64,000 nt of DNA from Desulfamplus sp. (GTDB taxonomy: Bacteria > Desulfobacterota > Desulfobacteria > Desulfobacterales > Desulfobacteraceae). The position numbers and the translations under genes are program-made. Below are positions 1 through 64,000 of this stretch, piece by piece. Below the pieces are notes generated by a model. The model did not search any database, had not been told where the DNA came from, and saw only the letters and a list, made by a program, of their open reading frames with translations. The stretch covers positions 10,694-74,693 of the forward strand of contig JADFZO010000003.1 of NCBI GenBank assembly GCA_015232465.1, written 5' to 3'. Each line of letters opens with the position of its first letter. Within the stretch, counting starts at the first letter, position 1.

Positions 1-69
1 AGCACTGTTTAGCTGAAATTCGTTTTCAGCAGTGTCAGGAACACGCTTGACGCATACTAAAATCTCCAT
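1..69 (-). CDS. etfB: Electron transfer flavoprotein beta subunit, N-terminal fragment
   Basis: This is the first 23 codons of a gene that runs off the left edge. The translation starts MEILVCVKRVPDTAENEF, the typical EtfB opening that leads into the AMP/FAD-binding fold. A good ribosome site (GGAGGT, in the reverse complement of bases 70-80) precedes the ATG at 69. EtfB with EtfA carries electrons from acyl-CoA dehydrogenases to a membrane oxidoreductase. The gene upstream on the same strand (205-2274) is that kind of oxidoreductase, so the two probably form one electron-transfer unit. Only the N-terminus is visible, so the subtype (bifurcating or not) cannot be judged. Confidence 0.85.
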   Translation of the reverse strand, partial: MEILVCVKRVPDTAENEFQLNSA

Positions 70-160
70 TGTTACCTCCAGATAAAGTTAAATGTTTGAA
101 TCAATATACACAAAAAACAATTATAATTAATTTGAAAAAACTACGCTAAATTAGGCGAAA

Positions 161-191
161 GATTTGACAACTTTTTAAAAGTTGTCAAATC
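161..191. repeat. Perfect 15-bp inverted repeat between the oxidoreductase gene and etfB
   Basis: Two 15-base arms (161-175 and 177-191) are exact reverse complements around one base, with GTTGTCAAATC in the right arm. It starts just past the oxidoreductase stop codon and 92 bases before the etfB start. No run of T follows on the minus strand, so it is a poor intrinsic terminator. An attenuating or mRNA-stabilising hairpin, or a dyad operator, are both possible. Confidence 0.6.
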
Positions 192-204
192 TATGTGCCA
201 TATT

Positions 205-2274
205 TTAACCCAAATGCTGGGCAATAAGCTCTGTAAAATCCATTGCTTTCATCTCCCCCTCTTTACCAGCAACTTTAATAGCATCTTGAATATTTACAAG
301 GCAGAACGGACAAGCTGTAACAATAACTGTGGCTCCAGCATCAGCCGCCATCTTTACACGTAAAACTCCCATTCTTGTCTCCTCTTCTGGTTCATAAAAG
401 AGCATCAAACCTCCACCACCGCAGCAGAACGAGCGATCTCTGCTCTTTTCAAGCTCAACACGGTTAAGATTTCTAATGGCATCAAGAGCCTCTCTTGGGT
501 CTTCATAAATTCCGTTATGTCGTCCAAGATAGCAGGGGTCATGATAAACATAGACATTTTCAGGCTCTTGAGCAGATTTTAAAGTTAAAGCACCAGATTT
601 GATCTTCTCTGTAATCAATTGACTTACATGCTTAACTGGTGGAAGTCCTGTGTAGTCATTTTTTAAAGCATTAAATGCGTGTGGGTCTGCTGTTACAATC
701 TCTTTTACGCCAGATTCAACAATTGCCTCTGTGTTTTGCGATTTTAGATTTTGGAAAAGCATCTCTTCGCCAAATCTAACAACTTCATTACCACTATCTT
801 TTTCAGCCTTGCCAAGAATACCAAAATCAACACCAGCACGGGTTAGGATTTTAGCAGTATTGCGTGCAATGGTTTTGATGTTATCGTCAAATGAGGTGAT
901 GCTATCAACAAAGAAAAGGGTATCTGCCTTTTGTCCATTTTCCAAAATTTTTACGCTGCACTCTTGGGCAAACTCTTTGTCTGTGCACCAATCTGAACGT
1001 TTTTTCTCCATTATTCCATAAGGATTACCGCGTTTTTCAAGGGCTTTGAGCGGCTTTTGAAGAGTTTGGGGCACCATTCCCTCATCAACCATGCCTCTTC
1101 TTAAATCAACAATCTTGTCAATATACTCTATACCAAGCGGACACTCTTGCTCACAAGCTCCGCAAGTTGTGCATGACCAGATTTCATCTTCTGTGTAGAT
1201 ATCTTCTACAAGCATTTTGCTTTTATATATCTCGTTTGATTTAAGAGGATAGTTGTTAAATATAAGGTCTCTTGCCTTGATTGTTATAAACCGTGGAGAT
1301 AGAGGTCTTCCAACTGCATTTGCAGGACACTGATCAGAGCATCTTCCGCAATCTGCACATGAGTAGAAATCAAGAATGTGCTTCCATGTGAAGTCTTCAA
1401 GTTTTTTAACTCCAATAGATTCAAGGTTATCAAGCTCTTCATCGCTAACACCATGACGAACAGGTTTGATGTTTCCTTTTTTAACACGCATAAAAAAGAC
1501 GTTAAAAATAGAGGTGATAACATGAAAGTGCTTGCCCATTGGAAGGAAGCATAGGAAAAAGAAAAAGGTGAGATCATGGATATAATACATTGCAATATGA
1601 AGCCCTTGCAATGTTGCGTGAGAAAACTCTGATACCATGCCTCTAAATATCCAAACAAGGGAAAAAGGGGCTACAAACTCTGCGTGCCCTGTATTGAGCA
1701 TTTTAGCAGCAAGCTCAGTTGCCTCAAAAAGGCTCTCTGAAATCATAAGAGTTGAGATAACACCAAGTACAAAAACAGCTTCAGCCGTGTGATCTTTTCC
1801 ATATTTTGCTGGAACAGAATATCGTGCAGGTCTTATGACTCCTCTTCTAAAGCTAGCAATAACACAGGCAACAAGAACAGCGGTTGCAGCGTAATCTTTT
1901 AAAAAATTGTAAATATCGCCAATTATGCCATTAAAGCCCGGCAGAACAAAATCGTGTGATATTCCAATAATAACAAGCGAGGTAGAGCGAATCGAAAGTA
2001 TTAGAAATCCTGCAAAGATAACAATGTGCAGAACTCCAGCAACAATGTATCTTGGCTGACGCCACTGGGCAAGCCAGATCATGATGAGATTTTTAATACG
2101 AGCAGGGATATTGTCAAAACGGTTATCAGGTGCAGCCCTAACTAATGGTGCGATTCGTCTTGCCATAATGTAGGTGAAAAGTGCAACGCCAACCACAGGT
2201 ATCAAAACTGATAAAATGGCAGCAGGGAAAAAACCAAAAAAGGTAAAATTTGCGGGTCCAATCAATGGTGACAT
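205..2274 (-). CDS. Membrane-bound Fe-S oxidoreductase, predicted ETF:(mena)quinone oxidoreductase
   Basis: This 689-residue protein has a NarI-like membrane part (about residues 10-260, several hydrophobic helices with histidines that could bind haem). Next come two ferredoxin clusters: C306, C309, C312, C316 and C368, C371, C374, C378. The C-terminal part is heterodisulfide-reductase-like, with HDPCYLGRH (578-586), a CCG at 617-619 and CPFC at 655-658. The first half of the usual CCG tandem (about 440-560) lacks the cysteines. Proteins of this architecture next to etfBA are known or proposed to pass electrons from reduced ETF to menaquinone in anaerobic acyl-CoA oxidation. GGAG precedes the ATG at good spacing. 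etfB follows 135 bases downstream on the same strand, and a TetR gene lies upstream. The family call is firm; the partner and quinone are inferred from context. Confidence 0.85.
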   Translation of the reverse strand: MSPLIGPANFTFFGFFPAAILSVLIPVVGVALFTYIMARRIAPLVRAAPDNRFDNIPARIKNLIMIWLAQWRQPRYIVAGVLHIVIFAGFLILSIRSTSLVIIGISHDFVLPGFNGIIGDIYNFLKDYAATAVLVACVIASFRRGVIRPARYSVPAKYGKDHTAEAVFVLGVISTLMISESLFEATELAAKMLNTGHAEFVAPFSLVWIFRGMVSEFSHATLQGLHIAMYYIHDLTFFFFLCFLPMGKHFHVITSIFNVFFMRVKKGNIKPVRHGVSDEELDNLESIGVKKLEDFTWKHILDFYSCADCGRCSDQCPANAVGRPLSPRFITIKARDLIFNNYPLKSNEIYKSKMLVEDIYTEDEIWSCTTCGACEQECPLGIEYIDKIVDLRRGMVDEGMVPQTLQKPLKALEKRGNPYGIMEKKRSDWCTDKEFAQECSVKILENGQKADTLFFVDSITSFDDNIKTIARNTAKILTRAGVDFGILGKAEKDSGNEVVRFGEEMLFQNLKSQNTEAIVESGVKEIVTADPHAFNALKNDYTGLPPVKHVSQLITEKIKSGALTLKSAQEPENVYVYHDPCYLGRHNGIYEDPREALDAIRNLNRVELEKSRDRSFCCGGGGLMLFYEPEEETRMGVLRVKMAADAGATVIVTACPFCLVNIQDAIKVAGKEGEMKAMDFTELIAQHLG

Positions 2275-2438
2275 GATGTTACTCCATAAAATTTGGTTGT
2301 TAATTAAAAATTTGATTAAATAAGTTAAAGTAGCTGATTAAACAGCCAATAACAATATCAATTCATTACAGAATCAAGGCTTTAATGGACTAAATCTTAA
2401 AGGTCAAGGAAAAAGATAATTTACATTATATATGAGAT

Positions 2439-3041
2439 TCATTCTATTGTGTTGCTTTTAATTCCATTTAAATATAGATCAACTAAAGGGTCAGCCATAC
2501 CAACAAGATCATATTTACCATCTGCAGCAACCCAAGTGTTTATAACCCCTTCAACGCCTCCTAAAACAAACCGCTTTACAAGACCAACAAAGAGATCATG
2601 ACGCAGTGTCCCCTCCATCTGCCCCTGTTCGATAATCTCAGAGAGTAGCTCCAAATACATCTTAGATACATCTTTAACATGAAGGGCAATATCTCTTCTG
2701 TATCGAACCTCAGATTGAAATATGATCGCCATGTTCACATCATTTTGAAACTCCTGAAGATGACATCTGACCAAATTTCTTAGCTTTAACTCAGCAGTTT
2801 CACACTCTGATATTGCATGTCGTATTCTATCAAAAAAATTGATAGTTTTAAATTGAAGGAACTGATATAAAACATCATCTTTATTTTTAAAATAAAGATA
2901 AATAGTCCCATCGGCAACACCAGCTTCAGTAGAAATTTGTGATATTGTAGATTTATAGAAACCAAATTTGGCAAAAACGGTTCCAGCACTCTCTAATATG
3001 GCGTAATACTTATCTGTCTTCTCTTTTTGCAAATTAACCAT
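2439..3041 (-). CDS. TetR-family regulator, FadR (YsiA)-like
   Basis: A 200-residue TetR regulator. The helix-turn-helix lies at about residues 30-55 (ISQISTEAGVADGTIYLYF), and a helical ligand domain with a TetR C-terminal region fills the rest. The sequence resembles the Bacillus FadR/YsiA group, whose members sense long-chain acyl-CoA and repress fatty-acid degradation genes. That fits the neighbouring ETF and oxidoreductase genes, which are on the same strand downstream. A palindrome 59 bases upstream of the start (3100-3115) is a candidate autoregulatory site. Ligand and targets are inference. Confidence 0.8.
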   Translation of the reverse strand: MVNLQKEKTDKYYAILESAGTVFAKFGFYKSTISQISTEAGVADGTIYLYFKNKDDVLYQFLQFKTINFFDRIRHAISECETAELKLRNLVRCHLQEFQNDVNMAIIFQSEVRYRRDIALHVKDVSKMYLELLSEIIEQGQMEGTLRHDLFVGLVKRFVLGGVEGVINTWVAADGKYDLVGMADPLVDLYLNGIKSNTIE

Positions 3042-3099
3042 CGCTTTTGTAATTTATGAGACACTGCTTAATGCCGATTAATCTTAAAATATTTATGAA

Positions 3100-3115
3100 A
3101 TGAATTATCATTCAT
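3100..3115. promoter_or_regulatory. Candidate FadR/TetR operator (ATGAAT-N4-ATTCAT)
   Basis: A perfect 6+4+6 dyad, ATGAATTATCATTCAT, sits upstream of the TetR gene in the divergent region between that gene and the aldolase. It resembles the Bacillus FadR site type TGAATGA-N4-TCATTCA: the right half TCATTCA matches fully, the left half partly. The rest of the 274-base gap is AT-rich with no further gene. Confidence 0.5.
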
Positions 3116-3315
3116 ACATTATCAAATTATTTTTTAATGTGTCAAGTAGATAAGAACTGATTATTTTAGTAAAATTAAAAAATATGATAATGATTATAAA
3201 TTCATTTTATGCTCTTGCTTGATTTTTTACTGTTTCCATGTAAAAAAGACAAAATAACTCTTATTACAATCTACTTTCAAAAATATAAAAATAGTTTACT
3301 AAGGGGGGCGATGAT

Positions 3316-4617
3316 ATGGCACAAAATTTAACAATTTCAAACACAAGCAATGATTTTAAAAAGGCTCTTGAATTAGGCAGACCAGAAAATATAAAGAGCC
3401 TATTTCCAAACTCTCACGCACTTATTGTAAGTGGAAAATATATTGACAGGGCAATGATAAAAAAGGGCAAGGCAATGACAATTGCTGCTAATGGCAGAAA
3501 TTACTTTATTATAAAAGGAGCTTTAATGGCTGCTCAGCGAGCCAATGCTGCTATTATTATTGAGATTGCCAGATCAGAGGGGGGAACATCAGCCTACTGC
3601 CCTGTAAGTTTGTGGAACATTGCAAGGCATGTTGATTCGCTCTGCAATGAGCTGAATATTACAATTCCTGTGGCTATTCATGCTGATCACTTTGGAATTA
3701 AAAATGTTGATGAGATTGAGCAGGCAAAGCTTGAGATAACTTCGCTTTTTGATGCTGGCATAACATCAATTGCACTTGATGCCTCACATCTGCCTGATGC
3801 TCAAAATCTTCTTACAAACATAGAGCTAAAACCATTTGTGCCAGATTGGGCAGGACTTGAGACAGAGGTTGGCGAGATTAAAGGCAAATCAGGGCTTTCA
3901 ACTGTTGAGGAGGCTCTTTTTTTGATTCAAGGTTTAAATGCCCACAACATCTTTCCAAATTGGATAGCTCTTAACAACGGAACAACTCATGGCATTGAAG
4001 AGAGCGGCACAGGTATAAATGTGGAGCTAACCCAAGAGGTACATAAGGCTTTGGCAAAATATAATATATCTGGTGCACAGCACGGAACATCTGGTAACAG
4101 TTCAGCAAAACTTATGGAGATTGCCCAAAAAACCCGCACTACAAAGGCAAATGTAGCTACAGCTCTACAGATGATCTCGTGGGGTGTTGAGGTAAATGAT
4201 TATGGAAATGCAATTTTTGATCACAACAAAGATTTTATAAAACAGCCAGATAGAGGTGTTAGTGAAGAGACATGGAAAAAGATGCTTGATTTTGCCCAAA
4301 AGCATAAACTAAAAGCTGGTGATTTTAAAAAGTTGAACCTTCCATTTGAGAATATCTTTCTTGCTCAACCTAAAGAGATTCGAGATCGTATGTCAAAAGG
4401 TGTTGAGGAGTTTATCTTTAACATGCTTGTTAATCTATTTAATGCCAGAGATACAGCATCAATTGCAATTGAAGATATTATTAAGTGTGGCTCGCCTGAC
4501 CCTGGTCCTAAATCTGTAAGGGTTGAGAATCCTGATGATTGGACAAAAGAGGAGATTATCCGAAAAGGGGCGTTAATACAATCAGATAAAGGTGGTGAAG
4601 GTAACTTTGACGATTAG
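3316..4617 (+). CDS. Class II (zinc) fructose-bisphosphate aldolase family protein
   Basis: The 433-residue protein is a TIM-barrel aldolase of the class II FBA/tagatose-bisphosphate family. Expected metal and catalytic motifs are present: HADH at 122-125, an LDASH segment at 154-158, LETEVGEIKG near 181, and histidines at GTTHG (about 225) and AQHGTSG (about 256). It is longer than standard class II enzymes (about 300-360 residues), with a C-terminal extension of about 80 residues rich in charged positions. AAGGGGGGCG just upstream of the ATG is a strong ribosome site. It most likely cleaves or forms fructose 1,6-bisphosphate in glycolysis/gluconeogenesis, but another ketose bisphosphate cannot be excluded. 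It stands alone between the TetR gene and the flagellar block. Confidence 0.8.
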   Translation: MAQNLTISNTSNDFKKALELGRPENIKSLFPNSHALIVSGKYIDRAMIKKGKAMTIAANGRNYFIIKGALMAAQRANAAIIIEIARSEGGTSAYCPVSLWNIARHVDSLCNELNITIPVAIHADHFGIKNVDEIEQAKLEITSLFDAGITSIALDASHLPDAQNLLTNIELKPFVPDWAGLETEVGEIKGKSGLSTVEEALFLIQGLNAHNIFPNWIALNNGTTHGIEESGTGINVELTQEVHKALAKYNISGAQHGTSGNSSAKLMEIAQKTRTTKANVATALQMISWGVEVNDYGNAIFDHNKDFIKQPDRGVSEETWKKMLDFAQKHKLKAGDFKKLNLPFENIFLAQPKEIRDRMSKGVEEFIFNMLVNLFNARDTASIAIEDIIKCGSPDPGPKSVRVENPDDWTKEEIIRKGALIQSDKGGEGNFDD

Positions 4618-4633
4618 TGTTAAAACAAAAAAA

Positions 4634-4650
4634 TAGGCAACGATTTTGCC
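4634..4650 (+). promoter_or_regulatory. Sigma-54-type promoter upstream of the DVU0524-like/flgM genes
   Basis: AGGCAACGATTTTGCC has the invariant GG (4636-4637) and GC (4648-4649) separated by 10 bases, with TTGC at the -12 element. The first gene starts 81 bases downstream. Sigma-54 commonly drives middle flagellar genes in Desulfobacterota, which matches the flgM gene downstream. Confidence 0.6.
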
Positions 4651-4730
4651 CTGTTATTAGAAAAAAAATTTTAGTTTTAACTATTACATGCCGATTTGTT
4701 TGAATAAATGAAGGAGAAAAATAGGAGACC

Positions 4731-5144
4731 ATGCAAATTCCATCATATCAAATCCAGAATGTTCTAAAAGTTTATAGCAAGCAGTTGAGTAAAGGTCGTG
4801 GTGTTATAGACAGAATACAGAACTCTGAAATTGGTATATACTCTTCTGAAAAGCTCAAAATCTCCGCAGAGGGTAAAAAAGCCGCAATCATCGAAAAGGT
4901 GGCTGCTGGTATTGTTGATAAGATTACCAATGTTGGTAGTAAGGAGAAGATAGAAAAAGAGAGAGAATTTCAGCTTGAACAGGAGATGGGTAGTGATATG
5001 GAGTTAGTTAAAAGAAGAGCTGAAGAGTTTATCTTTAGCTCTATTGATGAGAACAACCAAAAGATAACCCAAACACTCTCTGTAGAGGACTCTAATTTTA
5101 TATTAAAGCGAATGACTGAGTTGGCAAAAGAGGCAGCAGACTAA
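4731..5144 (+). CDS. FlgM-associated flagellar protein, DVU0524-like
   Basis: A 137-residue charged, helical protein without signal peptide or membrane segment. It resembles the small family found directly before flgM in Desulfovibrio (DVU0524 type). The N-terminal phrase MQIPSYQIQNVLKVYSKQL and the position one gene ahead of FlgM support this. A role in flagellar assembly or in anti-sigma control is inferred only from context. A sigma-54-type promoter lies upstream and flgM follows after 33 bases, so the two are probably cotranscribed. Confidence 0.65.
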   Translation: MQIPSYQIQNVLKVYSKQLSKGRGVIDRIQNSEIGIYSSEKLKISAEGKKAAIIEKVAAGIVDKITNVGSKEKIEKEREFQLEQEMGSDMELVKRRAEEFIFSSIDENNQKITQTLSVEDSNFILKRMTELAKEAAD

Positions 5145-5177
5145 CAATAAAGATTTTAAAACAGTAGAGGTGAGTAT

Positions 5178-5480
5178 ATGAGAGTTCAGAACCCCAACGC
5201 TATATTTATTACAAAGGCATACTCGCAATCTGAGAGCAGCAGAGCCAATAAACTGACTCCTGCTGATAGCATTTTAAAAAGTTCAAAGAGTGACAGTGTA
5301 ACTTTTTCTAATACAACTCTGCAGATGCAAAAAATCTCTTCTGCTATGGAGATGCCTCACGCACAAGATAGCAGCAGAGCAGATAGGATTAATGCTTTAA
5401 AAGAGTCAATTGCAAATGGAACTTATGCAGTTGAGCCTGACAAGATAGCTGAAAGATTTATGAATGCATTTTCTATCTGA
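5178..5480 (+). CDS. flgM: Anti-sigma-28 factor FlgM
   Basis: A 100-residue protein with the FlgM signature at its C-terminus: RADRINALKESIANGTYAV (about 67-85), followed by PDKIAERFMNAF. FlgM binds and holds sigma-28 (FliA) inactive until the hook-basal body is complete and FlgM is exported. The N-terminal half is Ser/Thr-rich and unstructured-looking, as usual for this exported protein. A hairpin at 5521-5548 ends the unit. Confidence 0.9.
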   Translation: MRVQNPNAIFITKAYSQSESSRANKLTPADSILKSSKSDSVTFSNTTLQMQKISSAMEMPHAQDSSRADRINALKESIANGTYAVEPDKIAERFMNAFSI

Positions 5481-5520
5481 TCTTAATTTTTAAGTCTGAC
5501 ATTAGCCTCGTCATACTCTT

Positions 5521-5548
5521 TTCTGACCGTTACAAAAAACGGTCAGAA
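5521..5548 (+). terminator. Hairpin after flgM
   Basis: Perfect 10-bp stem (TTCTGACCGT with ACGGTCAGAA) around an 8-base loop, 40 bases after the flgM stop. There is no T run after the stem on the plus strand, so it may be a factor-dependent end or an mRNA 3' protector. It lies in a 397-base gap (5481-5877) that otherwise holds AT-rich sequence, the promoter at 5754 and a 12-base-period direct repeat (TTGACTTTAA at 5780 and 5792). Confidence 0.5.
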
Positions 5549-5753
5549 GATTCAGATCAAAATTTCCCGCCCCTTTTTTAACCACCTAAGAAAAAAATTC
5601 CCTTTGATTAAAAATTTCCTACCTGATAATTAAAAAATCGCTTAAATAAAATCCTACATAATTTTTAAAAATCAGTATTTTTTATGATTTCTATTTAAAA
5701 AAATATAGTATAAACAATATGTTATCTATTTTTTTTATTTATTAGAAAGATGG

Positions 5754-5769
5754 TGGAGCGATTATTGCT
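5754..5769 (+). promoter_or_regulatory. Sigma-54-type promoter for the unknown flagellar-block gene
   Basis: TGGAGCGATTATTGCT has GG (5755-5756) and GC (5767-5768) spaced by 10 bases and a TTGC -12 element, close to the TGGCAC-N5-TTGC consensus. The next start codon is 109 bases downstream. Two tandem TTGACTTTAA copies follow the predicted start site. Confidence 0.6.
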
Positions 5770-5877
5770 TCTATCTATTTTGACTTTAAACTTGACTTTA
5801 AGATCGATAAAAATGGTAAAGCTCACGATAAGAGCAATAGATAAAATAACTATAAAATATACTAAAAGGTGAGCACA

Positions 5878-6399
5878 ATGGTAGATTCAATAAGCGGTTA
5901 TACACCAATAAATAAGAGCCAGAGCGTTAGCACAAATCAGACTGATAACACTGAAAATGCAGAGTTATTTAAGCAACTACTTGGAAAGGCTGTGCAAAAT
6001 AGCCCACAAAGAGAAGATATGCAAATCTTAACTTCTAAAGGATTATCAGAGGTGGGGCATTCAAGGGGTATTGATGATATAAATAGGTTATCAGAGGTCT
6101 CTTCAATCCAAAATATTACCCTAAATAGCCCAATGGCAGAGATTGAGAATAAAACAGATGAGCTTCTTGAGAAACTTAGCCTCTACTCAAGCCGTTTAGA
6201 AGACCCAAAAATCTCTTTAAAAGAGATGGATAGTCTGCTTCAAGAGATCAACACTGATGCTGCTGATCTACTGCAAGAGGCACAAGAGTTTGGCAACACT
6301 GATCAGGAGCTTATGGATATTGTTCGTGAATGTGCCATTGCAGCACATTCTGAGTATATAAAATTTCAAAGAGGCGACTATGTTGAGAGTTTTGCGTAA
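5878..6399 (+). CDS. Unknown protein in the flagellar block (sigma-54 promoter)
   Basis: I do not recognise this family. The ATG at 5878 is preferred over a GTG at 5869 because AAGGTGAG ends 4 bases before it. The protein has about 173 residues, no signal peptide or membrane helix, a Ser/Thr/Asn-rich N-terminal 50 residues, and an acidic helical C-terminal half with several leucine-rich stretches (about 90-165) that may form a coiled coil. A disordered start plus helical end is typical of flagellar or type III export substrates and rod/needle-type proteins. The sigma-54-type promoter and the flgM neighbour make a flagellar-regulon role likely, but the function is open. Confidence 0.6.
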   Translation: MVDSISGYTPINKSQSVSTNQTDNTENAELFKQLLGKAVQNSPQREDMQILTSKGLSEVGHSRGIDDINRLSEVSSIQNITLNSPMAEIENKTDELLEKLSLYSSRLEDPKISLKEMDSLLQEINTDAADLLQEAQEFGNTDQELMDIVRECAIAAHSEYIKFQRGDYVESFA

Positions 6400-6465
6400 A
6401 TTTGTGTAAAAAAGATAATAAATATTGAGATAGGCAAATTGTTAATAATAGCCCGAATTTATTTG

Positions 6466-7254
6466 CTATTTTGTTGATCTCGTTTTTCTGATTTTTATTC
6501 CGCGACTCTCAAGATGGCTTTTAATGTCAGCAATGGTGTGTGTTCCATAATGAACCATAGATGCGATAAGTGCAGCGTCTGCATGTCCATCTGTTAGCAC
6601 ATCTGCAAGGTGTTCAGGTCTTCCTGCTCCGCCTGAAGCAATAACTGGAATAGAGACATTATCAGAGATGAGGCGTGTGAGATTCATCTCATACCCATCT
6701 TTTGTGCCATCTGCATCAATTGAGTTTAGGCATATCTCACCAGCTCCAAGAGATTGCCCCTTTTGTGCCCACTCTAAAGCATCAAGACCCATGTATGTTC
6801 TGCCACCATTAATAACAATCTCATAACCTGAGGGTATCCCTTTTTTTTCGCCAACATGTTTTACGTCCATTCCAAGTACAACACACTGATTCCCAAATGC
6901 TTTAGCACCTTGTGATATAATTTCAGGATTTTTTACAGCAGCAGAGTTTACGCTCACCTTTTCTGCCCCTGCCAAAAGGACTGCCCTCATATCTTCAAGA
7001 GTTCTAATGCCTCCACCAACAGAAAATGGAATAAAAATGGTCTTGGCAACTCTACGAACCACCTCAATCATAATATTTCGCCTCTCGTGTGATGCGGTTA
7101 TATCATAAAAGACCAACTCGTCAGCACCAGCCTCGTAGTAGAAACGTGCCATCTCAACAGGATCGCCAATATCAACATTATTTTCAAACTTAATACCTTT
7201 TGTTGTTCTGCCCTCACGAACATCAAGGCATGGGATAACTCTTTTACTCAGCAT
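6466..7254 (-). CDS. hisF: Imidazole glycerol phosphate synthase, cyclase subunit
   Basis: The 262-residue (beta/alpha)8 barrel carries HisF hallmarks: CLDV with the catalytic Asp near residue 11, SVGGGIRT, a second catalytic Asp in MDVK near 130, and ASGGAG. It uses ammonia from HisH to turn PRFAR into imidazole glycerol phosphate and AICAR in histidine synthesis. hisH lies 66 bases upstream on the same strand, so the two subunits are likely cotranscribed. No other histidine-pathway biosynthetic genes (hisA, B, C, D, G, I) are in the window. The opening phrase [15 protein letters not shown] differs from the common VVKGVNF form. Confidence 0.92.
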
Positions 7255-7320
7255 CTATTTATCTCCATGAAAAAAACTACTGTTTTGTATATATTTTTCT
7301 AAAATAACCAATCTTGTCAA

Positions 7321-7956
7321 CTATTTAAGGGGACTCCAGAGGCAGAAATTTTTTAAGATTATTAAGCCTGGCTCTCCGCTCTTTTCAAGGTGAAACTGGG
7401 TTGCAAATAGGTTATTTTTTCCAATTGTAGATGCAAAGGTGATTCCATACTCCGTTGTTCCATAGATGTTTTCCTGATTTATCGGCACTGGAAAGTAGCT
7501 GTGGACAAAGTAAAACTCATCTTTTGGCTCTATCCCTTTAAAAAGCGGGTGCTCTTGAACTATTTTAAGCCCATTCCAACCCATGTGAGGCACTTTAAGA
7601 TAATTATCACTAAAGGTTGCAGCCATCTGATTTGAAAAAGCTCGTGTCTCTCCTGAAATTAGCCCTAAACATTGTGCGTTATTCTCATCGCTCCTATCCA
7701 TTATAATTTGGCAGCCAATACATATTCCAAGCATTGGAGTTTTGGAGTTAAAGCTCTGTTTTAGAGCAATATCAATCCCTTTTTTCTGCATAGTCTCCAT
7801 TGCAGCACCAGCAGCACCCACGCCCGGAAAGATGATCTTATCAGCAGCAACAATTTTCTTAGGATCATCTGTAATTACAGATTTAAATCCTATGTATGAG
7901 ACGGCTCGCTCTACGCTGGTAAGGTTACCCGCCCCATAATCAACAATAACTATCAT
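7321..7956 (-). CDS. hisH: Imidazole glycerol phosphate synthase, glutaminase subunit
   Basis: Class I glutamine amidotransferase of about 211 residues. The nucleophile Cys lies in GICIGCQ and the His-Glu pair in QFHLEKSG near the C-terminus, with PGVGAAG as the oxyanion region. I place the start at the ATG at 7956 (MIVIVDYGAGN), which aligns with the family start and has GAGG 9 bases upstream. An in-frame ATG at 7986 would add 10 residues. It supplies ammonia to HisF. Confidence 0.92.
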   Translation of the reverse strand: MIVIVDYGAGNLTSVERAVSYIGFKSVITDDPKKIVAADKIIFPGVGAAGAAMETMQKKGIDIALKQSFNSKTPMLGICIGCQIIMDRSDENNAQCLGLISGETRAFSNQMAATFSDNYLKVPHMGWNGLKIVQEHPLFKGIEPKDEFYFVHSYFPVPINQENIYGTTEYGITFASTIGKNNLFATQFHLEKSGEPGLIILKNFCLWSPLK

Positions 7957-8084
7957 AATCTGTAACCTCACACCTTTTGTGTTCATTTTCTGTTCAATAA
8001 AATTATAAAAACATGAATTTTTAATATACTCTACAATTTAAGATTATAATCAGTCAAGTTTTCAAGCAATTCTAATTTTGATGC

Positions 8085-8113
8085 TTGACAAAATAGTTTG
8101 ACCATAATAGTAA
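8085..8113 (+). promoter_or_regulatory. Candidate sigma-70 promoter of the liv operon
   Basis: TTGACA (8085-8090) followed after 17 bases by TAGTAA (8108-8113). The -35 is consensus and the -10 weak. The GntR-type palindrome at 8111-8127 overlaps the -10, an arrangement suited to repression. The gap from 7957 to 8310 holds this promoter and operator and no gene. Confidence 0.45.
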
Positions 8114-8127
8114 TGGTTTAACCATTA
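8111..8127. promoter_or_regulatory. GntR/FCD-type operator in front of livG
   Basis: TAATGGTTTAACCATTA is a perfect 8+1+8 palindrome with the TGGT-N3-ACCA core used by FadR/PdhR/LldR-type GntR regulators. Almost the same 17-mer lies in front of the gntR gene of this window (29618-29634), differing at 2 positions. Confidence 0.65.
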
Positions 8128-8310
8128 GATTGATATTTTAATATACATTTTTAGAGATTTAATAGGGTTAATTTTCTGTTGACAGGTTCTTTAAAAGGCT
8201 ATAACGTAGATTCATCTCTCTATCTTTTGAGGTAATCTATTGATTTTTTTAATCTTACAGAAGCATTTTTAATGCTGTAAGTTCTAACCTTTACATAATG
8301 GTCTTAAAAA

Positions 8311-9078
8311 ATGGCACATTTAGAATTAAAAAACATCACGGTAAGATTTGGTGGCTTATATGCCCTCTCTGAGCTAAGTTTTTCTATCAACACTGGTGAG
8401 GTTTTAGGTCTTATTGGACCTAATGGTGCAGGAAAAACCACTATTTTTAATGTACTTACTGGAGTTTACAAAGCCACAGAAGGCGATGTTCTGTTTGAAG
8501 GTGAGAGCATACTTGGAAGAAAGCCTCACGAAATTTTTGCCAAAGGGGTTGCCAGAACTTTTCAAAATATTCGCCTATTTTCCAAGATGACAGCACTTGA
8601 AAACACAATGGTTGCACGCCATTGCAGGTCAAATATCGGGGTTGTAGGCTCTATATTGCGAACAAAAGCACAGATTGAGGAGGAGACTTTTATCAAGCAA
8701 AAAGCTCTTGATGCACTTGAGTTTATGGGGGTTGTCAAGTTTGCTGATACAGTTGCTTCAAATCTTCCCTATGGTTATCAAAGACGGCTTGAGATAGCAA
8801 GGGCACTTGCATCTGAGCCAAAAGTCCTTCTGCTTGATGAACCAGCAGCAGGAATGAACCCTTCTGAGAGTGCTGAGCTTATGAAAGATATTGAAAAAAT
8901 ATCCAAAAGCGGAATTGATGTTCTTTTAGTTGAGCACGATATGAAGGTTGTTATGGGTGTCTGTAGTCGTATTGTCTGTGTTGATCACGGTATCAAAATT
9001 GCTGAAGGGACTCCGCAGGAGATTCAAAAAAATCCTCAAGTGATTGAGGCTTATCTTGGTCAACCTGCTAACCAATAA
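8311..9078 (+). CDS. livG: Branched-chain amino acid ABC transporter, ATP-binding protein LivG
   Basis: A 255-residue ABC ATPase with Walker A (GPNGAGKTT, about residues 36-44), a YGYQRRLEIARAL signature in place of the common LSGGQ as usual for LivG, Walker B (VLLLDEP) and the switch His (VEHDMKVV). The C-terminal EAYLG ending is typical of the Liv branch. It powers import through LivH/LivM together with LivF. It is the first gene of a five-gene operon in the unusual order G-K-H-M-F, with the binding protein second. Confidence 0.92.
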   Translation: MAHLELKNITVRFGGLYALSELSFSINTGEVLGLIGPNGAGKTTIFNVLTGVYKATEGDVLFEGESILGRKPHEIFAKGVARTFQNIRLFSKMTALENTMVARHCRSNIGVVGSILRTKAQIEEETFIKQKALDALEFMGVVKFADTVASNLPYGYQRRLEIARALASEPKVLLLDEPAAGMNPSESAELMKDIEKISKSGIDVLLVEHDMKVVMGVCSRIVCVDHGIKIAEGTPQEIQKNPQVIEAYLGQPANQ

Positions 9079-9095
9079 TTTTTATGAAAATTATT
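9074..9095 (+). other. AT-rich hairpin over the livG stop
   Basis: AATAATTTT and AAAATTATT form a perfect 9-bp stem around a 4-base loop, starting in the last codons of livG and ending before livK. It is all A/T, so its effect is uncertain. Confidence 0.3.
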
Positions 9096-9135
9096 ACTGT
9101 TTTATCAAACTACTAACTTTTTAAAGGAGAAAAAA

Positions 9136-10278
9136 ATGAGCAAAAAAAGTCTTTCAATTGTTGTGATGAGTCTGCTTGTTATCCCATTTATTATCTCAAC
9201 AGCATCAGCTAAAACATTAAAAATTGGCTCAATGAGTCCTCTGACAGGACCTTACGCCTCTGACGGAACAGATATTAAAAATGGTGTTCTTACTGCTATT
9301 GAGGTTTTTGAGCAGCAAGAGGGTCCAATTCCTGGTTATGATAAGATTGAGTTATTCCCTCAAGATACCGTATGCGATCCAAGACAGGCTGTAGCTGCTG
9401 CTAATAAACTTATCAACCTTGAAGTTGTAGGTGTTATTGGTGCTTACTGCTCATCCTCTACAATTCCAGCTTCAGAGACACTTAATGAGGCAAAAATTGT
9501 GATGATTACACCTGCATCTACAAATGAGCAGGTTACAGATAGAGGGCTTCCATATATGTTTAGAATGTGTGGAAGAGATGATGATCAAGCCCCTGCTGCT
9601 GCAAGATTTATTAAAGAGTCTTTAAATGCCAAGACAATATTTATCATTGATGATAAAACTACCTACTCTCAAGGTCTTGCAGATGGTGTTTCAAAAAATG
9701 CAAAAGCGATTGGGCTTAATGTTGTCAACCATGACCATGTAAATCAGGGCGACAAAGATTTCTCAGCAGTTCTTACAAAGGTAAAAGCTGCAAATCCAGA
9801 TATTTTGTATATGTCTCTTCAAGGATACTCTCCAGCCGCACTTATGACTATTCAAGCAAAGAGAATGGGAATCACCTCTCAAATTGTTACTCAAGATGCG
9901 GTGTTCCAGCCAAAGTATATGGAAGTAGCAAAAGATACTTCTGAGGGTGTCTATTTAACTTATGGCTTTACCGATCCTACAACTCCTGAGTATAAGGCTT
10001 TTGAGGCAAAATATGTTCCTAAATATGGAAAAATAGCCGCTTATGCTACCTATGCTTATGACTCTACAATTGCACTCTTAAAAGCTATTAAGGCTGCTGG
10101 CTCAACTGACGCTGACAAAATAAAAGCAGAGCTTATGAAGTTGGATTTTAAGGGAGCTTCTAAGCATGTAAAATTCAAAGAAAATGGTGATTCTGGTTCA
10201 TCTTATATTGCATTTAAGGTTGAAAAGGGTGAATTTGTCCCATATTGGGATCCCGCAACTGGCTTAATTAAAAAGTAA
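9136..10278 (+). CDS. livK: Branched-chain amino acid ABC transporter, periplasmic binding protein LivK
   Basis: The 380-residue protein starts with a clear signal peptide (MSKKSLSIVVMSLLVIPF, predicted cleavage after STASA near residue 25). The type I periplasmic binding fold of the Leu/Ile/Val family follows (KIGSMSPLTGPYASDG near the N-terminus). AAAGGAG lies just before the ATG. It captures the substrate in the periplasm. Leucine-type amino acids are the usual ligand, but many proteins of this family bind other amino acids or acyl compounds, so specificity is unproven. A structured gap with a hairpin (10318-10360) separates it from livH and could raise its level over the membrane subunits. 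Confidence 0.9.
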   Translation: MSKKSLSIVVMSLLVIPFIISTASAKTLKIGSMSPLTGPYASDGTDIKNGVLTAIEVFEQQEGPIPGYDKIELFPQDTVCDPRQAVAAANKLINLEVVGVIGAYCSSSTIPASETLNEAKIVMITPASTNEQVTDRGLPYMFRMCGRDDDQAPAAARFIKESLNAKTIFIIDDKTTYSQGLADGVSKNAKAIGLNVVNHDHVNQGDKDFSAVLTKVKAANPDILYMSLQGYSPAALMTIQAKRMGITSQIVTQDAVFQPKYMEVAKDTSEGVYLTYGFTDPTTPEYKAFEAKYVPKYGKIAAYATYAYDSTIALLKAIKAAGSTDADKIKAELMKLDFKGASKHVKFKENGDSGSSYIAFKVEKGEFVPYWDPATGLIKK

Positions 10279-10317
10279 ATCTTATAAAGAGAAGTTATAA
10301 AATTCAAATTTAAGCGA

Positions 10318-10360
10318 CCCTGCCCTATATAATTAATCTAAGAAATTAGGGCGGGGTTTT
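10318..10360 (+). terminator. Intra-operon hairpin between livK and livH
   Basis: CCCTGCCCTA pairs with TAGGGCGGGG (10 bp with one G-T pair) across a 19-base loop, followed by TTTT. Such partial terminators or stabilising stems often follow the binding-protein gene in ABC operons, giving it more product than the downstream genes. Confidence 0.6.
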
Positions 10361-10396
10361 CCCGCCAAATCTCATTAAAAAATGTGAAAAAATAAA

Positions 10397-11308
10397 ATGG
10401 ATTCTTTTATTCAGCAGCTTATTAACGGTATTACACTTGGCGGCATTTATGCGCTTATTGCATTAGGATATACCATGGTATATGGTGTTATACAGTTGAT
10501 CAATTTTGCTCATGGTGAATTTTTTGCAACTGGAGGGTATGTCGGTGTTATATGCCTGAGTTTTTTTACAGGTCTTGGATATATGGAAACACACCCTATC
10601 TTCTGTCTTACTGCATCATTTGCTCTCGCCATGATGTATTGTGCCTATCTTGCTATTGGTGTAGAAAAAATAGCATATAAACCACTGAGAAAAGAGTCTC
10701 GTCTCGCGGCACTTCTCTCGGCTTTAGGTGTATCTATCTTTCTTTCCAATGGTTTGATGCTTACCCAAGGTGTTTATGATAAAGCCTATCCAAGCGAGTT
10801 ATTTCAAAACGGCTTCAATGTCGGCATTATAACCATTAGTTATCTTCAGATTCTTATAGTCTGCCTTACAGCTGTATTACTTGTCGCTTTAAACCTTCTT
10901 GTATTTAAAACAAAAATTGGAATGGCAATGCGTGCAACTGCTCAGGATAAAACCATGTCAGCACTTGTTGCTATCGGAAGCAACAGGATTATCTCTCTTA
11001 CGTTTGCAATCGGTGCAGGGCTTGCAGCAGCAGCAGGCATAATGGTCGGGTTATATTATGGTTCTGTTCGTTATGATATGGGATTTCTTCCTGGTATCAA
11101 GGCATTTTCAGCCGCAGTTCTTGGCGGTATTGGGAACATTACTGGTGCCATGCTTGGCGGATTGATTATTGGTATGGTTGAGATATTTGGTGCAGGATAT
11201 ATCTCAGGAGAATATAAAGATGTATTTGCATTTATTATATTGATCGGAGTTCTGTATTTTAAACCAACAGGAATTATGGGCGAGAATATCGATGATACAA
11301 GAGTTTAA
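10397..11308 (+). CDS. livH: Branched-chain amino acid ABC transporter permease LivH
   Basis: A 303-residue integral membrane protein with about eight hydrophobic helices. The LivH opening (QQLINGITLGGIYALIALGY) and the motif INFAHGEFF are clear. It forms one half of the transmembrane channel and contacts the ATPases through its cytoplasmic loops. Its last 17 bases overlap the start of livM, indicating coupled translation. Confidence 0.92.
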   Translation: MDSFIQQLINGITLGGIYALIALGYTMVYGVIQLINFAHGEFFATGGYVGVICLSFFTGLGYMETHPIFCLTASFALAMMYCAYLAIGVEKIAYKPLRKESRLAALLSALGVSIFLSNGLMLTQGVYDKAYPSELFQNGFNVGIITISYLQILIVCLTAVLLVALNLLVFKTKIGMAMRATAQDKTMSALVAIGSNRIISLTFAIGAGLAAAAGIMVGLYYGSVRYDMGFLPGIKAFSAAVLGGIGNITGAMLGGLIIGMVEIFGAGYISGEYKDVFAFIILIGVLYFKPTGIMGENIDDTRV

Positions 11309-12527
11309 AAAAATCTGGAAACAGTATGCAATCACAATGTTGTGGTTGCTGGGTATTTTGTGGCCCCTTTTGGGTATTCACCCTGATGGAACACTCTCAT
11401 TTAGGCAGACTTTCACTGTATGGTCATATATTTTAGCAGGCACTTTTATCTGTTTTATTTTTTATATAATAAATAAAAGTGACAACTTTAAGCTATTGAC
11501 AGAGCCTATTGCAAACACAAGCCAAAAGCTAAATAATAGTCTTCAATCAATGCCATCGTGGATATGGAAATCTGCCCTTTTATTTGGTGCTGTCATCTAT
11601 CCAATTGCAACTGGACGTTATGCAACTGATGTTGCTATTAACGTGCTTCTTTATGTCTCACTTGGACTTGGACTCTATGTGGTTGTAGGTCTTGCTGGTA
11701 TGCTTGATCTTGGACACATCGCATTTTATGGTGTTGGGGCATACACCTATGCAATTTTAAATGTAAAATATGGAATGGGCTTTTGGGTCTGCTTTCCATT
11801 TGCTGGGCTATCTGCCTGTATAGCTGGCTGTATTGTTGGCTATCCAACCTTAAAGATGCGTGGAGATTACCTTGCTATTGTAACCTTAGGGTTTGGCGAA
11901 ATCGTCCGTATTATCCTTAACAACTGGATGTCTTTGACTAACGGTCCTAACGGTATTCTTGGTGTTAAGTCTATTGGCATTTTGCGTCCTGTCATGGAGA
12001 ATGGTTTTACCTTTGAGATGTTTTGGGTTACTAAGCTGGAGCTATTCTACTATTTTGCATTAGGGCTTGCCATATTAACCATTATTGCTGTTACACGACT
12101 TGGGTCCTCAAGAATAGGAAGGGCATGGGAATCTATAAGAGAGGACGAAACTGCTGCTGAACTTATGGGTGTCAACACCTTTTACTATAAGCTCCTTGCA
12201 TACGCAATGGGTGCAATATTTGCAGGTTTTGCGGGTGCCCTTTTTGCAGCAAGAATGAGATTTGTAAGCCCTGAGAGTTTTACATTTCTTGAGTCTGTTA
12301 TGCTACTTTGTATGGTGGTTTTAGGTGGTATGAACTCAATTCCTGGAATTATACTTGGAGTTATTGCTTTAATTGCACTGCCTGAAGTTTTCCGTGGACT
12401 TGAATCGTATCGAATGCTTGTCTTTGGATCAACTATGGTTATAATGATGCTGTTTAGACCATCTGGTCTTATCGCTGCTAAGCGAAAAAAAATGATGGAG
12501 ACAAAGCAGCCTGAAGAGAGAGGTTAA
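11292..12527 (+). CDS. livM: Branched-chain amino acid ABC transporter permease LivM
   Basis: The 411-residue permease has the LivM core motifs GLDLGHIAFYGVGAY-like (AGMLDLGHIAFYGVG), PTLKMRGDYLAIVTLGFGEI and TNGPNGILG. The N-terminal part carries extra helices before the conserved core, making it longer than the common 300-350 residues; such extended forms are also known in E. coli. Its ATG overlaps livH by 17 bases and livF follows 11 bases later. Confidence 0.92.
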   Translation: MIQEFKKIWKQYAITMLWLLGILWPLLGIHPDGTLSFRQTFTVWSYILAGTFICFIFYIINKSDNFKLLTEPIANTSQKLNNSLQSMPSWIWKSALLFGAVIYPIATGRYATDVAINVLLYVSLGLGLYVVVGLAGMLDLGHIAFYGVGAYTYAILNVKYGMGFWVCFPFAGLSACIAGCIVGYPTLKMRGDYLAIVTLGFGEIVRIILNNWMSLTNGPNGILGVKSIGILRPVMENGFTFEMFWVTKLELFYYFALGLAILTIIAVTRLGSSRIGRAWESIREDETAAELMGVNTFYYKLLAYAMGAIFAGFAGALFAARMRFVSPESFTFLESVMLLCMVVLGGMNSIPGIILGVIALIALPEVFRGLESYRMLVFGSTMVIMMLFRPSGLIAAKRKKMMETKQPEERG

Positions 12528-12538
12528 ATTTTTTAAGC

Positions 12539-13285
12539 ATGTCAGATAACACAACATCAAATAATCCAACTGAGCCTATTCTTGAATTAAAAGGTGTCTA
12601 TTCAGGCTACGGAAGCATCAAAGCTCTTAGAGATGTCTCTTTAAAGGTCTATCCGGGTGAGATTGTTGCAATAATTGGTGCTAATGGTGCAGGAAAATCA
12701 ACAACCCTTATGACTATATGTGGTATTGTCCCACTTGAGAAGGGCGATATTATCTATAACGGCAAATCTACAAAACGAATTGCTCCTGAAAAATTACCTC
12801 CATTAGGTTTGTGTCAGGTTCCTGAGGGAAGAAGGATATTTCCAAGACTCACTGTAGAGGAAAATCTTATTTTAGGGGCATTTTATCGAGACGATAAACC
12901 AGAGATCAAAAAAGATATTGACCATGTCTATTCTCTTTTTCCTGTTCTTGGGGAGCGAAATCGTCAGAAGGGGGGTACTCTTTCAGGCGGAGAGCAGCAG
13001 ATGCTTGCTATTGGCAGGGCACTGATGACAAAGCCAAAAGTATTGCTCTTAGATGAACCATCTTTAGGTCTTGCTCCGCTTATAATTCACCAAATTTTTG
13101 AAATTATATCAGATATTAACAAAAATCAGGGCACTACAATTTTGCTTGTTGAGCAGAATGCAAATCTTGCACTACAAGCTGCAACAAGAGGATATGTCCT
13201 TGAGACAGGCGAGATTACGCTTGAAGATAAGGCATCATCTCTTTTGCATAACCCTGAAATTAGAAAGGCTTATTTAGGAGAGTAG
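12539..13285 (+). CDS. livF: Branched-chain amino acid ABC transporter, ATP-binding protein LivF
   Basis: A 248-residue ABC ATPase with Walker A (GANGAGKST), the LSGGEQQML signature, Walker B (VLLLDEPSLGLAP) and switch His replaced by Gln (VEQNANLAL), as is normal for LivF. The first 13 residues are a short Ser/Thr/Asn-rich extension. It is the last gene of the operon and is followed by a strong terminator at 13329. Confidence 0.92.
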   Translation: MSDNTTSNNPTEPILELKGVYSGYGSIKALRDVSLKVYPGEIVAIIGANGAGKSTTLMTICGIVPLEKGDIIYNGKSTKRIAPEKLPPLGLCQVPEGRRIFPRLTVEENLILGAFYRDDKPEIKKDIDHVYSLFPVLGERNRQKGGTLSGGEQQMLAIGRALMTKPKVLLLDEPSLGLAPLIIHQIFEIISDINKNQGTTILLVEQNANLALQAATRGYVLETGEITLEDKASSLLHNPEIRKAYLGE

Positions 13286-13328
13286 CAGTTTTTACTCGAT
13301 ACTATTTTATATCTGTATCAGTGTGTAG

Positions 13329-13355
13329 GGGCGTAGCGTGCTACGCCCTTTTTTT
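13329..13355 (+). terminator. Intrinsic terminator of the liv operon
   Basis: GGGCGTAG pairs with CTACGCCC across a CGTG loop and is followed by seven T residues. It lies 43 bases after the livF stop and just before the end of the convergent permease gene. Confidence 0.9.
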
Positions 13356-13362
13356 ATGCTTT

Positions 13363-14274
13363 TTAATCTCGCCGACAATAGAGTATTAACCCTGCTGCAA
13401 TCAACACTCCTCCTGCAATGTGGTAAAAATAAAGCCTCTCGCCAAGATATATAAATGCAATAACAGAGGCAAACACGGGAATTAGATACAAAAATATCGA
13501 AGCCATATTGGGTCCCACCCGTTTAACCCCCTCATTCCAGCATAGATACGAGATAATTGAAGGAAATAGTCCAAGAAAGAGAATTATTGATATATTTGTA
13601 GTGTTTATCGCAAATAAGCCATAAACAGAAACCTCCCAAATATAAAATGGAAGTATAAATGGAAGCCCTGCAATTATGGTTATTGTTAAAAATGCGACTG
13701 GATCGATGTTAAGTTTAATATATTTAAAAAGAACAGAGTAGATAGACCAGCTAACCACAGCTATAAAAACAATAAGATCACCAATATTTACAACCAAAGA
13801 GAATAAATTAGACAAACTCCCCTTAAACACAATAAAGAGCATACCAATAAGCGATATAAGCATACCTATAACCTTTAAGATGCTCTCTTGTTGACGAAGA
13901 AAAATCCATGACAATATAAATGTTATGGCTGGTGTAGATGCAATAACAAATGAGATATTAGTGGCTGTGGTAAACTGTGCAGAGTAGTATAGAAGCGAGT
14001 TGTAAAGAGAGATGCTAAAAATAGATAAAATCACAATTTTAAGCCAATTTGCCTTGATTATCTCTTTTTGCTCAATAACTCGCCTTAAACCAAATGGAAG
14101 AATAAAGCACAAGGCAGTAAACCATCTAAAAAACGATAGAGATATTGGCTTTATCTCATTGATCATGCCCTTTGCAAGAACTGTATTTAACGCCCAGCTT
14201 AAAACAGCAATTGTAAATAAAATATATGCTGAAAAATCCTCTTTTTCCCCTTTTATCTCTATTTTGCTCTTCAT
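13363..14274 (-). CDS. EamA-family (DMT) permease
   Basis: A 303-residue membrane protein with about ten hydrophobic helices and the duplicated EamA domain (about 15-150 and 165-300); WALNTVLAKGMINEIKP near the start of the first repeat is typical. These transporters usually export metabolites or amino acids, but the substrate cannot be read from sequence. Its ATG overlaps the stop of the sulfurylase/kinase gene by 4 bases, so the two are translationally coupled. A sulfur-compound or nucleotide-sugar link is possible but unproven. Confidence 0.8.
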   Translation of the reverse strand: MKSKIEIKGEKEDFSAYILFTIAVLSWALNTVLAKGMINEIKPISLSFFRWFTALCFILPFGLRRVIEQKEIIKANWLKIVILSIFSISLYNSLLYYSAQFTTATNISFVIASTPAITFILSWIFLRQQESILKVIGMLISLIGMLFIVFKGSLSNLFSLVVNIGDLIVFIAVVSWSIYSVLFKYIKLNIDPVAFLTITIIAGLPFILPFYIWEVSVYGLFAINTTNISIILFLGLFPSIISYLCWNEGVKRVGPNMASIFLYLIPVFASVIAFIYLGERLYFYHIAGGVLIAAGLILYCRRD

Positions 14275-16019
14275 ATAAAACCTTTCTGACCAATATATAG
14301 CATTATCTCATGGACAGCCTCATCTGGCGTTGTGTGGGTTGTATCTATAGTTATCTCACACCTTTGCGGTATCTCGTAAGGGTCATCAACACCAGTAAAA
14401 CCTTTTATTAAGCCTGCTCTTGCTTTTGCATACATACCTTTTCTATCACGTTTTTCGCACTCATCAATTGGGGTTGCAACGTAAATCTCAAAAAAACCTC
14501 CATTTGTCTCAATTTCCCTTCTTATCTCTCTTCTTGTGTTTTGGTATGGTGCGATTGGGGCACATATTGCTATTCCTCTATTTTTTGTTATCTCTGATGC
14601 AACAAAGCCGATTCTTCTTACATTTATATCTCTGTGCTCTTTAGAGAAATTAAGCTCGCTTGAGAGATTTTTTCTTACAATATCGCCATCAAGAAGGGTT
14701 ACAGGTCTTGTGCCAATCTCCATAAATTTTGCATAAAGTATGTTTGCTATGGTCGATTTTCCAGCCCCAGATAGACCAGTTAAAAAGATCGTAAAACCTT
14801 GAGCTGAGGGGGGCGGATATGCCATTTTTAGCTCTTCAACAACCTCTGGAAATGTTGCCCACTCTGGAACGGCTTTTCCTGCACGTATTTTGTCTCTTAT
14901 ATCACTGCCTGATAAAAAAATCTTTTTTTTATTGTCGTTGTCATCAAGCAGCTCATCTTCAAACCTATACTCATCTTCATAGGGAAGATAGACCATTTTT
15001 TTAAATGCAACTACACTAACTCCAATCTTAGGGGCAAATTTAGATGCAAAATCTGAAGCCTTTTCTGACTCATAAAATGGAAGCCCATTGCTATCTATCC
15101 CAGGACTTGCATGATCATGCCCTATTATAAAATGTGTGCAGCCAAAATTTTTACCTATAATTATATGTAAAAGAGCATCTTTAGGACCTGCCATTCTCAT
15201 TGATAATGGAAGAAGATTTAGCATAAAAGAGTCTGGAGGGTAATGAGATTCAACCTTTTTATAGCACTTCATGCGGATAAAGTGATCAAAATCTCCTGGC
15301 TTAGTTTCACCAGCAACTGGCAACAGAAGAAGATTCGCCTCAGCCTGTCTCATTGCCCTTATAGTCATCTCAAACTGGGGTCTATGAATGGGCTGACGGG
15401 TTAAAAAGCCTACAACCTTTTTCCAACCAAGTTTTGTAAATAGTGCTCTAACCTCTGACGGCGATCTTCTAAGCTGCCTAAAATCAGGGTGTATGGGCAG
15501 ATTCATTGCTTCAATTGTGCCGCCTATGTAAAATTTACCAGAACGGTTATAGAGATAGTGAACTCCAGGGTGCTCTAAATCTTTAGTGCCATAAAGTGTC
15601 ATAGCCTCTTTATCTATATCAATCTGCCAAATATCGTTTACATCCATAACCCCTAACAGAAAACCCTCTTGATCCCTTAATATAACTTGCCTATTTTTTG
15701 ACCCATTTAAACCATTGGCTATTTTTTCAGAGACATCAAGGCAGATAGGCACGGGCCAAATTTCTCCAGTTGAAAGCCTCATATTTTCCAACACAGAGTT
15801 GTAGTCAGCTTGATTCATAAAACCTTTAAGAGGAGAGTAGCCCCCAGTTGAAAGAAGCTCAAAATCGCACATCTGACGAGAATTTAGGCTAACATCTGGC
15901 ATTGTTGATGATATTTTTTTAAGAAAATCGCAACGCTCAGAGGTTGCAATCAGATCAACAAGTTCGCCATTTATGCCATGTGGTGGTGAGTTAAAGTATC
16001 TGTTTGTTCTATTTATCAT
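14271..16019 (-). CDS. Sulfate adenylyltransferase-like / adenylylsulfate kinase fusion
   Basis: 582 residues. The ATP-sulfurylase part is an N-terminal PUA-like domain (about 1-160) plus a catalytic fold (about 165-390). The APS kinase domain (about 405-582) has P-loop GLSGAGKST (415-423) and DGD (444-446) and looks complete. The sulfurylase signatures are altered: the usual QTRNPxHRAH reads LTRQPIHRPQ (206-215), so Asn is replaced by Gln and the second His by Gln. GRDHAG reads GHDHAS (300-305), with Arg replaced by His. From memory, a Thiobacillus denitrificans protein of this two-domain type shows strong APS kinase but very weak sulfurylase activity. The protein probably makes PAPS, perhaps for sulfated surface molecules, from APS made elsewhere. 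It shares a 4-base overlap with the downstream EamA permease. Confidence 0.85.
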   Translation of the reverse strand: MINRTNRYFNSPPHGINGELVDLIATSERCDFLKKISSTMPDVSLNSRQMCDFELLSTGGYSPLKGFMNQADYNSVLENMRLSTGEIWPVPICLDVSEKIANGLNGSKNRQVILRDQEGFLLGVMDVNDIWQIDIDKEAMTLYGTKDLEHPGVHYLYNRSGKFYIGGTIEAMNLPIHPDFRQLRRSPSEVRALFTKLGWKKVVGFLTRQPIHRPQFEMTIRAMRQAEANLLLLPVAGETKPGDFDHFIRMKCYKKVESHYPPDSFMLNLLPLSMRMAGPKDALLHIIIGKNFGCTHFIIGHDHASPGIDSNGLPFYESEKASDFASKFAPKIGVSVVAFKKMVYLPYEDEYRFEDELLDDNDNKKKIFLSGSDIRDKIRAGKAVPEWATFPEVVEELKMAYPPPSAQGFTIFLTGLSGAGKSTIANILYAKFMEIGTRPVTLLDGDIVRKNLSSELNFSKEHRDINVRRIGFVASEITKNRGIAICAPIAPYQNTRREIRREIETNGGFFEIYVATPIDECEKRDRKGMYAKARAGLIKGFTGVDDPYEIPQRCEITIDTTHTTPDEAVHEIMLYIGQKGFI

Positions 16020-16062
16020 TATTTTAATTTATCCATCTTAAATTAAAAGTTGACTGTTGATT

Positions 16063-16103
16063 TTAAAGAGCTTGCTCTATCCTTGACTACTTAAGCTCTT
16101 TAA
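16063..16103. repeat. 11-bp inverted repeat in the divergent gap before the sulfurylase and WecA-like genes
   Basis: TTAAAGAGCTT (16063-16073) and AAGCTCTTTAA (16093-16103) are exact reverse complements 19 bases apart. It sits in the 167-base region between two divergent genes, so it may be a regulator site or a hairpin. Two TTGACT elements lie near it, but no clear -10 pairs with them. Confidence 0.4.
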
Positions 16104-16186
16104 GATAATAAAATTAACCATTTTGGCTTTTTGGGGGTAAAACTATTTTTTCTATTAACGCAATCTAAATTTAAAAAAAAATCTAA

Positions 16187-17248
16187 ATGGCAATTTTTAC
16201 TTTAAAAGCACATTTAACGCTTGCTTTAACGCTCTTTTTTATCTCTGCTGCCATAACATTGATATTGATAAATCATAAAAGAGTTCTTGATATTCCAAAT
16301 GGGCGATCTTCACACTCAAAGCCTACCCCTACAGTTGGCGGTATTGCCATTGTGTTTACATTTTTTCTTAGCATGACGATCCTCTACTTTTTTGCCAATG
16401 CAACCATGATTACAGAAAGATATTTTATTGGATTTACATTTTCAAGCCTTTTGATAGCTGCAATGTCATTTTACGATGATTTTAAGTGTAAGCCATTTTA
16501 TATCAAATTGGCAACACAGATTATTGCGATTTGCGTTGTTATGCTCTTTGGCATTATAATTGATAAGATAAATTTTCCATATAATTTTCTATGGTTGGAT
16601 TATAAATCCATTGGTGCTCTAAGCTATTTGATAACATTGGGTTGGATACTTGGCATGACTAATGCCTACAACTTTATGGACGGCTTAAATGGCATGGCTG
16701 GAGCAAATGGATTTATTGGGTCTATATTTTTTTGTATAATTGCACTTAATCAAGGCAGTAACTTTACCTACATGGTCTCCTACACGCTTGCTGCTGGTAT
16801 ATTGGGTTTTTTGATCTTTAATTTTCCAGATGCTAAAATTTTTATGGGAGATACTGGCAGCACCTTTTTAGGATTTTCCTTTGCTACACTTGCAATAATA
16901 GCATCGCTTTATGATAAAGCTCACACCTCACTTTTAGTTATACCACTGCTATTTTTCCACTTTATCTATGATACCCTTTTCACCTTTATCCGAAGGCTCT
17001 TCAATGGCGAAAATGTTTTTCAGCCCCACCGTTCCCATATCTATCAGCTATTTAACCGTTTAGGTTACAAACATGCAACAGTTACTATCTTTTACTGCAC
17101 GATGGCTATTTTGCAAGGTTTTGGAGCTTTATTTATGATAGAGGTTGATGGGCTAAAACGGTTACTAATATTTGCTCCATATCTGATTTTGCAGATAATT
17201 TACACAGCTATAATCATCTATCATGCTAAGAAAAAGAGGCTATTGTAA
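16187..17248 (+). CDS. MraY/WecA-family polyprenyl-phosphate sugar-1-phosphate transferase
   Basis: The 353-residue membrane protein has about ten helices and the family motifs: a DD in MSFYDDFK (metal/substrate), TNAYNFMDGLNGMA, FMGDTGSTFLGF and a cytoplasmic HRSH motif (about residues 281-284). It resembles WecA/TagO-type enzymes, which move a sugar-1-phosphate, typically GlcNAc-1-P, onto undecaprenyl phosphate to start O-antigen or other surface polysaccharides. MraY is less likely because the HRxxH-type loop is WecA-like and no murein cluster is nearby. rsmE follows 6 bases later. Confidence 0.85.
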   Translation: MAIFTLKAHLTLALTLFFISAAITLILINHKRVLDIPNGRSSHSKPTPTVGGIAIVFTFFLSMTILYFFANATMITERYFIGFTFSSLLIAAMSFYDDFKCKPFYIKLATQIIAICVVMLFGIIIDKINFPYNFLWLDYKSIGALSYLITLGWILGMTNAYNFMDGLNGMAGANGFIGSIFFCIIALNQGSNFTYMVSYTLAAGILGFLIFNFPDAKIFMGDTGSTFLGFSFATLAIIASLYDKAHTSLLVIPLLFFHFIYDTLFTFIRRLFNGENVFQPHRSHIYQLFNRLGYKHATVTIFYCTMAILQGFGALFMIEVDGLKRLLIFAPYLILQIIYTAIIIYHAKKKRLL

Positions 17249-17254
17249 AGAGTT

Positions 17255-17992
17255 ATGAATTTAATACTTTTATTTGAAGATGACTTTATATCATCAGATA
17301 GAGTTGCCCTTAGCGGAAGAAGAGCTGAACATATTTTAAAAGTTCACAGAGCTAAAATTGGCGATAGATTGAGTGTTGGGCTTTTAAATAGCAAGATTGG
17401 AGAGGGAGAAGTTATTGAAATTAATAGCTTTAACATAAAGGTTGAATTAAGAGTTAAGTTTTTTATTGAGCCGCCTGCTCCCCTTCCTATTACATTAGTG
17501 GTTGCTCTGCCAAGACCAAAGATGTTGAGGCGAATTTTGCAATCAGTATCATCTCTTGGAGTTAAAGAGATTTATTTTATAAACTCATGGAGAGTTGAAA
17601 AATCTTTTTGGTCATCGCCAATTCTTGAGCCAAATAACTTACAACAAGAGTTAATACTTGGTCTTGAGCAGGCTAAAGATACAATACTTCCTAATCTATA
17701 TTTAAAGAGGTTTTTTAAACAATTTATAGATGATGATATTTTACAAATGATCAGCCGCTATCAAACTAAATTTAAAAAAAATCCCCTTGCAATAACAGCC
17801 CACCCTAAAGGTGTTATTGCGTGCCCGCAAAATATAGAGCAAAGTGCCATACTTGCAATGGGTCCAGAGGGTGGATTTATTGATATTGAAATTAGGAGTT
17901 TAGAAGCTGCTGGCTTTACCACAGTAAATCTTGGTGATAGAATTTTAAGGCTTGAGACTGCTATTCCATTTATTTTAGCAAAGCTCTTTTGA
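17255..17992 (+). CDS. rsmE: 16S rRNA (uracil-1498-N3)-methyltransferase
   Basis: A 245-residue SPOUT methyltransferase with an N-terminal PUA-like domain (AEHILKVHRAKIGD) and the knotted C-terminal part with GPEGGF (about residues 208-213) and LGDRILRLETA (about 227-237), which bind S-adenosylmethionine. It methylates U1498 of 16S rRNA. It lies 6 bases after the WecA-like gene and probably shares its transcript. Confidence 0.92.
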   Translation: MNLILLFEDDFISSDRVALSGRRAEHILKVHRAKIGDRLSVGLLNSKIGEGEVIEINSFNIKVELRVKFFIEPPAPLPITLVVALPRPKMLRRILQSVSSLGVKEIYFINSWRVEKSFWSSPILEPNNLQQELILGLEQAKDTILPNLYLKRFFKQFIDDDILQMISRYQTKFKKNPLAITAHPKGVIACPQNIEQSAILAMGPEGGFIDIEIRSLEAAGFTTVNLGDRILRLETAIPFILAKLF

Positions 17993-18083
17993 TAGATTTC
18001 TTTTGATTAATATGCTAAAAAAGATGCCTTAATTTTTTAAATCAACGAGATGGATTTTAATAACAAGAGCATAATGGATAAGA

Positions 18084-19022
18084 ATGAATAATATAGATAA
18101 CCCTACATTTTCTGATAATTTTAATAACACTAAAAATATAATTCCCTTTAGAGGAATAATTTTTATTGTATTTTCAGCAATACTTTTTGGCACAACAGGC
18201 ACAACTCAGGCATTAGCACCAGAGGGCATATCATCAGCAACAATTGGCTGTTTAAGGCTTATTATTGGGGGACCAGCCCTTCTTTTTTTTACATCAATCT
18301 TTAGCAAAACTAATCCATTAAAATTTAGACCCCCATTGGTTCCAACTATTATTGCAGCTTGCGGTGTTGTGATGTTTCAACTCTGCTTTTTTGATGCTGT
18401 TGCAAGAACTGGTGTTGCACTTGGCACAATAGTTGCTATCTGCATTGCACCTGTGTTTGCTGGTCTTTTAGGTGCCATATTTAATAAAGAGCGTCTGACT
18501 TTAAGCTGGGCAATAGCATCGCTACTTGCCATTTCAGGCTGTGTAATTCTTGGCACTGCTGGCGGGGGAGGGTCAATTAAGATTGATATTGTTGGTATTT
18601 TTTTGGCTGCTGGAGCAGGATTTGGATATGCTGTCTCTCTTGTTGGCAGCAAAAAGGTGATCGCCTCTGATCGCTCACCAGCTATTGGAATTGCCATAAT
18701 TCTTTGTGTTGGTGCACTGCTTGTAACTCCAAAAATTATGACTGAAGATTTAACTAAGGTTATGACACCAGAGGGGCTTTTTGTAGTGATATATTTAGGT
18801 CTTATAGCAACTGCAGCCCCATATCTTCTTCTTGCAACTGGTCTTTCAACTGTGCCTGTCTCCCACACATCAATAATTATGCTTGCAGAGCCTTTGACTG
18901 GCTGTCTGCTTGGTGTCCTTCTGCTTGGTGAAAAGTTTACCTTTACCCTTGCTGTTGGCTCTATTTTAATCTTTTGCGGTCTTGTTGTTATCTCAATTGG
19001 GGGGTATAAAAACCAGAGTTGA
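18084..19022 (+). CDS. EamA-family (DMT) permease
   Basis: A 312-residue, ten-helix protein with two EamA repeats. The phrase ILFGTTGTTQALAPEG near residue 35 is typical of the YdcZ/RhaT-like drug-metabolite branch. It is not close in sequence to the other EamA gene (13363-14274), so they are not a recent duplication. The substrate is unknown. The convergent adenylate cyclase gene ends 29 bases downstream. Confidence 0.8.
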   Translation: MNNIDNPTFSDNFNNTKNIIPFRGIIFIVFSAILFGTTGTTQALAPEGISSATIGCLRLIIGGPALLFFTSIFSKTNPLKFRPPLVPTIIAACGVVMFQLCFFDAVARTGVALGTIVAICIAPVFAGLLGAIFNKERLTLSWAIASLLAISGCVILGTAGGGGSIKIDIVGIFLAAGAGFGYAVSLVGSKKVIASDRSPAIGIAIILCVGALLVTPKIMTEDLTKVMTPEGLFVVIYLGLIATAAPYLLLATGLSTVPVSHTSIIMLAEPLTGCLLGVLLLGEKFTFTLAVGSILIFCGLVVISIGGYKNQS

Positions 19023-19050
19023 GCTTTTTTTCATAAGTGTTGACTACTTT

Positions 19051-21099
19051 CTATTTACTCGTCATAACCCAAACTCCGTCCCACTCTTCACCCTGTGCAA
19101 CTGGAGGATTTTTCTTAAACATCTCACACCTTTCAATAAATAGTTTTGATGGAGCATCACTTGGGTTATATTCCAATGCTTTTCTAAATAGGGCTATGGC
19201 TTTATCCCAACTGTTGTCTTTATATGCCTCTCTGTACGTTTCAACTCCTTGAACAAATAGCTCAACACACGCCTCCTGACTATTTAAGGCTGGGCGAGTT
19301 GAGACCAGCTCATATATTTTTATTGCCTTGTATTTGCCCTTTACCCGTATAAGATCAAGCTCTCTGCAGAGAAAATTATTTAGATTTAGATCATTTTTAG
19401 TCTCTTCACTGATGATAATCTGCACACCATAAGATTTAGTTACACCCTCAAGCCTTGATGCAAGATTTACCTCATCACCCATTACTGTATAGTCAAATCT
19501 TCTAAGAGAGCCCATATTGCCAACAATCATCTCACCTGTGTTGATTCCAATGCCAATAGCAAGAGATAGAGGCGATCTATTTAGGTCTCTATTTTCTGCT
19601 GTCTTTTCTATGTTCATCTCTTCTAATCGCTCTTTCATCTCAAGAGCTGTATAGCAGCTATTCTCTGCATGGTTATCGCTCCATACAGGTGCTCCAAAAA
19701 TCACCATGATTGCATCACCAATATATTTATCGAGCGTCCCTTTATGTTTAAATATTGTATCTGTCATACGTGTAAAGTAGTCATTTAAAAGGCTTACCAA
19801 CTCTTCAGGAGTCAATTTTTCAGATAGAGTTGTAAATCCTCTTATGTCAGAAAACAGAACAGAGAGCCGTTTTCGCTCTCCGCCAAGTTTAAGGCTCTCA
19901 TGGTTTGCAATAACACTTGCCACAACATCAGGTGAGACATAACTATCAAACGCCTTTTTAAGAACAGATTTCTCTTTGTAGTTTTGGGTAAACTCCTTTA
20001 GCCCCATAAAAGTTCCATTTAAAAATATCGCAGCAAGACCCGGCATAACATCAACTACAACCCCCTGATAAGTAAAAAGGGCTATAGCTACTAACGGGAT
20101 TAAAACCATTATAACTATTGCTATGATATGAAATGAGACGGGATTTCTTCTAAAAATGGTTAAAAAAATTGCACAAATATAAAAAATAGCCCATGTTAAC
20201 TCTGGAAATGGAAACTCTTGTATTGGATAGCCACTAAATAGAGTTCTTACCACATTTGCCTGAATTTCAACGCCAAACATCATCTTTTTTGTAAAACGCA
20301 TAAAAGGGTATGGATAGGCATCAGCACCGCTCTCAACCTCAACAGCAGAGTCTGCAATAAATCCAATAAATACAACCTTATCTTTAAAAACCTCTGGTGC
20401 AACCATTTTGTTTAAAACCTGATAATATGAAAAAGCAGGCACAGTTCCAGCTTTGCCTGCATAATCTATAAAAAATAGATAATCTTCGGCATCAGTAGTC
20501 TCTTGATTTAAGGCTGTTGCTGCTGCTGCAAGTGCAATTGAGGGGCGAGTATCAACATAGTTTGATGCCATACGGATACTGCCATCTCCATCAGGATAAA
20601 AGTTGACCATACCAATATTGGCTGCAGCAGATGCAAGGATTTTAACTGGTTCTTCCGTAAAATAGGTCTCATAACCTTGCCTACCTGTTATGGTTAAATT
20701 TGCAGCAAGCACAACATTTCCAGCTTTTTTTATTGATTCAGCAAAAATAGAATCTTCAGACTCATCTTTAGATTTTTCAGGAAACAAAATATCAAATGCA
20801 ATTGCTGAAGCACCAGCACTGCTTAAAATATCTACCAGTTGTGCATGAAGGGTTCGGGGCCAGGGCCAGCGTAAATTTAATTGCTGAAAAGATGGGGCAT
20901 CAATAGCAACAATAACAACATCATCAACCTCTGGTTTGCCCCCCTCAAAAGACTCTACTATTGATGCTCGAATCGTGTAGAGCACATCTCTCCACGCAAA
21001 ATCAGCAAGCTCAAGAAAAGAGGAGTGTGTCCAAAATATAAAAACAGATATTGGAATAAACAGAGGAATTATTACAGATTTTAATCTCTTCATCATCAA
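19051..21099 (-). CDS. CHASE2-domain class III adenylate cyclase
   Basis: The 682-residue protein has an N-terminal helix (about 9-25), a periplasmic CHASE2 sensor domain (about 30-300), three C-terminal membrane helices of that module (about 300-365), and a class III cyclase domain (about 405-600). Metal Asp residues are D418 (LFSDIRGFT) and D462 (IGDAIM); K458 and TVMGDEVNLASRLEG (538-552) fit adenylate rather than guanylate cyclase. The tail (about 610-660) looks like a TPR unit. It makes cAMP in response to an unknown extracellular signal. It starts 15 bases after the stop of the sensor kinase-CoaE gene on the same strand, so the two form an operon. Confidence 0.9.
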   Translation of the reverse strand: MMMKRLKSVIIPLFIPISVFIFWTHSSFLELADFAWRDVLYTIRASIVESFEGGKPEVDDVVIVAIDAPSFQQLNLRWPWPRTLHAQLVDILSSAGASAIAFDILFPEKSKDESEDSIFAESIKKAGNVVLAANLTITGRQGYETYFTEEPVKILASAAANIGMVNFYPDGDGSIRMASNYVDTRPSIALAAAATALNQETTDAEDYLFFIDYAGKAGTVPAFSYYQVLNKMVAPEVFKDKVVFIGFIADSAVEVESGADAYPYPFMRFTKKMMFGVEIQANVVRTLFSGYPIQEFPFPELTWAIFYICAIFLTIFRRNPVSFHIIAIVIMVLIPLVAIALFTYQGVVVDVMPGLAAIFLNGTFMGLKEFTQNYKEKSVLKKAFDSYVSPDVVASVIANHESLKLGGERKRLSVLFSDIRGFTTLSEKLTPEELVSLLNDYFTRMTDTIFKHKGTLDKYIGDAIMVIFGAPVWSDNHAENSCYTALEMKERLEEMNIEKTAENRDLNRSPLSLAIGIGINTGEMIVGNMGSLRRFDYTVMGDEVNLASRLEGVTKSYGVQIIISEETKNDLNLNNFLCRELDLIRVKGKYKAIKIYELVSTRPALNSQEACVELFVQGVETYREAYKDNSWDKAIALFRKALEYNPSDAPSKLFIERCEMFKKNPPVAQGEEWDGVWVMTSK

Positions 21100-21114
21100 C
21101 CCTAACTATTTTAT

Positions 21115-24100
21115 TTAAATGGTTATTTTTCTCCAAATATCGTGAACCTGCTTTTGTGTGTTTTGACTATCACCTGAGTTATCAATCAAAAAGTCAGCAT
21201 AAACCCTTTTTGATTCAATATCCATTTGAGATTTTAGCATTGCAGTAGCCCTTTTTTTATCAATATTCTCTCTTTTCATAAGCCTTTGAAGTTGAATTTC
21301 AGAAGAGGTATAGACAACAATAATTTTGTCAAATAGGCTCTGAAGATTTAGCTCAAGCAAAAGTGGGATAACAGCAATAATAATTGGATTTAAATTTTCC
21401 CCAATAATCCTTTGCACCTTTTGGCAAAAGAGATCAAAAATTGCAGGGTGAGTTATCTTCTCAAGCTCTTGTCTCTTTTTTTCATCTTCAAAGATAATTT
21501 TTGAGAGGGCTTTTCTATCAAGATAGCCATCTTTATCAACAATATTAGAGCCAAAAAGGTTGACAATATCCTCAAGTGCTTTGGTTTTAGGCTCAACCAC
21601 CTCTCTTGCTAAAATGTCAAAATCAATAATCTTTACAAATCTCTTTATAATTGGCTCTTTACTATAAATATCTTGAGATTGGGCATAATCTTTCAACATA
21701 TCTGCAACAGTGCTTTTACCAGTTGCAATTGATCCAGTTAAACCTATAAAAATTGGATTTCCAATGCTTCTAATAGTTGATTTTACTCTATAAATATCTA
21801 CAAAAGAGCCTTGATTATCTTTAGATAGAGATTGATCCAGAACCTCTCTTACCTTTATGGTTAGAGCGTTCATGGAAAAGGGTTTTTGAATAAATTGAAC
21901 TCCATCATCAAGAACCCCTCTGTGTGCTATTACGCTTGCTGTGTATCCTGACATGAATAGCAATTTTATTGATGGGCGACTAACCAGAACCCTATCTGCA
22001 AGCTCACGACCATTCATTTGAGGCATAATAACATCACTTATAAGAAGATGAATCTCACCATCATACTCTTTAGATATTTGTATTGCCTCCATTGGTGCAA
22101 CAGCAGTCAATACCTTGTAGCCATAGCTCTCCAATATCTCTTTGGCAATATCTAAAATAGTTGACTCATCATCAACCACTAAAATAGTCTCACCTTTACT
22201 ACTGCTATTTATCTGAATAGCCTCAGATTTAGCAACCTCGTCAGATTGTGTAGCATGGCGAGGCAGATATATTGTAAAACTTGAGCCTCTATTTGGCTCG
22301 CTATATACATTTATAAACCCACTATTTTGCTTTACAATTCCATAAACAGTTGCAAGTCCAAGCCCTGTACCCTCTCCAAACTCTTTTGTTGTGAAAAAAG
22401 GCTCAAAGATGTTTACAATTATCTCTTTATCCATACCACACCCATCATCACTTACAACAATAGAGGCATACTCTCCCTCAACAAAATAGGGGTGCAAAGA
22501 GCAATATTTTTCATCAAACACGGTGTTGCTTGTCTCTATGATTATCTTGCCGCCTGATGATATGGCATCGCGGGCATTGACGCAAAGGTTAGCCATTATC
22601 TGATCTATCTGAGATGGGTCGATCTTAACCTGCCAAAGGTTATCATCAGGCAGCCAAATAAGCTCAATATCCTCTCCAATAATACGCCTTAACATCTTTA
22701 ACATACCCTCTACGGTTCTATTTAGATCAAGAATCTTTGGGGTAATATTTTGCTTTCTGGCAAATGCAAGGAGTTGGCGTGTAAGATTTGCAGAGCGTTC
22801 AGCAGCATTGTGTATCTGCGTGAGTGGCTTATAAAGTGGGTGATCCGCATCTATTTGAAGTGTTGCAATCTCTGAGTACCCAATGATAACTGAGAGCATG
22901 TTGTTAAAATCGTGTGCTACACCTCCTGCAAGCCGTCCAATTGAATCCATCTTTTGAGCCTGAATTAGCTGCCCCTGTAACTTTTCTCGCTCCTCTTCTG
23001 CAATTTTACGAGCCTTTAGCATCTTATTGACTGAGTGGGCAAGTCGCTCCAATTCATAAAAGTCCATTTGGTCAGCATCTATCTCAACAAGTTCAACATC
23101 AGCATGCTCAAAAAAGCCTGTAAAGGCATCTATGTTTTGTCTTGCCTTGCGTGAGATATAAAATGCAACAAGGTAGATAAAAAATACAAGCAGAGCCAAA
23201 ACCATAAATATCCGAATAAGTTGGCTAATAATCTTATTTTCAACCTCTTTTTTTCTCTTTTCAACTGATGCTTCAATCTCATCAATATATATTCCAGAGC
23301 CAATATACCAGCCCCATTCAGCCACTCCGACAACGTAGCTTAATTTAGGTGCGGTTTTTTTATCTTCAAGATTTGGCATAACATACTCAAGATACCCGCT
23401 ACCCTCTTTTTTTGCTATCTGAATCATCTCTTGAACAATCTTTTTGCCTTTACTATCAGCAATATCCCACATATTTTTACCCTTTGCTGGTCCACTTAAA
23501 GATGTGCCGTCCCACTCTCCAGCAAATATGTAGCCATCTTTTCTAAATCGAATCTGCTCAATAAATAGGATAAGCTCATTTTGAACATCTTTTGTGATGT
23601 CATCAATATAATCTCCAGTACCAAAAACCCACCCAAGAGGCTCAAAGAGCTTTATGTATGCCCGTTTTGTGAAGTGCCCATCTCTGTTTGGTTTTGTCCA
23701 TGTATATTGATAAAATCCCTCTTTATCTCTATTCACAATATCGAGCATATCTTTTACAACATACTCACCTTTTGCACCTTGAATATTGAGCATATTTTGC
23801 CCCTCCATTTGAGGTTTATCAGCAAACAGCTCCTCAACTCCATCAAGATTAAATGCAAAGTAGTAGCTTCGCCCCTGATTGAACCTTATAGGTCTTAAGG
23901 CATCTTTAATAAGTTTTTTTATCTCATCTAAATTTTTTGTATCTTTATATTGGTTAAAGATATTGCCTGCAACTGCACAAGCCTCATTAACTCTATCTTT
24001 GATGGATTGGTTTAATCGAGGAGTTATAAGCGATTGCTGGTATTCAATGTATGAGATGACTTTGTCCACTTCAGTTTTTAAAAGCTCACTGTATGAGTAT

Positions 24101-24282
24101 AAAAATTTATCCCTCATTGTGTTTAGCTCAATTTGAAGTTTTGAATATTCATAATGAACCTGCAACCCGCCCATTATGCCGACAGAGAGAATAATCACAA
24201 GCAGCATGTTTATTATTATGCTCCGACTGAGCTTTGGCTTTGTGGATTGTAAATTGCTCAATTTGGCATCTTTTTCTTGCAT
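21115..24282 (-). CDS. Cache hybrid sensor histidine kinase fused to dephospho-CoA kinase (CoaE)
   Basis: 1055 residues in one open frame. Order: membrane helix (about 21-42); two Cache-type sensor segments (about 130-240 and 240-345); second helix (about 354-376); linker and coiled coil (about 420-447); HisKA with phospho-acceptor H457 (VAHDFNN); HATPase with N-box NLCVNARDA, DDGCGM and GTGLGLATVYG; receiver (about 697-815) with VVDDE, phospho-acceptor D750 and K800. A full CoaE domain follows (about 845-1055): P-loop GLTGSIATGKST (847-858), DFDILAREVVEP, LDRKALSKIIF, a PLLLE lid/substrate segment and a terminal ADFLIDNSGD. CoaE phosphorylates dephospho-CoA at the 3'-OH, the last step of CoA synthesis. 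No in-frame ATG, GTG or TTG lies between residue 804 and the P-loop, so CoaE is probably made only as part of this membrane sensor. The cyclase gene follows after 15 bases. Confidence 0.9.
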   Translation of the reverse strand: MQEKDAKLSNLQSTKPKLSRSIIINMLLVIILSVGIMGGLQVHYEYSKLQIELNTMRDKFLYSYSELLKTEVDKVISYIEYQQSLITPRLNQSIKDRVNEACAVAGNIFNQYKDTKNLDEIKKLIKDALRPIRFNQGRSYYFAFNLDGVEELFADKPQMEGQNMLNIQGAKGEYVVKDMLDIVNRDKEGFYQYTWTKPNRDGHFTKRAYIKLFEPLGWVFGTGDYIDDITKDVQNELILFIEQIRFRKDGYIFAGEWDGTSLSGPAKGKNMWDIADSKGKKIVQEMIQIAKKEGSGYLEYVMPNLEDKKTAPKLSYVVGVAEWGWYIGSGIYIDEIEASVEKRKKEVENKIISQLIRIFMVLALLVFFIYLVAFYISRKARQNIDAFTGFFEHADVELVEIDADQMDFYELERLAHSVNKMLKARKIAEEEREKLQGQLIQAQKMDSIGRLAGGVAHDFNNMLSVIIGYSEIATLQIDADHPLYKPLTQIHNAAERSANLTRQLLAFARKQNITPKILDLNRTVEGMLKMLRRIIGEDIELIWLPDDNLWQVKIDPSQIDQIMANLCVNARDAISSGGKIIIETSNTVFDEKYCSLHPYFVEGEYASIVVSDDGCGMDKEIIVNIFEPFFTTKEFGEGTGLGLATVYGIVKQNSGFINVYSEPNRGSSFTIYLPRHATQSDEVAKSEAIQINSSSKGETILVVDDESTILDIAKEILESYGYKVLTAVAPMEAIQISKEYDGEIHLLISDVIMPQMNGRELADRVLVSRPSIKLLFMSGYTASVIAHRGVLDDGVQFIQKPFSMNALTIKVREVLDQSLSKDNQGSFVDIYRVKSTIRSIGNPIFIGLTGSIATGKSTVADMLKDYAQSQDIYSKEPIIKRFVKIIDFDILAREVVEPKTKALEDIVNLFGSNIVDKDGYLDRKALSKIIFEDEKKRQELEKITHPAIFDLFCQKVQRIIGENLNPIIIAVIPLLLELNLQSLFDKIIVVYTSSEIQLQRLMKRENIDKKRATAMLKSQMDIESKRVYADFLIDNSGDSQNTQKQVHDIWRKITI

Positions 24283-24493
24283 AGCAAATCTCCTATTTGC
24301 TTAATATTGCGTGATAATAACTTATTGATATATTAGTATTATCAGATAACACAAATATATTGCAAATCAATTTTGAAGCTATAAAGATCAATACTAAAAG
24401 ACATCGTAAAATAGATATGATATTTTATGATGAAAAATTAATAAAGAGCAATATATCAACTATTACCAAAGATAAAGGTATTAAATATAGAGC

Positions 24494-26119
24494 ATGGGAT
24501 ACCACGAAATTTCACTAAAGATGCCAACAGATTATAAAGATTATGATTTAAAAGAGGCATTACAAAAAGAGCTAAAAAAAGAGAATCTAAAGATTGATAG
24601 TAACATAATAAAAGATGCACAATTTCAATTTCAGATTTTAAACAAAAGCCTTGATGCCCGTAAAAAGAGTGATATTCATTGGCTTATTAAGGTTGGAGTA
24701 AATCTTGAAGATAAAGAATCTAACGATAACTCTTCAAAAGACCCTACTGATAGCACTTTACTCAACATTGAGTATAAAAAAAGAGATAAAAAGGCTCTTG
24801 TTGTGGGAAGCGGTCCGGCTGGTTTTTTTGCTGCCTATGTTTTGCAAATGTCAGGATTTAACACAACAATAATCGAAAGAGGCTCTGAGGTAAATAGACG
24901 TGAAGAGTCAATAAAAGAGTTTGAAGCAACAGGAAAATTTAATCCAATTACAAACTACGCATTTGGGGAAGGGGGGGCTGGGACATTTTCTGATGGCAAA
25001 CTCACATCAAGAAGCAAACATATCAGCAAAGAGCGGCAATTTATAGTCACAAGCTATGTAAATGCAGGAGCACCAAAAGAGATTCTCTACATGGCTCACC
25101 CCCATCTTGGTAGCGATAACTTAAAAGAGATTGTTAAAAACTTAAGAAGAGATTTTATCAATATTGGTGGCACTATTTTGTTTGAGACAATGCTAAGAGA
25201 TTTAACCATTAAAAATGGAAAGGTTGTAGAAGTATTAGTTAGCTCTTTAGAAAATAGCTCTTTTTATGAGATCAATGCAGATGAAGTTGTTGTTGCAACT
25301 GGACACTCTGCATTCGAGACATACAGAATGCTCATAAAAAATGGCGTTAAGTTTAGGGCTAAAAATTTTGCAATTGGCTCTCGTGTGGAGCATCCTCAAG
25401 AGCTTATCAATGTTGCTCAGTGGGGGGTAAAATCTTTAGCTGGTGTTAAAGCTGCTGAGTATCGTTTGACATCAAAAGCAGATGGGTCTTTGCCAGTCTA
25501 TACTTTTTGTATGTGCCCGGGCGGGGTTATTGTTCCATCAACAGCTTACGAAAAATCAAACATTGTAAATGGTATGAGCCGTTATATTAGAGATGGAAAT
25601 TATGCCAATGCTGCTTGTGTTGCATCTCTTAATCCTGAGATGGTGATTTCAGACTCAAAAGAGTTTAGTGCAAATAAGATACTTGACTGGTTAGAGTCTC
25701 TTGAGCAAAAATTTTATAACTACTCAAATGGTTATGCAGCCCCATTTTGCTCAATTAAAAGTTTTATTAACCAAAAATTAGAGCCAAAAGAGTTTAGTAA
25801 AAATATAAGTTCAAGTTACCCTTTAGGTTTAAAATTGGCACCACTTTGGGAGCTTTTGCCAAACCAGATAGCTGTTGCAATAGGTGAAGGTTTAAAAGAT
25901 TTTAGCCGTAAAATAAGGGGGTTTGAGACTGGTCTAATTATGGGGCTTGAGAGCAAAACATCTGCTCCAGTTACAGCAGTTCGTGAAAAAAACTACTGCT
26001 GCACAGCTTTTGATAATCTCTACATCACAGGTGAGGGTAGTGGACACTCTGGCGGTATTATATCAAGTGCGTCAGATGGTATTCGTGCTGCTCTATCTAT
26101 CATAGCCAAACACAATTAA
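24494..26119 (+). CDS. FAD-dependent dehydrogenase, COG2509 family
   Basis: The 541-residue flavoprotein has an N-terminal domain of about 95 residues followed by a Rossmann FAD site, ALVVGSGPAGFFAAYVLQ (about 101-118), then FGEGGAGTFSDGKL and a C-terminal ITGEGSGHSGGI segment that closes the FAD fold. This matches COG2509 (uncharacterised FAD-dependent dehydrogenases, widespread in anaerobes). The reaction is not established. The gene stands alone with 211 bases of AT-rich sequence upstream and no clear promoter. Confidence 0.8.
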   Translation: MGYHEISLKMPTDYKDYDLKEALQKELKKENLKIDSNIIKDAQFQFQILNKSLDARKKSDIHWLIKVGVNLEDKESNDNSSKDPTDSTLLNIEYKKRDKKALVVGSGPAGFFAAYVLQMSGFNTTIIERGSEVNRREESIKEFEATGKFNPITNYAFGEGGAGTFSDGKLTSRSKHISKERQFIVTSYVNAGAPKEILYMAHPHLGSDNLKEIVKNLRRDFINIGGTILFETMLRDLTIKNGKVVEVLVSSLENSSFYEINADEVVVATGHSAFETYRMLIKNGVKFRAKNFAIGSRVEHPQELINVAQWGVKSLAGVKAAEYRLTSKADGSLPVYTFCMCPGGVIVPSTAYEKSNIVNGMSRYIRDGNYANAACVASLNPEMVISDSKEFSANKILDWLESLEQKFYNYSNGYAAPFCSIKSFINQKLEPKEFSKNISSSYPLGLKLAPLWELLPNQIAVAIGEGLKDFSRKIRGFETGLIMGLESKTSAPVTAVREKNYCCTAFDNLYITGEGSGHSGGIISSASDGIRAALSIIAKHN

Positions 26120-26205
26120 GCTAACTACGATAAATAGTTGAGCAATATAAATAAGATGTAGTAATATCACTTGATAAATTAACATTTAATAATGGAAGGT
26201 ATTCC

Positions 26206-26907
26206 CTGAAAAGAGAAGAGATAAACCAGATAACAGAGCCAATAGATTCAGATAAAATAGAGCAGTTTAAACTATATAAGAGCGTTGAGGGAAAAATACT
26301 CTTAGTTAGTATTGCAATGACACTTTTGCTTCTCATCATAATTGCCTACTATCTATTTGTTGAGCCTTTAAAGGCTAAAATTTTGACCCTTGTTTTTGCT
26401 GCTCATACCTTTGGTGGACGTGCTGCAGGTGTTGGGGTCTGTATTATTAATGGGTTAAATTTTTTTCAAACTTTTATATACAACTTTTTTATTGAAATTC
26501 AGCTACTATGTCTTACCTACTCAATTTTTGTCCTTACAATCAGAAATTATATAAAAGTCAAGTGGGTTATTCGTATTGCAAATCAGATGATGCACAATGC
26601 TGATAAATATAAGGAAAAAATTGAAAAGTATGGCTGGATAGGTCTATTTATATTTGTGTTAGCACCATTTCCAGGAAGTGGTCCAGTAGGAGGCTCAATA
26701 CTTGGATACCTATTGAAAATGAGTATCTGGCGAAATTTTAGCTCAGTTCTGTTAGGAACTCTCTCTGCCATTATAATTTGGTTTTTTTGCTTTGATTTTT
26801 TAAAGCAAAATATTAATTTAATTCAATATGTTATCTGTGGGATTGTGGTAGTTTTTCTCTTTTACAATTTTAGGACAATTAAAGAGTGGTTCATAAAACA
26901 AGATTAA
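26206..26907 (+). CDS. Small multi-drug export (COG2426)-like membrane protein, apparent CTG start
   Basis: The frame is open from 26155 to 26907, but its first ATG (26317) falls inside the first hydrophobic helix (ILLVSIAMTLLLLIIIAYY), so translation must begin earlier. The best candidate is CTG at 26206, 6 bases after GGAAGG. That gives about 233 residues with a charged N-terminus and about five helices. The motif APFPGSGPVGGSILGYLL and overall layout match the small multi-drug export/COG2426 family. Transport function is unproven. An ATG at 26192 opens only a 5-codon frame (stop at 26207-26209) in another phase. A base-calling error near 26200 is possible. Confidence 0.6.
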   Translation: MKREEINQITEPIDSDKIEQFKLYKSVEGKILLVSIAMTLLLLIIIAYYLFVEPLKAKILTLVFAAHTFGGRAAGVGVCIINGLNFFQTFIYNFFIEIQLLCLTYSIFVLTIRNYIKVKWVIRIANQMMHNADKYKEKIEKYGWIGLFIFVLAPFPGSGPVGGSILGYLLKMSIWRNFSSVLLGTLSAIIIWFFCFDFLKQNINLIQYVICGIVVVFLFYNFRTIKEWFIKQD

Positions 26908-26935
26908 TAATAAAATAGATGGGTGATTTTGCATA

Positions 26936-27976
26936 ATGAAATATAAAAATGAAAACAAGAAAGTTCAAAAAATTGGTGTTGTGGGGGCTGGAAGTTGGGG
27001 GACAGCACTTGCCAACCTTTTAGCCCAAAAGGGTTATAGCGTTGATCTTTGGGCGTATGAGCAAGATGTTAAAGATGATATTCTTAACTATCGCGAAAAT
27101 AGGCTTTTTTTGCCAGGAATATCACTTTCAGAAAACATTAAACCAACAAATGATCTTAAGAGCGTAGTCAGCTCCAACACCACCCTTTTGATTGTTGTGC
27201 CCTCTCACACTATGCGTCAGATTGCTACACGTATAAAAGAGTCCATTTTACCAAGCACCATAGTTATAACAGCCTCTAAAGGTATTGAAGATGGGACATA
27301 CTTGACCATGATGGGGGTAATTCAAGAGTCAATCCCATTTTTAGATGAGGAGCATATTGTTGTGCTCTCAGGTCCAAGTTTTGCAAGAGAGGTTGCCCAA
27401 AAAATACCAACAGTTATAAGTGTTGCATCAAAAAATATTGAGATAGCAACCCATATTCAGCACCTATTTGCAACTGATTACTTTAGGGTCTATGTAAATG
27501 ATGATCCTATTGGGCTTGAGATTGGCGGTGCTGTTAAAAATGTTATTGCAATTGCTGCTGGGTTTGTTGATGGTATGAATTTAGGCTTAAACACAAGAGC
27601 TGCACTTATTGCGCGCGGACTTGCTGAGATTCGCAGACTTGGTATGAAGATGGGGGCAAATCCACACACATTTGCAGGGCTTTCTGGGGTTGGGGATTTA
27701 ATCTTAACATGCACAGGTGATTTGAGCCGAAATTACACAGTTGGCAAGCAGTTAGGGCAGGGCATGACAATTGCCGAAATACAAGATAAAAGGCTTACTG
27801 TTGCAGAAGGTGTAAGAAACACAAAATCTATCTATAACCTTGCAAAAAAACTTGAAATTGAGCTGCCAATTATAAATGAGGTTTATAAGGCTCTTTATGA
27901 AAATAGCTCACCTTCTGAGGCAATTGAGCGTCTTATGACAAGAAGGCTTGGACATGAAACCAGCGAACTTGAGTAG
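26936..27976 (+). CDS. gpsA: Glycerol-3-phosphate dehydrogenase [NAD(P)+]
   Basis: 346 residues with an N-terminal NAD(P)-binding fold (GVVGAGSWGTALANLLA, about residues 13-29), SKGIEDG and LSGPSFAREV in the middle, and the catalytic EIGGAVKNVIAIAAG (Lys of the KN pair) with GLSGVGDLILTC in the helical C-terminal domain. It reduces dihydroxyacetone phosphate to sn-glycerol 3-phosphate for phospholipid synthesis. The TatD-family gene overlaps its 3' end. Confidence 0.93.
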   Translation: MKYKNENKKVQKIGVVGAGSWGTALANLLAQKGYSVDLWAYEQDVKDDILNYRENRLFLPGISLSENIKPTNDLKSVVSSNTTLLIVVPSHTMRQIATRIKESILPSTIVITASKGIEDGTYLTMMGVIQESIPFLDEEHIVVLSGPSFAREVAQKIPTVISVASKNIEIATHIQHLFATDYFRVYVNDDPIGLEIGGAVKNVIAIAAGFVDGMNLGLNTRAALIARGLAEIRRLGMKMGANPHTFAGLSGVGDLILTCTGDLSRNYTVGKQLGQGMTIAEIQDKRLTVAEGVRNTKSIYNLAKKLEIELPIINEVYKALYENSSPSEAIERLMTRRLGHETSELE

Positions 27977-28808
27977 CACCTCTGAATCGGTATTAAATTC
28001 ACAACCTCACCTTTTTGATGCCCACTGCCATCTTCAAGAGCCTGAAATATTATGGGATATTGAGGCAATTTTGCAAAGATGGCAGGCAAATGGGGGAAAG
28101 CAAATTGTTTGCTGCGGCACAAAAGAGTCTGATTGGCAGATGGTTGCAAATATTGCAAGTAAATATCAAGAGGTTATCCCAAGTTTTGGAGTTCACCCAT
28201 GGTTTGTTGATGGTGCATCTCAAAAGTGGTTTTATGAGCTTGATAAGTATCTTGATATGCAATTTGTCGGTAAAGTGGCATATATTGGCGAGATTGGAGT
28301 TGATCATCTTATTAAAAATGTCAATAAAGAGGAGCAAGAGCGAATATTTAAAGCTCAGTTAGGTATGGCAAAGGAGCGTAACATACCAGCCTCAATCCAT
28401 GTTCGTAAGGGGTGGGATTTGCTGATTAAGATATTAAAACAGGTGGGGAAGTTAAATAGGGGGGGATTGATTCACTCATATTCTGGCTCTGCTGATCTTG
28501 CTGCTCTTCTTGAAAAATATGGGCTTTATATCTCTTTTTCAGGATCAGTTACCCACTCTAACAATAAAAAGGTTCAAAAATCGTTAAAAGCAGTCTCAAA
28601 AGATAGGCTTCTTATTGAGACAGATAGCCCAGCAATTTTACCAATATTTCAGGGCAGTTGCATAGGCTCAAAAGAGATTTTTCAGATGGGTTGGAATGAG
28701 CCGTGCAACATTGTTGCTGTTGCGTCTGCAATCTCACAAACTCTTGATATGCCACTTTCAGAGGTTGCTAAACTTACATCTGACAATGCACAAACTCTAT
28801 TTTTTTGA
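27954..28808 (+). CDS. TatD-family metal-dependent hydrolase
   Basis: About 284 residues with the metal-ligand pattern of the TatD group: DAHCHL at the N-terminus, GEIGVD, IHVRKG, IHSYSG and ETDSPAI. I place the start at the ATG at 27954, with AGAAGG 7 bases upstream; a TTG two codons earlier is less likely. TatD proteins are metal-dependent nucleases or related hydrolases acting in DNA repair or RNA quality control. The start lies inside the last codons of gpsA, so translation is likely coupled. Its 3' end overlaps the convergent gntR gene by 12 bases. Confidence 0.85.
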   Translation: MKPANLSSTSESVLNSQPHLFDAHCHLQEPEILWDIEAILQRWQANGGKQIVCCGTKESDWQMVANIASKYQEVIPSFGVHPWFVDGASQKWFYELDKYLDMQFVGKVAYIGEIGVDHLIKNVNKEEQERIFKAQLGMAKERNIPASIHVRKGWDLLIKILKQVGKLNRGGLIHSYSGSADLAALLEKYGLYISFSGSVTHSNNKKVQKSLKAVSKDRLLIETDSPAILPIFQGSCIGSKEIFQMGWNEPCNIVAVASAISQTLDMPLSEVAKLTSDNAQTLFF

Positions 28809-29561
28809 CTCACTCTTTTGAGCACTCAGAGCCTCTTTTGCTCTCATTCTAATATTAAATCGTCTAACATGCTCTTCAGCAATACTTCCTGCATCTTCTG
28901 ATCTATGTTCGCAAACAGCTTTGACCAAATTTTTTAAATCTTCGCAGTTTTCAGCCAACCTGCTAACTGAAAAATCAAGAAATTGGTTGTAATATCTCTG
29001 GATATTGTCATGCACAACCTCCATCAAATATTGATAGACCAAATTTCTTGCGATTGTTGCTATCTCTTTGTGGATAGCCTCATCAGCACGTAAAAAATCT
29101 TGATAATCAGCCTCGCCTTTTTCTGCTATTTTAAGGGCGTTTTTAAGAAGTTTTTCAATATTTTTAATATCTTTTGGAGTGGCTCTTAAAGCTGCAAGTG
29201 AGGCAATCTTACCCTCCATTCCCTCTCTGAACTCGCCTATATCTAAAACTGGTAAAGCTCCTGAGTGAAGCATAAGAGCCAATGTCTCGGTCAATTGAGC
29301 AGTTCCAGCCTCTTTAACGCGAGCACCTCCTCCTGTGCCTAAACGTATCTCAATTAGCCCTTTATTTTCAAGCACCCGCAGAGCTTCACGCAGTGTTCCT
29401 CTGCTAACATTAAAGGTCTCCTGAAGTTCTCTTTCAGGAGGCAACACATCACCTGGATTGAGTGTACCGTTAAGAATAGCCTCCTGTATCTGTTCAACCA
29501 CATCTTGAAAAATTCTGTTCTTTTTTGCCTTTTGAAATTCGGTCTTTACCTTATCAGACAT
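28797..29561 (-). CDS. GntR-family regulator with FCD ligand domain
   Basis: About 254 residues. The winged helix (about 20-90) has the GntR signature LPPERELQETFNVSRGTLRE and GLIEIRLGTGGGARV. The all-helical FCD domain (about 100-240) has the acidic/His metal-ligand style of the FadR/PdhR/LldR branch. The ATG at 29561 with GGAG 9 bases upstream is preferred over a TTG at 29585. Candidate operators with the TGGT-N3-ACCA core lie before this gene and before the liv operon. It is divergent from a glutamate-synthase-like gene, so an amino- or organic-acid effector is plausible, but the ligand is not shown. Confidence 0.85.
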   Translation of the reverse strand: MSDKVKTEFQKAKKNRIFQDVVEQIQEAILNGTLNPGDVLPPERELQETFNVSRGTLREALRVLENKGLIEIRLGTGGGARVKEAGTAQLTETLALMLHSGALPVLDIGEFREGMEGKIASLAALRATPKDIKNIEKLLKNALKIAEKGEADYQDFLRADEAIHKEIATIARNLVYQYLMEVVHDNIQRYYNQFLDFSVSRLAENCEDLKNLVKAVCEHRSEDAGSIAEEHVRRFNIRMRAKEALSAQKSESKK

Positions 29562-29617
29562 ACTAATCTGCTCCAACACTCTCAATTATATTGACCATTT
29601 AGTAACCTAAATTATAT

Positions 29618-29634
29618 TAATGGTCTAACCAATA
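29618..29634. promoter_or_regulatory. GntR/FCD-type operator in front of gntR
   Basis: TAATGGTCTAACCAATA carries the TGGT-N3-ACCA core and differs from the liv operator at 2 of 17 positions. It lies 57 bases upstream of the gntR start. On the minus strand a TTGACA and a weak TAGTTA (17-base spacer) precede it, so it would sit just downstream of the promoter, as expected for autorepression. Confidence 0.6.
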
Positions 29635-29797
29635 AGTAAGATAACTATTATATAGTTCTATTTATGTCAAGAATTATCTCTATTTGTTTAAAGTGGCTAA
29701 TGCTATTTTGGATCAAAAGATTGCTCTAATTAATCGAGAAATCAAACTCCTTGACAAAAAATTAAAAATATCAGTAAACACGATTCAATCTTTTTAA

Positions 29798-29830
29798 ATA
29801 CAGAATTTTATATTCTGTATTCTGTATAAT
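29798..29830 (+). promoter_or_regulatory. Palindrome and -10 element upstream of the glutamate-synthase-like gene
   Basis: ATACAGAAT and ATTCTGTAT form a perfect 9+5+9 dyad (29798-29820). A second ATTCTGT follows directly (29819-29825), and then a consensus TATAAT (29825-29830). No good -35 is present because the dyad occupies that position, so an activator site or a strong repressor site is likely. The 304-base gap 29562-29865 holds this and the gntR operator, no gene. Confidence 0.5.
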
Positions 29831-29865
29831 CTAAATTTTATAATCTAAACTGTAAGGACAAAACA

Positions 29866-31524
29866 ATGAACATGAGATTCTCAAAAAGTAATGATGTGCT
29901 TGGAACTGTTAATCGTGGTGATGCAGCAGAATCAAGTCTATGCACCCTTTGCCGTGCTGATTGTAAAGGCAAATGTGAAACTTGGCTCTCAAGCATGGTT
30001 GGGCGAAAACTGCTTTATCCTCGAAGTTTTGGACTTGTAACTGCTGGGGCTAATAATACCACGCATGTTGGAGTATCTTACAACTCTTTACGAATTCAAG
30101 GTTATGCTTATGGTTCTCAAGGTATGGCACCAGGTCTTACCAACAGCCCTGATGACTGCATCTTTCCAAACGTGAGCCTTGAGACTGAATTTGGCAAAAA
30201 AGTTAAGACAAAAGTTCGTATGCCCTTGATGACTGGTGCTATGGGATCAACTTTTATTGCTGAAAAGTATTGGGACGCTTTTGCAATTGGTGGTGCTCTT
30301 GTTGGTATTCCTGTTGTGATTGGCGAAAATGTTGTTGGTGTTGATCGTAAATCTGAGATAAATCCTGGAGTAGAAAAAAAGGGTAAGATCAAATCAGCAC
30401 CAGAGCTTGATCGCAGAATTGACACCTATTTACGATATTTTGATGGATATGGTGCGATAATTGTTCAGCTAAATGTTGAAGATACACGTAACGGTGTTGC
30501 TGAGTATGTTGTTGATAAGTATGGCGACAAGTGCATTATTGAGCTTAAATGGGGGCAGGGTGCGAAAAATATTGGCGGCGAAATTCAGGTTAGAAGCATT
30601 GATTATGCAAGGTTTTTAAAAGAGCGTGGATATGTTGTTGATCCTGATCCTACACTGCCTGAGGTTCAAAAAGGGTTTGAGCAGGGGGCGATTAAATCTT
30701 TTGCACGCCACAGCAGACTTGGTGCTACAAATCTAAACTCTGTTGAGAAGGTAAGAGAAGATTTTATGAACAGCGTTGAGTATCTTCGTGGCATTGGATT
30801 TAATAGAGTAACCTTAAAGACTGGCTCTTACGGTATGGAGGAGCTTGCAATGGCTATCAAGTTCTCAACTGATGCACAGCTTGATCTGCTCACAATTGAT
30901 GGCTCTGGTGGCGGTACTGGAATGAGTCCCTGGAATATGATGCAGAGTTGGGGAGTTCCTTCTATCATTCTTCACTCTAAGGCTTATGAGTATGCAAATA
31001 TGCTTGCAGCAAAGGGAAAACAGGTTGTTGATCTCTCTTTTGCTGGTGGATTTGCCCTTGAAGACCACATATTTAAAGCCCTTGCACTTGGTGCTCCATA
31101 CAGCAAACTTGTCTGCATGGGAAGAGCTGTTATGATTCCTGGCTTTCTTGGTGCAAACATTGAGGCTGCTATCTACCCAGAGAGGCGAGAGCGTGTAAAT
31201 GGTAACTGGAACGAGCTACCAAAGACTGTTCTTGAGGTTGGCAAGACTGTTGATGAGATATTTGCAGGGTATCACGATATGGAAAAGAGACTTGGCAAAG
31301 ATGAGATGAAAAAAATCCCATACGGTGCTATTGGTTTTTATACACTTGCAGATAAACTTGCTTGCGGAGTTCAGCAGCTTATGGCTGGAGCAAGGAAATT
31401 TTCATTAAATCAGATAACACGTAGCGATATTTTCTCTGGTAATCGAGAGACAGCAAGAGAGACTGGTATTGCTCATGTCTCTGATGTAAATGATGAGTCA
31501 GCACGTAAGATTTTAAATTCATAG
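29866..31524 (+). CDS. FMN-binding glutamate synthase-like protein (GltB2 / archaeal type)
   Basis: The 552-residue protein has a cysteine cluster near the N-terminus (C26, C29, C33, C37) and then the FMN/3Fe-4S-type synthase barrel. The motif LTIDGSGGGTGMSPWNMMQ (about 342-360) is the flavin and 2-oxoglutarate region of glutamate synthase. The N-terminal glutaminase domain of classical GltB is absent, as in the short archaeal-type forms. AAGGA precedes the ATG. It may form glutamate from 2-oxoglutarate with a separate ammonia donor, or act on a related substrate. It is divergent from gntR and ends at a two-way terminator. Confidence 0.8.
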   Translation: MNMRFSKSNDVLGTVNRGDAAESSLCTLCRADCKGKCETWLSSMVGRKLLYPRSFGLVTAGANNTTHVGVSYNSLRIQGYAYGSQGMAPGLTNSPDDCIFPNVSLETEFGKKVKTKVRMPLMTGAMGSTFIAEKYWDAFAIGGALVGIPVVIGENVVGVDRKSEINPGVEKKGKIKSAPELDRRIDTYLRYFDGYGAIIVQLNVEDTRNGVAEYVVDKYGDKCIIELKWGQGAKNIGGEIQVRSIDYARFLKERGYVVDPDPTLPEVQKGFEQGAIKSFARHSRLGATNLNSVEKVREDFMNSVEYLRGIGFNRVTLKTGSYGMEELAMAIKFSTDAQLDLLTIDGSGGGTGMSPWNMMQSWGVPSIILHSKAYEYANMLAAKGKQVVDLSFAGGFALEDHIFKALALGAPYSKLVCMGRAVMIPGFLGANIEAAIYPERRERVNGNWNELPKTVLEVGKTVDEIFAGYHDMEKRLGKDEMKKIPYGAIGFYTLADKLACGVQQLMAGARKFSLNQITRSDIFSGNRETARETGIAHVSDVNDESARKILNS

Positions 31525-31537
31525 TTATAAACATTAG

Positions 31538-31576
31538 TGTAGGGACAAAAGAGCCTCTTTGTCCCTACATTGTTTT
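31538..31576. terminator. Bidirectional terminator between the glutamate-synthase-like gene and phaC
   Basis: TGTAGGGACAAA pairs with TTTGTCCCTACA (12 bp) across an 8-base loop, followed by a T-rich run on the plus strand. It lies between two convergent gene ends. Confidence 0.8.
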
Positions 31577-31596
31577 GATACAAATTTTTGGATAAA

Positions 31597-33330
31597 CTAT
31601 TTTATGGCAGCATCTAAATCCATCTGAAATCTTACAGGTCCCCGAAATTGCTTTTCGCTACCAAAACGGGTATGAAGAGCGTAAGGTGATTCAGGGTGAG
31701 ACCATGATGTTGCCATAGCTACATGACCTTTTGGAAATGGTGTTGTCTCAACATTTATATAGTCCAAAGGTGCAAGTGCTGTAGCCTTTTCAACAAGATC
31801 ATCTTTTTCTCCGTAGCAGAGTAGCCAAGGTATCTCTTTTTCTTCAATAGTTTTAAAATTGATAGTCTTGCCAAACATGGTTACAGGCAGTGTTCCATCT
31901 TGTGTTACTGGAGTGTTGTATGATGCAAAGCTCATTGCTGTTATGTCAAGTGGAATGTCTGTTCTCTCATTTTGAAGCCAGTAGTTAAGAGCTAAAGCTG
32001 TTTTGCTCAATTTTGCTGGTCTGCCGTCAACTTTTGCAACCATAAGCATATCCCTAAAAAAAGAGACAAGTGGAGCTTCATGCTCAATACTTTTGAGCTT
32101 ATAGACCCAGCCCATTAAATTTCCATCAGCAACCTTATTGCCATTAGATAGAGTCTTTGTTCCATAAATCAGATCGTTAAATTGTGGTGGCAAACTTGTA
32201 AGAAAGTGTCCAAGCCCCTTACTTCTTGTTCCGTCCATAGGTGCAACACAGGTTATTAGGGCATCAACTACAGAGTCAAGCTCACCAGATAAGATGTTGC
32301 AAACAGCACTGTATCCCCCTTGACAGTATCCATTTAAGGTTACTTTTTTCTCGTGCTTATCCATAATTTTTTGGCAGAAAAAGTGGGTGTCAATTGCATC
32401 TTCCTCCATAGTCATCAACTGAAAAGCAGGGGTGATCTTAATATCTTTCATTATTCTGATATATGTTGGAATGCCTTGATTGGCAAAACAGTGGGCATAG
32501 CTTCTCTTTTCATCGGGTAAAAAGCCAAGTATGTTGCTGCCAAGAACAAATGGCGGAATTATAAGAACTGGCTTTGCTTTTTCGTTGATTTTCATATCTT
32601 TATCGGTAGGTAAAACAGCATAGACAAAAAATCGCTCTGTCTCTGCAAATGGTTTTTGTCCGTTACGTTCAAAATGAAATCCATACTCTGGCTCAATCTC
32701 TTTTACAGCTTTTGGGAAGGTCTGTGTAACCTCTTCAACCATCTCAAATTGGCGATTTAAAAAATCATCGAGTTTTTCGCCATCACACTGAAATATTGTG
32801 TTAAAAAGTGCGGCACAAAGATTTTTAGACTCTGTTTCAGTAAATTTTTCTAAAGCCCCTAAGCTGCCAGAGTGGTACCGAGAGAAAATCTCCATATTAA
32901 ATTTAAGGAGCTTTATATAGGCGTTCCACTGCTCTATTGGCGGGTCTTTATATAATTTAGATAGCTCGACATTTATAAAATAGAGGGTGGCTGTAAAGAG
33001 TGGCATAAAAAAGTCGTTGTTATATTTTGTAAGACCTAAGAGCATATTATTTGCAACACTAATATTTTTAAGGTAAATATCAAACGGTGGTGGCACAATT
33101 TCAGAATTCATAATGCTTTTTGTGTCGTAGTAGGGAAGGAGGCTCGGCATATCAGGGGCTAAGAGCAAGTTTGGCATTACAGATGATGGTAATAGCTCTT
33201 TTATGCCAGCAAATGGAAGCAAACTTGGCATATTTGAAGCCAAAAACAGCTTTTGCATATCATAAGCGCCTGATATTAGTGTTGTAAAGATATTTTCAAC
33301 TGGATTATTTACATTGGTGTTGGTATTCAT
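31597..33330 (-). CDS. phaC: Poly(3-hydroxyalkanoate) synthase-like protein
   Basis: 577 residues with a C-terminal alpha/beta-hydrolase fold (about 250-560). The nucleophile Cys lies in the lipase-like box GYCQGG (C336), with the acid in GEKDDLV (D510/D511) and the base in PKGHVAM (H536). This triad with Cys is the PHA synthase hallmark; the enzyme polymerises (R)-3-hydroxyacyl-CoA into storage granules. Residues 30-70 hold repeats of the form MPSLLP/MPNLLL, not usual for the family. Two small phasin-like genes lie upstream on the same strand, and phaR, phaJ and a DUF3141 gene lie divergently. Fairly divergent from class I-IV synthases, so the class is left open. Confidence 0.8.
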   Translation of the reverse strand: MNTNTNVNNPVENIFTTLISGAYDMQKLFLASNMPSLLPFAGIKELLPSSVMPNLLLAPDMPSLLPYYDTKSIMNSEIVPPPFDIYLKNISVANNMLLGLTKYNNDFFMPLFTATLYFINVELSKLYKDPPIEQWNAYIKLLKFNMEIFSRYHSGSLGALEKFTETESKNLCAALFNTIFQCDGEKLDDFLNRQFEMVEEVTQTFPKAVKEIEPEYGFHFERNGQKPFAETERFFVYAVLPTDKDMKINEKAKPVLIIPPFVLGSNILGFLPDEKRSYAHCFANQGIPTYIRIMKDIKITPAFQLMTMEEDAIDTHFFCQKIMDKHEKKVTLNGYCQGGYSAVCNILSGELDSVVDALITCVAPMDGTRSKGLGHFLTSLPPQFNDLIYGTKTLSNGNKVADGNLMGWVYKLKSIEHEAPLVSFFRDMLMVAKVDGRPAKLSKTALALNYWLQNERTDIPLDITAMSFASYNTPVTQDGTLPVTMFGKTINFKTIEEKEIPWLLCYGEKDDLVEKATALAPLDYINVETTPFPKGHVAMATSWSHPESPYALHTRFGSEKQFRGPVRFQMDLDAAIK

Positions 33331-33411
33331 TGGTGGGAGTCTCCGCTCTCTATCTATTTTTAGCCCCCTTGCTTGGTGGGTAAGGGGGCTATGCAGCTTA
33401 TTTATAACAAT

Positions 33412-33711
33412 TTAAGACTTTTTAATGCCTGCTACATCATCAGCGGTCTCATTAAGTTTAAACATATCTTTAATTTTCATAAAGTTAGTATCAACGTATG
33501 ATTTGTAATTTTTTCTGTTTTTCTTAATCATATCAACCCAGTATGTGCATACTTTAAGAGTATCATTAGGAATAAGAGGGTTTTTATCAATTACTTTGCT
33601 CATAATCTGCTCGCTTTGATCTTGAATATTGCTAATCATTGCGTAAGAGTTGTCAAACATAGTCTTCTGAAAATCAATAACCTGTGCAACTGCTTTTTTG
33701 TTATCCATCAT
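33412..33711 (-). CDS. Phasin-like small protein 1
   Basis: A 99-residue all-helical amphipathic protein without signal peptide, related to the next gene (both share FQKT-F-N near residue 15 and end in a K-F-MF segment). Its place between phaC and another such gene points to a phasin, a PHA granule surface protein. No enzymatic motif is seen. Confidence 0.6.
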   Translation of the reverse strand: MMDNKKAVAQVIDFQKTMFDNSYAMISNIQDQSEQIMSKVIDKNPLIPNDTLKVCTYWVDMIKKNRKNYKSYVDTNFMKIKDMFKLNETADDVAGIKKS

Positions 33712-33752
33712 TTTTCTTTCTCCTGATATATTTATTTTGTTCTTTAGATGTT

Positions 33753-34013
33753 CTATTTTTGTTCAAACATATGTTCAAATTTAGCATAACCATCATCAAC
33801 TGCTTTTTTAAACTCATTTCTGGCTTTTTTGGTAAACTCTACTGTCTCTTTCATCTGTTTTTTAGCATCTTCATTTATCCATGGAAATTGACCCATAAAG
33901 CTGTTGAGCATGTTTTCAGTCTGCTCCTGTACAATTACCATAGCGTTAAATGTGTTGTTAAATACTGTTTTTTGAAATCCAATCATCTGTTTTGCAATTT
34001 TTGCTGTTTCCAT
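33753..34013 (-). CDS. Phasin-like small protein 2
   Basis: About 86 residues, paralogous to the preceding gene product (GFQKTVFNNTFNAMV and FKKAVDDGYAKFEHMF correspond to the matching segments there). The start is set at the ATG at 34013 because AAGGA lies 9 bases upstream; in-frame starts at 34022 and 34067 would be spaced badly. A granule-coating role is inferred from helical make-up and the PHA locus. Confidence 0.6.
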   Translation of the reverse strand: METAKIAKQMIGFQKTVFNNTFNAMVIVQEQTENMLNSFMGQFPWINEDAKKQMKETVEFTKKARNEFKKAVDDGYAKFEHMFEQK

Positions 34014-34151
34014 TTTGTCCATTCCTTTTTTTAAAATTGTTATTTGTTTATGTTTTGTATTGATCACTCTTTTTTATATTTGAGTGAGACTATTTAATTT
34101 TTAATTATGACACACAATATATGAGTTCTTATCTGTTTGTCAATTAAAAAA

Positions 34152-34166
34152 TTGTGCAGTGCACAA
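34152..34166. promoter_or_regulatory. Candidate PhaR operator in the PHA divergent region
   Basis: TTGTGCAGTGCACAA is a perfect 6+3+6 palindrome containing TGCAGTGCA, the TGC-rich type of site reported for PhaR repressors. It lies in the 348-base gap (34014-34361) between the phasin genes and phaR and could control both directions. The rest of the gap is AT-rich without a gene. Confidence 0.55.
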
Positions 34167-34270
34167 AAAAATAATAGTAATAATTGTAATATTTTATGTT
34201 TTAAAATTGACCACTAAACTAAATTATTGCCTAAAATATTTATATATAACAATATCATCTTTAAATGGTG

Positions 34271-34306
34271 TTGACAAAAAAAATGGTGCAATGTAGCATG
34301 TATAAA
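34271..34306 (+). promoter_or_regulatory. Candidate phaR promoter with a TGC-rich site
   Basis: TTGACA (34271-34276) and, after 17 bases, TAGCAT (34294-34299); TATAAA follows at 34301. Between them lies TGGTGCAATGTAGCA, a looser version of the TGC-rich palindrome at 34152. The placement fits PhaR autoregulation. Confidence 0.4.
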
Positions 34307-34361
34307 AAATAGAATTCAAAATTAAACATAAACAGATTAAGCATAGGTTTATTGAATACAT

Positions 34362-34853
34362 ATGGTAAACAAGATCGCTATAAAAAAATATCCTAATCGT
34401 AGATTATATAACACAGAGCAGAGTGCCTATGTAACTTTAGAAGATGTTGCAGCACTTATAAAAAAGGGGTTTCGTGTAGAGGTTACTGACGTTAATACTG
34501 GAGAAGATGTAACATCATTGGTCTTGACACAGATCATTATGAATAAAGCTAAAGATGCTAATGGGCTTCTTCCTGTATCTCTTTTACACCTGATAATTCA
34601 GTTTGGCGAAAATCTGCTACACGAGTTTTTTGAAAAATATTTAGAAAAGAGCATTGAAAACTACTTAGATTACAGAAAGAGAATGGATGATCAGATAAAC
34701 GCTTACAACGCCTATCTTGAAATGGGAATGGATTTTTCACGAATGGACTTTGCAACTTTTGCAGGAAAAACATTTAAAGATATAGACCCTATGAAGTTTT
34801 TTGCAGGTACAAAAAAAGATACACAAGATAAAAACATAAAAAAAGATGAGTAG
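34362..34853 (+). CDS. phaR: PHA synthesis regulator PhaR
   Basis: 163 residues beginning with the PhaR DNA-binding domain: IAIKKYPNRRLYNTEQSAYV (about 5-24), then LEDVAALIKKG and DVTSLVLTQIIM. The C-terminal half is helical and acidic and would bind granules. PhaR represses phasin and its own gene until it is titrated by growing PHA. TGC-rich palindromes upstream are the expected targets. Confidence 0.92.
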   Translation: MVNKIAIKKYPNRRLYNTEQSAYVTLEDVAALIKKGFRVEVTDVNTGEDVTSLVLTQIIMNKAKDANGLLPVSLLHLIIQFGENLLHEFFEKYLEKSIENYLDYRKRMDDQINAYNAYLEMGMDFSRMDFATFAGKTFKDIDPMKFFAGTKKDTQDKNIKKDE

Positions 34854-34914
34854 AAGTTATTTTTAATAACCTAATAACTAAACATAACAAATTTAAAAAA
34901 AGGAGAGTTAATTT

Positions 34915-35343
34915 ATGATGGGCAGAACAATAGATCAGTTAAAGCTTGGAGATTATGAAGAGTTTTCCAAAACTGTTTCAGAGTCAGATATTTATCTATT
35001 TGGAGGTGTTAGCGGGGATATGAACCCAGCTCACATTGATGAGCAGTTTGCTTCCAATACATTTTTTAAAGGCAGAATTGCTCACGGCATTTTGGTTGGT
35101 AGCTTTATATCAACGGTTATTGGCATGAAGCTACCAGGACCTGGAACAATATATCTTGAGCAGCAGTATAAATTTCTTGCCCCAGTTCGTATTGGCGACA
35201 CAATAACTGCTAAAGCTGAAGTTATAGAGATTAAAAGCGAAAAAAATAAGATAACTCTTCAGACAAGATGCTTTAACCAAAATGGGGTTATGGTTATTGA
35301 TGGCACAGCTCTTGTAAGTCCGCCAAAACCCAAAAAGCAGTGA
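34915..35343 (+). CDS. phaJ: (R)-specific enoyl-CoA hydratase, MaoC family
   Basis: A 142-residue hot-dog-fold protein. The catalytic motif GDMNPAHID (about 39-47) with Asp and His matches PhaJ, and GRIAHGILVGSFIS follows as usual. It hydrates trans-2-enoyl-CoA to (R)-3-hydroxyacyl-CoA, linking beta-oxidation to PHA. GGAGAG lies upstream of the ATG. The stop codon overlaps an 8-bp inverted repeat. Confidence 0.85.
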   Translation: MMGRTIDQLKLGDYEEFSKTVSESDIYLFGGVSGDMNPAHIDEQFASNTFFKGRIAHGILVGSFISTVIGMKLPGPGTIYLEQQYKFLAPVRIGDTITAKAEVIEIKSEKNKITLQTRCFNQNGVMVIDGTALVSPPKPKKQ

Positions 35344-35371
35344 TGTGTTGATTGTTAAATCCGACACATCA
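35341..35371 (+). other. Hairpin between phaJ and the DUF3141 gene
   Basis: TGATGTGT and ACACATCA form a perfect 8-bp stem with a 15-base loop. No T run follows, so it is probably an mRNA-level element inside the operon rather than a strong terminator. Confidence 0.35.
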
Positions 35372-35423
35372 CAAGATTTATATAAAATAAAATAATAATT
35401 AGTGATTTTTTAAGGATACTATT

Positions 35424-37988
35424 ATGAATCAATTTAAGATACCAGATTCTCTCTTTTCTGTGCCTAAATCGAGTTTTAACATGATGGAGTCAATATTTCC
35501 CATGTTTAAAACAGATTTTAGCCCAATAGAGTCAATAACTCCAGAGTCTATATTTGAGACCTATAAATCTCTTTTTAGCATACCAAAAGAGCTTTATAAC
35601 TTTGAAAATCCTCTATTTAAGATGCCAGAGGATATATTTGCAATGCCAGAGCCAATTAAAAAACTTGAAGATACAGTTGAAGATGGCTATGACTATCTAA
35701 TTGACAGTGCCCAAAGGTCGATACTATTTTGGGATACTATCCGCAAACGTGGCAATGGCTACCTTGATCATCTCCGTAAGGGGCAGCCACCTGTTCTTGT
35801 GTTTGATTATAAAGTGATAAGCGATGGCAGAACCTATGATCGTCCTGTCAACTATCAGTTGGTAAGAATACTTGGATTTAAACCAGAGGCAAACATACCA
35901 ACTCCGCCACAAGAGGAGAGTCAAATTGACCCTAAAAAGCGTCCAATTGTGGTTATGGATCCAAGGGCTGGTCATGGACCAGGAATTGGTGGCTCAAAGA
36001 TGGATTCTCAGATTGGAGTTGCAATGAGGGCAGGTTATCCTGTCTATTTTATGATCTTCTTTACAGAGCCAATGCCAGGTCAGACCATTGCAGATGTTCA
36101 GCAGTGCCATGTCAAATTTTTAGAAGAGGTGATGATGCGTCACCCAGAATCGCCAAAGCCAGCGATTATTGGTAACTGCCAAGCTGGCTGGGCTGCATCT
36201 CTTGTTGCTGCTGATAGACCAGATGTTACAGGACCTCTTGTGTTAAATGGCTCACCCCTCTCATACTGGGGAGGTGTTAAGGGTGGACACCCCATGCGTT
36301 ATCGTGGTGGACTTTTTGGCGGAAGTTGGGCTGCCTCATTGTTAAGCGATCTTGGCAATGGGCATTTTGACGGTGCTCATCTTGTTGATGGCTTTGAGGC
36401 TTTAAATCCTGCTAACACACTTTGGAGTAAACTGTATAATGTCTATTCCAAAGTTGATACAGAAGAGAAGCGATTTCTTGAGTTTGAAAAGTGGTGGGGC
36501 GGCTTTTTTTTGATGAGCCGCGAGGAGATTAGATTTATCGTAAGCCATCTTTTTATAAGCGATGAGCTTCAGCAGGGATTTTTAAACCTCCATAAAGATA
36601 GATACATAAATCTTAAAAATTTAAAAAGTCCTATCTTGGTCTTTGCATCTAAAGGCGATAACATAACACCACCTCAGCAGGCTCTAAACTGGATACCAAG
36701 AGTCTATAAAACCACAGAAGAGATCAAAAAATTTGGTCAGGTGATTATCTATATGCTCCACGAAGATATTGGGCATTTGGGTATTTTTGTATCTGGCAAG
36801 GTAAATCAAAAGGAGCACAAGGAGATAATTGGGTGCGTTGAGGCAATTGAGTTTTTATCGCCCGGTCTTTATGAGATGGTGATTCAAGATGATCCAAGTC
36901 AGCCGTGGCTTAAAGATCATGGTGTAAAGTTTATTGAGCGAGATGTAACTGATATTCTTAAAATGGATGACGATGTAGAGGAGGAAGAGGCTTTTCACTC
37001 TGTTGCTGCAATATCAAGCTTTAACGATAAACTTTATCAAGATTTTGTAAGCCCATGGGTAAGGTCATTTGCCTCTGATCTATCTGCAGAGATTATGCGT
37101 CAAATGCACCCATTAAGAATTGAGAGATACCTCTACTCTGATATGAATCCCATGATGCTTCCGCTAAAAAACATTGCTGAGATAGTAAATGCGAGCAGAT
37201 TTAAGACAAAAAAAGATAATGTTTTTTCTGAGATGGAAAAGCAAGTTTCATCTATGATTGTAAACACTTTAGAGCTGTATCGCCAAAATCGTGATAGCCT
37301 TTTTGAGACCATGTTTTATAGCATGTATGGAAATGCTTGGTCAAAAACCTTGTTTTATAACAATGAGAACCTATCTGAAGAGAGTGCCCTGAGCGTTAAG
37401 AAGAAGACTACAGAGCTTTTTGAGGAGATTCAAAACAGGCTCTGGGAGACAGCAATGAAGCAGGGTGGTTTTGAGGAGGCGATTATCAGAGTTATTGTTG
37501 CTGTTACAAAGGCAGACAAGGTTATGGCTATGAGCAAATATGGAGCTGCTGATAATTACATTAAAACTGATGAGAGGCTTAAAAAGATTAAACCAGAACG
37601 GTTAAAGAACATGATACTTGAGCAATCTGCCATTGTAGAGAAGGATAGAGAGCTTGCTTTAGCAACTCTTGCTGATCTTCTTCCAGACAGAGAGGATAGA
37701 ATCACAGCAGTTGAGTTTGCAAATGCTGTTGCAAATGCTGATGATCTTCTTGATGCAAAACAGATATCTGTTCTTAAAACTATAGAGACTGTTCTTCTAA
37801 AAGACCTCTTTTCTTTTCCAGCAGCTAAAAAAGAGATTGAAACTGAAGCAGTTGTTAGTGAAACTAAAGCAGCTTTTAGTGAAACTAAAGCGGTTAAACA
37901 AGATAGCACGGTTGAAGTTGATAAAGTTGATGTTGCTGAATCAAAGCCAGCAGTTAGTGCAAAAAAAGATACTAAACAGCTTAAATAG
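35424..37988 (+). CDS. DUF3141 alpha/beta-hydrolase-like PHA-locus protein
   Basis: 854 residues. Residues 1-75 hold short repeats of the form (I/V/M)P-x-(S/D)-(L/I)-F (IPDSLF, VPKSSF, IPKELY, MPEDIF, MPEPIK). An alpha/beta-hydrolase fold (about 170-480) has a cysteine nucleophile box GNCQAGW (C252), as in PHA synthases, and a late His in EDIGHLGIF. The segment about 650-790 is helical and resembles TerB-like domains. The tail (about 805-854) is Lys/Ala/Val/Glu-rich with a 7-residue repeat. It fits DUF3141 proteins, which sit in PHA loci; the function is unknown, and hydrolase, depolymerase or granule-binding roles are all possible. Confidence 0.75.
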   Translation: MNQFKIPDSLFSVPKSSFNMMESIFPMFKTDFSPIESITPESIFETYKSLFSIPKELYNFENPLFKMPEDIFAMPEPIKKLEDTVEDGYDYLIDSAQRSILFWDTIRKRGNGYLDHLRKGQPPVLVFDYKVISDGRTYDRPVNYQLVRILGFKPEANIPTPPQEESQIDPKKRPIVVMDPRAGHGPGIGGSKMDSQIGVAMRAGYPVYFMIFFTEPMPGQTIADVQQCHVKFLEEVMMRHPESPKPAIIGNCQAGWAASLVAADRPDVTGPLVLNGSPLSYWGGVKGGHPMRYRGGLFGGSWAASLLSDLGNGHFDGAHLVDGFEALNPANTLWSKLYNVYSKVDTEEKRFLEFEKWWGGFFLMSREEIRFIVSHLFISDELQQGFLNLHKDRYINLKNLKSPILVFASKGDNITPPQQALNWIPRVYKTTEEIKKFGQVIIYMLHEDIGHLGIFVSGKVNQKEHKEIIGCVEAIEFLSPGLYEMVIQDDPSQPWLKDHGVKFIERDVTDILKMDDDVEEEEAFHSVAAISSFNDKLYQDFVSPWVRSFASDLSAEIMRQMHPLRIERYLYSDMNPMMLPLKNIAEIVNASRFKTKKDNVFSEMEKQVSSMIVNTLELYRQNRDSLFETMFYSMYGNAWSKTLFYNNENLSEESALSVKKKTTELFEEIQNRLWETAMKQGGFEEAIIRVIVAVTKADKVMAMSKYGAADNYIKTDERLKKIKPERLKNMILEQSAIVEKDRELALATLADLLPDREDRITAVEFANAVANADDLLDAKQISVLKTIETVLLKDLFSFPAAKKEIETEAVVSETKAAFSETKAVKQDSTVEVDKVDVAESKPAVSAKKDTKQLK
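37855..37891 (+). repeat. 21-base-period direct repeat in the tail of the DUF3141 gene
   Basis: TTAGTGAAACTAAAGC occurs at 37855-37870 and 37876-37891, exactly seven codons apart, coding SETKA twice. It lengthens the low-complexity tail and could vary in copy number. Confidence 0.8.
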
Positions 37989-38012
37989 ACAGCAATTTTA
38001 ATTTTTTACAGT

Positions 38013-38030
38013 CCTGAAATTTATTTCAGG
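38013..38030 (+). terminator. Weak hairpin after the DUF3141 gene
   Basis: CCTGAAA pairs with TTTCAGG around TTTA. The stem is short and no T run follows, so it is a weak candidate for the end of the PHA operon. Confidence 0.4.
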
Positions 38031-38151
38031 GTTAACATAAGAGAAGTTGGCTAAAGCCGATTATAATAAAATCCCACCTTTTAGTAGATTTTTGTTTCAG
38101 GTTAGCCGTGCGATTTATCGCTCGGCTAAACCTTTTGGGAGAGACTTTAAT

Positions 38152-41100
38152 ATGCAAAAACCACACTATTTTTTTATTCGCACTCTTTTTACTCTTGTTT
38201 TCATACTCATTATTTTCAATTTTCTCCCCTTTTGCACAAAGATAAACTCAGCACCTTTGCCCCAGCCACTTACAATCAAGCGAATACTGCCATCTGGTGA
38301 GGATATTCAAAATGATCGTCAGATTCTTATTCAGTTTAGCCGAGCAGTTGTGCCACTTGGCAGAATGGAGAGAAAAATAGAGGAGTTGCCAATAAAAATA
38401 ACCACAGATATCCCAAACTCTCCTGAGTTAAAAGGGCAGTGGAGATGGTTAAATCCAACTGATCTTGCATTTAATCTTGATGCTACATCGCAAATGATAC
38501 CAGCAACAAGATACACAATTGCGATAAATCCAGGAATTACCACGCAAGATGGTGCAACCCTTGCCGAGCCTTTTATCCACACATTTATAACTAAAAGACC
38601 AGCAATATCTTATTACCAATTTGAGACATGGCGATCTCCTGTAACTCCTGTTATTGCTCTTCATTTTAACCAACCTGTAACTAAAGATTCTGTTGTGGAG
38701 AGTCTTTATTTTGCACCAGTAAATCAACCTGAAAATAGATACCCAATTTTAGTTGAGAGCCATCAATCAATAGCTCAATCAAGAAATCAAACTAAAGATC
38801 ACAATATAGACCAAAATCTAAGCGATATTCAGGCAGCTTTGGTTTGGCGTCTATCCCCAGTTGGAGAGCTTCCGCAAGATAGCACTATAATTCTTATTGC
38901 CAATCCTGGCATATCTTCATCATTAGGCGGAGAAAAGAGCTTAGATACAAGGGAGGTGGTTCGATTTGACACATTTCCTGAACCTAAGTTTGCAGGCATT
39001 AGGTGTTATACAATAAAAGATGACAATCCAATCACAATATCGCCAGAAGATTCAGCCTCAGGCAAGTTAGAGCACATTGTTGATCCAAGGGGCTACACAG
39101 AGCTTTTATTTACAGCTCCAGTGGGGTTTGAGCAGATTCGCAATAATCTGATATTTTTGCCTGATCTTGCTCAAGGGCAAAAAAATTACGATCCATGGGC
39201 AAATGGCTACAACAGCTCCTATCTTAACTATACCCACACACGAGGCTCGCTCTATTCAGTTGCAATTCCTCAATATTTAAAGGCGTGGCAGCAATACACA
39301 ATAGTTGAAAAGAGCTTAGAAATAGAACAAGATGGGGCTGGCTCCTCAATTATTAAAGATGTGTTTGGCAGACATCTTATATCTCCAATTAACTTTACAT
39401 TCTACACAGATCACAGAAAACCAACCTATCAAATCCTTCACCAAACAGGGGTCTTGGAAAAAGATATTGATAGCGAAGTGCCTTTAGCAATAACCAATAT
39501 TGATAAGATGACAATTGATTACAAAACCTTAACAAAAGATAATGAGCTATCCCAAACATCAACAGATATGAATAGTGTTGTTAAATCAGATTTGAGGGTG
39601 CAAGATGTATCATACTTAATGCAGCTTGGTGTTCGTCAGATGTTAAATGGCAAAAGCGGTGCAGTTTATGGGAATGTTACATCAACCTCTCCAGCAGTTG
39701 ATGTAAATCAAGTTGGCGGATCCCATTTTTTTACAGTGGTTAGCCCTTGGCAGATTCATGCAAAGATGGGGCATTTTAGCTCTTTAGTTTGGGTTACAAG
39801 TCTTGTAACTGGCGAGCCTGTCCCTGACGTGGTTGTAACTGTTCATCGCTCTCTTGTTGAGAATTTGACTCGTAACTCTTATGCTCTTTGCCAAAGCACA
39901 ACAGATAAAGATGGTATTGCAACCTTACCCGGCATGGTTAGTCTTGATCCAAAGAGGGAGACATTTACAAACTCGTGGGAGTATGGGCGTGAGAGGTTAA
40001 TCATAAAAGCAGCCACAAATAGCGATCTTGCGATTTTACCACTTACATATCGTCACGATTTTTCTATCTCTGCATGGAGAGTCTCAGAGGGCAATGTCTC
40101 ATCATATTCAGAGCCACAATATGCCCATATTCACTCATGGGGAACAACTCCTCAGGGGATATATAAAGCTGGGGATACTATTGACTATAAAATATATGTA
40201 AGAGATCAAAATAATAGCTCTTTTGTGCTACCACCCATATCTGGTTATAAGTTGGTAATCACGGACCCAACTGGAAAAAATATCTTTGAGCAAAAAGATA
40301 TAACCCTCTCAGAGTTTGGAGCGTTTCATGGTCAATATAACATACCTAAAAATGGTGCAGTTGGGTGGTATCAATTTTATCTTTCTGCCTCTTTTTCAGA
40401 GTATAGTTGGGAGCCTTTAAAAGTTTTAGTTACAGATTTCACGCCATCTCCATTTAAGGTCTTAACGGAACTAAATGGGGATCACTTTAAACCTCAAGAT
40501 ACACTACACATTGAGACATCAGCCACTCTTCATGCAGGTTCTCCTTACAGTGATGCCCCTGTTCGTGTAACTGTTCGTCTAAAAGAGGAGAATTTTCAGC
40601 CAGATAACCCTATTACAAAAGGGTTTACATTTTACAGAGCTGCTGGAGGCGGACAAGATGATTTTTTATCTTATCAAAAAGATGCAAAAGAGGAGTCAGA
40701 TGTTGAAAATAGTGATAGTTACGAAGATGAATATATCTCTGATGCTCCTGAAACTCTTTTAGAAAAAAGAGGCGAGCTTGACAATCTTGGAATAATTAAA
40801 AATAGCCTTGTACTCTCAAATATCTCTTCTATCCCTTATGGTAAAATTGAGGTTGAGAGCTCTGTTCAAGATGATAGCGGAAGGTTTGTCTCAAGTTCAA
40901 ATAGGGTAACATATCTCGGAAGAGATTTATTTATTGGTCTTAAGAGCCTAAAATGGGTCTATGAAGCTGCAAAACCAGCAATTATTCAGGCAATAGCTGT
41001 TGATGGAAATGGTAATCTTGTTAAAGATAGGCAGATAAAGCTCTCTATTCAGCATCGTGTTACAAAGGCAGCTCGCATAAAAGGGGCTGGTAATGCCTAT

Positions 41101-44100
41101 CTGACCAAATATATCAATGAGTGGGTAGTTACAGAGGAAAAAACTTTAATATCAACCCTTGAGCCTCTTGAGTTTGATTTTAATCCATCTTTGCCAGGAG
41201 ATTATAGAGTTGTTGCTATGGTTGAGAGTAGTGAGGATAAAATTGGTGATAAAGTTGAGGATAAACAAGCTCATATTTCAAGCATCTCAACTTGGGTTAC
41301 TGGAAAAGGGCAAGTTTTATGGCAGGAGCCTGATGATTTTAGCCTTTCAATCATACCAGAGCAAGAGAGCTATAAGGTTGGAGATAGGGCAAAATATTTG
41401 ATCAAAAATCCATTTCCTAATGCTTATGCTCTAATAAGTGTGGAGAGGTACGGCATTTTGCGTCAATGGGTAGAGCAGCTTCAAAATTCAACACAGGTGG
41501 TTGAGGTTGAGATAATGGCTGAAGATGTGCCTGGATTTTTCTTATCTGTTACGATTATCTCACCACGGGTAGGGGCTGGAGGAGTTGGATCGCCTGTTGA
41601 TATTCAAAATCTTCCGCCCCCTCCACAAGATGGGGTTGATCTTGCAAAGCCAACATTTAGGTTGGGGTATGTTAAAACATCTGTAAAGGAGTTAGAGCAT
41701 GATATTAAAATTGCAGTTACCCCAGAGCAGTTGATCTATAAGCCAGCAGAGGTTGTAAAGGTAAAAATTCATGCAGAGGCTTTAAAAAATAGAGATGAGA
41801 AGATTGAATTTGCAGTTGCTGTTCTTGATGAGGCTGTTTTTGATCTGATTTCGTCTGGCAGAGATCATTTTGATATTTTTAAAGGTTTTAACATCTTAAA
41901 TGCTCTTGATGTTGAGAATTACAGCCTTCTTACAAACATGATAGGCAGACGAAAGTTTGAGAAAAAAGGGGCAAATGTTGGCGGAGATGGTGGTGCTGGA
42001 ATGAAGATGAGATCATCTTTTAAATATGTCAGCTACTGGAATCCATCAATTATTGCTGATAAGAATGGAGATGCAGCCATAGAGTTTAAAGCCCCAGATA
42101 ATCTGACAGGGTGGAAAATATTTGTTATGGCAGTAACTCCAACAGATTTAATGGGTCTTGGAGAGGCTAATTTTAAGGTCAACCGAGCAACCGAGATTAG
42201 ACCAGTTATGCCAAACCAAGTTACAGAGGGCGACTCTTTTGAGGCTGGTTTTAGTGTTATGAATAGAACAGATAAGGCAAGATACATCAATGTATCTATT
42301 AAAGCTAAAAACTCTAATTCAGATAATTTAAACGCAGATGAAACTAAAGAGATAGCTTTGGAGCGTCAGATTAATCTTCTGCCATTTAAGCGAGAGACTA
42401 TTTTTCTTCCAATTACTGCTAAATTATCAAAATCATCAGAAAAATCTGGAGCAATAACATTTATTGCACAGGCACAAGATGAGTTTGATGGCGATGCTTT
42501 GACCCACACTTTAGAGGTTAATAAAAAGCAATCTTTTATAACAGCTTTAAATTATGGCATTGTCTCTAACAAGGGGGGGACGAGCGAAAAGCTCCTCTAT
42601 CCTGAAAATATCTATCCAGATATATCAAAAACAATAGTAACGCTCTATCCAACAGTTATTGGCAATATGGAGCAATCATTTAAATACATGGCTCAATACC
42701 CCTATAGTTGTTGGGAGCAAAAACTTAGTAAAGCTCTTATGGCTTCTCATTTTGTGGAACTAAAGGGCTATCTTCCAAAAGAGGCAATCTCATGGCAAGA
42801 GGCAGAGTCCCTGCCTGAAAAGACTCTTTTATTGGCATCACAATTTCAGGCACCAAATGGAGGATTTGCCTATTTTACTCCAGATGATGGCTATGTTTGC
42901 CCCTATCTTTCAGCATACACAGCACTTGCATTTGGCTGGCTCAAGTCAAGGGGATTTAGTGTCCCAAAAGATGTTGAAGATAGGCTCTTTGGCTATCTTT
43001 CCACACTTGTAAGAAAAGATATTTTTCCAATGTTGGATAGTGGGGGATTTTACAGCAACGCTATGAGATCAACTGTTCGTGCAGTTGCTCTTTGTGCTCT
43101 TGCTAAAGCTGGAAAAGCTGGCATATCAGAGATCACACGTTATGAGCCACATCTAAATGAGATGAGCCTCTTTGGCAAAGCTCTTTTTTTAATGGCAGCA
43201 GTTGAGGTTAAAGGTGGTGAATCAATTGCCAAAAGGGTGTGGGATATGATCCTATCAAGTGCCAATTTTAGTTCAGGCAAAGTTGTATTTAGCGAATCGC
43301 TTGACTCTGATTTTTCAAGAATCCTTGAATCACCAACCAGAACACAAGGTACGATTTTATCAGCAGTTATTAAGTTTGCTGATAGGGTAAAAGATGCTGA
43401 TGATATTGCATTTAAACTTGTTCGCACAATTACAGAGACAAATGGGGGAGCAAATTCAGGTTATACCACTCAAGAGAGTATATTTTGCTTAAATGCTCTT
43501 GTTGATTATAGTGCTAAATATGAGAGTGTAGAGGCAAGGGTAGGGGAGAGAGGTGATAACAGTGGAGATACTCTTGATATTAAAACTATTTTAAAAATTG
43601 AGTCATCAGACGAAGAGGAGATGGGAGTTGCAAGTTTTAAAGATATTAAAGATTTGCCAGTAACCTTTACAAAAAAGATAACTAAAGCAGAACTTGGCAA
43701 AAGTGCAGATATAATAATTATGCAGGATTCAAAGCCCCAACAAGCTGAAAATATTGATAATGTGGGTAATATCTACTACTTAGCAGGCTTAAAATATGCC
43801 CCAAAAGATGATTTTGCAGAGCCTATCAATTCAGGTATTGAGGTGCGTAGGGAGTATAGCGTTGAAAGAGATGGAAGATGGGTGCTTTTACACCGTGAGT
43901 CTAATAAAGATGGGGAAAAGATAGATAACACTATTAAAAGAGGCGATCTTGTTCGGGTAGATATTTTTTTGAGTCTGCCAACAGCACGCAATTTTCCAGT
44001 GGTTAGCGATCCTGTGCCAGGTGGATTTGAGCCTGTAAATAGAGAGCTTGCAACTGCATCAATAGTTGATGCACAAAAGGCTGATTCCTTACCGCCTGAG

Positions 44101-44352
44101 GGTTCATGGTGGTTTAAGCTGCAAAATTGGTATGAGTTTAACCAATCAAGATGGAGTTTTTACCATCAAGAGCTTGGACATAAAGCTGTCAGATACTACG
44201 CGGACTATCTTCCAGCAGGAAATTACCATTTATCCTATACACTTCAGGCAATCGCACAAGGCAGCTTTGCAGCAATGCCAATCTATGCTGAAGAGATGTA
44301 TAATGCTGATATTTTTGGCAGAGGAGTTGCGGAAAATATAGTGATTTTTTGA
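38152..44352 (+). CDS. Bacterial alpha-2-macroglobulin with thioester motif
   Basis: About 2066 residues from the ATG at 38152, which has GGGAGAG 8 bases upstream; a TTG at 38047 would add 35 residues before the signal segment. An N-terminal hydrophobic stretch (about residues 8-22) would export or anchor the protein. Many beta-rich macroglobulin domains follow. The thioester motif CWEQ lies at 42709-42720 (about residue 1520) in an alpha-helical domain, and an MG10/receptor-like domain ends the protein. Bacterial alpha-2-macroglobulins trap proteases in the periplasm. The usual partner PBP1C is not adjacent; instead an MBOAT acyltransferase gene follows. A noncanonical lipobox-like LPFC near residue 27 is not convincing. 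Confidence 0.9.
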   Translation: MQKPHYFFIRTLFTLVFILIIFNFLPFCTKINSAPLPQPLTIKRILPSGEDIQNDRQILIQFSRAVVPLGRMERKIEELPIKITTDIPNSPELKGQWRWLNPTDLAFNLDATSQMIPATRYTIAINPGITTQDGATLAEPFIHTFITKRPAISYYQFETWRSPVTPVIALHFNQPVTKDSVVESLYFAPVNQPENRYPILVESHQSIAQSRNQTKDHNIDQNLSDIQAALVWRLSPVGELPQDSTIILIANPGISSSLGGEKSLDTREVVRFDTFPEPKFAGIRCYTIKDDNPITISPEDSASGKLEHIVDPRGYTELLFTAPVGFEQIRNNLIFLPDLAQGQKNYDPWANGYNSSYLNYTHTRGSLYSVAIPQYLKAWQQYTIVEKSLEIEQDGAGSSIIKDVFGRHLISPINFTFYTDHRKPTYQILHQTGVLEKDIDSEVPLAITNIDKMTIDYKTLTKDNELSQTSTDMNSVVKSDLRVQDVSYLMQLGVRQMLNGKSGAVYGNVTSTSPAVDVNQVGGSHFFTVVSPWQIHAKMGHFSSLVWVTSLVTGEPVPDVVVTVHRSLVENLTRNSYALCQSTTDKDGIATLPGMVSLDPKRETFTNSWEYGRERLIIKAATNSDLAILPLTYRHDFSISAWRVSEGNVSSYSEPQYAHIHSWGTTPQGIYKAGDTIDYKIYVRDQNNSSFVLPPISGYKLVITDPTGKNIFEQKDITLSEFGAFHGQYNIPKNGAVGWYQFYLSASFSEYSWEPLKVLVTDFTPSPFKVLTELNGDHFKPQDTLHIETSATLHAGSPYSDAPVRVTVRLKEENFQPDNPITKGFTFYRAAGGGQDDFLSYQKDAKEESDVENSDSYEDEYISDAPETLLEKRGELDNLGIIKNSLVLSNISSIPYGKIEVESSVQDDSGRFVSSSNRVTYLGRDLFIGLKSLKWVYEAAKPAIIQAIAVDGNGNLVKDRQIKLSIQHRVTKAARIKGAGNAYLTKYINEWVVTEEKTLISTLEPLEFDFNPSLPGDYRVVAMVESSEDKIGDKVEDKQAHISSISTWVTGKGQVLWQEPDDFSLSIIPEQESYKVGDRAKYLIKNPFPNAYALISVERYGILRQWVEQLQNSTQVVEVEIMAEDVPGFFLSVTIISPRVGAGGVGSPVDIQNLPPPPQDGVDLAKPTFRLGYVKTSVKELEHDIKIAVTPEQLIYKPAEVVKVKIHAEALKNRDEKIEFAVAVLDEAVFDLISSGRDHFDIFKGFNILNALDVENYSLLTNMIGRRKFEKKGANVGGDGGAGMKMRSSFKYVSYWNPSIIADKNGDAAIEFKAPDNLTGWKIFVMAVTPTDLMGLGEANFKVNRATEIRPVMPNQVTEGDSFEAGFSVMNRTDKARYINVSIKAKNSNSDNLNADETKEIALERQINLLPFKRETIFLPITAKLSKSSEKSGAITFIAQAQDEFDGDALTHTLEVNKKQSFITALNYGIVSNKGGTSEKLLYPENIYPDISKTIVTLYPTVIGNMEQSFKYMAQYPYSCWEQKLSKALMASHFVELKGYLPKEAISWQEAESLPEKTLLLASQFQAPNGGFAYFTPDDGYVCPYLSAYTALAFGWLKSRGFSVPKDVEDRLFGYLSTLVRKDIFPMLDSGGFYSNAMRSTVRAVALCALAKAGKAGISEITRYEPHLNEMSLFGKALFLMAAVEVKGGESIAKRVWDMILSSANFSSGKVVFSESLDSDFSRILESPTRTQGTILSAVIKFADRVKDADDIAFKLVRTITETNGGANSGYTTQESIFCLNALVDYSAKYESVEARVGERGDNSGDTLDIKTILKIESSDEEEMGVASFKDIKDLPVTFTKKITKAELGKSADIIIMQDSKPQQAENIDNVGNIYYLAGLKYAPKDDFAEPINSGIEVRREYSVERDGRWVLLHRESNKDGEKIDNTIKRGDLVRVDIFLSLPTARNFPVVSDPVPGGFEPVNRELATASIVDAQKADSLPPEGSWWFKLQNWYEFNQSRWSFYHQELGHKAVRYYADYLPAGNYHLSYTLQAIAQGSFAAMPIYAEEMYNADIFGRGVAENIVIF

Positions 44353-44447
44353 ACAATAAAAAAGAACAATAAAAAATAAGATAAAAAGCCTAACTCCATA
44401 GGCTAACATACTTAAAAATAATAATTATGTGAGAGAGTCTCTTTACT

Positions 44448-45908
44448 ATGCTATTTAATTCCCTGCAATTTGCCCTGTTTTTTATTGCTTTAACAGGGCT
44501 TCATTTTTCCTTGCCCCACCGTTTTAGATGGGTGGTTATGCTTGCGGCAAGCTACTACTTTTATATGTGCTGGAGTGTAGGATATATCTTGCTACTTGTT
44601 ATCTCAAGCCTTATCACATGGTACTCTGGCTTAAAGATTGCTCAAGCAACAGATAGACAAAAAAGGAAATTTTTTCTGATTGTCAGCCTTAGCCTCAATC
44701 TTGGTGCTCTTCTTTTTTTTAAATATTTTAATTTTTTTATAAGCTCTATTTTTGAAATATCGGCTAAATTTAATCTATTGGCAGCTATTGATGCACCTTT
44801 GATTAAAATTATGCTTCCAGTTGGAATATCTTTTTACACCTTTCAGACTGTAAGCTATATAATTGACGTTTATAAGGGCAAAATAGAGCCAGAGGCTCAC
44901 TTTGGTATTTTTAGCCTTTATGTAGCATTTTGGCCCAGAATTGTGGCAGGTCCAATTGAGCGGGCAGGCAGGCTAATACCCCAATTTAAGCAGGTGGTCA
45001 GCTTTGATTACAAAAGGGCAACTGATGGATTTAGATTGATTTTATGGGGCATGATTAAAAAGGTTGTTATTGCTGATTATCTTGCAATATATGTCAATCA
45101 GGTTTTTGATAACTGTCAAGATTACACTGGAGTTCCAGTTATAACTGCATCTATATTTTTTACAGTTCAGATTTACTGCGACTTTTCAGGATACTCTGAC
45201 ATGGCTATTGGAACAGCTAAGGTTATGGGGTATGAACTGACTGAAAACTTTAATCGCCCCTATTTTTCATCATCTTTGCGTGAATTTTGGCAAAGATGGC
45301 ACATTTCACTCTCTACATGGTTTCGAGATTATGTTTATATCCCGTTAGGTGGAAATCGGGTTATAAAGTTGCGATTCTATTACAATCTTCTTATAACATT
45401 TTTAGTTAGCGGACTGTGGCACGGTGCAAATTGGACATTTGTGATATGGGGCGGATTGCACGGCATCTATTTAGTAGTTGAAAATATTTTTGAGGAGATT
45501 TGGGGCAGAATTTCTACAAATAGCACTATTGGTTTTAAAAATTTAGAAAATTCAAGGTTATCTACATATTTTAGAGTTGCAATAACTCTATTTTTGGTCA
45601 ACTATGCTTGGATCTTCTTTAGAGCTAATACAGTTTCTGATGCCTTTGAAATAACTAAAAGGCTCTTTATCTTTGGAGGTAAAAATCCTGATTCTCCTGT
45701 CATTGCACCATCTGCGTTTGTGTTGAGCCTTTTTTTTATTGTATCTCTTTTTGCGATTGAGTTTAAAGAGCAAAAGATCAAGATTGAGCACTACGTTGCA
45801 AGTCTGCCAATAACTGTTAGGTGGTCAATTTACACGCTGGGGCTTTGGGCTGTTATTATTTCAACTATTTTTGGCGTAAAGCAAGAGTTTATCTACTTTC
45901 AGTTTTAG
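44448..45908 (+). CDS. MBOAT-family O-acyltransferase (AlgI-like)
   Basis: A 486-residue polytopic membrane protein with about 11-12 helices and the MBOAT core: WQRWHISLSTWFRDYVYIPLGG (281-302), the active-site H325 in SGLWHGANW, and H338. AlgI-type enzymes move acetyl groups across the membrane onto polysaccharides. The next gene encodes an SGNH-like periplasmic partner, the typical two-part O-acetylation machine. No alginate genes are present, so the target polymer is unknown. Confidence 0.88.
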   Translation: MLFNSLQFALFFIALTGLHFSLPHRFRWVVMLAASYYFYMCWSVGYILLLVISSLITWYSGLKIAQATDRQKRKFFLIVSLSLNLGALLFFKYFNFFISSIFEISAKFNLLAAIDAPLIKIMLPVGISFYTFQTVSYIIDVYKGKIEPEAHFGIFSLYVAFWPRIVAGPIERAGRLIPQFKQVVSFDYKRATDGFRLILWGMIKKVVIADYLAIYVNQVFDNCQDYTGVPVITASIFFTVQIYCDFSGYSDMAIGTAKVMGYELTENFNRPYFSSSLREFWQRWHISLSTWFRDYVYIPLGGNRVIKLRFYYNLLITFLVSGLWHGANWTFVIWGGLHGIYLVVENIFEEIWGRISTNSTIGFKNLENSRLSTYFRVAITLFLVNYAWIFFRANTVSDAFEITKRLFIFGGKNPDSPVIAPSAFVLSLFFIVSLFAIEFKEQKIKIEHYVASLPITVRWSIYTLGLWAVIISTIFGVKQEFIYFQF

Positions 45909-45940
45909 ATTAAAAAAATTACAAATATTTAAGCAAATAT

Positions 45941-46909
45941 ATGAGACAATCAAAAAGATTTATATTAAAACTTGCAGCCTTTGCTCTCCTAAATTTAGCC
46001 ATAATGGTAAGCCTTTTGCTCTTTTTTTCAGGCAAAAATAGAGATATTCGGTTTAAAAATTGGGAGACTGAGTCAAATCTTTTGGTAATTAGAGAAGATG
46101 AGGTTTACGATGTTGCAATACTTGGCACATCAAGGGGCAGAGTCTTTTCTCGCGACTCAAACCACTTGACAGTTGAGTCTATTTTACAAAAAAGGGTGGT
46201 AAATCTATCCAAAGGCGGAGGGGGGGGGCTTATGCCTGCAAAGGTGCATCTCTCCCACTTTTATCGAAGAGGTAATAGGGCTAATCAAATACTCTATTTT
46301 GTTGACCCTTGGATCTTTTTCTGCCCAATAAATAATGAAAACAACACCTTTTTTCTGCGTGATGAGCCGTTTGAAATATCAATTTTATTGGATTTGATTT
46401 TAAATAGATTCCCTTCAGAGCGTATAATCTCCTATATTCAGATGATAGCTGTTGATGATTGGAAATCTATTAGCCAATACGCTGCACCTGGCCTTGATAA
46501 GCTCACTTTAAAGGCAATTGATCCTGTTAAACTTGAGGAGGCAAGAGAGCACTATCTTGGGCTTTACGATTATAGTAAGTTTGACCATTACAGCAGTTTT
46601 GTAAGCGACATAAACAGATTAACCAAACAGCACAACAGCAAAATTACCTACATTATGCTCCCTATTTTGATGGAGAATTTTCCCGGTGCTAAAGAGGTTG
46701 ATGAAAAGCTAAAAAAGATAATAGAAAACGATCTAACTTCTCAAAATTTAAGGGATAAAAATAGTGTTAATTACCACAATCTAATTGATAAGATGCAAGA
46801 TAGGCAATTTTTTTATGATCACATGCACTTTAATAACTATGGTGTTGCCCATTTTACTAAAACGTATTTAATACCAATTTTGGATAACCCCACTTCTGTC
46901 CAATTTTAA
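45941..46909 (+). CDS. Membrane-anchored SGNH-like protein, partner of the MBOAT acyltransferase
   Basis: 322 residues with a single N-terminal membrane helix (about 9-29) and a periplasmic domain. The putative nucleophile Ser64 lies in LGTSRG, and a C-terminal DHMH block (D293, H296) completes the SGNH-type catalytic set. It follows the MBOAT gene by 32 bases, the layout of AlgI/AlgX-like systems where the SGNH protein puts acetyl groups on the polymer. The link to an exact family is inferred from these residues and context. Confidence 0.7.
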   Translation: MRQSKRFILKLAAFALLNLAIMVSLLLFFSGKNRDIRFKNWETESNLLVIREDEVYDVAILGTSRGRVFSRDSNHLTVESILQKRVVNLSKGGGGGLMPAKVHLSHFYRRGNRANQILYFVDPWIFFCPINNENNTFFLRDEPFEISILLDLILNRFPSERIISYIQMIAVDDWKSISQYAAPGLDKLTLKAIDPVKLEEAREHYLGLYDYSKFDHYSSFVSDINRLTKQHNSKITYIMLPILMENFPGAKEVDEKLKKIIENDLTSQNLRDKNSVNYHNLIDKMQDRQFFYDHMHFNNYGVAHFTKTYLIPILDNPTSVQF

Positions 46910-47397
46910 TGGAGGGGATAGATAAAACCATGCTAACAACACTTGAAAAAAAGATAATTGCATCACTTCAAGGCAATATTCCAGTAACATCACACCCTTT
47001 TTTAGAGCTTGCCCAAAATATAGGCGTATCAGAGGCGGAGTATCTTAATGTGGTAAAGAGCCTAAGTGAGCGGGGGATAATCAGGCGGTTTGGAGCTACC
47101 TTAAAGCATCAAAACTCAGGATTTAAAGCCAATGCTATGGTTGCTTGGAGAGTTGATGAAGATAGGGTTCAAGATGTGGGCAGAATCATGGCTTCTTTTG
47201 ATGAGGTTACCCACTGTTATAGGCGAAACCCCGCCCCAACTTGGAGATACAATCTCTATACTATGGTACACGGTCCTGATGAAGATGCCTGTAGGGCAAT
47301 TGCAGCAAAGCTCTCAAAAGCCTCAAGAGTTGATGATTACACACTTTTGTTTAGCACCCGTGAGCTTAAAAAGACATCTATGAACTATTTTGCATGA
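46909..47397 (+). CDS. ahbB: Siroheme decarboxylase-type (Ahb) Lrp/AsnC-like protein
   Basis: 162 residues of Lrp/AsnC architecture: a winged helix (about 10-62, EYLNVVKSLSERGIIRRFGA), then a RAM-like domain with VTHCYRRNPAPTWRYNLYTM. This pattern matches AhbA/AhbB, which decarboxylate siroheme to 12,18-didecarboxysiroheme in the alternative haem route of sulfate reducers and methanogens. Whether it is AhbA or AhbB is uncertain; I favour AhbB by the HCYRR phrase. The ATG at 46909 overlaps the previous stop by one base; a second ATG at 46930 is also possible. Confidence 0.75.
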   Translation: MEGIDKTMLTTLEKKIIASLQGNIPVTSHPFLELAQNIGVSEAEYLNVVKSLSERGIIRRFGATLKHQNSGFKANAMVAWRVDEDRVQDVGRIMASFDEVTHCYRRNPAPTWRYNLYTMVHGPDEDACRAIAAKLSKASRVDDYTLLFSTRELKKTSMNYFA

Positions 47398-47418
47398 TTT
47401 TTAAAAAAAGCCTATCCA

Positions 47419-48873
47419 TTGTCTGATAACTCTCCTCATATACTCTGTGTAAATCCTTGGATACACGATTTTGCAGCCTTTGATTTTTGGGCAAAACCGT
47501 TAGGGTTACTTCAACTTGCAGCAATAATAAGAGCTGGCGGAGCTGAGGTCTCATTTTTGGACTGCCTTGATAGATTTCACCCAAAATATCTTCAAGAGAT
47601 CGGCAAAAAAAAATTAAAAACTTTAGATGATGGTCGAGGCTCTTTCAGAAAAAGGTCAATCCCTTTGCCTAATGGGGTTGAGATTGAAGCAAAATATATC
47701 TCATCAACAGAAAAACTCTCACCTGAAAAGAAGAGGCTATTTTTAGGAAAATCTTTTTCTCGATATGGAGTTGAACCTGATTGGTTTAGGCAGGATTTAA
47801 AGGCTCTTTCTGATAAAATAGGAGCTAAAAACGGGGGTAAATTTGGCAAACCAGACCTAATTTTAGTTACATCTCTTATGACCTATTGGGCATCTGGAGT
47901 AAAAGAGACAATATCTCTCATAAAGGAGATATTTCCTGATACCCCTGTTGTGCTTGGGGGTATTTATGCAACGCTCTGTACTGCACATGCTAAAAAAAAC
48001 TCTATGGCTGACGAGGTTATAATTAGAAGCGGAGAGCAGCAGATTTTTGATATTATTAAAAAATATACAGGTTTTTCACTTAGTAGCACCATCTCTTCCA
48101 TTTCAATTTCGCCTTTAAATCTTGATTTGCTTCCATATCCAGCACTTGATCTTGTATCAAGACTCACATACGCCCCTATTTTGACCTCAAGAGGTTGCCC
48201 ATTTACCTGCTCATATTGTGCCTCATCTTTTCTTGAGCCTCAGATGAGACGTAGATCACCTGAATCTGTTTTTGACGAGATATGTTACTGGCACAAAAAT
48301 TATGGAGTTCACAATTTTGCCTTTTACGATGATGCACTCTTAATTGATCCTGAAAAATATATCCTTCCACTTTTGGATAAAATATTGAGTTTACCCCTCT
48401 CTTTTTACACCCCAAATGCTCTGCACATCAGGCAGATGACAAAAGATGTTGCAAGTATGATGTTTAAAACAGGCTTTAAAACTATTCGCCTTGGGCTTGA
48501 GACAACCGATTTTTCAACCACACGCAAAGATGATAAAAAGGTTAGGGCAGATGAATTTTTTTATGCAGTTGGAATGTTAAAAGAGGCTGGATTTAGGCAA
48601 GAGGAGATTGGAGCTTACCTGTTGTGCGGCTTGCCAAACCAGAACCTTGATGATGTTGAGCAATCTATCGCTCTTGTAAAGAAGAGCGGTATTATGCCAG
48701 TTCTTGCCTACTACACCCCAATACCCCATACACCAATGTGGCAGGAGGCTGTTAAAGTCTCAAGGTTTGATTTGGAAAATGAGCCTTTTTTTACCAACAA
48801 CACCCTTTTCCCCTGCGTTAATAGTGAGCATGATATAAAAAAGATTTCTGAATTGAAAAAAATGGCAAAATAA
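47419..48873 (+). CDS. B12-binding domain radical SAM protein
   Basis: 484 residues. A cobalamin-binding-like domain (about 1-220) with PLGLLQLAAIIRAGGAEV and VVLGGIYATL is followed by the radical SAM barrel with the Fe-S motif CPFTCSYC (C260, C264, C267) and LGLETTD. It starts at TTG (47419), with no better codon nearby. Such enzymes methylate or rearrange unactivated carbons; the substrate is unknown. It follows the Ahb gene by 21 bases, but it lacks the features of AhbC/AhbD, which have no B12 domain. Confidence 0.75.
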   Translation: MSDNSPHILCVNPWIHDFAAFDFWAKPLGLLQLAAIIRAGGAEVSFLDCLDRFHPKYLQEIGKKKLKTLDDGRGSFRKRSIPLPNGVEIEAKYISSTEKLSPEKKRLFLGKSFSRYGVEPDWFRQDLKALSDKIGAKNGGKFGKPDLILVTSLMTYWASGVKETISLIKEIFPDTPVVLGGIYATLCTAHAKKNSMADEVIIRSGEQQIFDIIKKYTGFSLSSTISSISISPLNLDLLPYPALDLVSRLTYAPILTSRGCPFTCSYCASSFLEPQMRRRSPESVFDEICYWHKNYGVHNFAFYDDALLIDPEKYILPLLDKILSLPLSFYTPNALHIRQMTKDVASMMFKTGFKTIRLGLETTDFSTTRKDDKKVRADEFFYAVGMLKEAGFRQEEIGAYLLCGLPNQNLDDVEQSIALVKKSGIMPVLAYYTPIPHTPMWQEAVKVSRFDLENEPFFTNNTLFPCVNSEHDIKKISELKKMAK

Positions 48874-48946
48874 AATATAGTCCCCTCGCTTTGTTAGGAT
48901 TATGTTAGTTTTTTATTAGTTCTCTGTTAAAGAGAGGGGGGAATCA

Positions 48947-50617
48947 TTGAATTTAATTGAAATTCTGATACAGACTTTAGGTGGCTTAGGGCTTTTTATA
49001 CTTGGTATGAAGATGATGACAGAGGGCCTTGAGATGACTGCTGGGCACAGAATTAAAAAGATTCTAAGTGCCATATCATCAAACCGAGTTATTGGCTGTC
49101 TAACTGGTGCTGGTGTTACTGCCATTATCCAATCTTCATCTGCAACAACTGTTATGCTTATTGGTTTTGTTGGTGCTGGGATTATGAGTTTTGAACAGGC
49201 TGTTGGCGTTGTTCTTGGTGCAAATGTTGGTACAACCATGACAGCACAGATGATCTCTTTAAAACTAACTGGTCTTGCCCTTCCTGCTGTTGCAATTGGA
49301 GTCCCTGTTAAATACTTTTCAAAAAGCCGATACTATCGCCATATTGGGGAGATAATTTTAGGGTTTGGTCTTCTATTTTATGGAATGACCGTAATGGGTG
49401 ATGGGCTTGCCCCTATAAAATCTGATCCTAATTTTGTAGCCTTTTTCACAAAGTTTACCACAGACTCGCTTGGAGGGATTTTATTGTGTGTAGCTGTTGG
49501 TGCAATGGTAACTATAATGGTTCAATCTTCATCTGCCACAGTTGGTCTTACCATGACGCTTGCATCTCAAGGATTAATCTCATTTCCTACAGCTATGGCT
49601 CTTGTTTTGGGTGAAAATATTGGCACAACAATAACTGCTGAACTTGCAACAATTGGCTCTTCAAGCATTAGTGCACATAGAACAGCAAGGGCACACACCC
49701 TTTTTAATGTTATTGGCGTTGGTATGATGGTAATTATCTTTCCTCTCTTTATAAAGCTGGTGCTATTTGCCACAGATATAATGGGTGCAGGAGATGTAAA
49801 CCATACAGTGAATGGGCAGTATGTAAATATTACCAGATACATTGCCAACGGGCACACACTTTTTAATGTTATTAATGCTTCATTTTTTCTATTGTTTCTT
49901 CCAACTCTGACTAAAACAGCGATTTTGCTATCTCCTAAGGAGAAAAAAAAGGAGCGTTATAAATTGCCTGTATTTGACTCAAGGTTTATTGACTCTCCTA
50001 TTGGTGCTCTTGCAAAAGTTCATGGTGAAGTTATGAAAATGGCTGAATTTACAAGGAATCGTTTGCAGAATCTTTCAAAATGTATTAAGATTAGAGATGA
50101 TGACAAGTTGGGCGAAAGAGAGGCAGTAGAAGAACATATTGATACCATGCAGCTTGTGATAACCCAATATCTCACAACAATATATCAAGGTGGAGTTAGC
50201 GAATATGAGGCTGATGAAATATCTGAGATGATGCGTATCACAAATAACCTTGAGAGGATTGGGGACTCTATGGAGAATGCTTCACAAGCTATTGAGCGAA
50301 TGTATAACCAGGATATTCTATTGACCCCAGATGCTCTAAACGATCTTGAAGCTATTGCAAGAGAGGTTGATATATTTTTTGATATGGTCATAAAGGAGAT
50401 GAAAGAGAAGTCAGATGACTTTTTCCAAAAAGCAGAGGCACAGGAAAACCTTATAGATTCAATGAGAGAGCGAATGCGAAATGATCACATAGAGAGATTA
50501 AGACAGAGCAAATGTTCGGTTGATTCTGGTCTTTTATATATATCACTTCTTTCTAATTACGAAAAGATGGGTGATTACTGCTTCAATATTGCAATTGGTG
50601 TTAATAGGATAAAATAA
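48947..50617 (+). CDS. Na+/phosphate cotransporter with PhoU-like domain
   Basis: 556 residues of NptA/YjbB type: two inverted transporter repeats with the QSSSAT signatures (IIQSSSATTVMLIGF and MVQSSSATVGLTMT), then a cytoplasmic PhoU-like four-helix domain (about 355-550). The TTG at 48947 is chosen because a strong GAGAGGGGGG lies 5 bases before it. It moves phosphate, in or out, depending on the sodium gradient. The unknown HIT/GalT-like gene starts 6 bases later. Confidence 0.85.
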   Translation: MNLIEILIQTLGGLGLFILGMKMMTEGLEMTAGHRIKKILSAISSNRVIGCLTGAGVTAIIQSSSATTVMLIGFVGAGIMSFEQAVGVVLGANVGTTMTAQMISLKLTGLALPAVAIGVPVKYFSKSRYYRHIGEIILGFGLLFYGMTVMGDGLAPIKSDPNFVAFFTKFTTDSLGGILLCVAVGAMVTIMVQSSSATVGLTMTLASQGLISFPTAMALVLGENIGTTITAELATIGSSSISAHRTARAHTLFNVIGVGMMVIIFPLFIKLVLFATDIMGAGDVNHTVNGQYVNITRYIANGHTLFNVINASFFLLFLPTLTKTAILLSPKEKKKERYKLPVFDSRFIDSPIGALAKVHGEVMKMAEFTRNRLQNLSKCIKIRDDDKLGEREAVEEHIDTMQLVITQYLTTIYQGGVSEYEADEISEMMRITNNLERIGDSMENASQAIERMYNQDILLTPDALNDLEAIAREVDIFFDMVIKEMKEKSDDFFQKAEAQENLIDSMRERMRNDHIERLRQSKCSVDSGLLYISLLSNYEKMGDYCFNIAIGVNRIK

Positions 50618-50623
50618 AAATCA

Positions 50624-52309
50624 ATGGGCAACAATAAACCTTTAAATAGATTAAAATCTTTAAGAAGCTGTGTCTCTGAAGATGGTCAATTTATTGTTGG
50701 TATTCACAGACCAGCATTTAACATCGAACTTTTACGGCAAAATAGATACATTGAACCACTTGGAATGTTGCCTGATGGTAGTGAAGTTAAAAATGGGATA
50801 AATTTCCCTGATAGATGTGTTAATGAGCCTAATGCAGATATAATTTATGAGATTTATAATCCATTTTCATTTCGTGGCACAACCTATATCAACTCAGCAT
50901 GGGCTGACCAAAAGGCTGGAAGAGCAGAGTTGATAAAATTACCCAGCCCCCCTCCTTGCTCACTTAATCAAATGTTTACCAATTTTATGAGTGATTCATC
51001 TTGTTTTAGCAACTTTTTATCCAAACTTCCATATCCTCTTAAAATTGCCCTTGCACAAAGCACAACTGATAAAGATGATCTTATTGCACTATTACCTTTC
51101 TGCTGCACTATTTTGTATGATGATGCAAAAAATCCATCTGGACTTTTATTCAAAATGGGAAAAAATGGAGAGCCAACTGCTGAGATACACGATCACACTC
51201 TATTTGATATAATTGGAAATAACCCTTATCTTCCAGATAGTTATAAGCGGGCTATGGTTTTAAAGCCCGGTATTCAGGGAAAGAGCGAGATAACAGGCGA
51301 GTGGTTAGAAGATGATAAAATTGAGGCTAAAAGTCATGTTTTTGAGTATTTAAGGCGTAATAGCTATATCCCATGGGGGCATTTTGCAGCCAATACAGCA
51401 GATGACACTGTAAGATATAGCATAAATGATCTTAAAATGGCTGATATGTTTGGTATGCGTCATCTATATTATCAAAGGACATATCTTAGGTTGGCAGAGC
51501 AATTAAATATATCTTTTAAAACATCATCAAAGACCATACCAGTTGATGAGCTTGAGAGCCTTAGATGCTCAATAATCAAAGAGCTTGACAGCTCAAGAGC
51601 AGATAATCTGCAGTTTAATGGCTCTTTGTGGGGTTGGAATTTTGGTTTTGATTGCTCTCAATCTGGTTATAGACTGCACGCATCGCATCAGCAGATTCAT
51701 CAGCAATATGCCATGGTTCCCAAAAGGGTTTTATGCTCCACCGCTAAAAATATAGCTGATGAGCCAACACAAGAAGAGAGCATTCAAAGCTATGCTTGCG
51801 GAGATATGGTGGCTGATTTTATTCAATATTATAAAGATATGACTGGCAAAGATTTTTTTGACAACTACATAAATGCTATAAGATCAAATAGACGCACTGA
51901 TGGCAAAAAGCGAGAACCATCAAGTCTTATAGTTTATGAAGACTCTAATGTAATTTTGTTTGTTCCAAAGGCTCAAACATCTCAGTGGGAGCTTCAACTT
52001 ATGGCATTAAAGAGTTGTGGCAATATTCTTGAGGCAGATTCAAAGATGAGGGCATCTTTAGATAGAGCTATTTTTACTGCACTTAAGATTCTTGAGAGAT
52101 TAGGTGTAAAAATGGTAACTGCAATCGAGTTTTCAAAGAGATTTGACTCAAAAGATAGGGATCAGAGGCTACTTTATTCATTTGTGCCAAAATTACCAGA
52201 ATCTCCAGGTGCTTTTAGTGAGGCACAGCTTAGATGGATCAATGGGCACTATCCAGAGGATTTTGCCGATGCTTGCAAAATGAAGCTAACTCAAAATATT
52301 CCATCTTGA
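50624..52309 (+). CDS. Unrecognised protein with HIT/GalT-like motif
   Basis: 561 residues, no signal peptide or membrane helix. I do not recognise the family. The motif LHASHQQIH (about 351-359) resembles the HIT/GalT catalytic loop, where the fifth position His and the following Gln align with HPHGQ. The C-terminal stretch SSLIVYEDSNVILFVPKAQ (about 437-455) looks like the beta-strand edge seen in HIT/GalT folds. A nucleotidyltransferase or nucleotide phosphorylase role is therefore possible. It follows the phosphate transporter by 6 bases, so a phosphate- or nucleotide-linked job is plausible. Sequence-level certainty is low. Confidence 0.6.
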   Translation: MGNNKPLNRLKSLRSCVSEDGQFIVGIHRPAFNIELLRQNRYIEPLGMLPDGSEVKNGINFPDRCVNEPNADIIYEIYNPFSFRGTTYINSAWADQKAGRAELIKLPSPPPCSLNQMFTNFMSDSSCFSNFLSKLPYPLKIALAQSTTDKDDLIALLPFCCTILYDDAKNPSGLLFKMGKNGEPTAEIHDHTLFDIIGNNPYLPDSYKRAMVLKPGIQGKSEITGEWLEDDKIEAKSHVFEYLRRNSYIPWGHFAANTADDTVRYSINDLKMADMFGMRHLYYQRTYLRLAEQLNISFKTSSKTIPVDELESLRCSIIKELDSSRADNLQFNGSLWGWNFGFDCSQSGYRLHASHQQIHQQYAMVPKRVLCSTAKNIADEPTQEESIQSYACGDMVADFIQYYKDMTGKDFFDNYINAIRSNRRTDGKKREPSSLIVYEDSNVILFVPKAQTSQWELQLMALKSCGNILEADSKMRASLDRAIFTALKILERLGVKMVTAIEFSKRFDSKDRDQRLLYSFVPKLPESPGAFSEAQLRWINGHYPEDFADACKMKLTQNIPS

Positions 52310-52334
52310 CACCTTGATAGCGGTTTTTTATATT
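52306..52334 (+). promoter_or_regulatory. Sigma-70 promoter for minCDE
   Basis: TTGACA (52306-52311), a 17-base spacer and TATATT (52329-52334). This is close to consensus. It starts inside the stop region of the previous gene and lies 60 bases before minC. Confidence 0.65.
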
Positions 52335-52393
52335 GAGAACTAAATTTTTTATAACCGCACTAAAAGATAGATAGAATGAGGTGAAAAAATAGT

Positions 52394-53137
52394 GTGAATC
52401 AACACCAGAAAATGGAGAAGAGTTTAGTTACTAACGAGATTTCAGCAGTTAAATTAAGAGGGGTTGGAGATGGATTTAAGCTAACACTTGATCCTACTAT
52501 GCCAGAGGAAGTTATACTAAAAGAGATAACTGCACTCTTTGAACCCCTTAAACATCTTTCGGTAAATACAAAGGTTGTCCTTGATATTGGTAACGTTCAA
52601 GGTTATGATAATCTTATAAGAGATATAAAATTCTTACTTAAAAGCCGCTTTGATGTTGGCGGTGTAATACAGCACTCTGAAAAAATATCAGGTGTTGGAA
52701 AAGATAGTGGTTCAACAATTAACCATCGTAGTAATTCCAATAAAGATAACAGCAGGGGTTGGGTTACAGATAGAAGTGATGCTCTTATTCTAACAGGAAG
52801 GGTAAGATCGGGTCAGAAGATAGAGACACAGAGCCATCTTATAATTGCGGGCAATGTAAATCCTGGTGCTGAACTTACTGCTGGTGGCAATATTATTGTG
52901 CTTGGAGCGCTTTTAGGGCAGGTTTATGCTGGTTATCCTGATGATGAGTATGCTTTTGTTATGGCTCTTGATTTTCGACCTACCCAAGTTCAGATTGGTG
53001 GTGTAGTATCTATTGAGATAAATAGCGAGTTTGTTGGAAAACCAGTATTTGCAACAGTGAAAGATAATAAAATTATTACCGAAGATTATATAAAAACTCA
53101 GCCATTTGGTAAAATTCAGTGGCCCACTGTGATGTAG
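52394..53137 (+). CDS. minC: Septum-site-determining protein MinC
   Basis: 247 residues with an N-terminal FtsZ-inhibiting domain (about 1-115) and the C-terminal beta-helix that binds MinD (LTGRVRSGQKIETQSHLIIA and GNVNPGAELTAGGNIIVLG). The two parts are joined by a Ser/Asn/Asp-rich linker. It starts at GTG (52394), with GAGGTG upstream. MinC blocks FtsZ ring assembly at cell poles. Confidence 0.92.
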   Translation: MNQHQKMEKSLVTNEISAVKLRGVGDGFKLTLDPTMPEEVILKEITALFEPLKHLSVNTKVVLDIGNVQGYDNLIRDIKFLLKSRFDVGGVIQHSEKISGVGKDSGSTINHRSNSNKDNSRGWVTDRSDALILTGRVRSGQKIETQSHLIIAGNVNPGAELTAGGNIIVLGALLGQVYAGYPDDEYAFVMALDFRPTQVQIGGVVSIEINSEFVGKPVFATVKDNKIITEDYIKTQPFGKIQWPTVM

Positions 53138-53165
53138 CAAATTGATAATTGAGATGAGGTGTTAA

Positions 53166-53969
53166 TTGGAAGGTAAAATAATAGTAGTAACATCAGGTAA
53201 GGGAGGGGTAGGTAAGACAACTGCTACAGCCTCCATTGGTGCTGCCCTTGCTCTTGAAGGTAATCGGGTGGCTGTAATTGATATGGATATTGGTCTTAGA
53301 AACTTAGATGTAGTTTTAGGGCTTGAAAATCGGATAGTGTTCAACATTGTTGATGTGGTGAACAAAAGATGCAATCTATCTCAGGCATTGATACGAGACA
53401 GAAGAATTGAGAACCTATTTTTAGTTCCAGCATCTCAAAGCGATAACAAAGATGTCCTTACCCCGCTTGGAGTGCAGCGAGTTGCAAAGCAGTTAAAGAG
53501 TGAATTTGACTATGTTATTATGGACTCGCCTGCTGGTATTGAGAAGGGATTTGAAAATTCAGTTGTTGCAGCAGATGAGGCTATTGTAATCTGCACTCCT
53601 GATGTATCATCTATTAGAGATGCAGATAGAGTTATTGGTCTTTTGTATGCCCGCTCTATAACCCCTCGTCTTGTTGTGAACAGAATCATACCTGAGATGG
53701 TGGCAAGGGGCGATATGTTAAGCCACGAAGATGTTATGGACGTCTTATCAATTGATCTTTTAGGTCTTGTTCCTATGGATGATCAGGTTGTTGTTTCAAC
53801 CAATACTGGTATGCCGCTTGTTATGCAAAATCAATCTTTAGCTGGTCAAGCATTTAGAAGAATTGCAAAACGAATTAATGGTGAGCCAGAGATTCCTATA
53901 CAGGTTCCTACTGCTATGAAGACAGGATTTTGGAGCAAAATTACACAGAAATTAGGTTTGACCAAATGA
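53166..53969 (+). CDS. minD: Septum-site-determining ATPase MinD
   Basis: 267 residues, deviant Walker A KGGVGKTT (about residues 11-18), DMDIGLRNLDVVLGLENR, and a C-terminal amphipathic membrane-targeting helix (TGFWSKITQKLGL). It begins at TTG (53166), 5 bases after GAGGTG. It recruits MinC to the membrane, and MinE displaces it. Its stop lies in the start region of minE. Confidence 0.95.
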   Translation: MEGKIIVVTSGKGGVGKTTATASIGAALALEGNRVAVIDMDIGLRNLDVVLGLENRIVFNIVDVVNKRCNLSQALIRDRRIENLFLVPASQSDNKDVLTPLGVQRVAKQLKSEFDYVIMDSPAGIEKGFENSVVAADEAIVICTPDVSSIRDADRVIGLLYARSITPRLVVNRIIPEMVARGDMLSHEDVMDVLSIDLLGLVPMDDQVVVSTNTGMPLVMQNQSLAGQAFRRIAKRINGEPEIPIQVPTAMKTGFWSKITQKLGLTK

Positions 53970-53980
53970 GGATAGATTCC

Positions 53981-54265
53981 ATGCTTAACGGATTGATGAA
54001 AAAGTTTGCAGGTAAAAAATCCAGTAAGGATACTGCCAAGAAGAGGTTACAGTTTGCCCTTGTGTATGATAAGCTGGAGATCAATGAGATGACGCTGGAG
54101 AGTCTTCAAAAAGATATTGTGGAGGTTATTTCAAAATATTTTGAGATTGATACTAAATCTCTGCAGCTTGAAGTTCAGCGAGAGCAAGAACTATCTGCCC
54201 TTGTCTTTAATACTCCTATATTGTGCGTAAAGAAGAATCGGGCATATAATTCACAAAAAACTTAA
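53981..54265 (+). CDS. minE: Cell division topological specificity factor MinE
   Basis: About 94 residues. The ATG at 53981 is chosen because it aligns with the short amphipathic start of MinE (MLNGLMKKFAGKK) and has GAGG 9 bases before it. The alternative ATG at 53966 overlaps the minD stop and would add five residues. The anti-MinCD helix region TAKKRLQFALVYDK and the C-terminal topological specificity domain follow. minE closes the minCDE operon. Confidence 0.9.
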   Translation: MLNGLMKKFAGKKSSKDTAKKRLQFALVYDKLEINEMTLESLQKDIVEVISKYFEIDTKSLQLEVQREQELSALVFNTPILCVKKNRAYNSQKT

Positions 54266-54307
54266 AAAAAATCTGTGTAATAACTTTACAAAATAGTCTG
54301 TTTGCTA

Positions 54308-55168
54308 TCAACTGGCAATTATATTTGATTGTTGGATTATTTTAAAAAGACGGTTGCCAGTTTCTATACCAAGATCAATAAAATCTGGACCATAAACTTT
54401 ACCAGTATCTGTTCTAAATGTGCTCTTTATCTCTTCTAATATCTGCATACCATAGGGGTAGCGGCTCATAAAATCAGAGATAGGTGCATTTGAGAAGATA
54501 ACCATATCCCACAACGTATGGGTAAAATTATCAGGTCCCCATCTAAACTTATCAGCATCATAAAGTGCGTTTGATATAAGCAAACACTTTTGGTTGCACT
54601 CTTTATCCCTACTCTTCCTGCCCTGCTTTTGTGTCATCTTCTTATTAACATCTCTATTTTGAAATGCCTCATGTTCACTGATTGCACAGCATATAATATC
54701 AATCTCCTCTTCTCTAAGGGGATAGTTGCCTGTTGATAAAAATGTCTTTGTAAACTTTGCCCCAGCTATTGAGTGCTGCTTCTCCTTTCTTTTTATATCA
54801 TGTAAAAGCCCTGCTATCTGAACCAGCAAGATATTATCTGTTACCTTGCTGGATTGTTCTATTGTTATATTTTTTGTCTGATTTGCCAATGATGAGGGTA
54901 ACTTCGATTTGTCTTCCATCTCCATCTCCACCTGAATAATTGCTCCAGCATCTACGCAGACTAAATCAGAGTGGCTCATACCATGTCCAAAATCATCTTC
55001 AATTATTGAGTTTATCTCCTGTTTAATTCTAATTAGCAGAGGGTGCGAATGGAGCATCTGCCGTGAAAAGAGTCTCTCTTTTTCAAACGCTTTATAAAAT
55101 TTAGGAGAAGGCAGCATAGCTAAAATGTTGCGAGCCTCCTCCCTTAATTGAAGATAGATTTTGTTCAT
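54308..55168 (-). CDS. HD-domain metal-dependent phosphohydrolase
   Basis: 286 residues with the HD-type ligand set: a His at GHGMSHSDLV, HD in GLLHDIKR, a later His in EHEAF and an Asp in DADKFRWG. Such enzymes hydrolyse phosphomonoesters or cyclic nucleotides, but the substrate is unknown. Residues 88-106 and 185-205 are charged insertions. It is convergent with minE (42-base gap) and separated by 39 bases from aspS upstream on the same strand. Confidence 0.75.
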   Translation of the reverse strand: MNKIYLQLREEARNILAMLPSPKFYKAFEKERLFSRQMLHSHPLLIRIKQEINSIIEDDFGHGMSHSDLVCVDAGAIIQVEMEMEDKSKLPSSLANQTKNITIEQSSKVTDNILLVQIAGLLHDIKRKEKQHSIAGAKFTKTFLSTGNYPLREEEIDIICCAISEHEAFQNRDVNKKMTQKQGRKSRDKECNQKCLLISNALYDADKFRWGPDNFTHTLWDMVIFSNAPISDFMSRYPYGMQILEEIKSTFRTDTGKVYGPDFIDLGIETGNRLFKIIQQSNIIAS

Positions 55169-55207
55169 ATCTGCCTGTATATTTTGGATTTATATCTCTT
55201 ATCTACC

Positions 55208-57022
55208 TTAACTCTTCTCTTCAATTTTTACCACTTTGATTGATAACTCTTGAAGCTGTGCCATAGTTGGCACTGACGGGGCATCAGTAAGAAGACAGGT
55301 TGCCTTTTGAGTCTTTGGAAATGCAATAACATCACGTATTGACTCCTCTTGGCACAAAAGCATAACCAATCTATCAAAACCAAATGCAAGACCCCCATGA
55401 GGTGGAGCTCCAGATGTAAGGGCATTTAGCAGAAATCCAAATTTTTCTTGAGCCTCCTCTTTTTCGATTCCAAGCAGATTTAAAACACGCTCCTGAAGCT
55501 CTGTTGAGTGGATACGAATACTTCCTCCACCAATTTCTGTTCCATTTAGAACCATGTCATAAGCCCTTGATCTAACATTTAATGGATCAGACTCTAATTT
55601 ATCAATATCCTCTTCAAGTGGTGCTGTAAATGGGTGGTGCAGAGCTTGATACCTCTTTTCTGTCTCATCATACTCAAGCAGAGGAAAATGGGTAACCCAA
55701 ACAAAGCGATAGAGATTGCTGTCAATCAGCTTGAGCCTTCTTCCAAGCTCATTTCTAAGCTGACCAAGAGCCTCGTTTGTAACTTTTACACTGTCAGCAA
55801 CAAAGAATATAATATCTCCAACCTCCATGTTGAGCCTCTCTTTTAAGGCAGATTTTTCATCTTCTGTGAAAAACTTTGCAATTGGAGATTGCCACTCACC
55901 CTCTTTAATCTTAATCCAAGCAAGCCCTTTAGCCTTGTAGATTGCTGCAAATTGGGTCAACTCATCAATCTCTTTTCGGCTCATTCCAGAGGAGGAGCCA
56001 TCTACACCACCACCACCCTTTACATTAATAGCCTTAACAATACCGCCATTTTTGATGGCAGATGCAAAGACTTTAAAGTTAGCATCTTTAACAATATCAG
56101 AGACATCGCAAAGCTCTAAACCAAAACGCATATCTGGTCTATCAATACCAAATCTTGCCATTGACTCTTGATATGTGATTCTCTCAAAAGGCGTTTGAAT
56201 ATCAATGTTACGAACACGTTTAAAGACCTCTTTAATTAGCCCTTCTGTGATCTCCATAATATCATCTTCACCAACAAACGATAGCTCCATATCGATTTGA
56301 GTGAACTCTGGCTGGCGATCTGCTCGTAAATCTTCATCTCTAAAACATCTAACAATTTGATAATATCTATCAAATCCGCTTATCATCAAAAGCTGCTTAA
56401 ATAGTTGTGGAGATTGAGGAAGAGCATAAAAAGAGCCGTGATTAACGCGGCTTGGCACAAGATAGTCTCTTGCACCCTCTGGAGTGCTTTTAGTAAGAAA
56501 CGGGGTCTCAATATCAAGAAATCCCCTATCGTTTAGATACTCTCGAGTAGCCCTTCCAGCGGTATGTCTTGCAATTAAGTTTTTTTGCAGCTTAGAGCGT
56601 CTTAAATCTAAGTGCCTATATTGCAGGCGGATAATTTCGGAGGCATCAACTCTATCTTCAATCTGAAATATTGGAGTCTGTGCATGGCTAAGTATTTTGA
56701 GTTCATTTACAAAGACCTCAACCTCTCCAGTGTCCATATTTTTATTGAGCATATCATCTGGACGAGCCACAACTTTTCCTCTCACCCCAAGCACAAATTC
56801 ACTTCTGATAATTTGTGCCTTTTGATGCACATCTTCTGATATTTCAGGGTTAAAGACAATCTGGGTTAAACCAGCTCTATCTCTAAAATCGACAAAAATG
56901 ACCCCGCCGTGATCTCGTCTTCGCTGCACCCAACCCATGAGCACAACCTCTTTGCCAACATCGCCTAATCTTAACTCCCCACAGGTGTGGGTTCTTCTCA
57001 TATCTAAAAGTAAATCTGTCAC
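55208..57022 (-). CDS. aspS: Aspartyl-tRNA synthetase
   Basis: 604 residues: N-terminal OB-fold anticodon domain ([19 protein letters not shown]), class II catalytic core ([30 protein letters not shown]), bacterial GAD insertion (about 290-420) and motif 3 [16 protein letters not shown]. It starts at GTG (57022) with AAGGA 8 bases upstream; an in-frame ATG seven codons later aligns with E. coli AspS but has no ribosome site. Whether it is discriminating or non-discriminating cannot be read here. Confidence 0.95.
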
Positions 57023-57049
57023 CTGAATTTTCCTTATTTTATCTGTTAG

Positions 57050-58366
57050 TTATACCCTATTTAGTAGCGTTTCAACCTGCTCAACAGGGTTATCGGTTGT
57101 AACAAAATATTGCTCTTTTGTGCCCATGTTTCGCAAAACTAAGGCATTATCTTCAATCTCTTTATCTCCAGCAATCAAAACATATTGAGCATTTAGCTTA
57201 TCTGCCCGTTTCATAAGGCTTTTGAGGCTTCTGCCGCTGTAATCGGTCTCTGTTTTGATGCCAGCAATATTTAAAGCAGATGTCCACATATACGCAAGCC
57301 GAATTGCCTTATCTCCAAGTGGAATAATAAAAATATCTGGTGAATTTGAGTGCATCAGCTCCAAAAAATGAGCTTTTGAGGTTTGAGCTTTAGCATCTTC
57401 TTGAGCGTTGCTATTTATCATCTGGGCAACAATCTCAGCAAGCCTGTCAAGTCCAATAGCAAAGCCAATTCCATAGGTTTCATCGCCCCCAAGCTCTTTT
57501 ATAAGAGCATCATACCGTCCCCCGCCAGCCACAGCACTTTGAGCTCCTAAAGCGGTTGTGAGAATCTCAAAGGTGGTTTTAGAGTAGTAATCTAAACCTC
57601 TTACCAAAGTTTTATCAACAATAAAATCAACCCCTTGCTCTGTTAGTACACTTTTGACAGTCTCAAAATGGTCTTGGCAGCCACTGCATAAATGGTTTAG
57701 CGTTGAAGGGGCATCTTTAAGAGCCTCTCTGCAATCTGGAACTTTGCAATCAAGAGTTCTTAATGGATTTTTATCCATACGCCTTAAGCAGTTTTCGCAA
57801 AGTTGCTCTTTTTTATCTTGTAAAAATGTTAAAAGCTCTTTTTGAAAATTGGGGCGGCACTCTTTACAGCCAAGTGAATTGATGTGAGCCTCAAGCTCTG
57901 ATAGCCCAAGTCGTTTGAAAAGCTCATTTAAAATCAAAATGAGCTGTGCGTCAATGTATGGTGATGCAATGCCAAACACCTCTGCATTTATCTGATAAAA
58001 TTGGCGGTATCTCCCCTTTTGTGGTCTTTCTCGTCTAAACATTGGTCCTATTGTGTAGAGCTTTTGCACTGAATCAGATGCCCCCATGCTATGCTGAATA
58101 AACGCCCTCACAACTGACGCTGTTGCCTCTGGTCGCAATGTGAGTTTATCGCCCTTTCTATCAGGAAATGTGTACATCTCCTTTTCCACAATATCGGTTG
58201 TCTCACCAATACTTCTTGCAAACAGCTCTGTTTTTTCCATAATAGGGATACGTATCTCTTTAAATCCAAAATTTTCAAAGAGCTTTGACGCACAACTCTC
58301 AATTGCCTGCCACAATGGCGTATCTTCTGGTAATATATCTCTGAAACCTCTTATGGTCTGTATCAT
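57050..58366 (-). CDS. hisS: Histidyl-tRNA synthetase
   Basis: 438 residues, class II core with motif 2 (MFRRERPQKGRYRQFYQ), the HisA/HisB motifs (LVRGLDYYSKTTFEI, GGGRYDALI) and motif 3 (GIGFAIGLDRL), then an anticodon-binding C-terminal domain. A cysteine-rich insertion (about 185-240, CKEC, CENC, DCKVPDC and CSGC) marks the longer bacterial form. aspS follows 27 bases downstream in one operon. Confidence 0.95.
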   Translation of the reverse strand: MIQTIRGFRDILPEDTPLWQAIESCASKLFENFGFKEIRIPIMEKTELFARSIGETTDIVEKEMYTFPDRKGDKLTLRPEATASVVRAFIQHSMGASDSVQKLYTIGPMFRRERPQKGRYRQFYQINAEVFGIASPYIDAQLILILNELFKRLGLSELEAHINSLGCKECRPNFQKELLTFLQDKKEQLCENCLRRMDKNPLRTLDCKVPDCREALKDAPSTLNHLCSGCQDHFETVKSVLTEQGVDFIVDKTLVRGLDYYSKTTFEILTTALGAQSAVAGGGRYDALIKELGGDETYGIGFAIGLDRLAEIVAQMINSNAQEDAKAQTSKAHFLELMHSNSPDIFIIPLGDKAIRLAYMWTSALNIAGIKTETDYSGRSLKSLMKRADKLNAQYVLIAGDKEIEDNALVLRNMGTKEQYFVTTDNPVEQVETLLNRV

Positions 58367-58586
58367 TTTGCCTCACTTTTTTTAAGATTTAAGTTGTAAT
58401 TCAAGGCTATAAAAATAAATCTCTTTTATACTCGTATATCTGTTTTAGAGTCAATCACTAAATCTTTGACTATTTTTTTGGTTCTAATTTTTAAGAAATT
58501 TTCGTAAAAATCTGATTAAGATTTGGTTAAAGTGCTCATAAATTGGTGTTGAAGATGAATTTAATAGATGGTAAAAACAAAAAAGC

Positions 58587-58619
58587 TAAGTAAATACTTA
58601 CTTATTTATAATCATAAAT
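58587..58619. promoter_or_regulatory. Two overlapping palindromes upstream of panB
   Basis: TAAGTAAATACTTA (58587-58600, perfect 6+2+6) and ATTTATAATCATAAAT (58604-58619, perfect 6+4+6) sit 20-50 bases before panB. They may be operator sites. No clear -35/-10 pair was found in the 273-base gap between hisS and panB. Confidence 0.4.
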
Positions 58620-58639
58620 AGTCAAAATGGGAGATTATC

Positions 58640-59431
58640 ATGCAAAATAGAGTAACAGTAACATCACTTTATAAAATGAAGCAAGAGGGCAAAAAAATCA
58701 CTGCATTGACAGCGTACGACTATCCGTTTGCAAGTATGGTTGATGCTGCTGGCATTGATATTCTTCTTGTTGGTGATTCACTTGGAATGGTAGTTCAGGG
58801 CAAAGAGAACACCCTTGCAGTTACAATGGAGGAGATTTTATATCACACATCAATGGTATCGCGTGCATGTTCATACTCAATGGTAATAGGGGATATGCCA
58901 TTTATGTCCTATCAATCATCAATTGAAAAAGCTGTAGAGAATGCAGGTAGATTTTTAAAAGATGCTGGAGCTTCTGCTGTAAAACTTGAAGGTGGGGCTG
59001 ATGTTTGCGATGTAATCAGTGCCATATCAAAGGCATCTATCCCTGTTCAAGCTCATATTGGTTTGACTCCGCAGTCAGTGCACCAGATGGGTGGATTTAA
59101 AGTGCAGCGTGATGAAGATAGGCTCATGGCAGATGCCCTTAAAGTTCAAGATGCTGGGGCATTCTCTGTTGTGCTTGAGGGGATTCCATCTTCAATTGCT
59201 GCAAAAATCACCAAATCCCTTAAAATCCCAACCATTGGTATTGGTGCTGGTGCTAACTGTGATGGTCAAATTCTTGTTATTCACGATATGCTTGGCATCA
59301 GCAACAGGAGTGTTCCAAAATTTGTTAAAAAGTTTGCTAATCTAAATTCAGTAGCACAGCAAGGTCTAAAACAGTATGTTGATGAGGTTAGAGGCGGAAT
59401 CTTTCCATCAAAAGATTATGAGTATAATTAG
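58640..59431 (+). CDS. panB: 3-methyl-2-oxobutanoate hydroxymethyltransferase
   Basis: 263 residues with PanB motifs: [38 protein letters not shown] and KLEGG, and the catalytic Glu in VVLEGIPS. It makes ketopantoate from 2-oxoisovalerate and methylene-THF, the first step of pantothenate and so CoA synthesis. GGGAG lies 6 bases before the ATG. Its stop overlaps the convergent rfbB gene by 4 bases. No panC or panD is adjacent. Confidence 0.95.
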
Positions 59432-60573
59432 GATTGCTCATAATGGCTCTCAATCCAGTTGCGATACTCGCCAGATTTTACCCGCTCAACCCATTGAGTG
59501 TTATTTAGATACCATTGAACAGTTTTTTTGATACCACTCTCAAAAGACTCCTCTGGTCTCCAACCCAACTCCTCTTTTAAGCGTGTAGAGTCAATTGCAT
59601 ACCTAAAATCGTGTCCTGGGCGATCCTTTATAAAGCGGATAAGTTCAACAGAAGAGGAGATTAAGGGGGATTTTTTACCTAAGGAGTCTATAATAGAGCA
59701 GATATTTTCAACAACAGCCCTATTTTCAAGCTCACAGCCTCCACCAATGTTATAGGTGCGCCCCCGTACTCCTCTTTGCATAATAAGCCAAATCGCAACA
59801 CAGTGATCCCTCACATAGAGCCAATCTCTTACATTTTTTCCATCACCATAAATAGGAAGCTCTTTTCCATCAACTGCATTTAAAATCATAAGTGGAATAA
59901 GTTTTTCAGGAAATTGAAATGGACCATAGTTGTTAGAGCAGTTAGATATTGTAACAGGAAGTCCATAAGTTTCATGCCATGCTCGAACCAAATGATCTGA
60001 GGCAGCTTTTGATGCAGAATAGGGGCTGTTTGGGGAGTATGGCGTGCTTTCAGTAAAATAGCCTTTAGAGCCAAGCGAGCCATAAACCTCATCTGTGCTT
60101 ATGTGGTGAAATAGAACAAATGGGCTGTTATCAGAAGAGGAGGCATCACTCTGTTTTAAATACTGTTTTCTTGCACACTCAAGAAGGTTAAATGTCCCTT
60201 TTATGTTGGTATCAATAAAGATTTCAGGTGATGCAATAGACCTATCAACATGAGATTCAGCAGCAAAGTGGCAGACTGAATCTATATTGTAAATCTTAAA
60301 AATTTTCTCCATCTCTTTTAGATTGCAAATATCACTCTTTTCAAAGATGTATCTTGCTCTGGAGCATCTGTTTTTAGATTGCCCACTTTTACCAAACTCC
60401 TCTTCAATATCATTAAGACTTTCAGGGTTTCCTGCATAGGTAAGTTTATCAACATTAATAATTCGTCCTGTAAAAAAGGAGTCATCTTCTAAAAAAGATG
60501 ACTCCTTTAACAGATACCTGATAAAATTTGACCCTATGAAACCGCACCCACCAGTTACCAAAAGGTTTTTCAT
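59428..60573 (-). CDS. rfbB: dTDP-glucose 4,6-dehydratase
   Basis: 381 residues of extended SDR type: NAD motif GGCGFIG (about 8-14), THE-like HISTDEVYG, and the YSASK catalytic pair. It converts dTDP-glucose to dTDP-4-keto-6-deoxyglucose for rhamnose-type surface sugars. The other dTDP-rhamnose genes are absent, so it is an orphan here. After RYLL (about 20) there is a short extra segment ([12 protein letters not shown]) not usual in the family, encoded by a hairpin (60478-60505). Confidence 0.92.
60478..60505 (-). other. Terminator-like inverted repeat inside the start of rfbB
   Basis: GGAGTCATCTT and AAGATGACTCC form a perfect 11-bp stem (14 bp with the flanking AAA/TTT) around a 6-base loop, followed by six T residues on the minus strand. 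It lies within codons of about residues 23-33 and encodes the extra [11 protein letters not shown] segment, so it could act as an attenuator or be a small inserted repeat. Confidence 0.6.
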
Positions 60574-60598
60574 TTATCTATATTCCAAATTCCAAATT

Positions 60599-61153
60599 TT
60601 AATTTTGACTAAATGATCTTTCAAAAAGAGACTTCATAGCCTCTTTTGCATCGTCAGATAGATTGCGAGTGCCTGTTCCAGCAAATGTCTTGTGGCTAAT
60701 TATCGGTGTAACCTCAACCCAGCTATTGTTGACCCATGAAAACCACTTTTTGCGATCTTGCTCATAGACAAAAATAGGTCTGTTAAATAGTCTTGCAAGC
60801 TCAACAGCCCAGCCAGTTCCACCTTTTACCGTGTTATCTGGAAGTATCCAGCCAACCACAAAAACTTGATAGCCGCTGTTTACCATGTGAAAGATTGACT
60901 GAATAACCTTTCGGATTGTATCAACTTTAGAAAAGTTGCGTCCCATGCGTGCAGATACAATATCCATGCTCACATCGCCCTTTTGCAGCTCTTCAGGAGA
61001 TAAAATCTTTAGTCCAACATTACGCTCTATTGAGTGACCCTCAAACGTAAAATTAACCTCATTAACTCCAAACTGCTGTGCAAGCCTTCCAAACTCTGCC
61101 TCAGCACCTTTATGCCCGCCACTAAATAGAGTTACATCTTCTTTATTTAACAT
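60599..61153 (-). CDS. SLOG-like (YpsA-type) predicted nucleotide-binding protein
   Basis: 184 residues. The start VTLFSGGHKGAEAEFGRLA has the glycine-rich loop style of SLOG/YpsA proteins, and GGTGWAVELARLFNRPIFVY gives the second conserved turn. Such proteins bind nucleotides such as ADP-ribose or NAD and often serve in signalling or defence, but some are simple cofactor binders. It lies 25 bases upstream of rfbB on the same strand. No catalytic call is made. Confidence 0.55.
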   Translation of the reverse strand: MLNKEDVTLFSGGHKGAEAEFGRLAQQFGVNEVNFTFEGHSIERNVGLKILSPEELQKGDVSMDIVSARMGRNFSKVDTIRKVIQSIFHMVNSGYQVFVVGWILPDNTVKGGTGWAVELARLFNRPIFVYEQDRKKWFSWVNNSWVEVTPIISHKTFAGTGTRNLSDDAKEAMKSLFERSFSQN

Positions 61154-61234
61154 CTTAACTATCCTTTTTTTAAAAATTTATTTAAAGTAAAAATTTAAAT
61201 TATCATATTTGAGATTACACTCAAATATGAAAGT

Positions 61235-62455
61235 TTATTGCATATCTAAAAAGTTATCAGCCATCTTTAGAGCGTCCATATAAATTGATGGTAAATTTGC
61301 TGTTAGCTCTTTATTCTCATCATCATTAGGCAGAGCACATGCCCCCCATGCACCATTTTCAAAGCAGGCACAAAGGGAGAGTAGCTGATTAAACTCTTTG
61401 TTGCATTTGAGCAGACCATCGCTCACCTTTTTTGAGAATGATATTTCTGTTAAAACAGTTTTCATATCTTTATCAAGCATAGCATCAATAGTTGAGAAAA
61501 GCCCCATTGTGAAAAGCTCTTCAGCAGTAAATGGAGTCTTAATATAATTTCCCATCAGCTCACACATTCTTGCCCTGACAACTGAGAGTCTCATCAACTC
61601 ATCTGGCTTATTGTCGTTTAGCCCTGCTGCTGCAAGAACCCGCACAAACTGCCTTATTGTATCTTCCCCTAAAAATGATACAGCATCTTTGACTGTGTTT
61701 ATCTTATTTGCCCTTCTAAAGTATGGAGAGTTGATAAATTTCATCAATTTGTATGAAATTGCAACATCATTTTTTATTGTCTGAGAAAGTTTATTAAAAT
61801 TTATATCTTTTTTGCCAGTCTCAGAGATGAGCTTTAAAAGAGCCATCTTGCTTGATGGAATATCAGTCTTTGATATAACCTCAGGTTTGGAGAAAAAGTA
61901 TCCCTGAAAAAGGGAAAAACCCATCTCTTTAGCCTTAGAAAATTCCTCATAGGTCTCCACTTTTTCTGCCAAAAGAGTGATGTTAAACTTGTTTTTGAGT
62001 GTTTTAACAAGACCTTCAATAGTGTTTAAAGGTGTTGCCATAAGATCAAACTTGATTATATTTGATAGCTTAATCAAATTGGTATATTTTTTGTCAAAGA
62101 CAAAGTCATCAAGAGCAACTTTATACCCTTTTTTTCTAAACTCTTTAATTGCCTCTTCAATATCTTTATCTGGCTCAATATTTTCAAGAATTTCAATAAC
62201 TATGCTCTCTTTTGGAAATAGAAGCGGGGTTCTGTTTAAAATTAACTCTTTTGTGAAGTTTATAAAACCAGGGTGATTTCCTGTTATTTCGCTTATCCCC
62301 ATTGAAAAAAAGGTATTTGCCAATAAACGAGAAGTTCCAGTATCGCCATCAATTCCCGGAAATGAGTTTTTTAGGCTATCTCTAAAAAGAAGCTCATAGG
62401 CATAAGTTTTTTTATTTTGATTCAAAATGGGCTGTCGCCCAACAAAAATATCCAT
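61235..62455 (-). CDS. EAL-HDOD (YuxH-type) signalling protein
   Basis: 406 residues with an N-terminal EAL-like domain (about 1-200: YELLFR, INFTKE, VIEILEN, VALDDFVF, AEKVET, FQGYFFSKP) followed by an HDOD domain (about 200-395). Several EAL metal ligands appear to be kept, but ELL replaces EAL and the domain is short, so c-di-GMP hydrolysis is uncertain. HDOD proteins often work as signal hubs. It lies between the SLOG-like gene and the Rpn gene. Confidence 0.8.
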   Translation of the reverse strand: MDIFVGRQPILNQNKKTYAYELLFRDSLKNSFPGIDGDTGTSRLLANTFFSMGISEITGNHPGFINFTKELILNRTPLLFPKESIVIEILENIEPDKDIEEAIKEFRKKGYKVALDDFVFDKKYTNLIKLSNIIKFDLMATPLNTIEGLVKTLKNKFNITLLAEKVETYEEFSKAKEMGFSLFQGYFFSKPEVISKTDIPSSKMALLKLISETGKKDINFNKLSQTIKNDVAISYKLMKFINSPYFRRANKINTVKDAVSFLGEDTIRQFVRVLAAAGLNDNKPDELMRLSVVRARMCELMGNYIKTPFTAEELFTMGLFSTIDAMLDKDMKTVLTEISFSKKVSDGLLKCNKEFNQLLSLCACFENGAWGACALPNDDENKELTANLPSIYMDALKMADNFLDMQ

Positions 62456-62475
62456 AACAATCCTTTTTTGTTTTA

Positions 62476-63366
62476 TTATTCAAGATCGCCAACATCAATA
62501 CCTTTCTCTTTTAGTATCTTTAAATATAGCTCTTTTTCTCTAAGGGCTTTCTCTTTTTCTAATTTTTCATGCTCTCTCTGCTGTCGTTCAATTGCCAACT
62601 TTTCTTGTTCAATTGCCAACTTTTCTTTTTGGATTGCCAATTGAATCTCAGCTTCTCTTACCATTCTTTTAAATGTGTTTAGTTCTAACTCTTTATCAAT
62701 TCTGCTTTGATAGAGAAGGTAATTTCTTTGGTTTTCTGAAAAATCTTTTAGTGTCTCCATAGCTTGTATCATCTCCTCTGTTTTTAGAATATCAGGCAAG
62801 TTGTCTATATCTTTATTTGCTGCCTGTTTAAAGAAATATAACCAGCGTTCTGCCTCATTGCAAATAGATTTATTCTCATCAAAATTGGATAGCTGAAGTA
62901 TTTGAATTGAGAGTTGGTTACTTAAAGATATTTTATTTGTTAAATCATTTAGCCCAAATTTAAAATGATATGTATCAATATCTTTAAAAAGAGGCGTATC
63001 AATAATCCAAATTGAATAGACTGGCTTTAATTGAGCATAATCCTCTTTTTTGTTAATTTGTGAGTGGTATATTGTGCACCAATTATATATTATCCTTGAT
63101 GGTAATGCTGGATAGACTGCAAGCTGAATCTCAACCTGATACTTAAAATCATTTTGAGATTTTGCCTTTATATCGACAATTGAGAGTTTGTCATCTATAA
63201 ACTCACGCTCATTATAAGGGTTCAAAATTACAACATCAGTAATAATATCATCACCTTCAAATCCTATCACTGCATTTAAAAAGTGGATTAGAAGATTCTT
63301 ATTTCTTTCTGAACCAAGCAGAGCTTTGAACACGCAATCAACTATGGGGTCTATTTTATGTATCAT
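62476..63366 (-). CDS. Rpn/PD-(D/E)XK nuclease-family putative transposase
   Basis: 296 residues. The N-terminal part (about 1-180) fits the Rpn/PDDEXK_2 family: DPIVDCVFKALLGSERNKN, then SIVDIKAK with an acidic residue and VEIQL as the ExQ/K pair. The C-terminal third (about 225-285) is a charged coiled coil with a 7-residue tandem repeat (KLAIEQE type). Rpn proteins are DNA endonucleases linked to recombination and are common in accessory regions. No inverted repeats flank the gene, so it is not a complete insertion sequence. Confidence 0.8.
   Translation of the reverse strand: MIHKIDPIVDCVFKALLGSERNKNLLIHFLNAVIGFEGDDIITDVVILNPYNEREFIDDKLSIVDIKAKSQNDFKYQVEIQLAVYPALPSRIIYNWCTIYHSQINKKEDYAQLKPVYSIWIIDTPLFKDIDTYHFKFGLNDLTNKISLSNQLSIQILQLSNFDENKSICNEAERWLYFFKQAANKDIDNLPDILKTEEMIQAMETLKDFSENQRNYLLYQSRIDKELELNTFKRMVREAEIQLAIQKEKLAIEQEKLAIERQQREHEKLEKEKALREKELYLKILKEKGIDVGDLE
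62586..62627 (-). repeat. 21-bp tandem repeat in the coiled coil of the Rpn gene
   Basis: Two perfect copies of a 21-base unit (each with ATTGCCAAC in plus-strand view) and a third degenerate copy encode heptads of AIEQEKL type. Heptad copy number may vary between strains. Confidence 0.85.
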
Positions 63367-63375
63367 CAGTTTGTA

Positions 63376-63999
63376 TTATCTCTTTTTAAATAACACCACT
63401 CTATTTGAATTAGTCCCTTTTTTATTATTTGAAACTCCCCAAATATTTGCAGTTTTAGTAAAAACCTGTTCGTTTATCATTATTCCCTTGCAAGAAAAAC
63501 CCTGCTCAATTCCTATCACTGCAATATGTTCATCTAATTTTATTTTACCGTTCCTAACCTCTCCAACTTCAAATGCAACATAACCATTAACTTTAGTTAC
63601 TCTATAAAGTTGCTTAAAAACCCTACTCATAACCTCATTCCAATCCTCTATCTTTTTTGACATTGTAATAGTTTTGCCAATTTTATCAGACTCAATATTG
63701 TTGAACCAACATCTAAGCCAATTATCATCAGCATATTGAACTACATCAAGAAAAGGCGGGGAGGTTACTGTAAGTTGAATAGAATTATCAGGAATTTCAT
63801 TTGTCTCTGTTGCATCTTTATTTAAAAAAATAGAGCTATTGCCAATCTCTCTTAAAGTTTTAATCTGTTTTGAAGTTAAATTTTTTATTAAATCCTTTGT
63901 TTTTTTAATTATGATCTTTATTGTATCTCTATATGGTGGTATCTGATTTCGTTTTGCGTTAATTTTTATCTGATTTTGAGGAGATACTGCCTGATTAGG
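63376..63999 (-). CDS. DNA methyltransferase, C-terminal part (continues beyond the window)
   Basis: The frame is open from the window end to the stop at 63376, about 208 residues. Upstream of the first ATG (63663) it reads TSPPFLDVVQYADDNWL, where TSPPF is the catalytic motif IV of N4-cytosine/N6-adenine DNA methyltransferases, so the gene starts beyond 64000. The C-terminal part (GYVAFEVGEVRNGKI) completes the fold. It is probably an orphan or restriction-linked modification enzyme. It is adjacent to the Rpn nuclease in an accessory region. Confidence 0.75.
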   Translation of the reverse strand, partial: PNQAVSPQNQIKINAKRNQIPPYRDTIKIIIKKTKDLIKNLTSKQIKTLREIGNSSIFLNKDATETNEIPDNSIQLTVTSPPFLDVVQYADDNWLRCWFNNIESDKIGKTITMSKKIEDWNEVMSRVFKQLYRVTKVNGYVAFEVGEVRNGKIKLDEHIAVIGIEQGFSCKGIMINEQVFTKTANIWGVSNNKKGTNSNRVVLFKKR

Positions 64000-64000
64000 A

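Follow-up and report, generated by a model that had tools for sequence, protein, structure and literature searches.

What kind of protein is encoded by a gene that is widely conserved yet matches no named family? The question is raised by an open reading frame in the window analyzed here, a stretch of 64,000 nucleotides from Desulfamplus sp. (Table 1). A preliminary description of the window had pointed to a stretch in the encoded protein, LHASHQQIH, that resembles the HPHGQ loop of GalT and HIT proteins, and to an adjoining gene for a phosphate transporter. From these it had suggested a phosphate- or nucleotide-linked enzyme outside the known families.

A conserved gene family without a name

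The gene is real and conserved. The open reading frame of 561 residues is found in the window as described, with LHASHQQIH at residues 351-359. Relatives occur in 72 of 98 related genomes, distributed between the gene's own taxonomic family (57 of 59, its own genome counted) and the rest of the order (15 of 39). In a phylum-wide sample of Desulfobacterota, 30 of 297 genomes carry it. Every full-length match in the 98 related and 297 phylum genomes has an E-value lower than 1e-150, which sets the family off sharply within the genomes searched. Protein identity is about 40-70% across many bacterial families of the phylum. A scan of genome contigs found 168 relatives, 80 of which were taken further. 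Among the titles of these 80 are Desulfobacterota such as Desulfamplus, Desulfocapsa, Desulfoprunum, Desulfosarcina, and Desulfosudis; many titles are only broad, and one metagenome-assembled genome (L041) belongs by its label to the SAR324 cluster. No match to the family was found on plasmids, and none of 53 stretches of viral contigs that fitted a pattern encoded a relative.

The protein had been called unrecognised, and rightly so: no Pfam or NCBIfam model matched it over cut-off, nor did a scan with both libraries produce any family at E up to 1. The same libraries gave only weak, scattered matches to 50 aligned members, none over cut-off; those on the HIT/GalT side were DcpS_C (0.041), the NCBIfam GalT model PRK11720 (0.015), and HinT (0.07), each in one member of the 50. 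The GalT models PF01087 and PF02744 were listed for none of the 50 at E up to 10 (a Pfam scan in which HMMER filters discard most matches above 0.1), and the 50 gave no match to PF01230 (HIT), the DUF4931 model, or PF09830. The GalT Pfam models do match the real GalT-type proteins checked. By these tests of membership, the protein is not GalT proper. A route to its identity through sequence alone was abandoned, as phmmer and a 50-row profile run against PDB sequences gave no believable match; what turned up included PRP43 (E 0.05) and a HIT protein (E 1.8). No description of the family came up in the literature listings, and it has no name to look up.

Table 1. Features of the gene and its immediate neighbors in the window
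Feature	Position	Strand	Basis
Gene for GalT-like protein	50624..52309	+	Open reading frame, ATG start, 561 aa
N-terminal part, residues 1-218 (family-specific extension, many invariant residues)	50624..51277	+	
Signature RLHASHQQIHQQ, residues 350-361	51671..51706	+	Conservation; profile alignment puts H355 on GalT nucleophile His
C-terminal HIT-type domain, ~residues 409-557	51848..52294	+	hhalign; single-domain HIT alignments
Na/Pi cotransporter with PhoU domain, upstream neighbor	48947..50617	+	PF02690 4.2e-62, PF01895 8.2e-17
MinC-like cell division gene, downstream neighbor	52394..53137	+	PF03775 2.4e-26

Predicted fold, signature, and putative active site

An AlphaFold2 model of the full-length protein, built on the 50-row alignment, has a pLDDT of 86.1 and a pTM of 0.87. 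When it was compared with solved structures, the folds of GalT and ADP-glucose phosphorylase scored far above other folds (Z 21-22 over ~280 residues). The top 19 PDB rows from Foldseek, with E-values from 3.4e-8 to 6.4e-7, are GalT, At5g18200 (ADP-glucose phosphorylase), or a uridylyltransferase to which the PDB gives the name GalT; GalT 1gup_A is matched at 7e-8. In VIA-align, human GALT (5in3_B; Z 21.6, rmsd 3.6, 281 aligned residues), E. coli GalT (1hxq_B; Z 21.6, rmsd 3.4, 281 aligned), and At5g18200 (1z84_A; Z 21.5, rmsd 3.7, 282 aligned) are tied as the best match to the predicted fold. The next group is DUF4931 (4qvu), with Z 13.6 over 205 residues, and lower are the Ap4A phosphorylases Rv2613c (3ano; Z 9.1) and yeast Apa2 (4i5w; Z 6.8) and the single HIT proteins (Z about 8 and below). 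The guess of GalT/HIT similarity thus holds at the level of the fold, in Foldseek and VIA-align as well as in the profile comparison described below, and the structure prediction that had been proposed as a check did not yield a fold devoid of that similarity.

For the profile comparison, the yardstick was a set of 21 of 33 GalT-type proteins from Desulfobacterota genomes (3 of them confirmed with Pfam), whose profile gives E-values of 9.8e-87 for E. coli GalT and 8.6e-107 for At5g18200. Aligned to this set by hhalign, 50 family members gave an E-value of 0.0029 and a probability of 10.6%, and 136 family rows (~105 after filtering) gave a score of 42.6, a probability of 51%, and an E-value of 1.5e-4 that refers to one comparison. 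That score lies above all of 60 column shuffles (mean 18.2, sd 3.4, maximum 27.6) and above the reversed profile (16.5). In this HHpred-type comparison, a kind of check also proposed earlier, the score stands out from the controls, but hhalign's own probabilities reach only 10.6% and 51%, and global mode gave no alignment (E 0.94). One default run aligned only residues 400-553, with the motif outside. Taken together, the profiles point to a remote sequence relation between the family and GalT-type proteins, in agreement with the fold match.

The likeness extends to the C-terminal domain, where hhalign pairs the family's PKAQTSQWE stretch with PFASRxPFE of the GalT type and P[RK]LP..GAFSE..INGHYPED with PRLT..GFE..IN..PEE. 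Most single-domain HIT chains align by VIA-align from residues 399-412 onward. The N-terminal part, modeled alone from an alignment of 49 rows (L031 left out), has a pLDDT of 87.8 and a pTM of 0.58, and the search made among solved folds gave no match to it (best Foldseek E 0.7, best Z 2.5), a result that does not show the fold to be new. Since several of the VIA alignments to GalT start within residues 69-74 when the full model is used, a portion of residues 1-218 may belong to the GalT core.

The signature at the presumed active site is covered by 135 of the 136 aligned family rows. The consensus RL[HN][AG]SHQ[QM][IV]HQQ is fitted exactly by 122 of the 135. H355, Q356, H359, and Q361 are invariant, and R350 is kept in 133. 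Position 352 is His in 125 rows and Asn in 10; position 353, which corresponds to the first His of the GalT HPH, is Ala in 128 and Gly in 7; and position 357 is Gln in 113 and Met in 22, the Met forms not making up one clade in the tree. Residues 353-359 read [AG]SHQ[QM][IV]H in 133 rows and ATHQQIH or GSHQQAH in the remaining two. Because H355 and H359 are kept in every covering row, the motif is more than chance.

How does the signature lie on the GalT loop? In the hhalign register, H355 falls on the second His of HPHSQ (confidence digit 7 with 50 rows, 6 with 136 rows and a relaxed threshold), A353 on the first His of HPHxQ, and Q357 on its Gln. The preliminary description had lined the two loops up at one His and the Gln; the His is borne out by its invariance, whereas the Gln is not a feature of the family, being Met in 22 rows. 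The second His of HPHxQ, where H355 aligns, is the catalytic His186 in human GALT, according to a part of PMC11816840. A rival register that would place H359-x-Q361 on the GalT motif gains from the invariance of both residues, whereas Q357 varies, but it appears less likely. By eye, fitting it between NxG and the Pro of E. coli GalT takes an insertion of 7 residues and a deletion of 3, compared with insertions of 3 and 1 between the same flanks for H355. The loop carrying H355 (residues 342-356) has a pLDDT under 50 in the AlphaFold2 model, so the structure cannot decide between the registers or define the geometry of the active site.

Other marks of GalT are altered as well. The CxxC pair of GalT is an N-terminal metal site and is not universal in GalT. 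In the 21 GalT-type rows, both of its cysteines (C53 and C56) are invariant, but there is no CxxC pair among the conserved Cys of the family. At the position of H306, the C-terminal His of the GalT-type alignment, the consensus residue of the family is not His (by eye). In the stretch that pairs with GFE of the GalT type, whose Glu has a sugar-binding role, 132 of 134 family rows keep a Glu.

Since the first His is absent, the Gln variable, and the CxxC pair absent, the activity may have been changed or lost. Perhaps the GalT fold has been kept while nucleotidyltransferase activity is gone, and the signature, with HPH turned to [AG]SH, binds a metal or ligand or is structural. The low confidence with which the active-site loop is modeled would fit such a loss, but it may equally stem from the 50-row alignment or from a missing partner chain, and the strict retention of H355, H359, and their neighbors in all 135 rows, drawn from many bacterial families, suits catalysis. 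On this evidence, we judge the loss of activity unlikely.

The explanation we favor, and believe with some reserve to be the right one, is that the protein is a divergent nucleotidyltransferase or phosphorylase of the GalT superfamily that uses a nucleotidyl-histidine. Its two HIT-type domains would form a GalT-like core after the family-specific N-terminal extension. The fold suggests a nucleotide-linked enzyme, as had been proposed, which would most likely transfer a nucleoside monophosphate in a two-step reaction: His355 (less likely His359) would attack a nucleotide-linked substrate to give the nucleotidyl-histidine as a covalent intermediate, and the nucleotidyl group would then be passed to an acceptor, for example a sugar phosphate or inorganic phosphate. 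The protein probably works like GalT, for which a His-Pro-His motif and a ping-pong mechanism are described in a passage of PMC9313126.

Genomic context and candidate substrates

Might the neighbors of the gene indicate the substrate? The gene indeed starts 6 bases after the stop of the upstream Na/phosphate cotransporter. The coupling to that transporter, however, is rejected as a rule for the family. In the 140 loci compared, of which 130 extend more than 1000 bases upstream and two (L001 and L111) represent the copy in the window, a Na/Pi transporter adjoins the gene only in the window and in L002 and L031, of the same genus. A different phosphate transporter, PiT with DUF47, is encoded 1 or 3 open reading frames downstream in four loci (L044, L049, L050, and L058). 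These four do not group as a separate clade in the tree; their transport genes offer a second hint at phosphate, though a weak one.

Elsewhere the neighbors differ by lineage. In 110 loci, surveyed by naive calling of open reading frames (part of them with only ~1500 bases of flank, and L074 without the central frame), there were cupin (16), RsmI-like (16), trpB-like (15), trpA-like (14), and GlnD (11) genes, with AmtB- and GlnB-like genes behind the GlnD gene in some. RsmI, trp, AmtB, and GlnB were named by eye, and one cupin and one GlnD by Pfam. In one group of loci, the family gene is directly preceded by a small cupin gene (L003:3129-3479) and directly followed by a gene for 148 residues that Pfam does not match (L003:1034-1480), each overlapping it by a few bases in L003; neighbors of both types are present in 13 of the 110 loci. 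The MinC-like gene of the window is followed by MinD-like and MinE-like open reading frames (MinE by eye), and MinC and MinD also lie downstream of the family gene in L002 and L018. In the loci surveyed, no gene of a sugar pathway was a recurrent neighbor of the family gene. With neighbors varying among lineages, gene context therefore indicates no substrate.

Two further features of the window may be recorded. Within 46909-48873, a siroheme-decarboxylase-like AsnC/NirDL gene (PF17805, PF22451) immediately precedes a gene for a B12-binding radical SAM protein (PF02310, PF04055) that is below all NCBIfam cut-offs listed, and 38047-44352 holds a 2101-residue open reading frame, alpha-2-macroglobulin-type by eye.

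Of the substrate classes that might be considered, a sugar nucleotide is the likeliest and APS the boldest. The protein could be a nucleotide-sugar uridylyltransferase or phosphorylase with chemistry close to that of GalT or ADP-glucose phosphorylase, as GalT and At5g18200 are its closest folds and the Glu of GFE, presumably sugar-binding, is nearly always kept. The family does not simply take the place of GalT, though: in the phylum sample, PF01087 (GalT) is also present in 25 of its 30 carriers, against 160 of 297 genomes overall. The only holders of PF01087 among 58 close relatives (G024, G060, and G072) all carry the gene too. The lack of a recurrent sugar-pathway neighbor also tells against this special case, which we regard as possible but doubtful. 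The presence of glgC was rejected as a functional clue (25 of 30 carriers against 37 of 50 others, at E up to 1e-60). One of the three relatives, G024, has alongside the new family a GalT-type protein (L143) with the motif NFGPAAGGSIAHTHSQ and a best match to DUF4921. PF09830 was found in none of the 58 relatives.

The boldest candidate comes from the company that the gene keeps across genomes. Dissimilatory APS reductase (aprA) is found over cut-off in 28 of the 30 carriers, compared with 116 of 297 genomes in the whole phylum sample. Of the other two carriers, the genome of the window retains a fragment of aprA where a contig ends, and G299 gives no aprA match but has a truncated sat. Sat is found in all 30 carriers, in 29 over cut-off. 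The window itself holds, at 14829-15983 on the minus strand (G000:C81:25522-26676), an open frame of 585 residues with a full-length match to sulfate adenylyltransferase (378 bits to TIGR00339). The hypergeometric P for the link with aprA is 8e-11 when genomes are counted. When families are counted, by hand, 15 of 16 compare with 44 of 96 and P is 2e-5. Neither value is corrected for phylogeny.

Such a link may be explained by shared ancestry, as a parallel case illustrates. The proton-pumping pyrophosphatase HppA (PF03030) is found in only 3 of 30 carriers across the phylum, compared with 38 of 50 aprA genomes without the gene (hand-picked from 88), and in none of the 59 genomes of the gene's own family, compared with 36 of the order's 39 remaining genomes. 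Within the order, outside the gene's own family, the difference vanished (14 of 15 carriers, 22 of 24 non-carriers). A link of the gene to the lack of HppA was accordingly rejected as a lineage effect, and its collapse calls for caution over the aprA link as well.

With this caution in mind, the protein might, as another special case of the favored explanation, be the APS:phosphate adenylyltransferase of sulfur metabolism (ADP sulfurylase, Apt), which converts APS and phosphate to ADP and sulfate and would be used when carriers oxidize or disproportionate sulfur. The association with aprA and sat and the phosphate transporters near the gene in the window's genus and four other loci are consistent with that role, and Apt is listed as not predicted in a sulfur-disproportionating genome in a figure legend of PMC8780430. 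However, only 28 of the 116 genomes with aprA carry the gene, shared ancestry inside a single phylum can produce such a link, and the fold of yeast Ap4A phosphorylase is matched much more weakly than that of GalT. In sulfate reducers, on grounds of energetics, APS:phosphate adenylyl transfer would waste APS. Also, Sat is present and able to do the last step, and it is Sat that a cable-bacterium model uses (as given in part of PMC13293266). We find the identification with Apt improbable. Most speculative, and very improbable in our estimate, is the reading in which the family would be a branch of the GalT superfamily with a shifted catalytic motif (SHQ-x-x-HQQ) and a new N-terminal domain that serves dissimilatory sulfur metabolism; the APS:phosphate adenylyltransferase that is missing in sulfur-oxidizing or -disproportionating Desulfobacterota would be one such role.

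Whatever its substrate, a family that has no name in the libraries searched but occurs across many families of a major sulfur-cycling phylum can now be assigned a predicted fold and a candidate class of reaction. Should the protein be active, the GalT superfamily would gain a branch whose active-site motif is different.

Comparison with known systems

The systems to which the new family may be compared differ in how much of it they resemble. HIT proteins such as Hint and Fhit match, with their single HIT domain, residues ~409-557 of the family, which has two domains and no HxHxH motif. The Ap4A phosphorylases (Rv2613c, 3ano; yeast Apa2, 4i5w) have a HIT-type fold in common with it, but the match is clearly weaker. 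DUF4931 (4qvu) is the next fold group after GalT but is smaller and less similar. ADP-glucose phosphorylase At5g18200 (1z84, 2h39) ties with GalT as the best fold and has near its C-terminus an IN..PED stretch resembling that of the family (by eye). Its HSHSQ motif, however, is not kept, the first His being replaced by [AG] in 135 of 135 rows, its CxxC is absent from the family, and identity in the structural alignments is 13-14%.

With GalT itself (E. coli 1hxq, human 5in3) the differences are also plain: the family has about 200 extra residues, is unmatched by the GalT Pfam models, conserves neither the CxxC pair nor the aligned C-terminal His, and carries [AG]SHQ[QM] in place of HPHGQ. Common to both are the core fold, matched over 281 residues, and, in the profile alignment, an NxG followed by an SHxQI-like stretch and the C-terminal PFE and PRL..GxE stretches.
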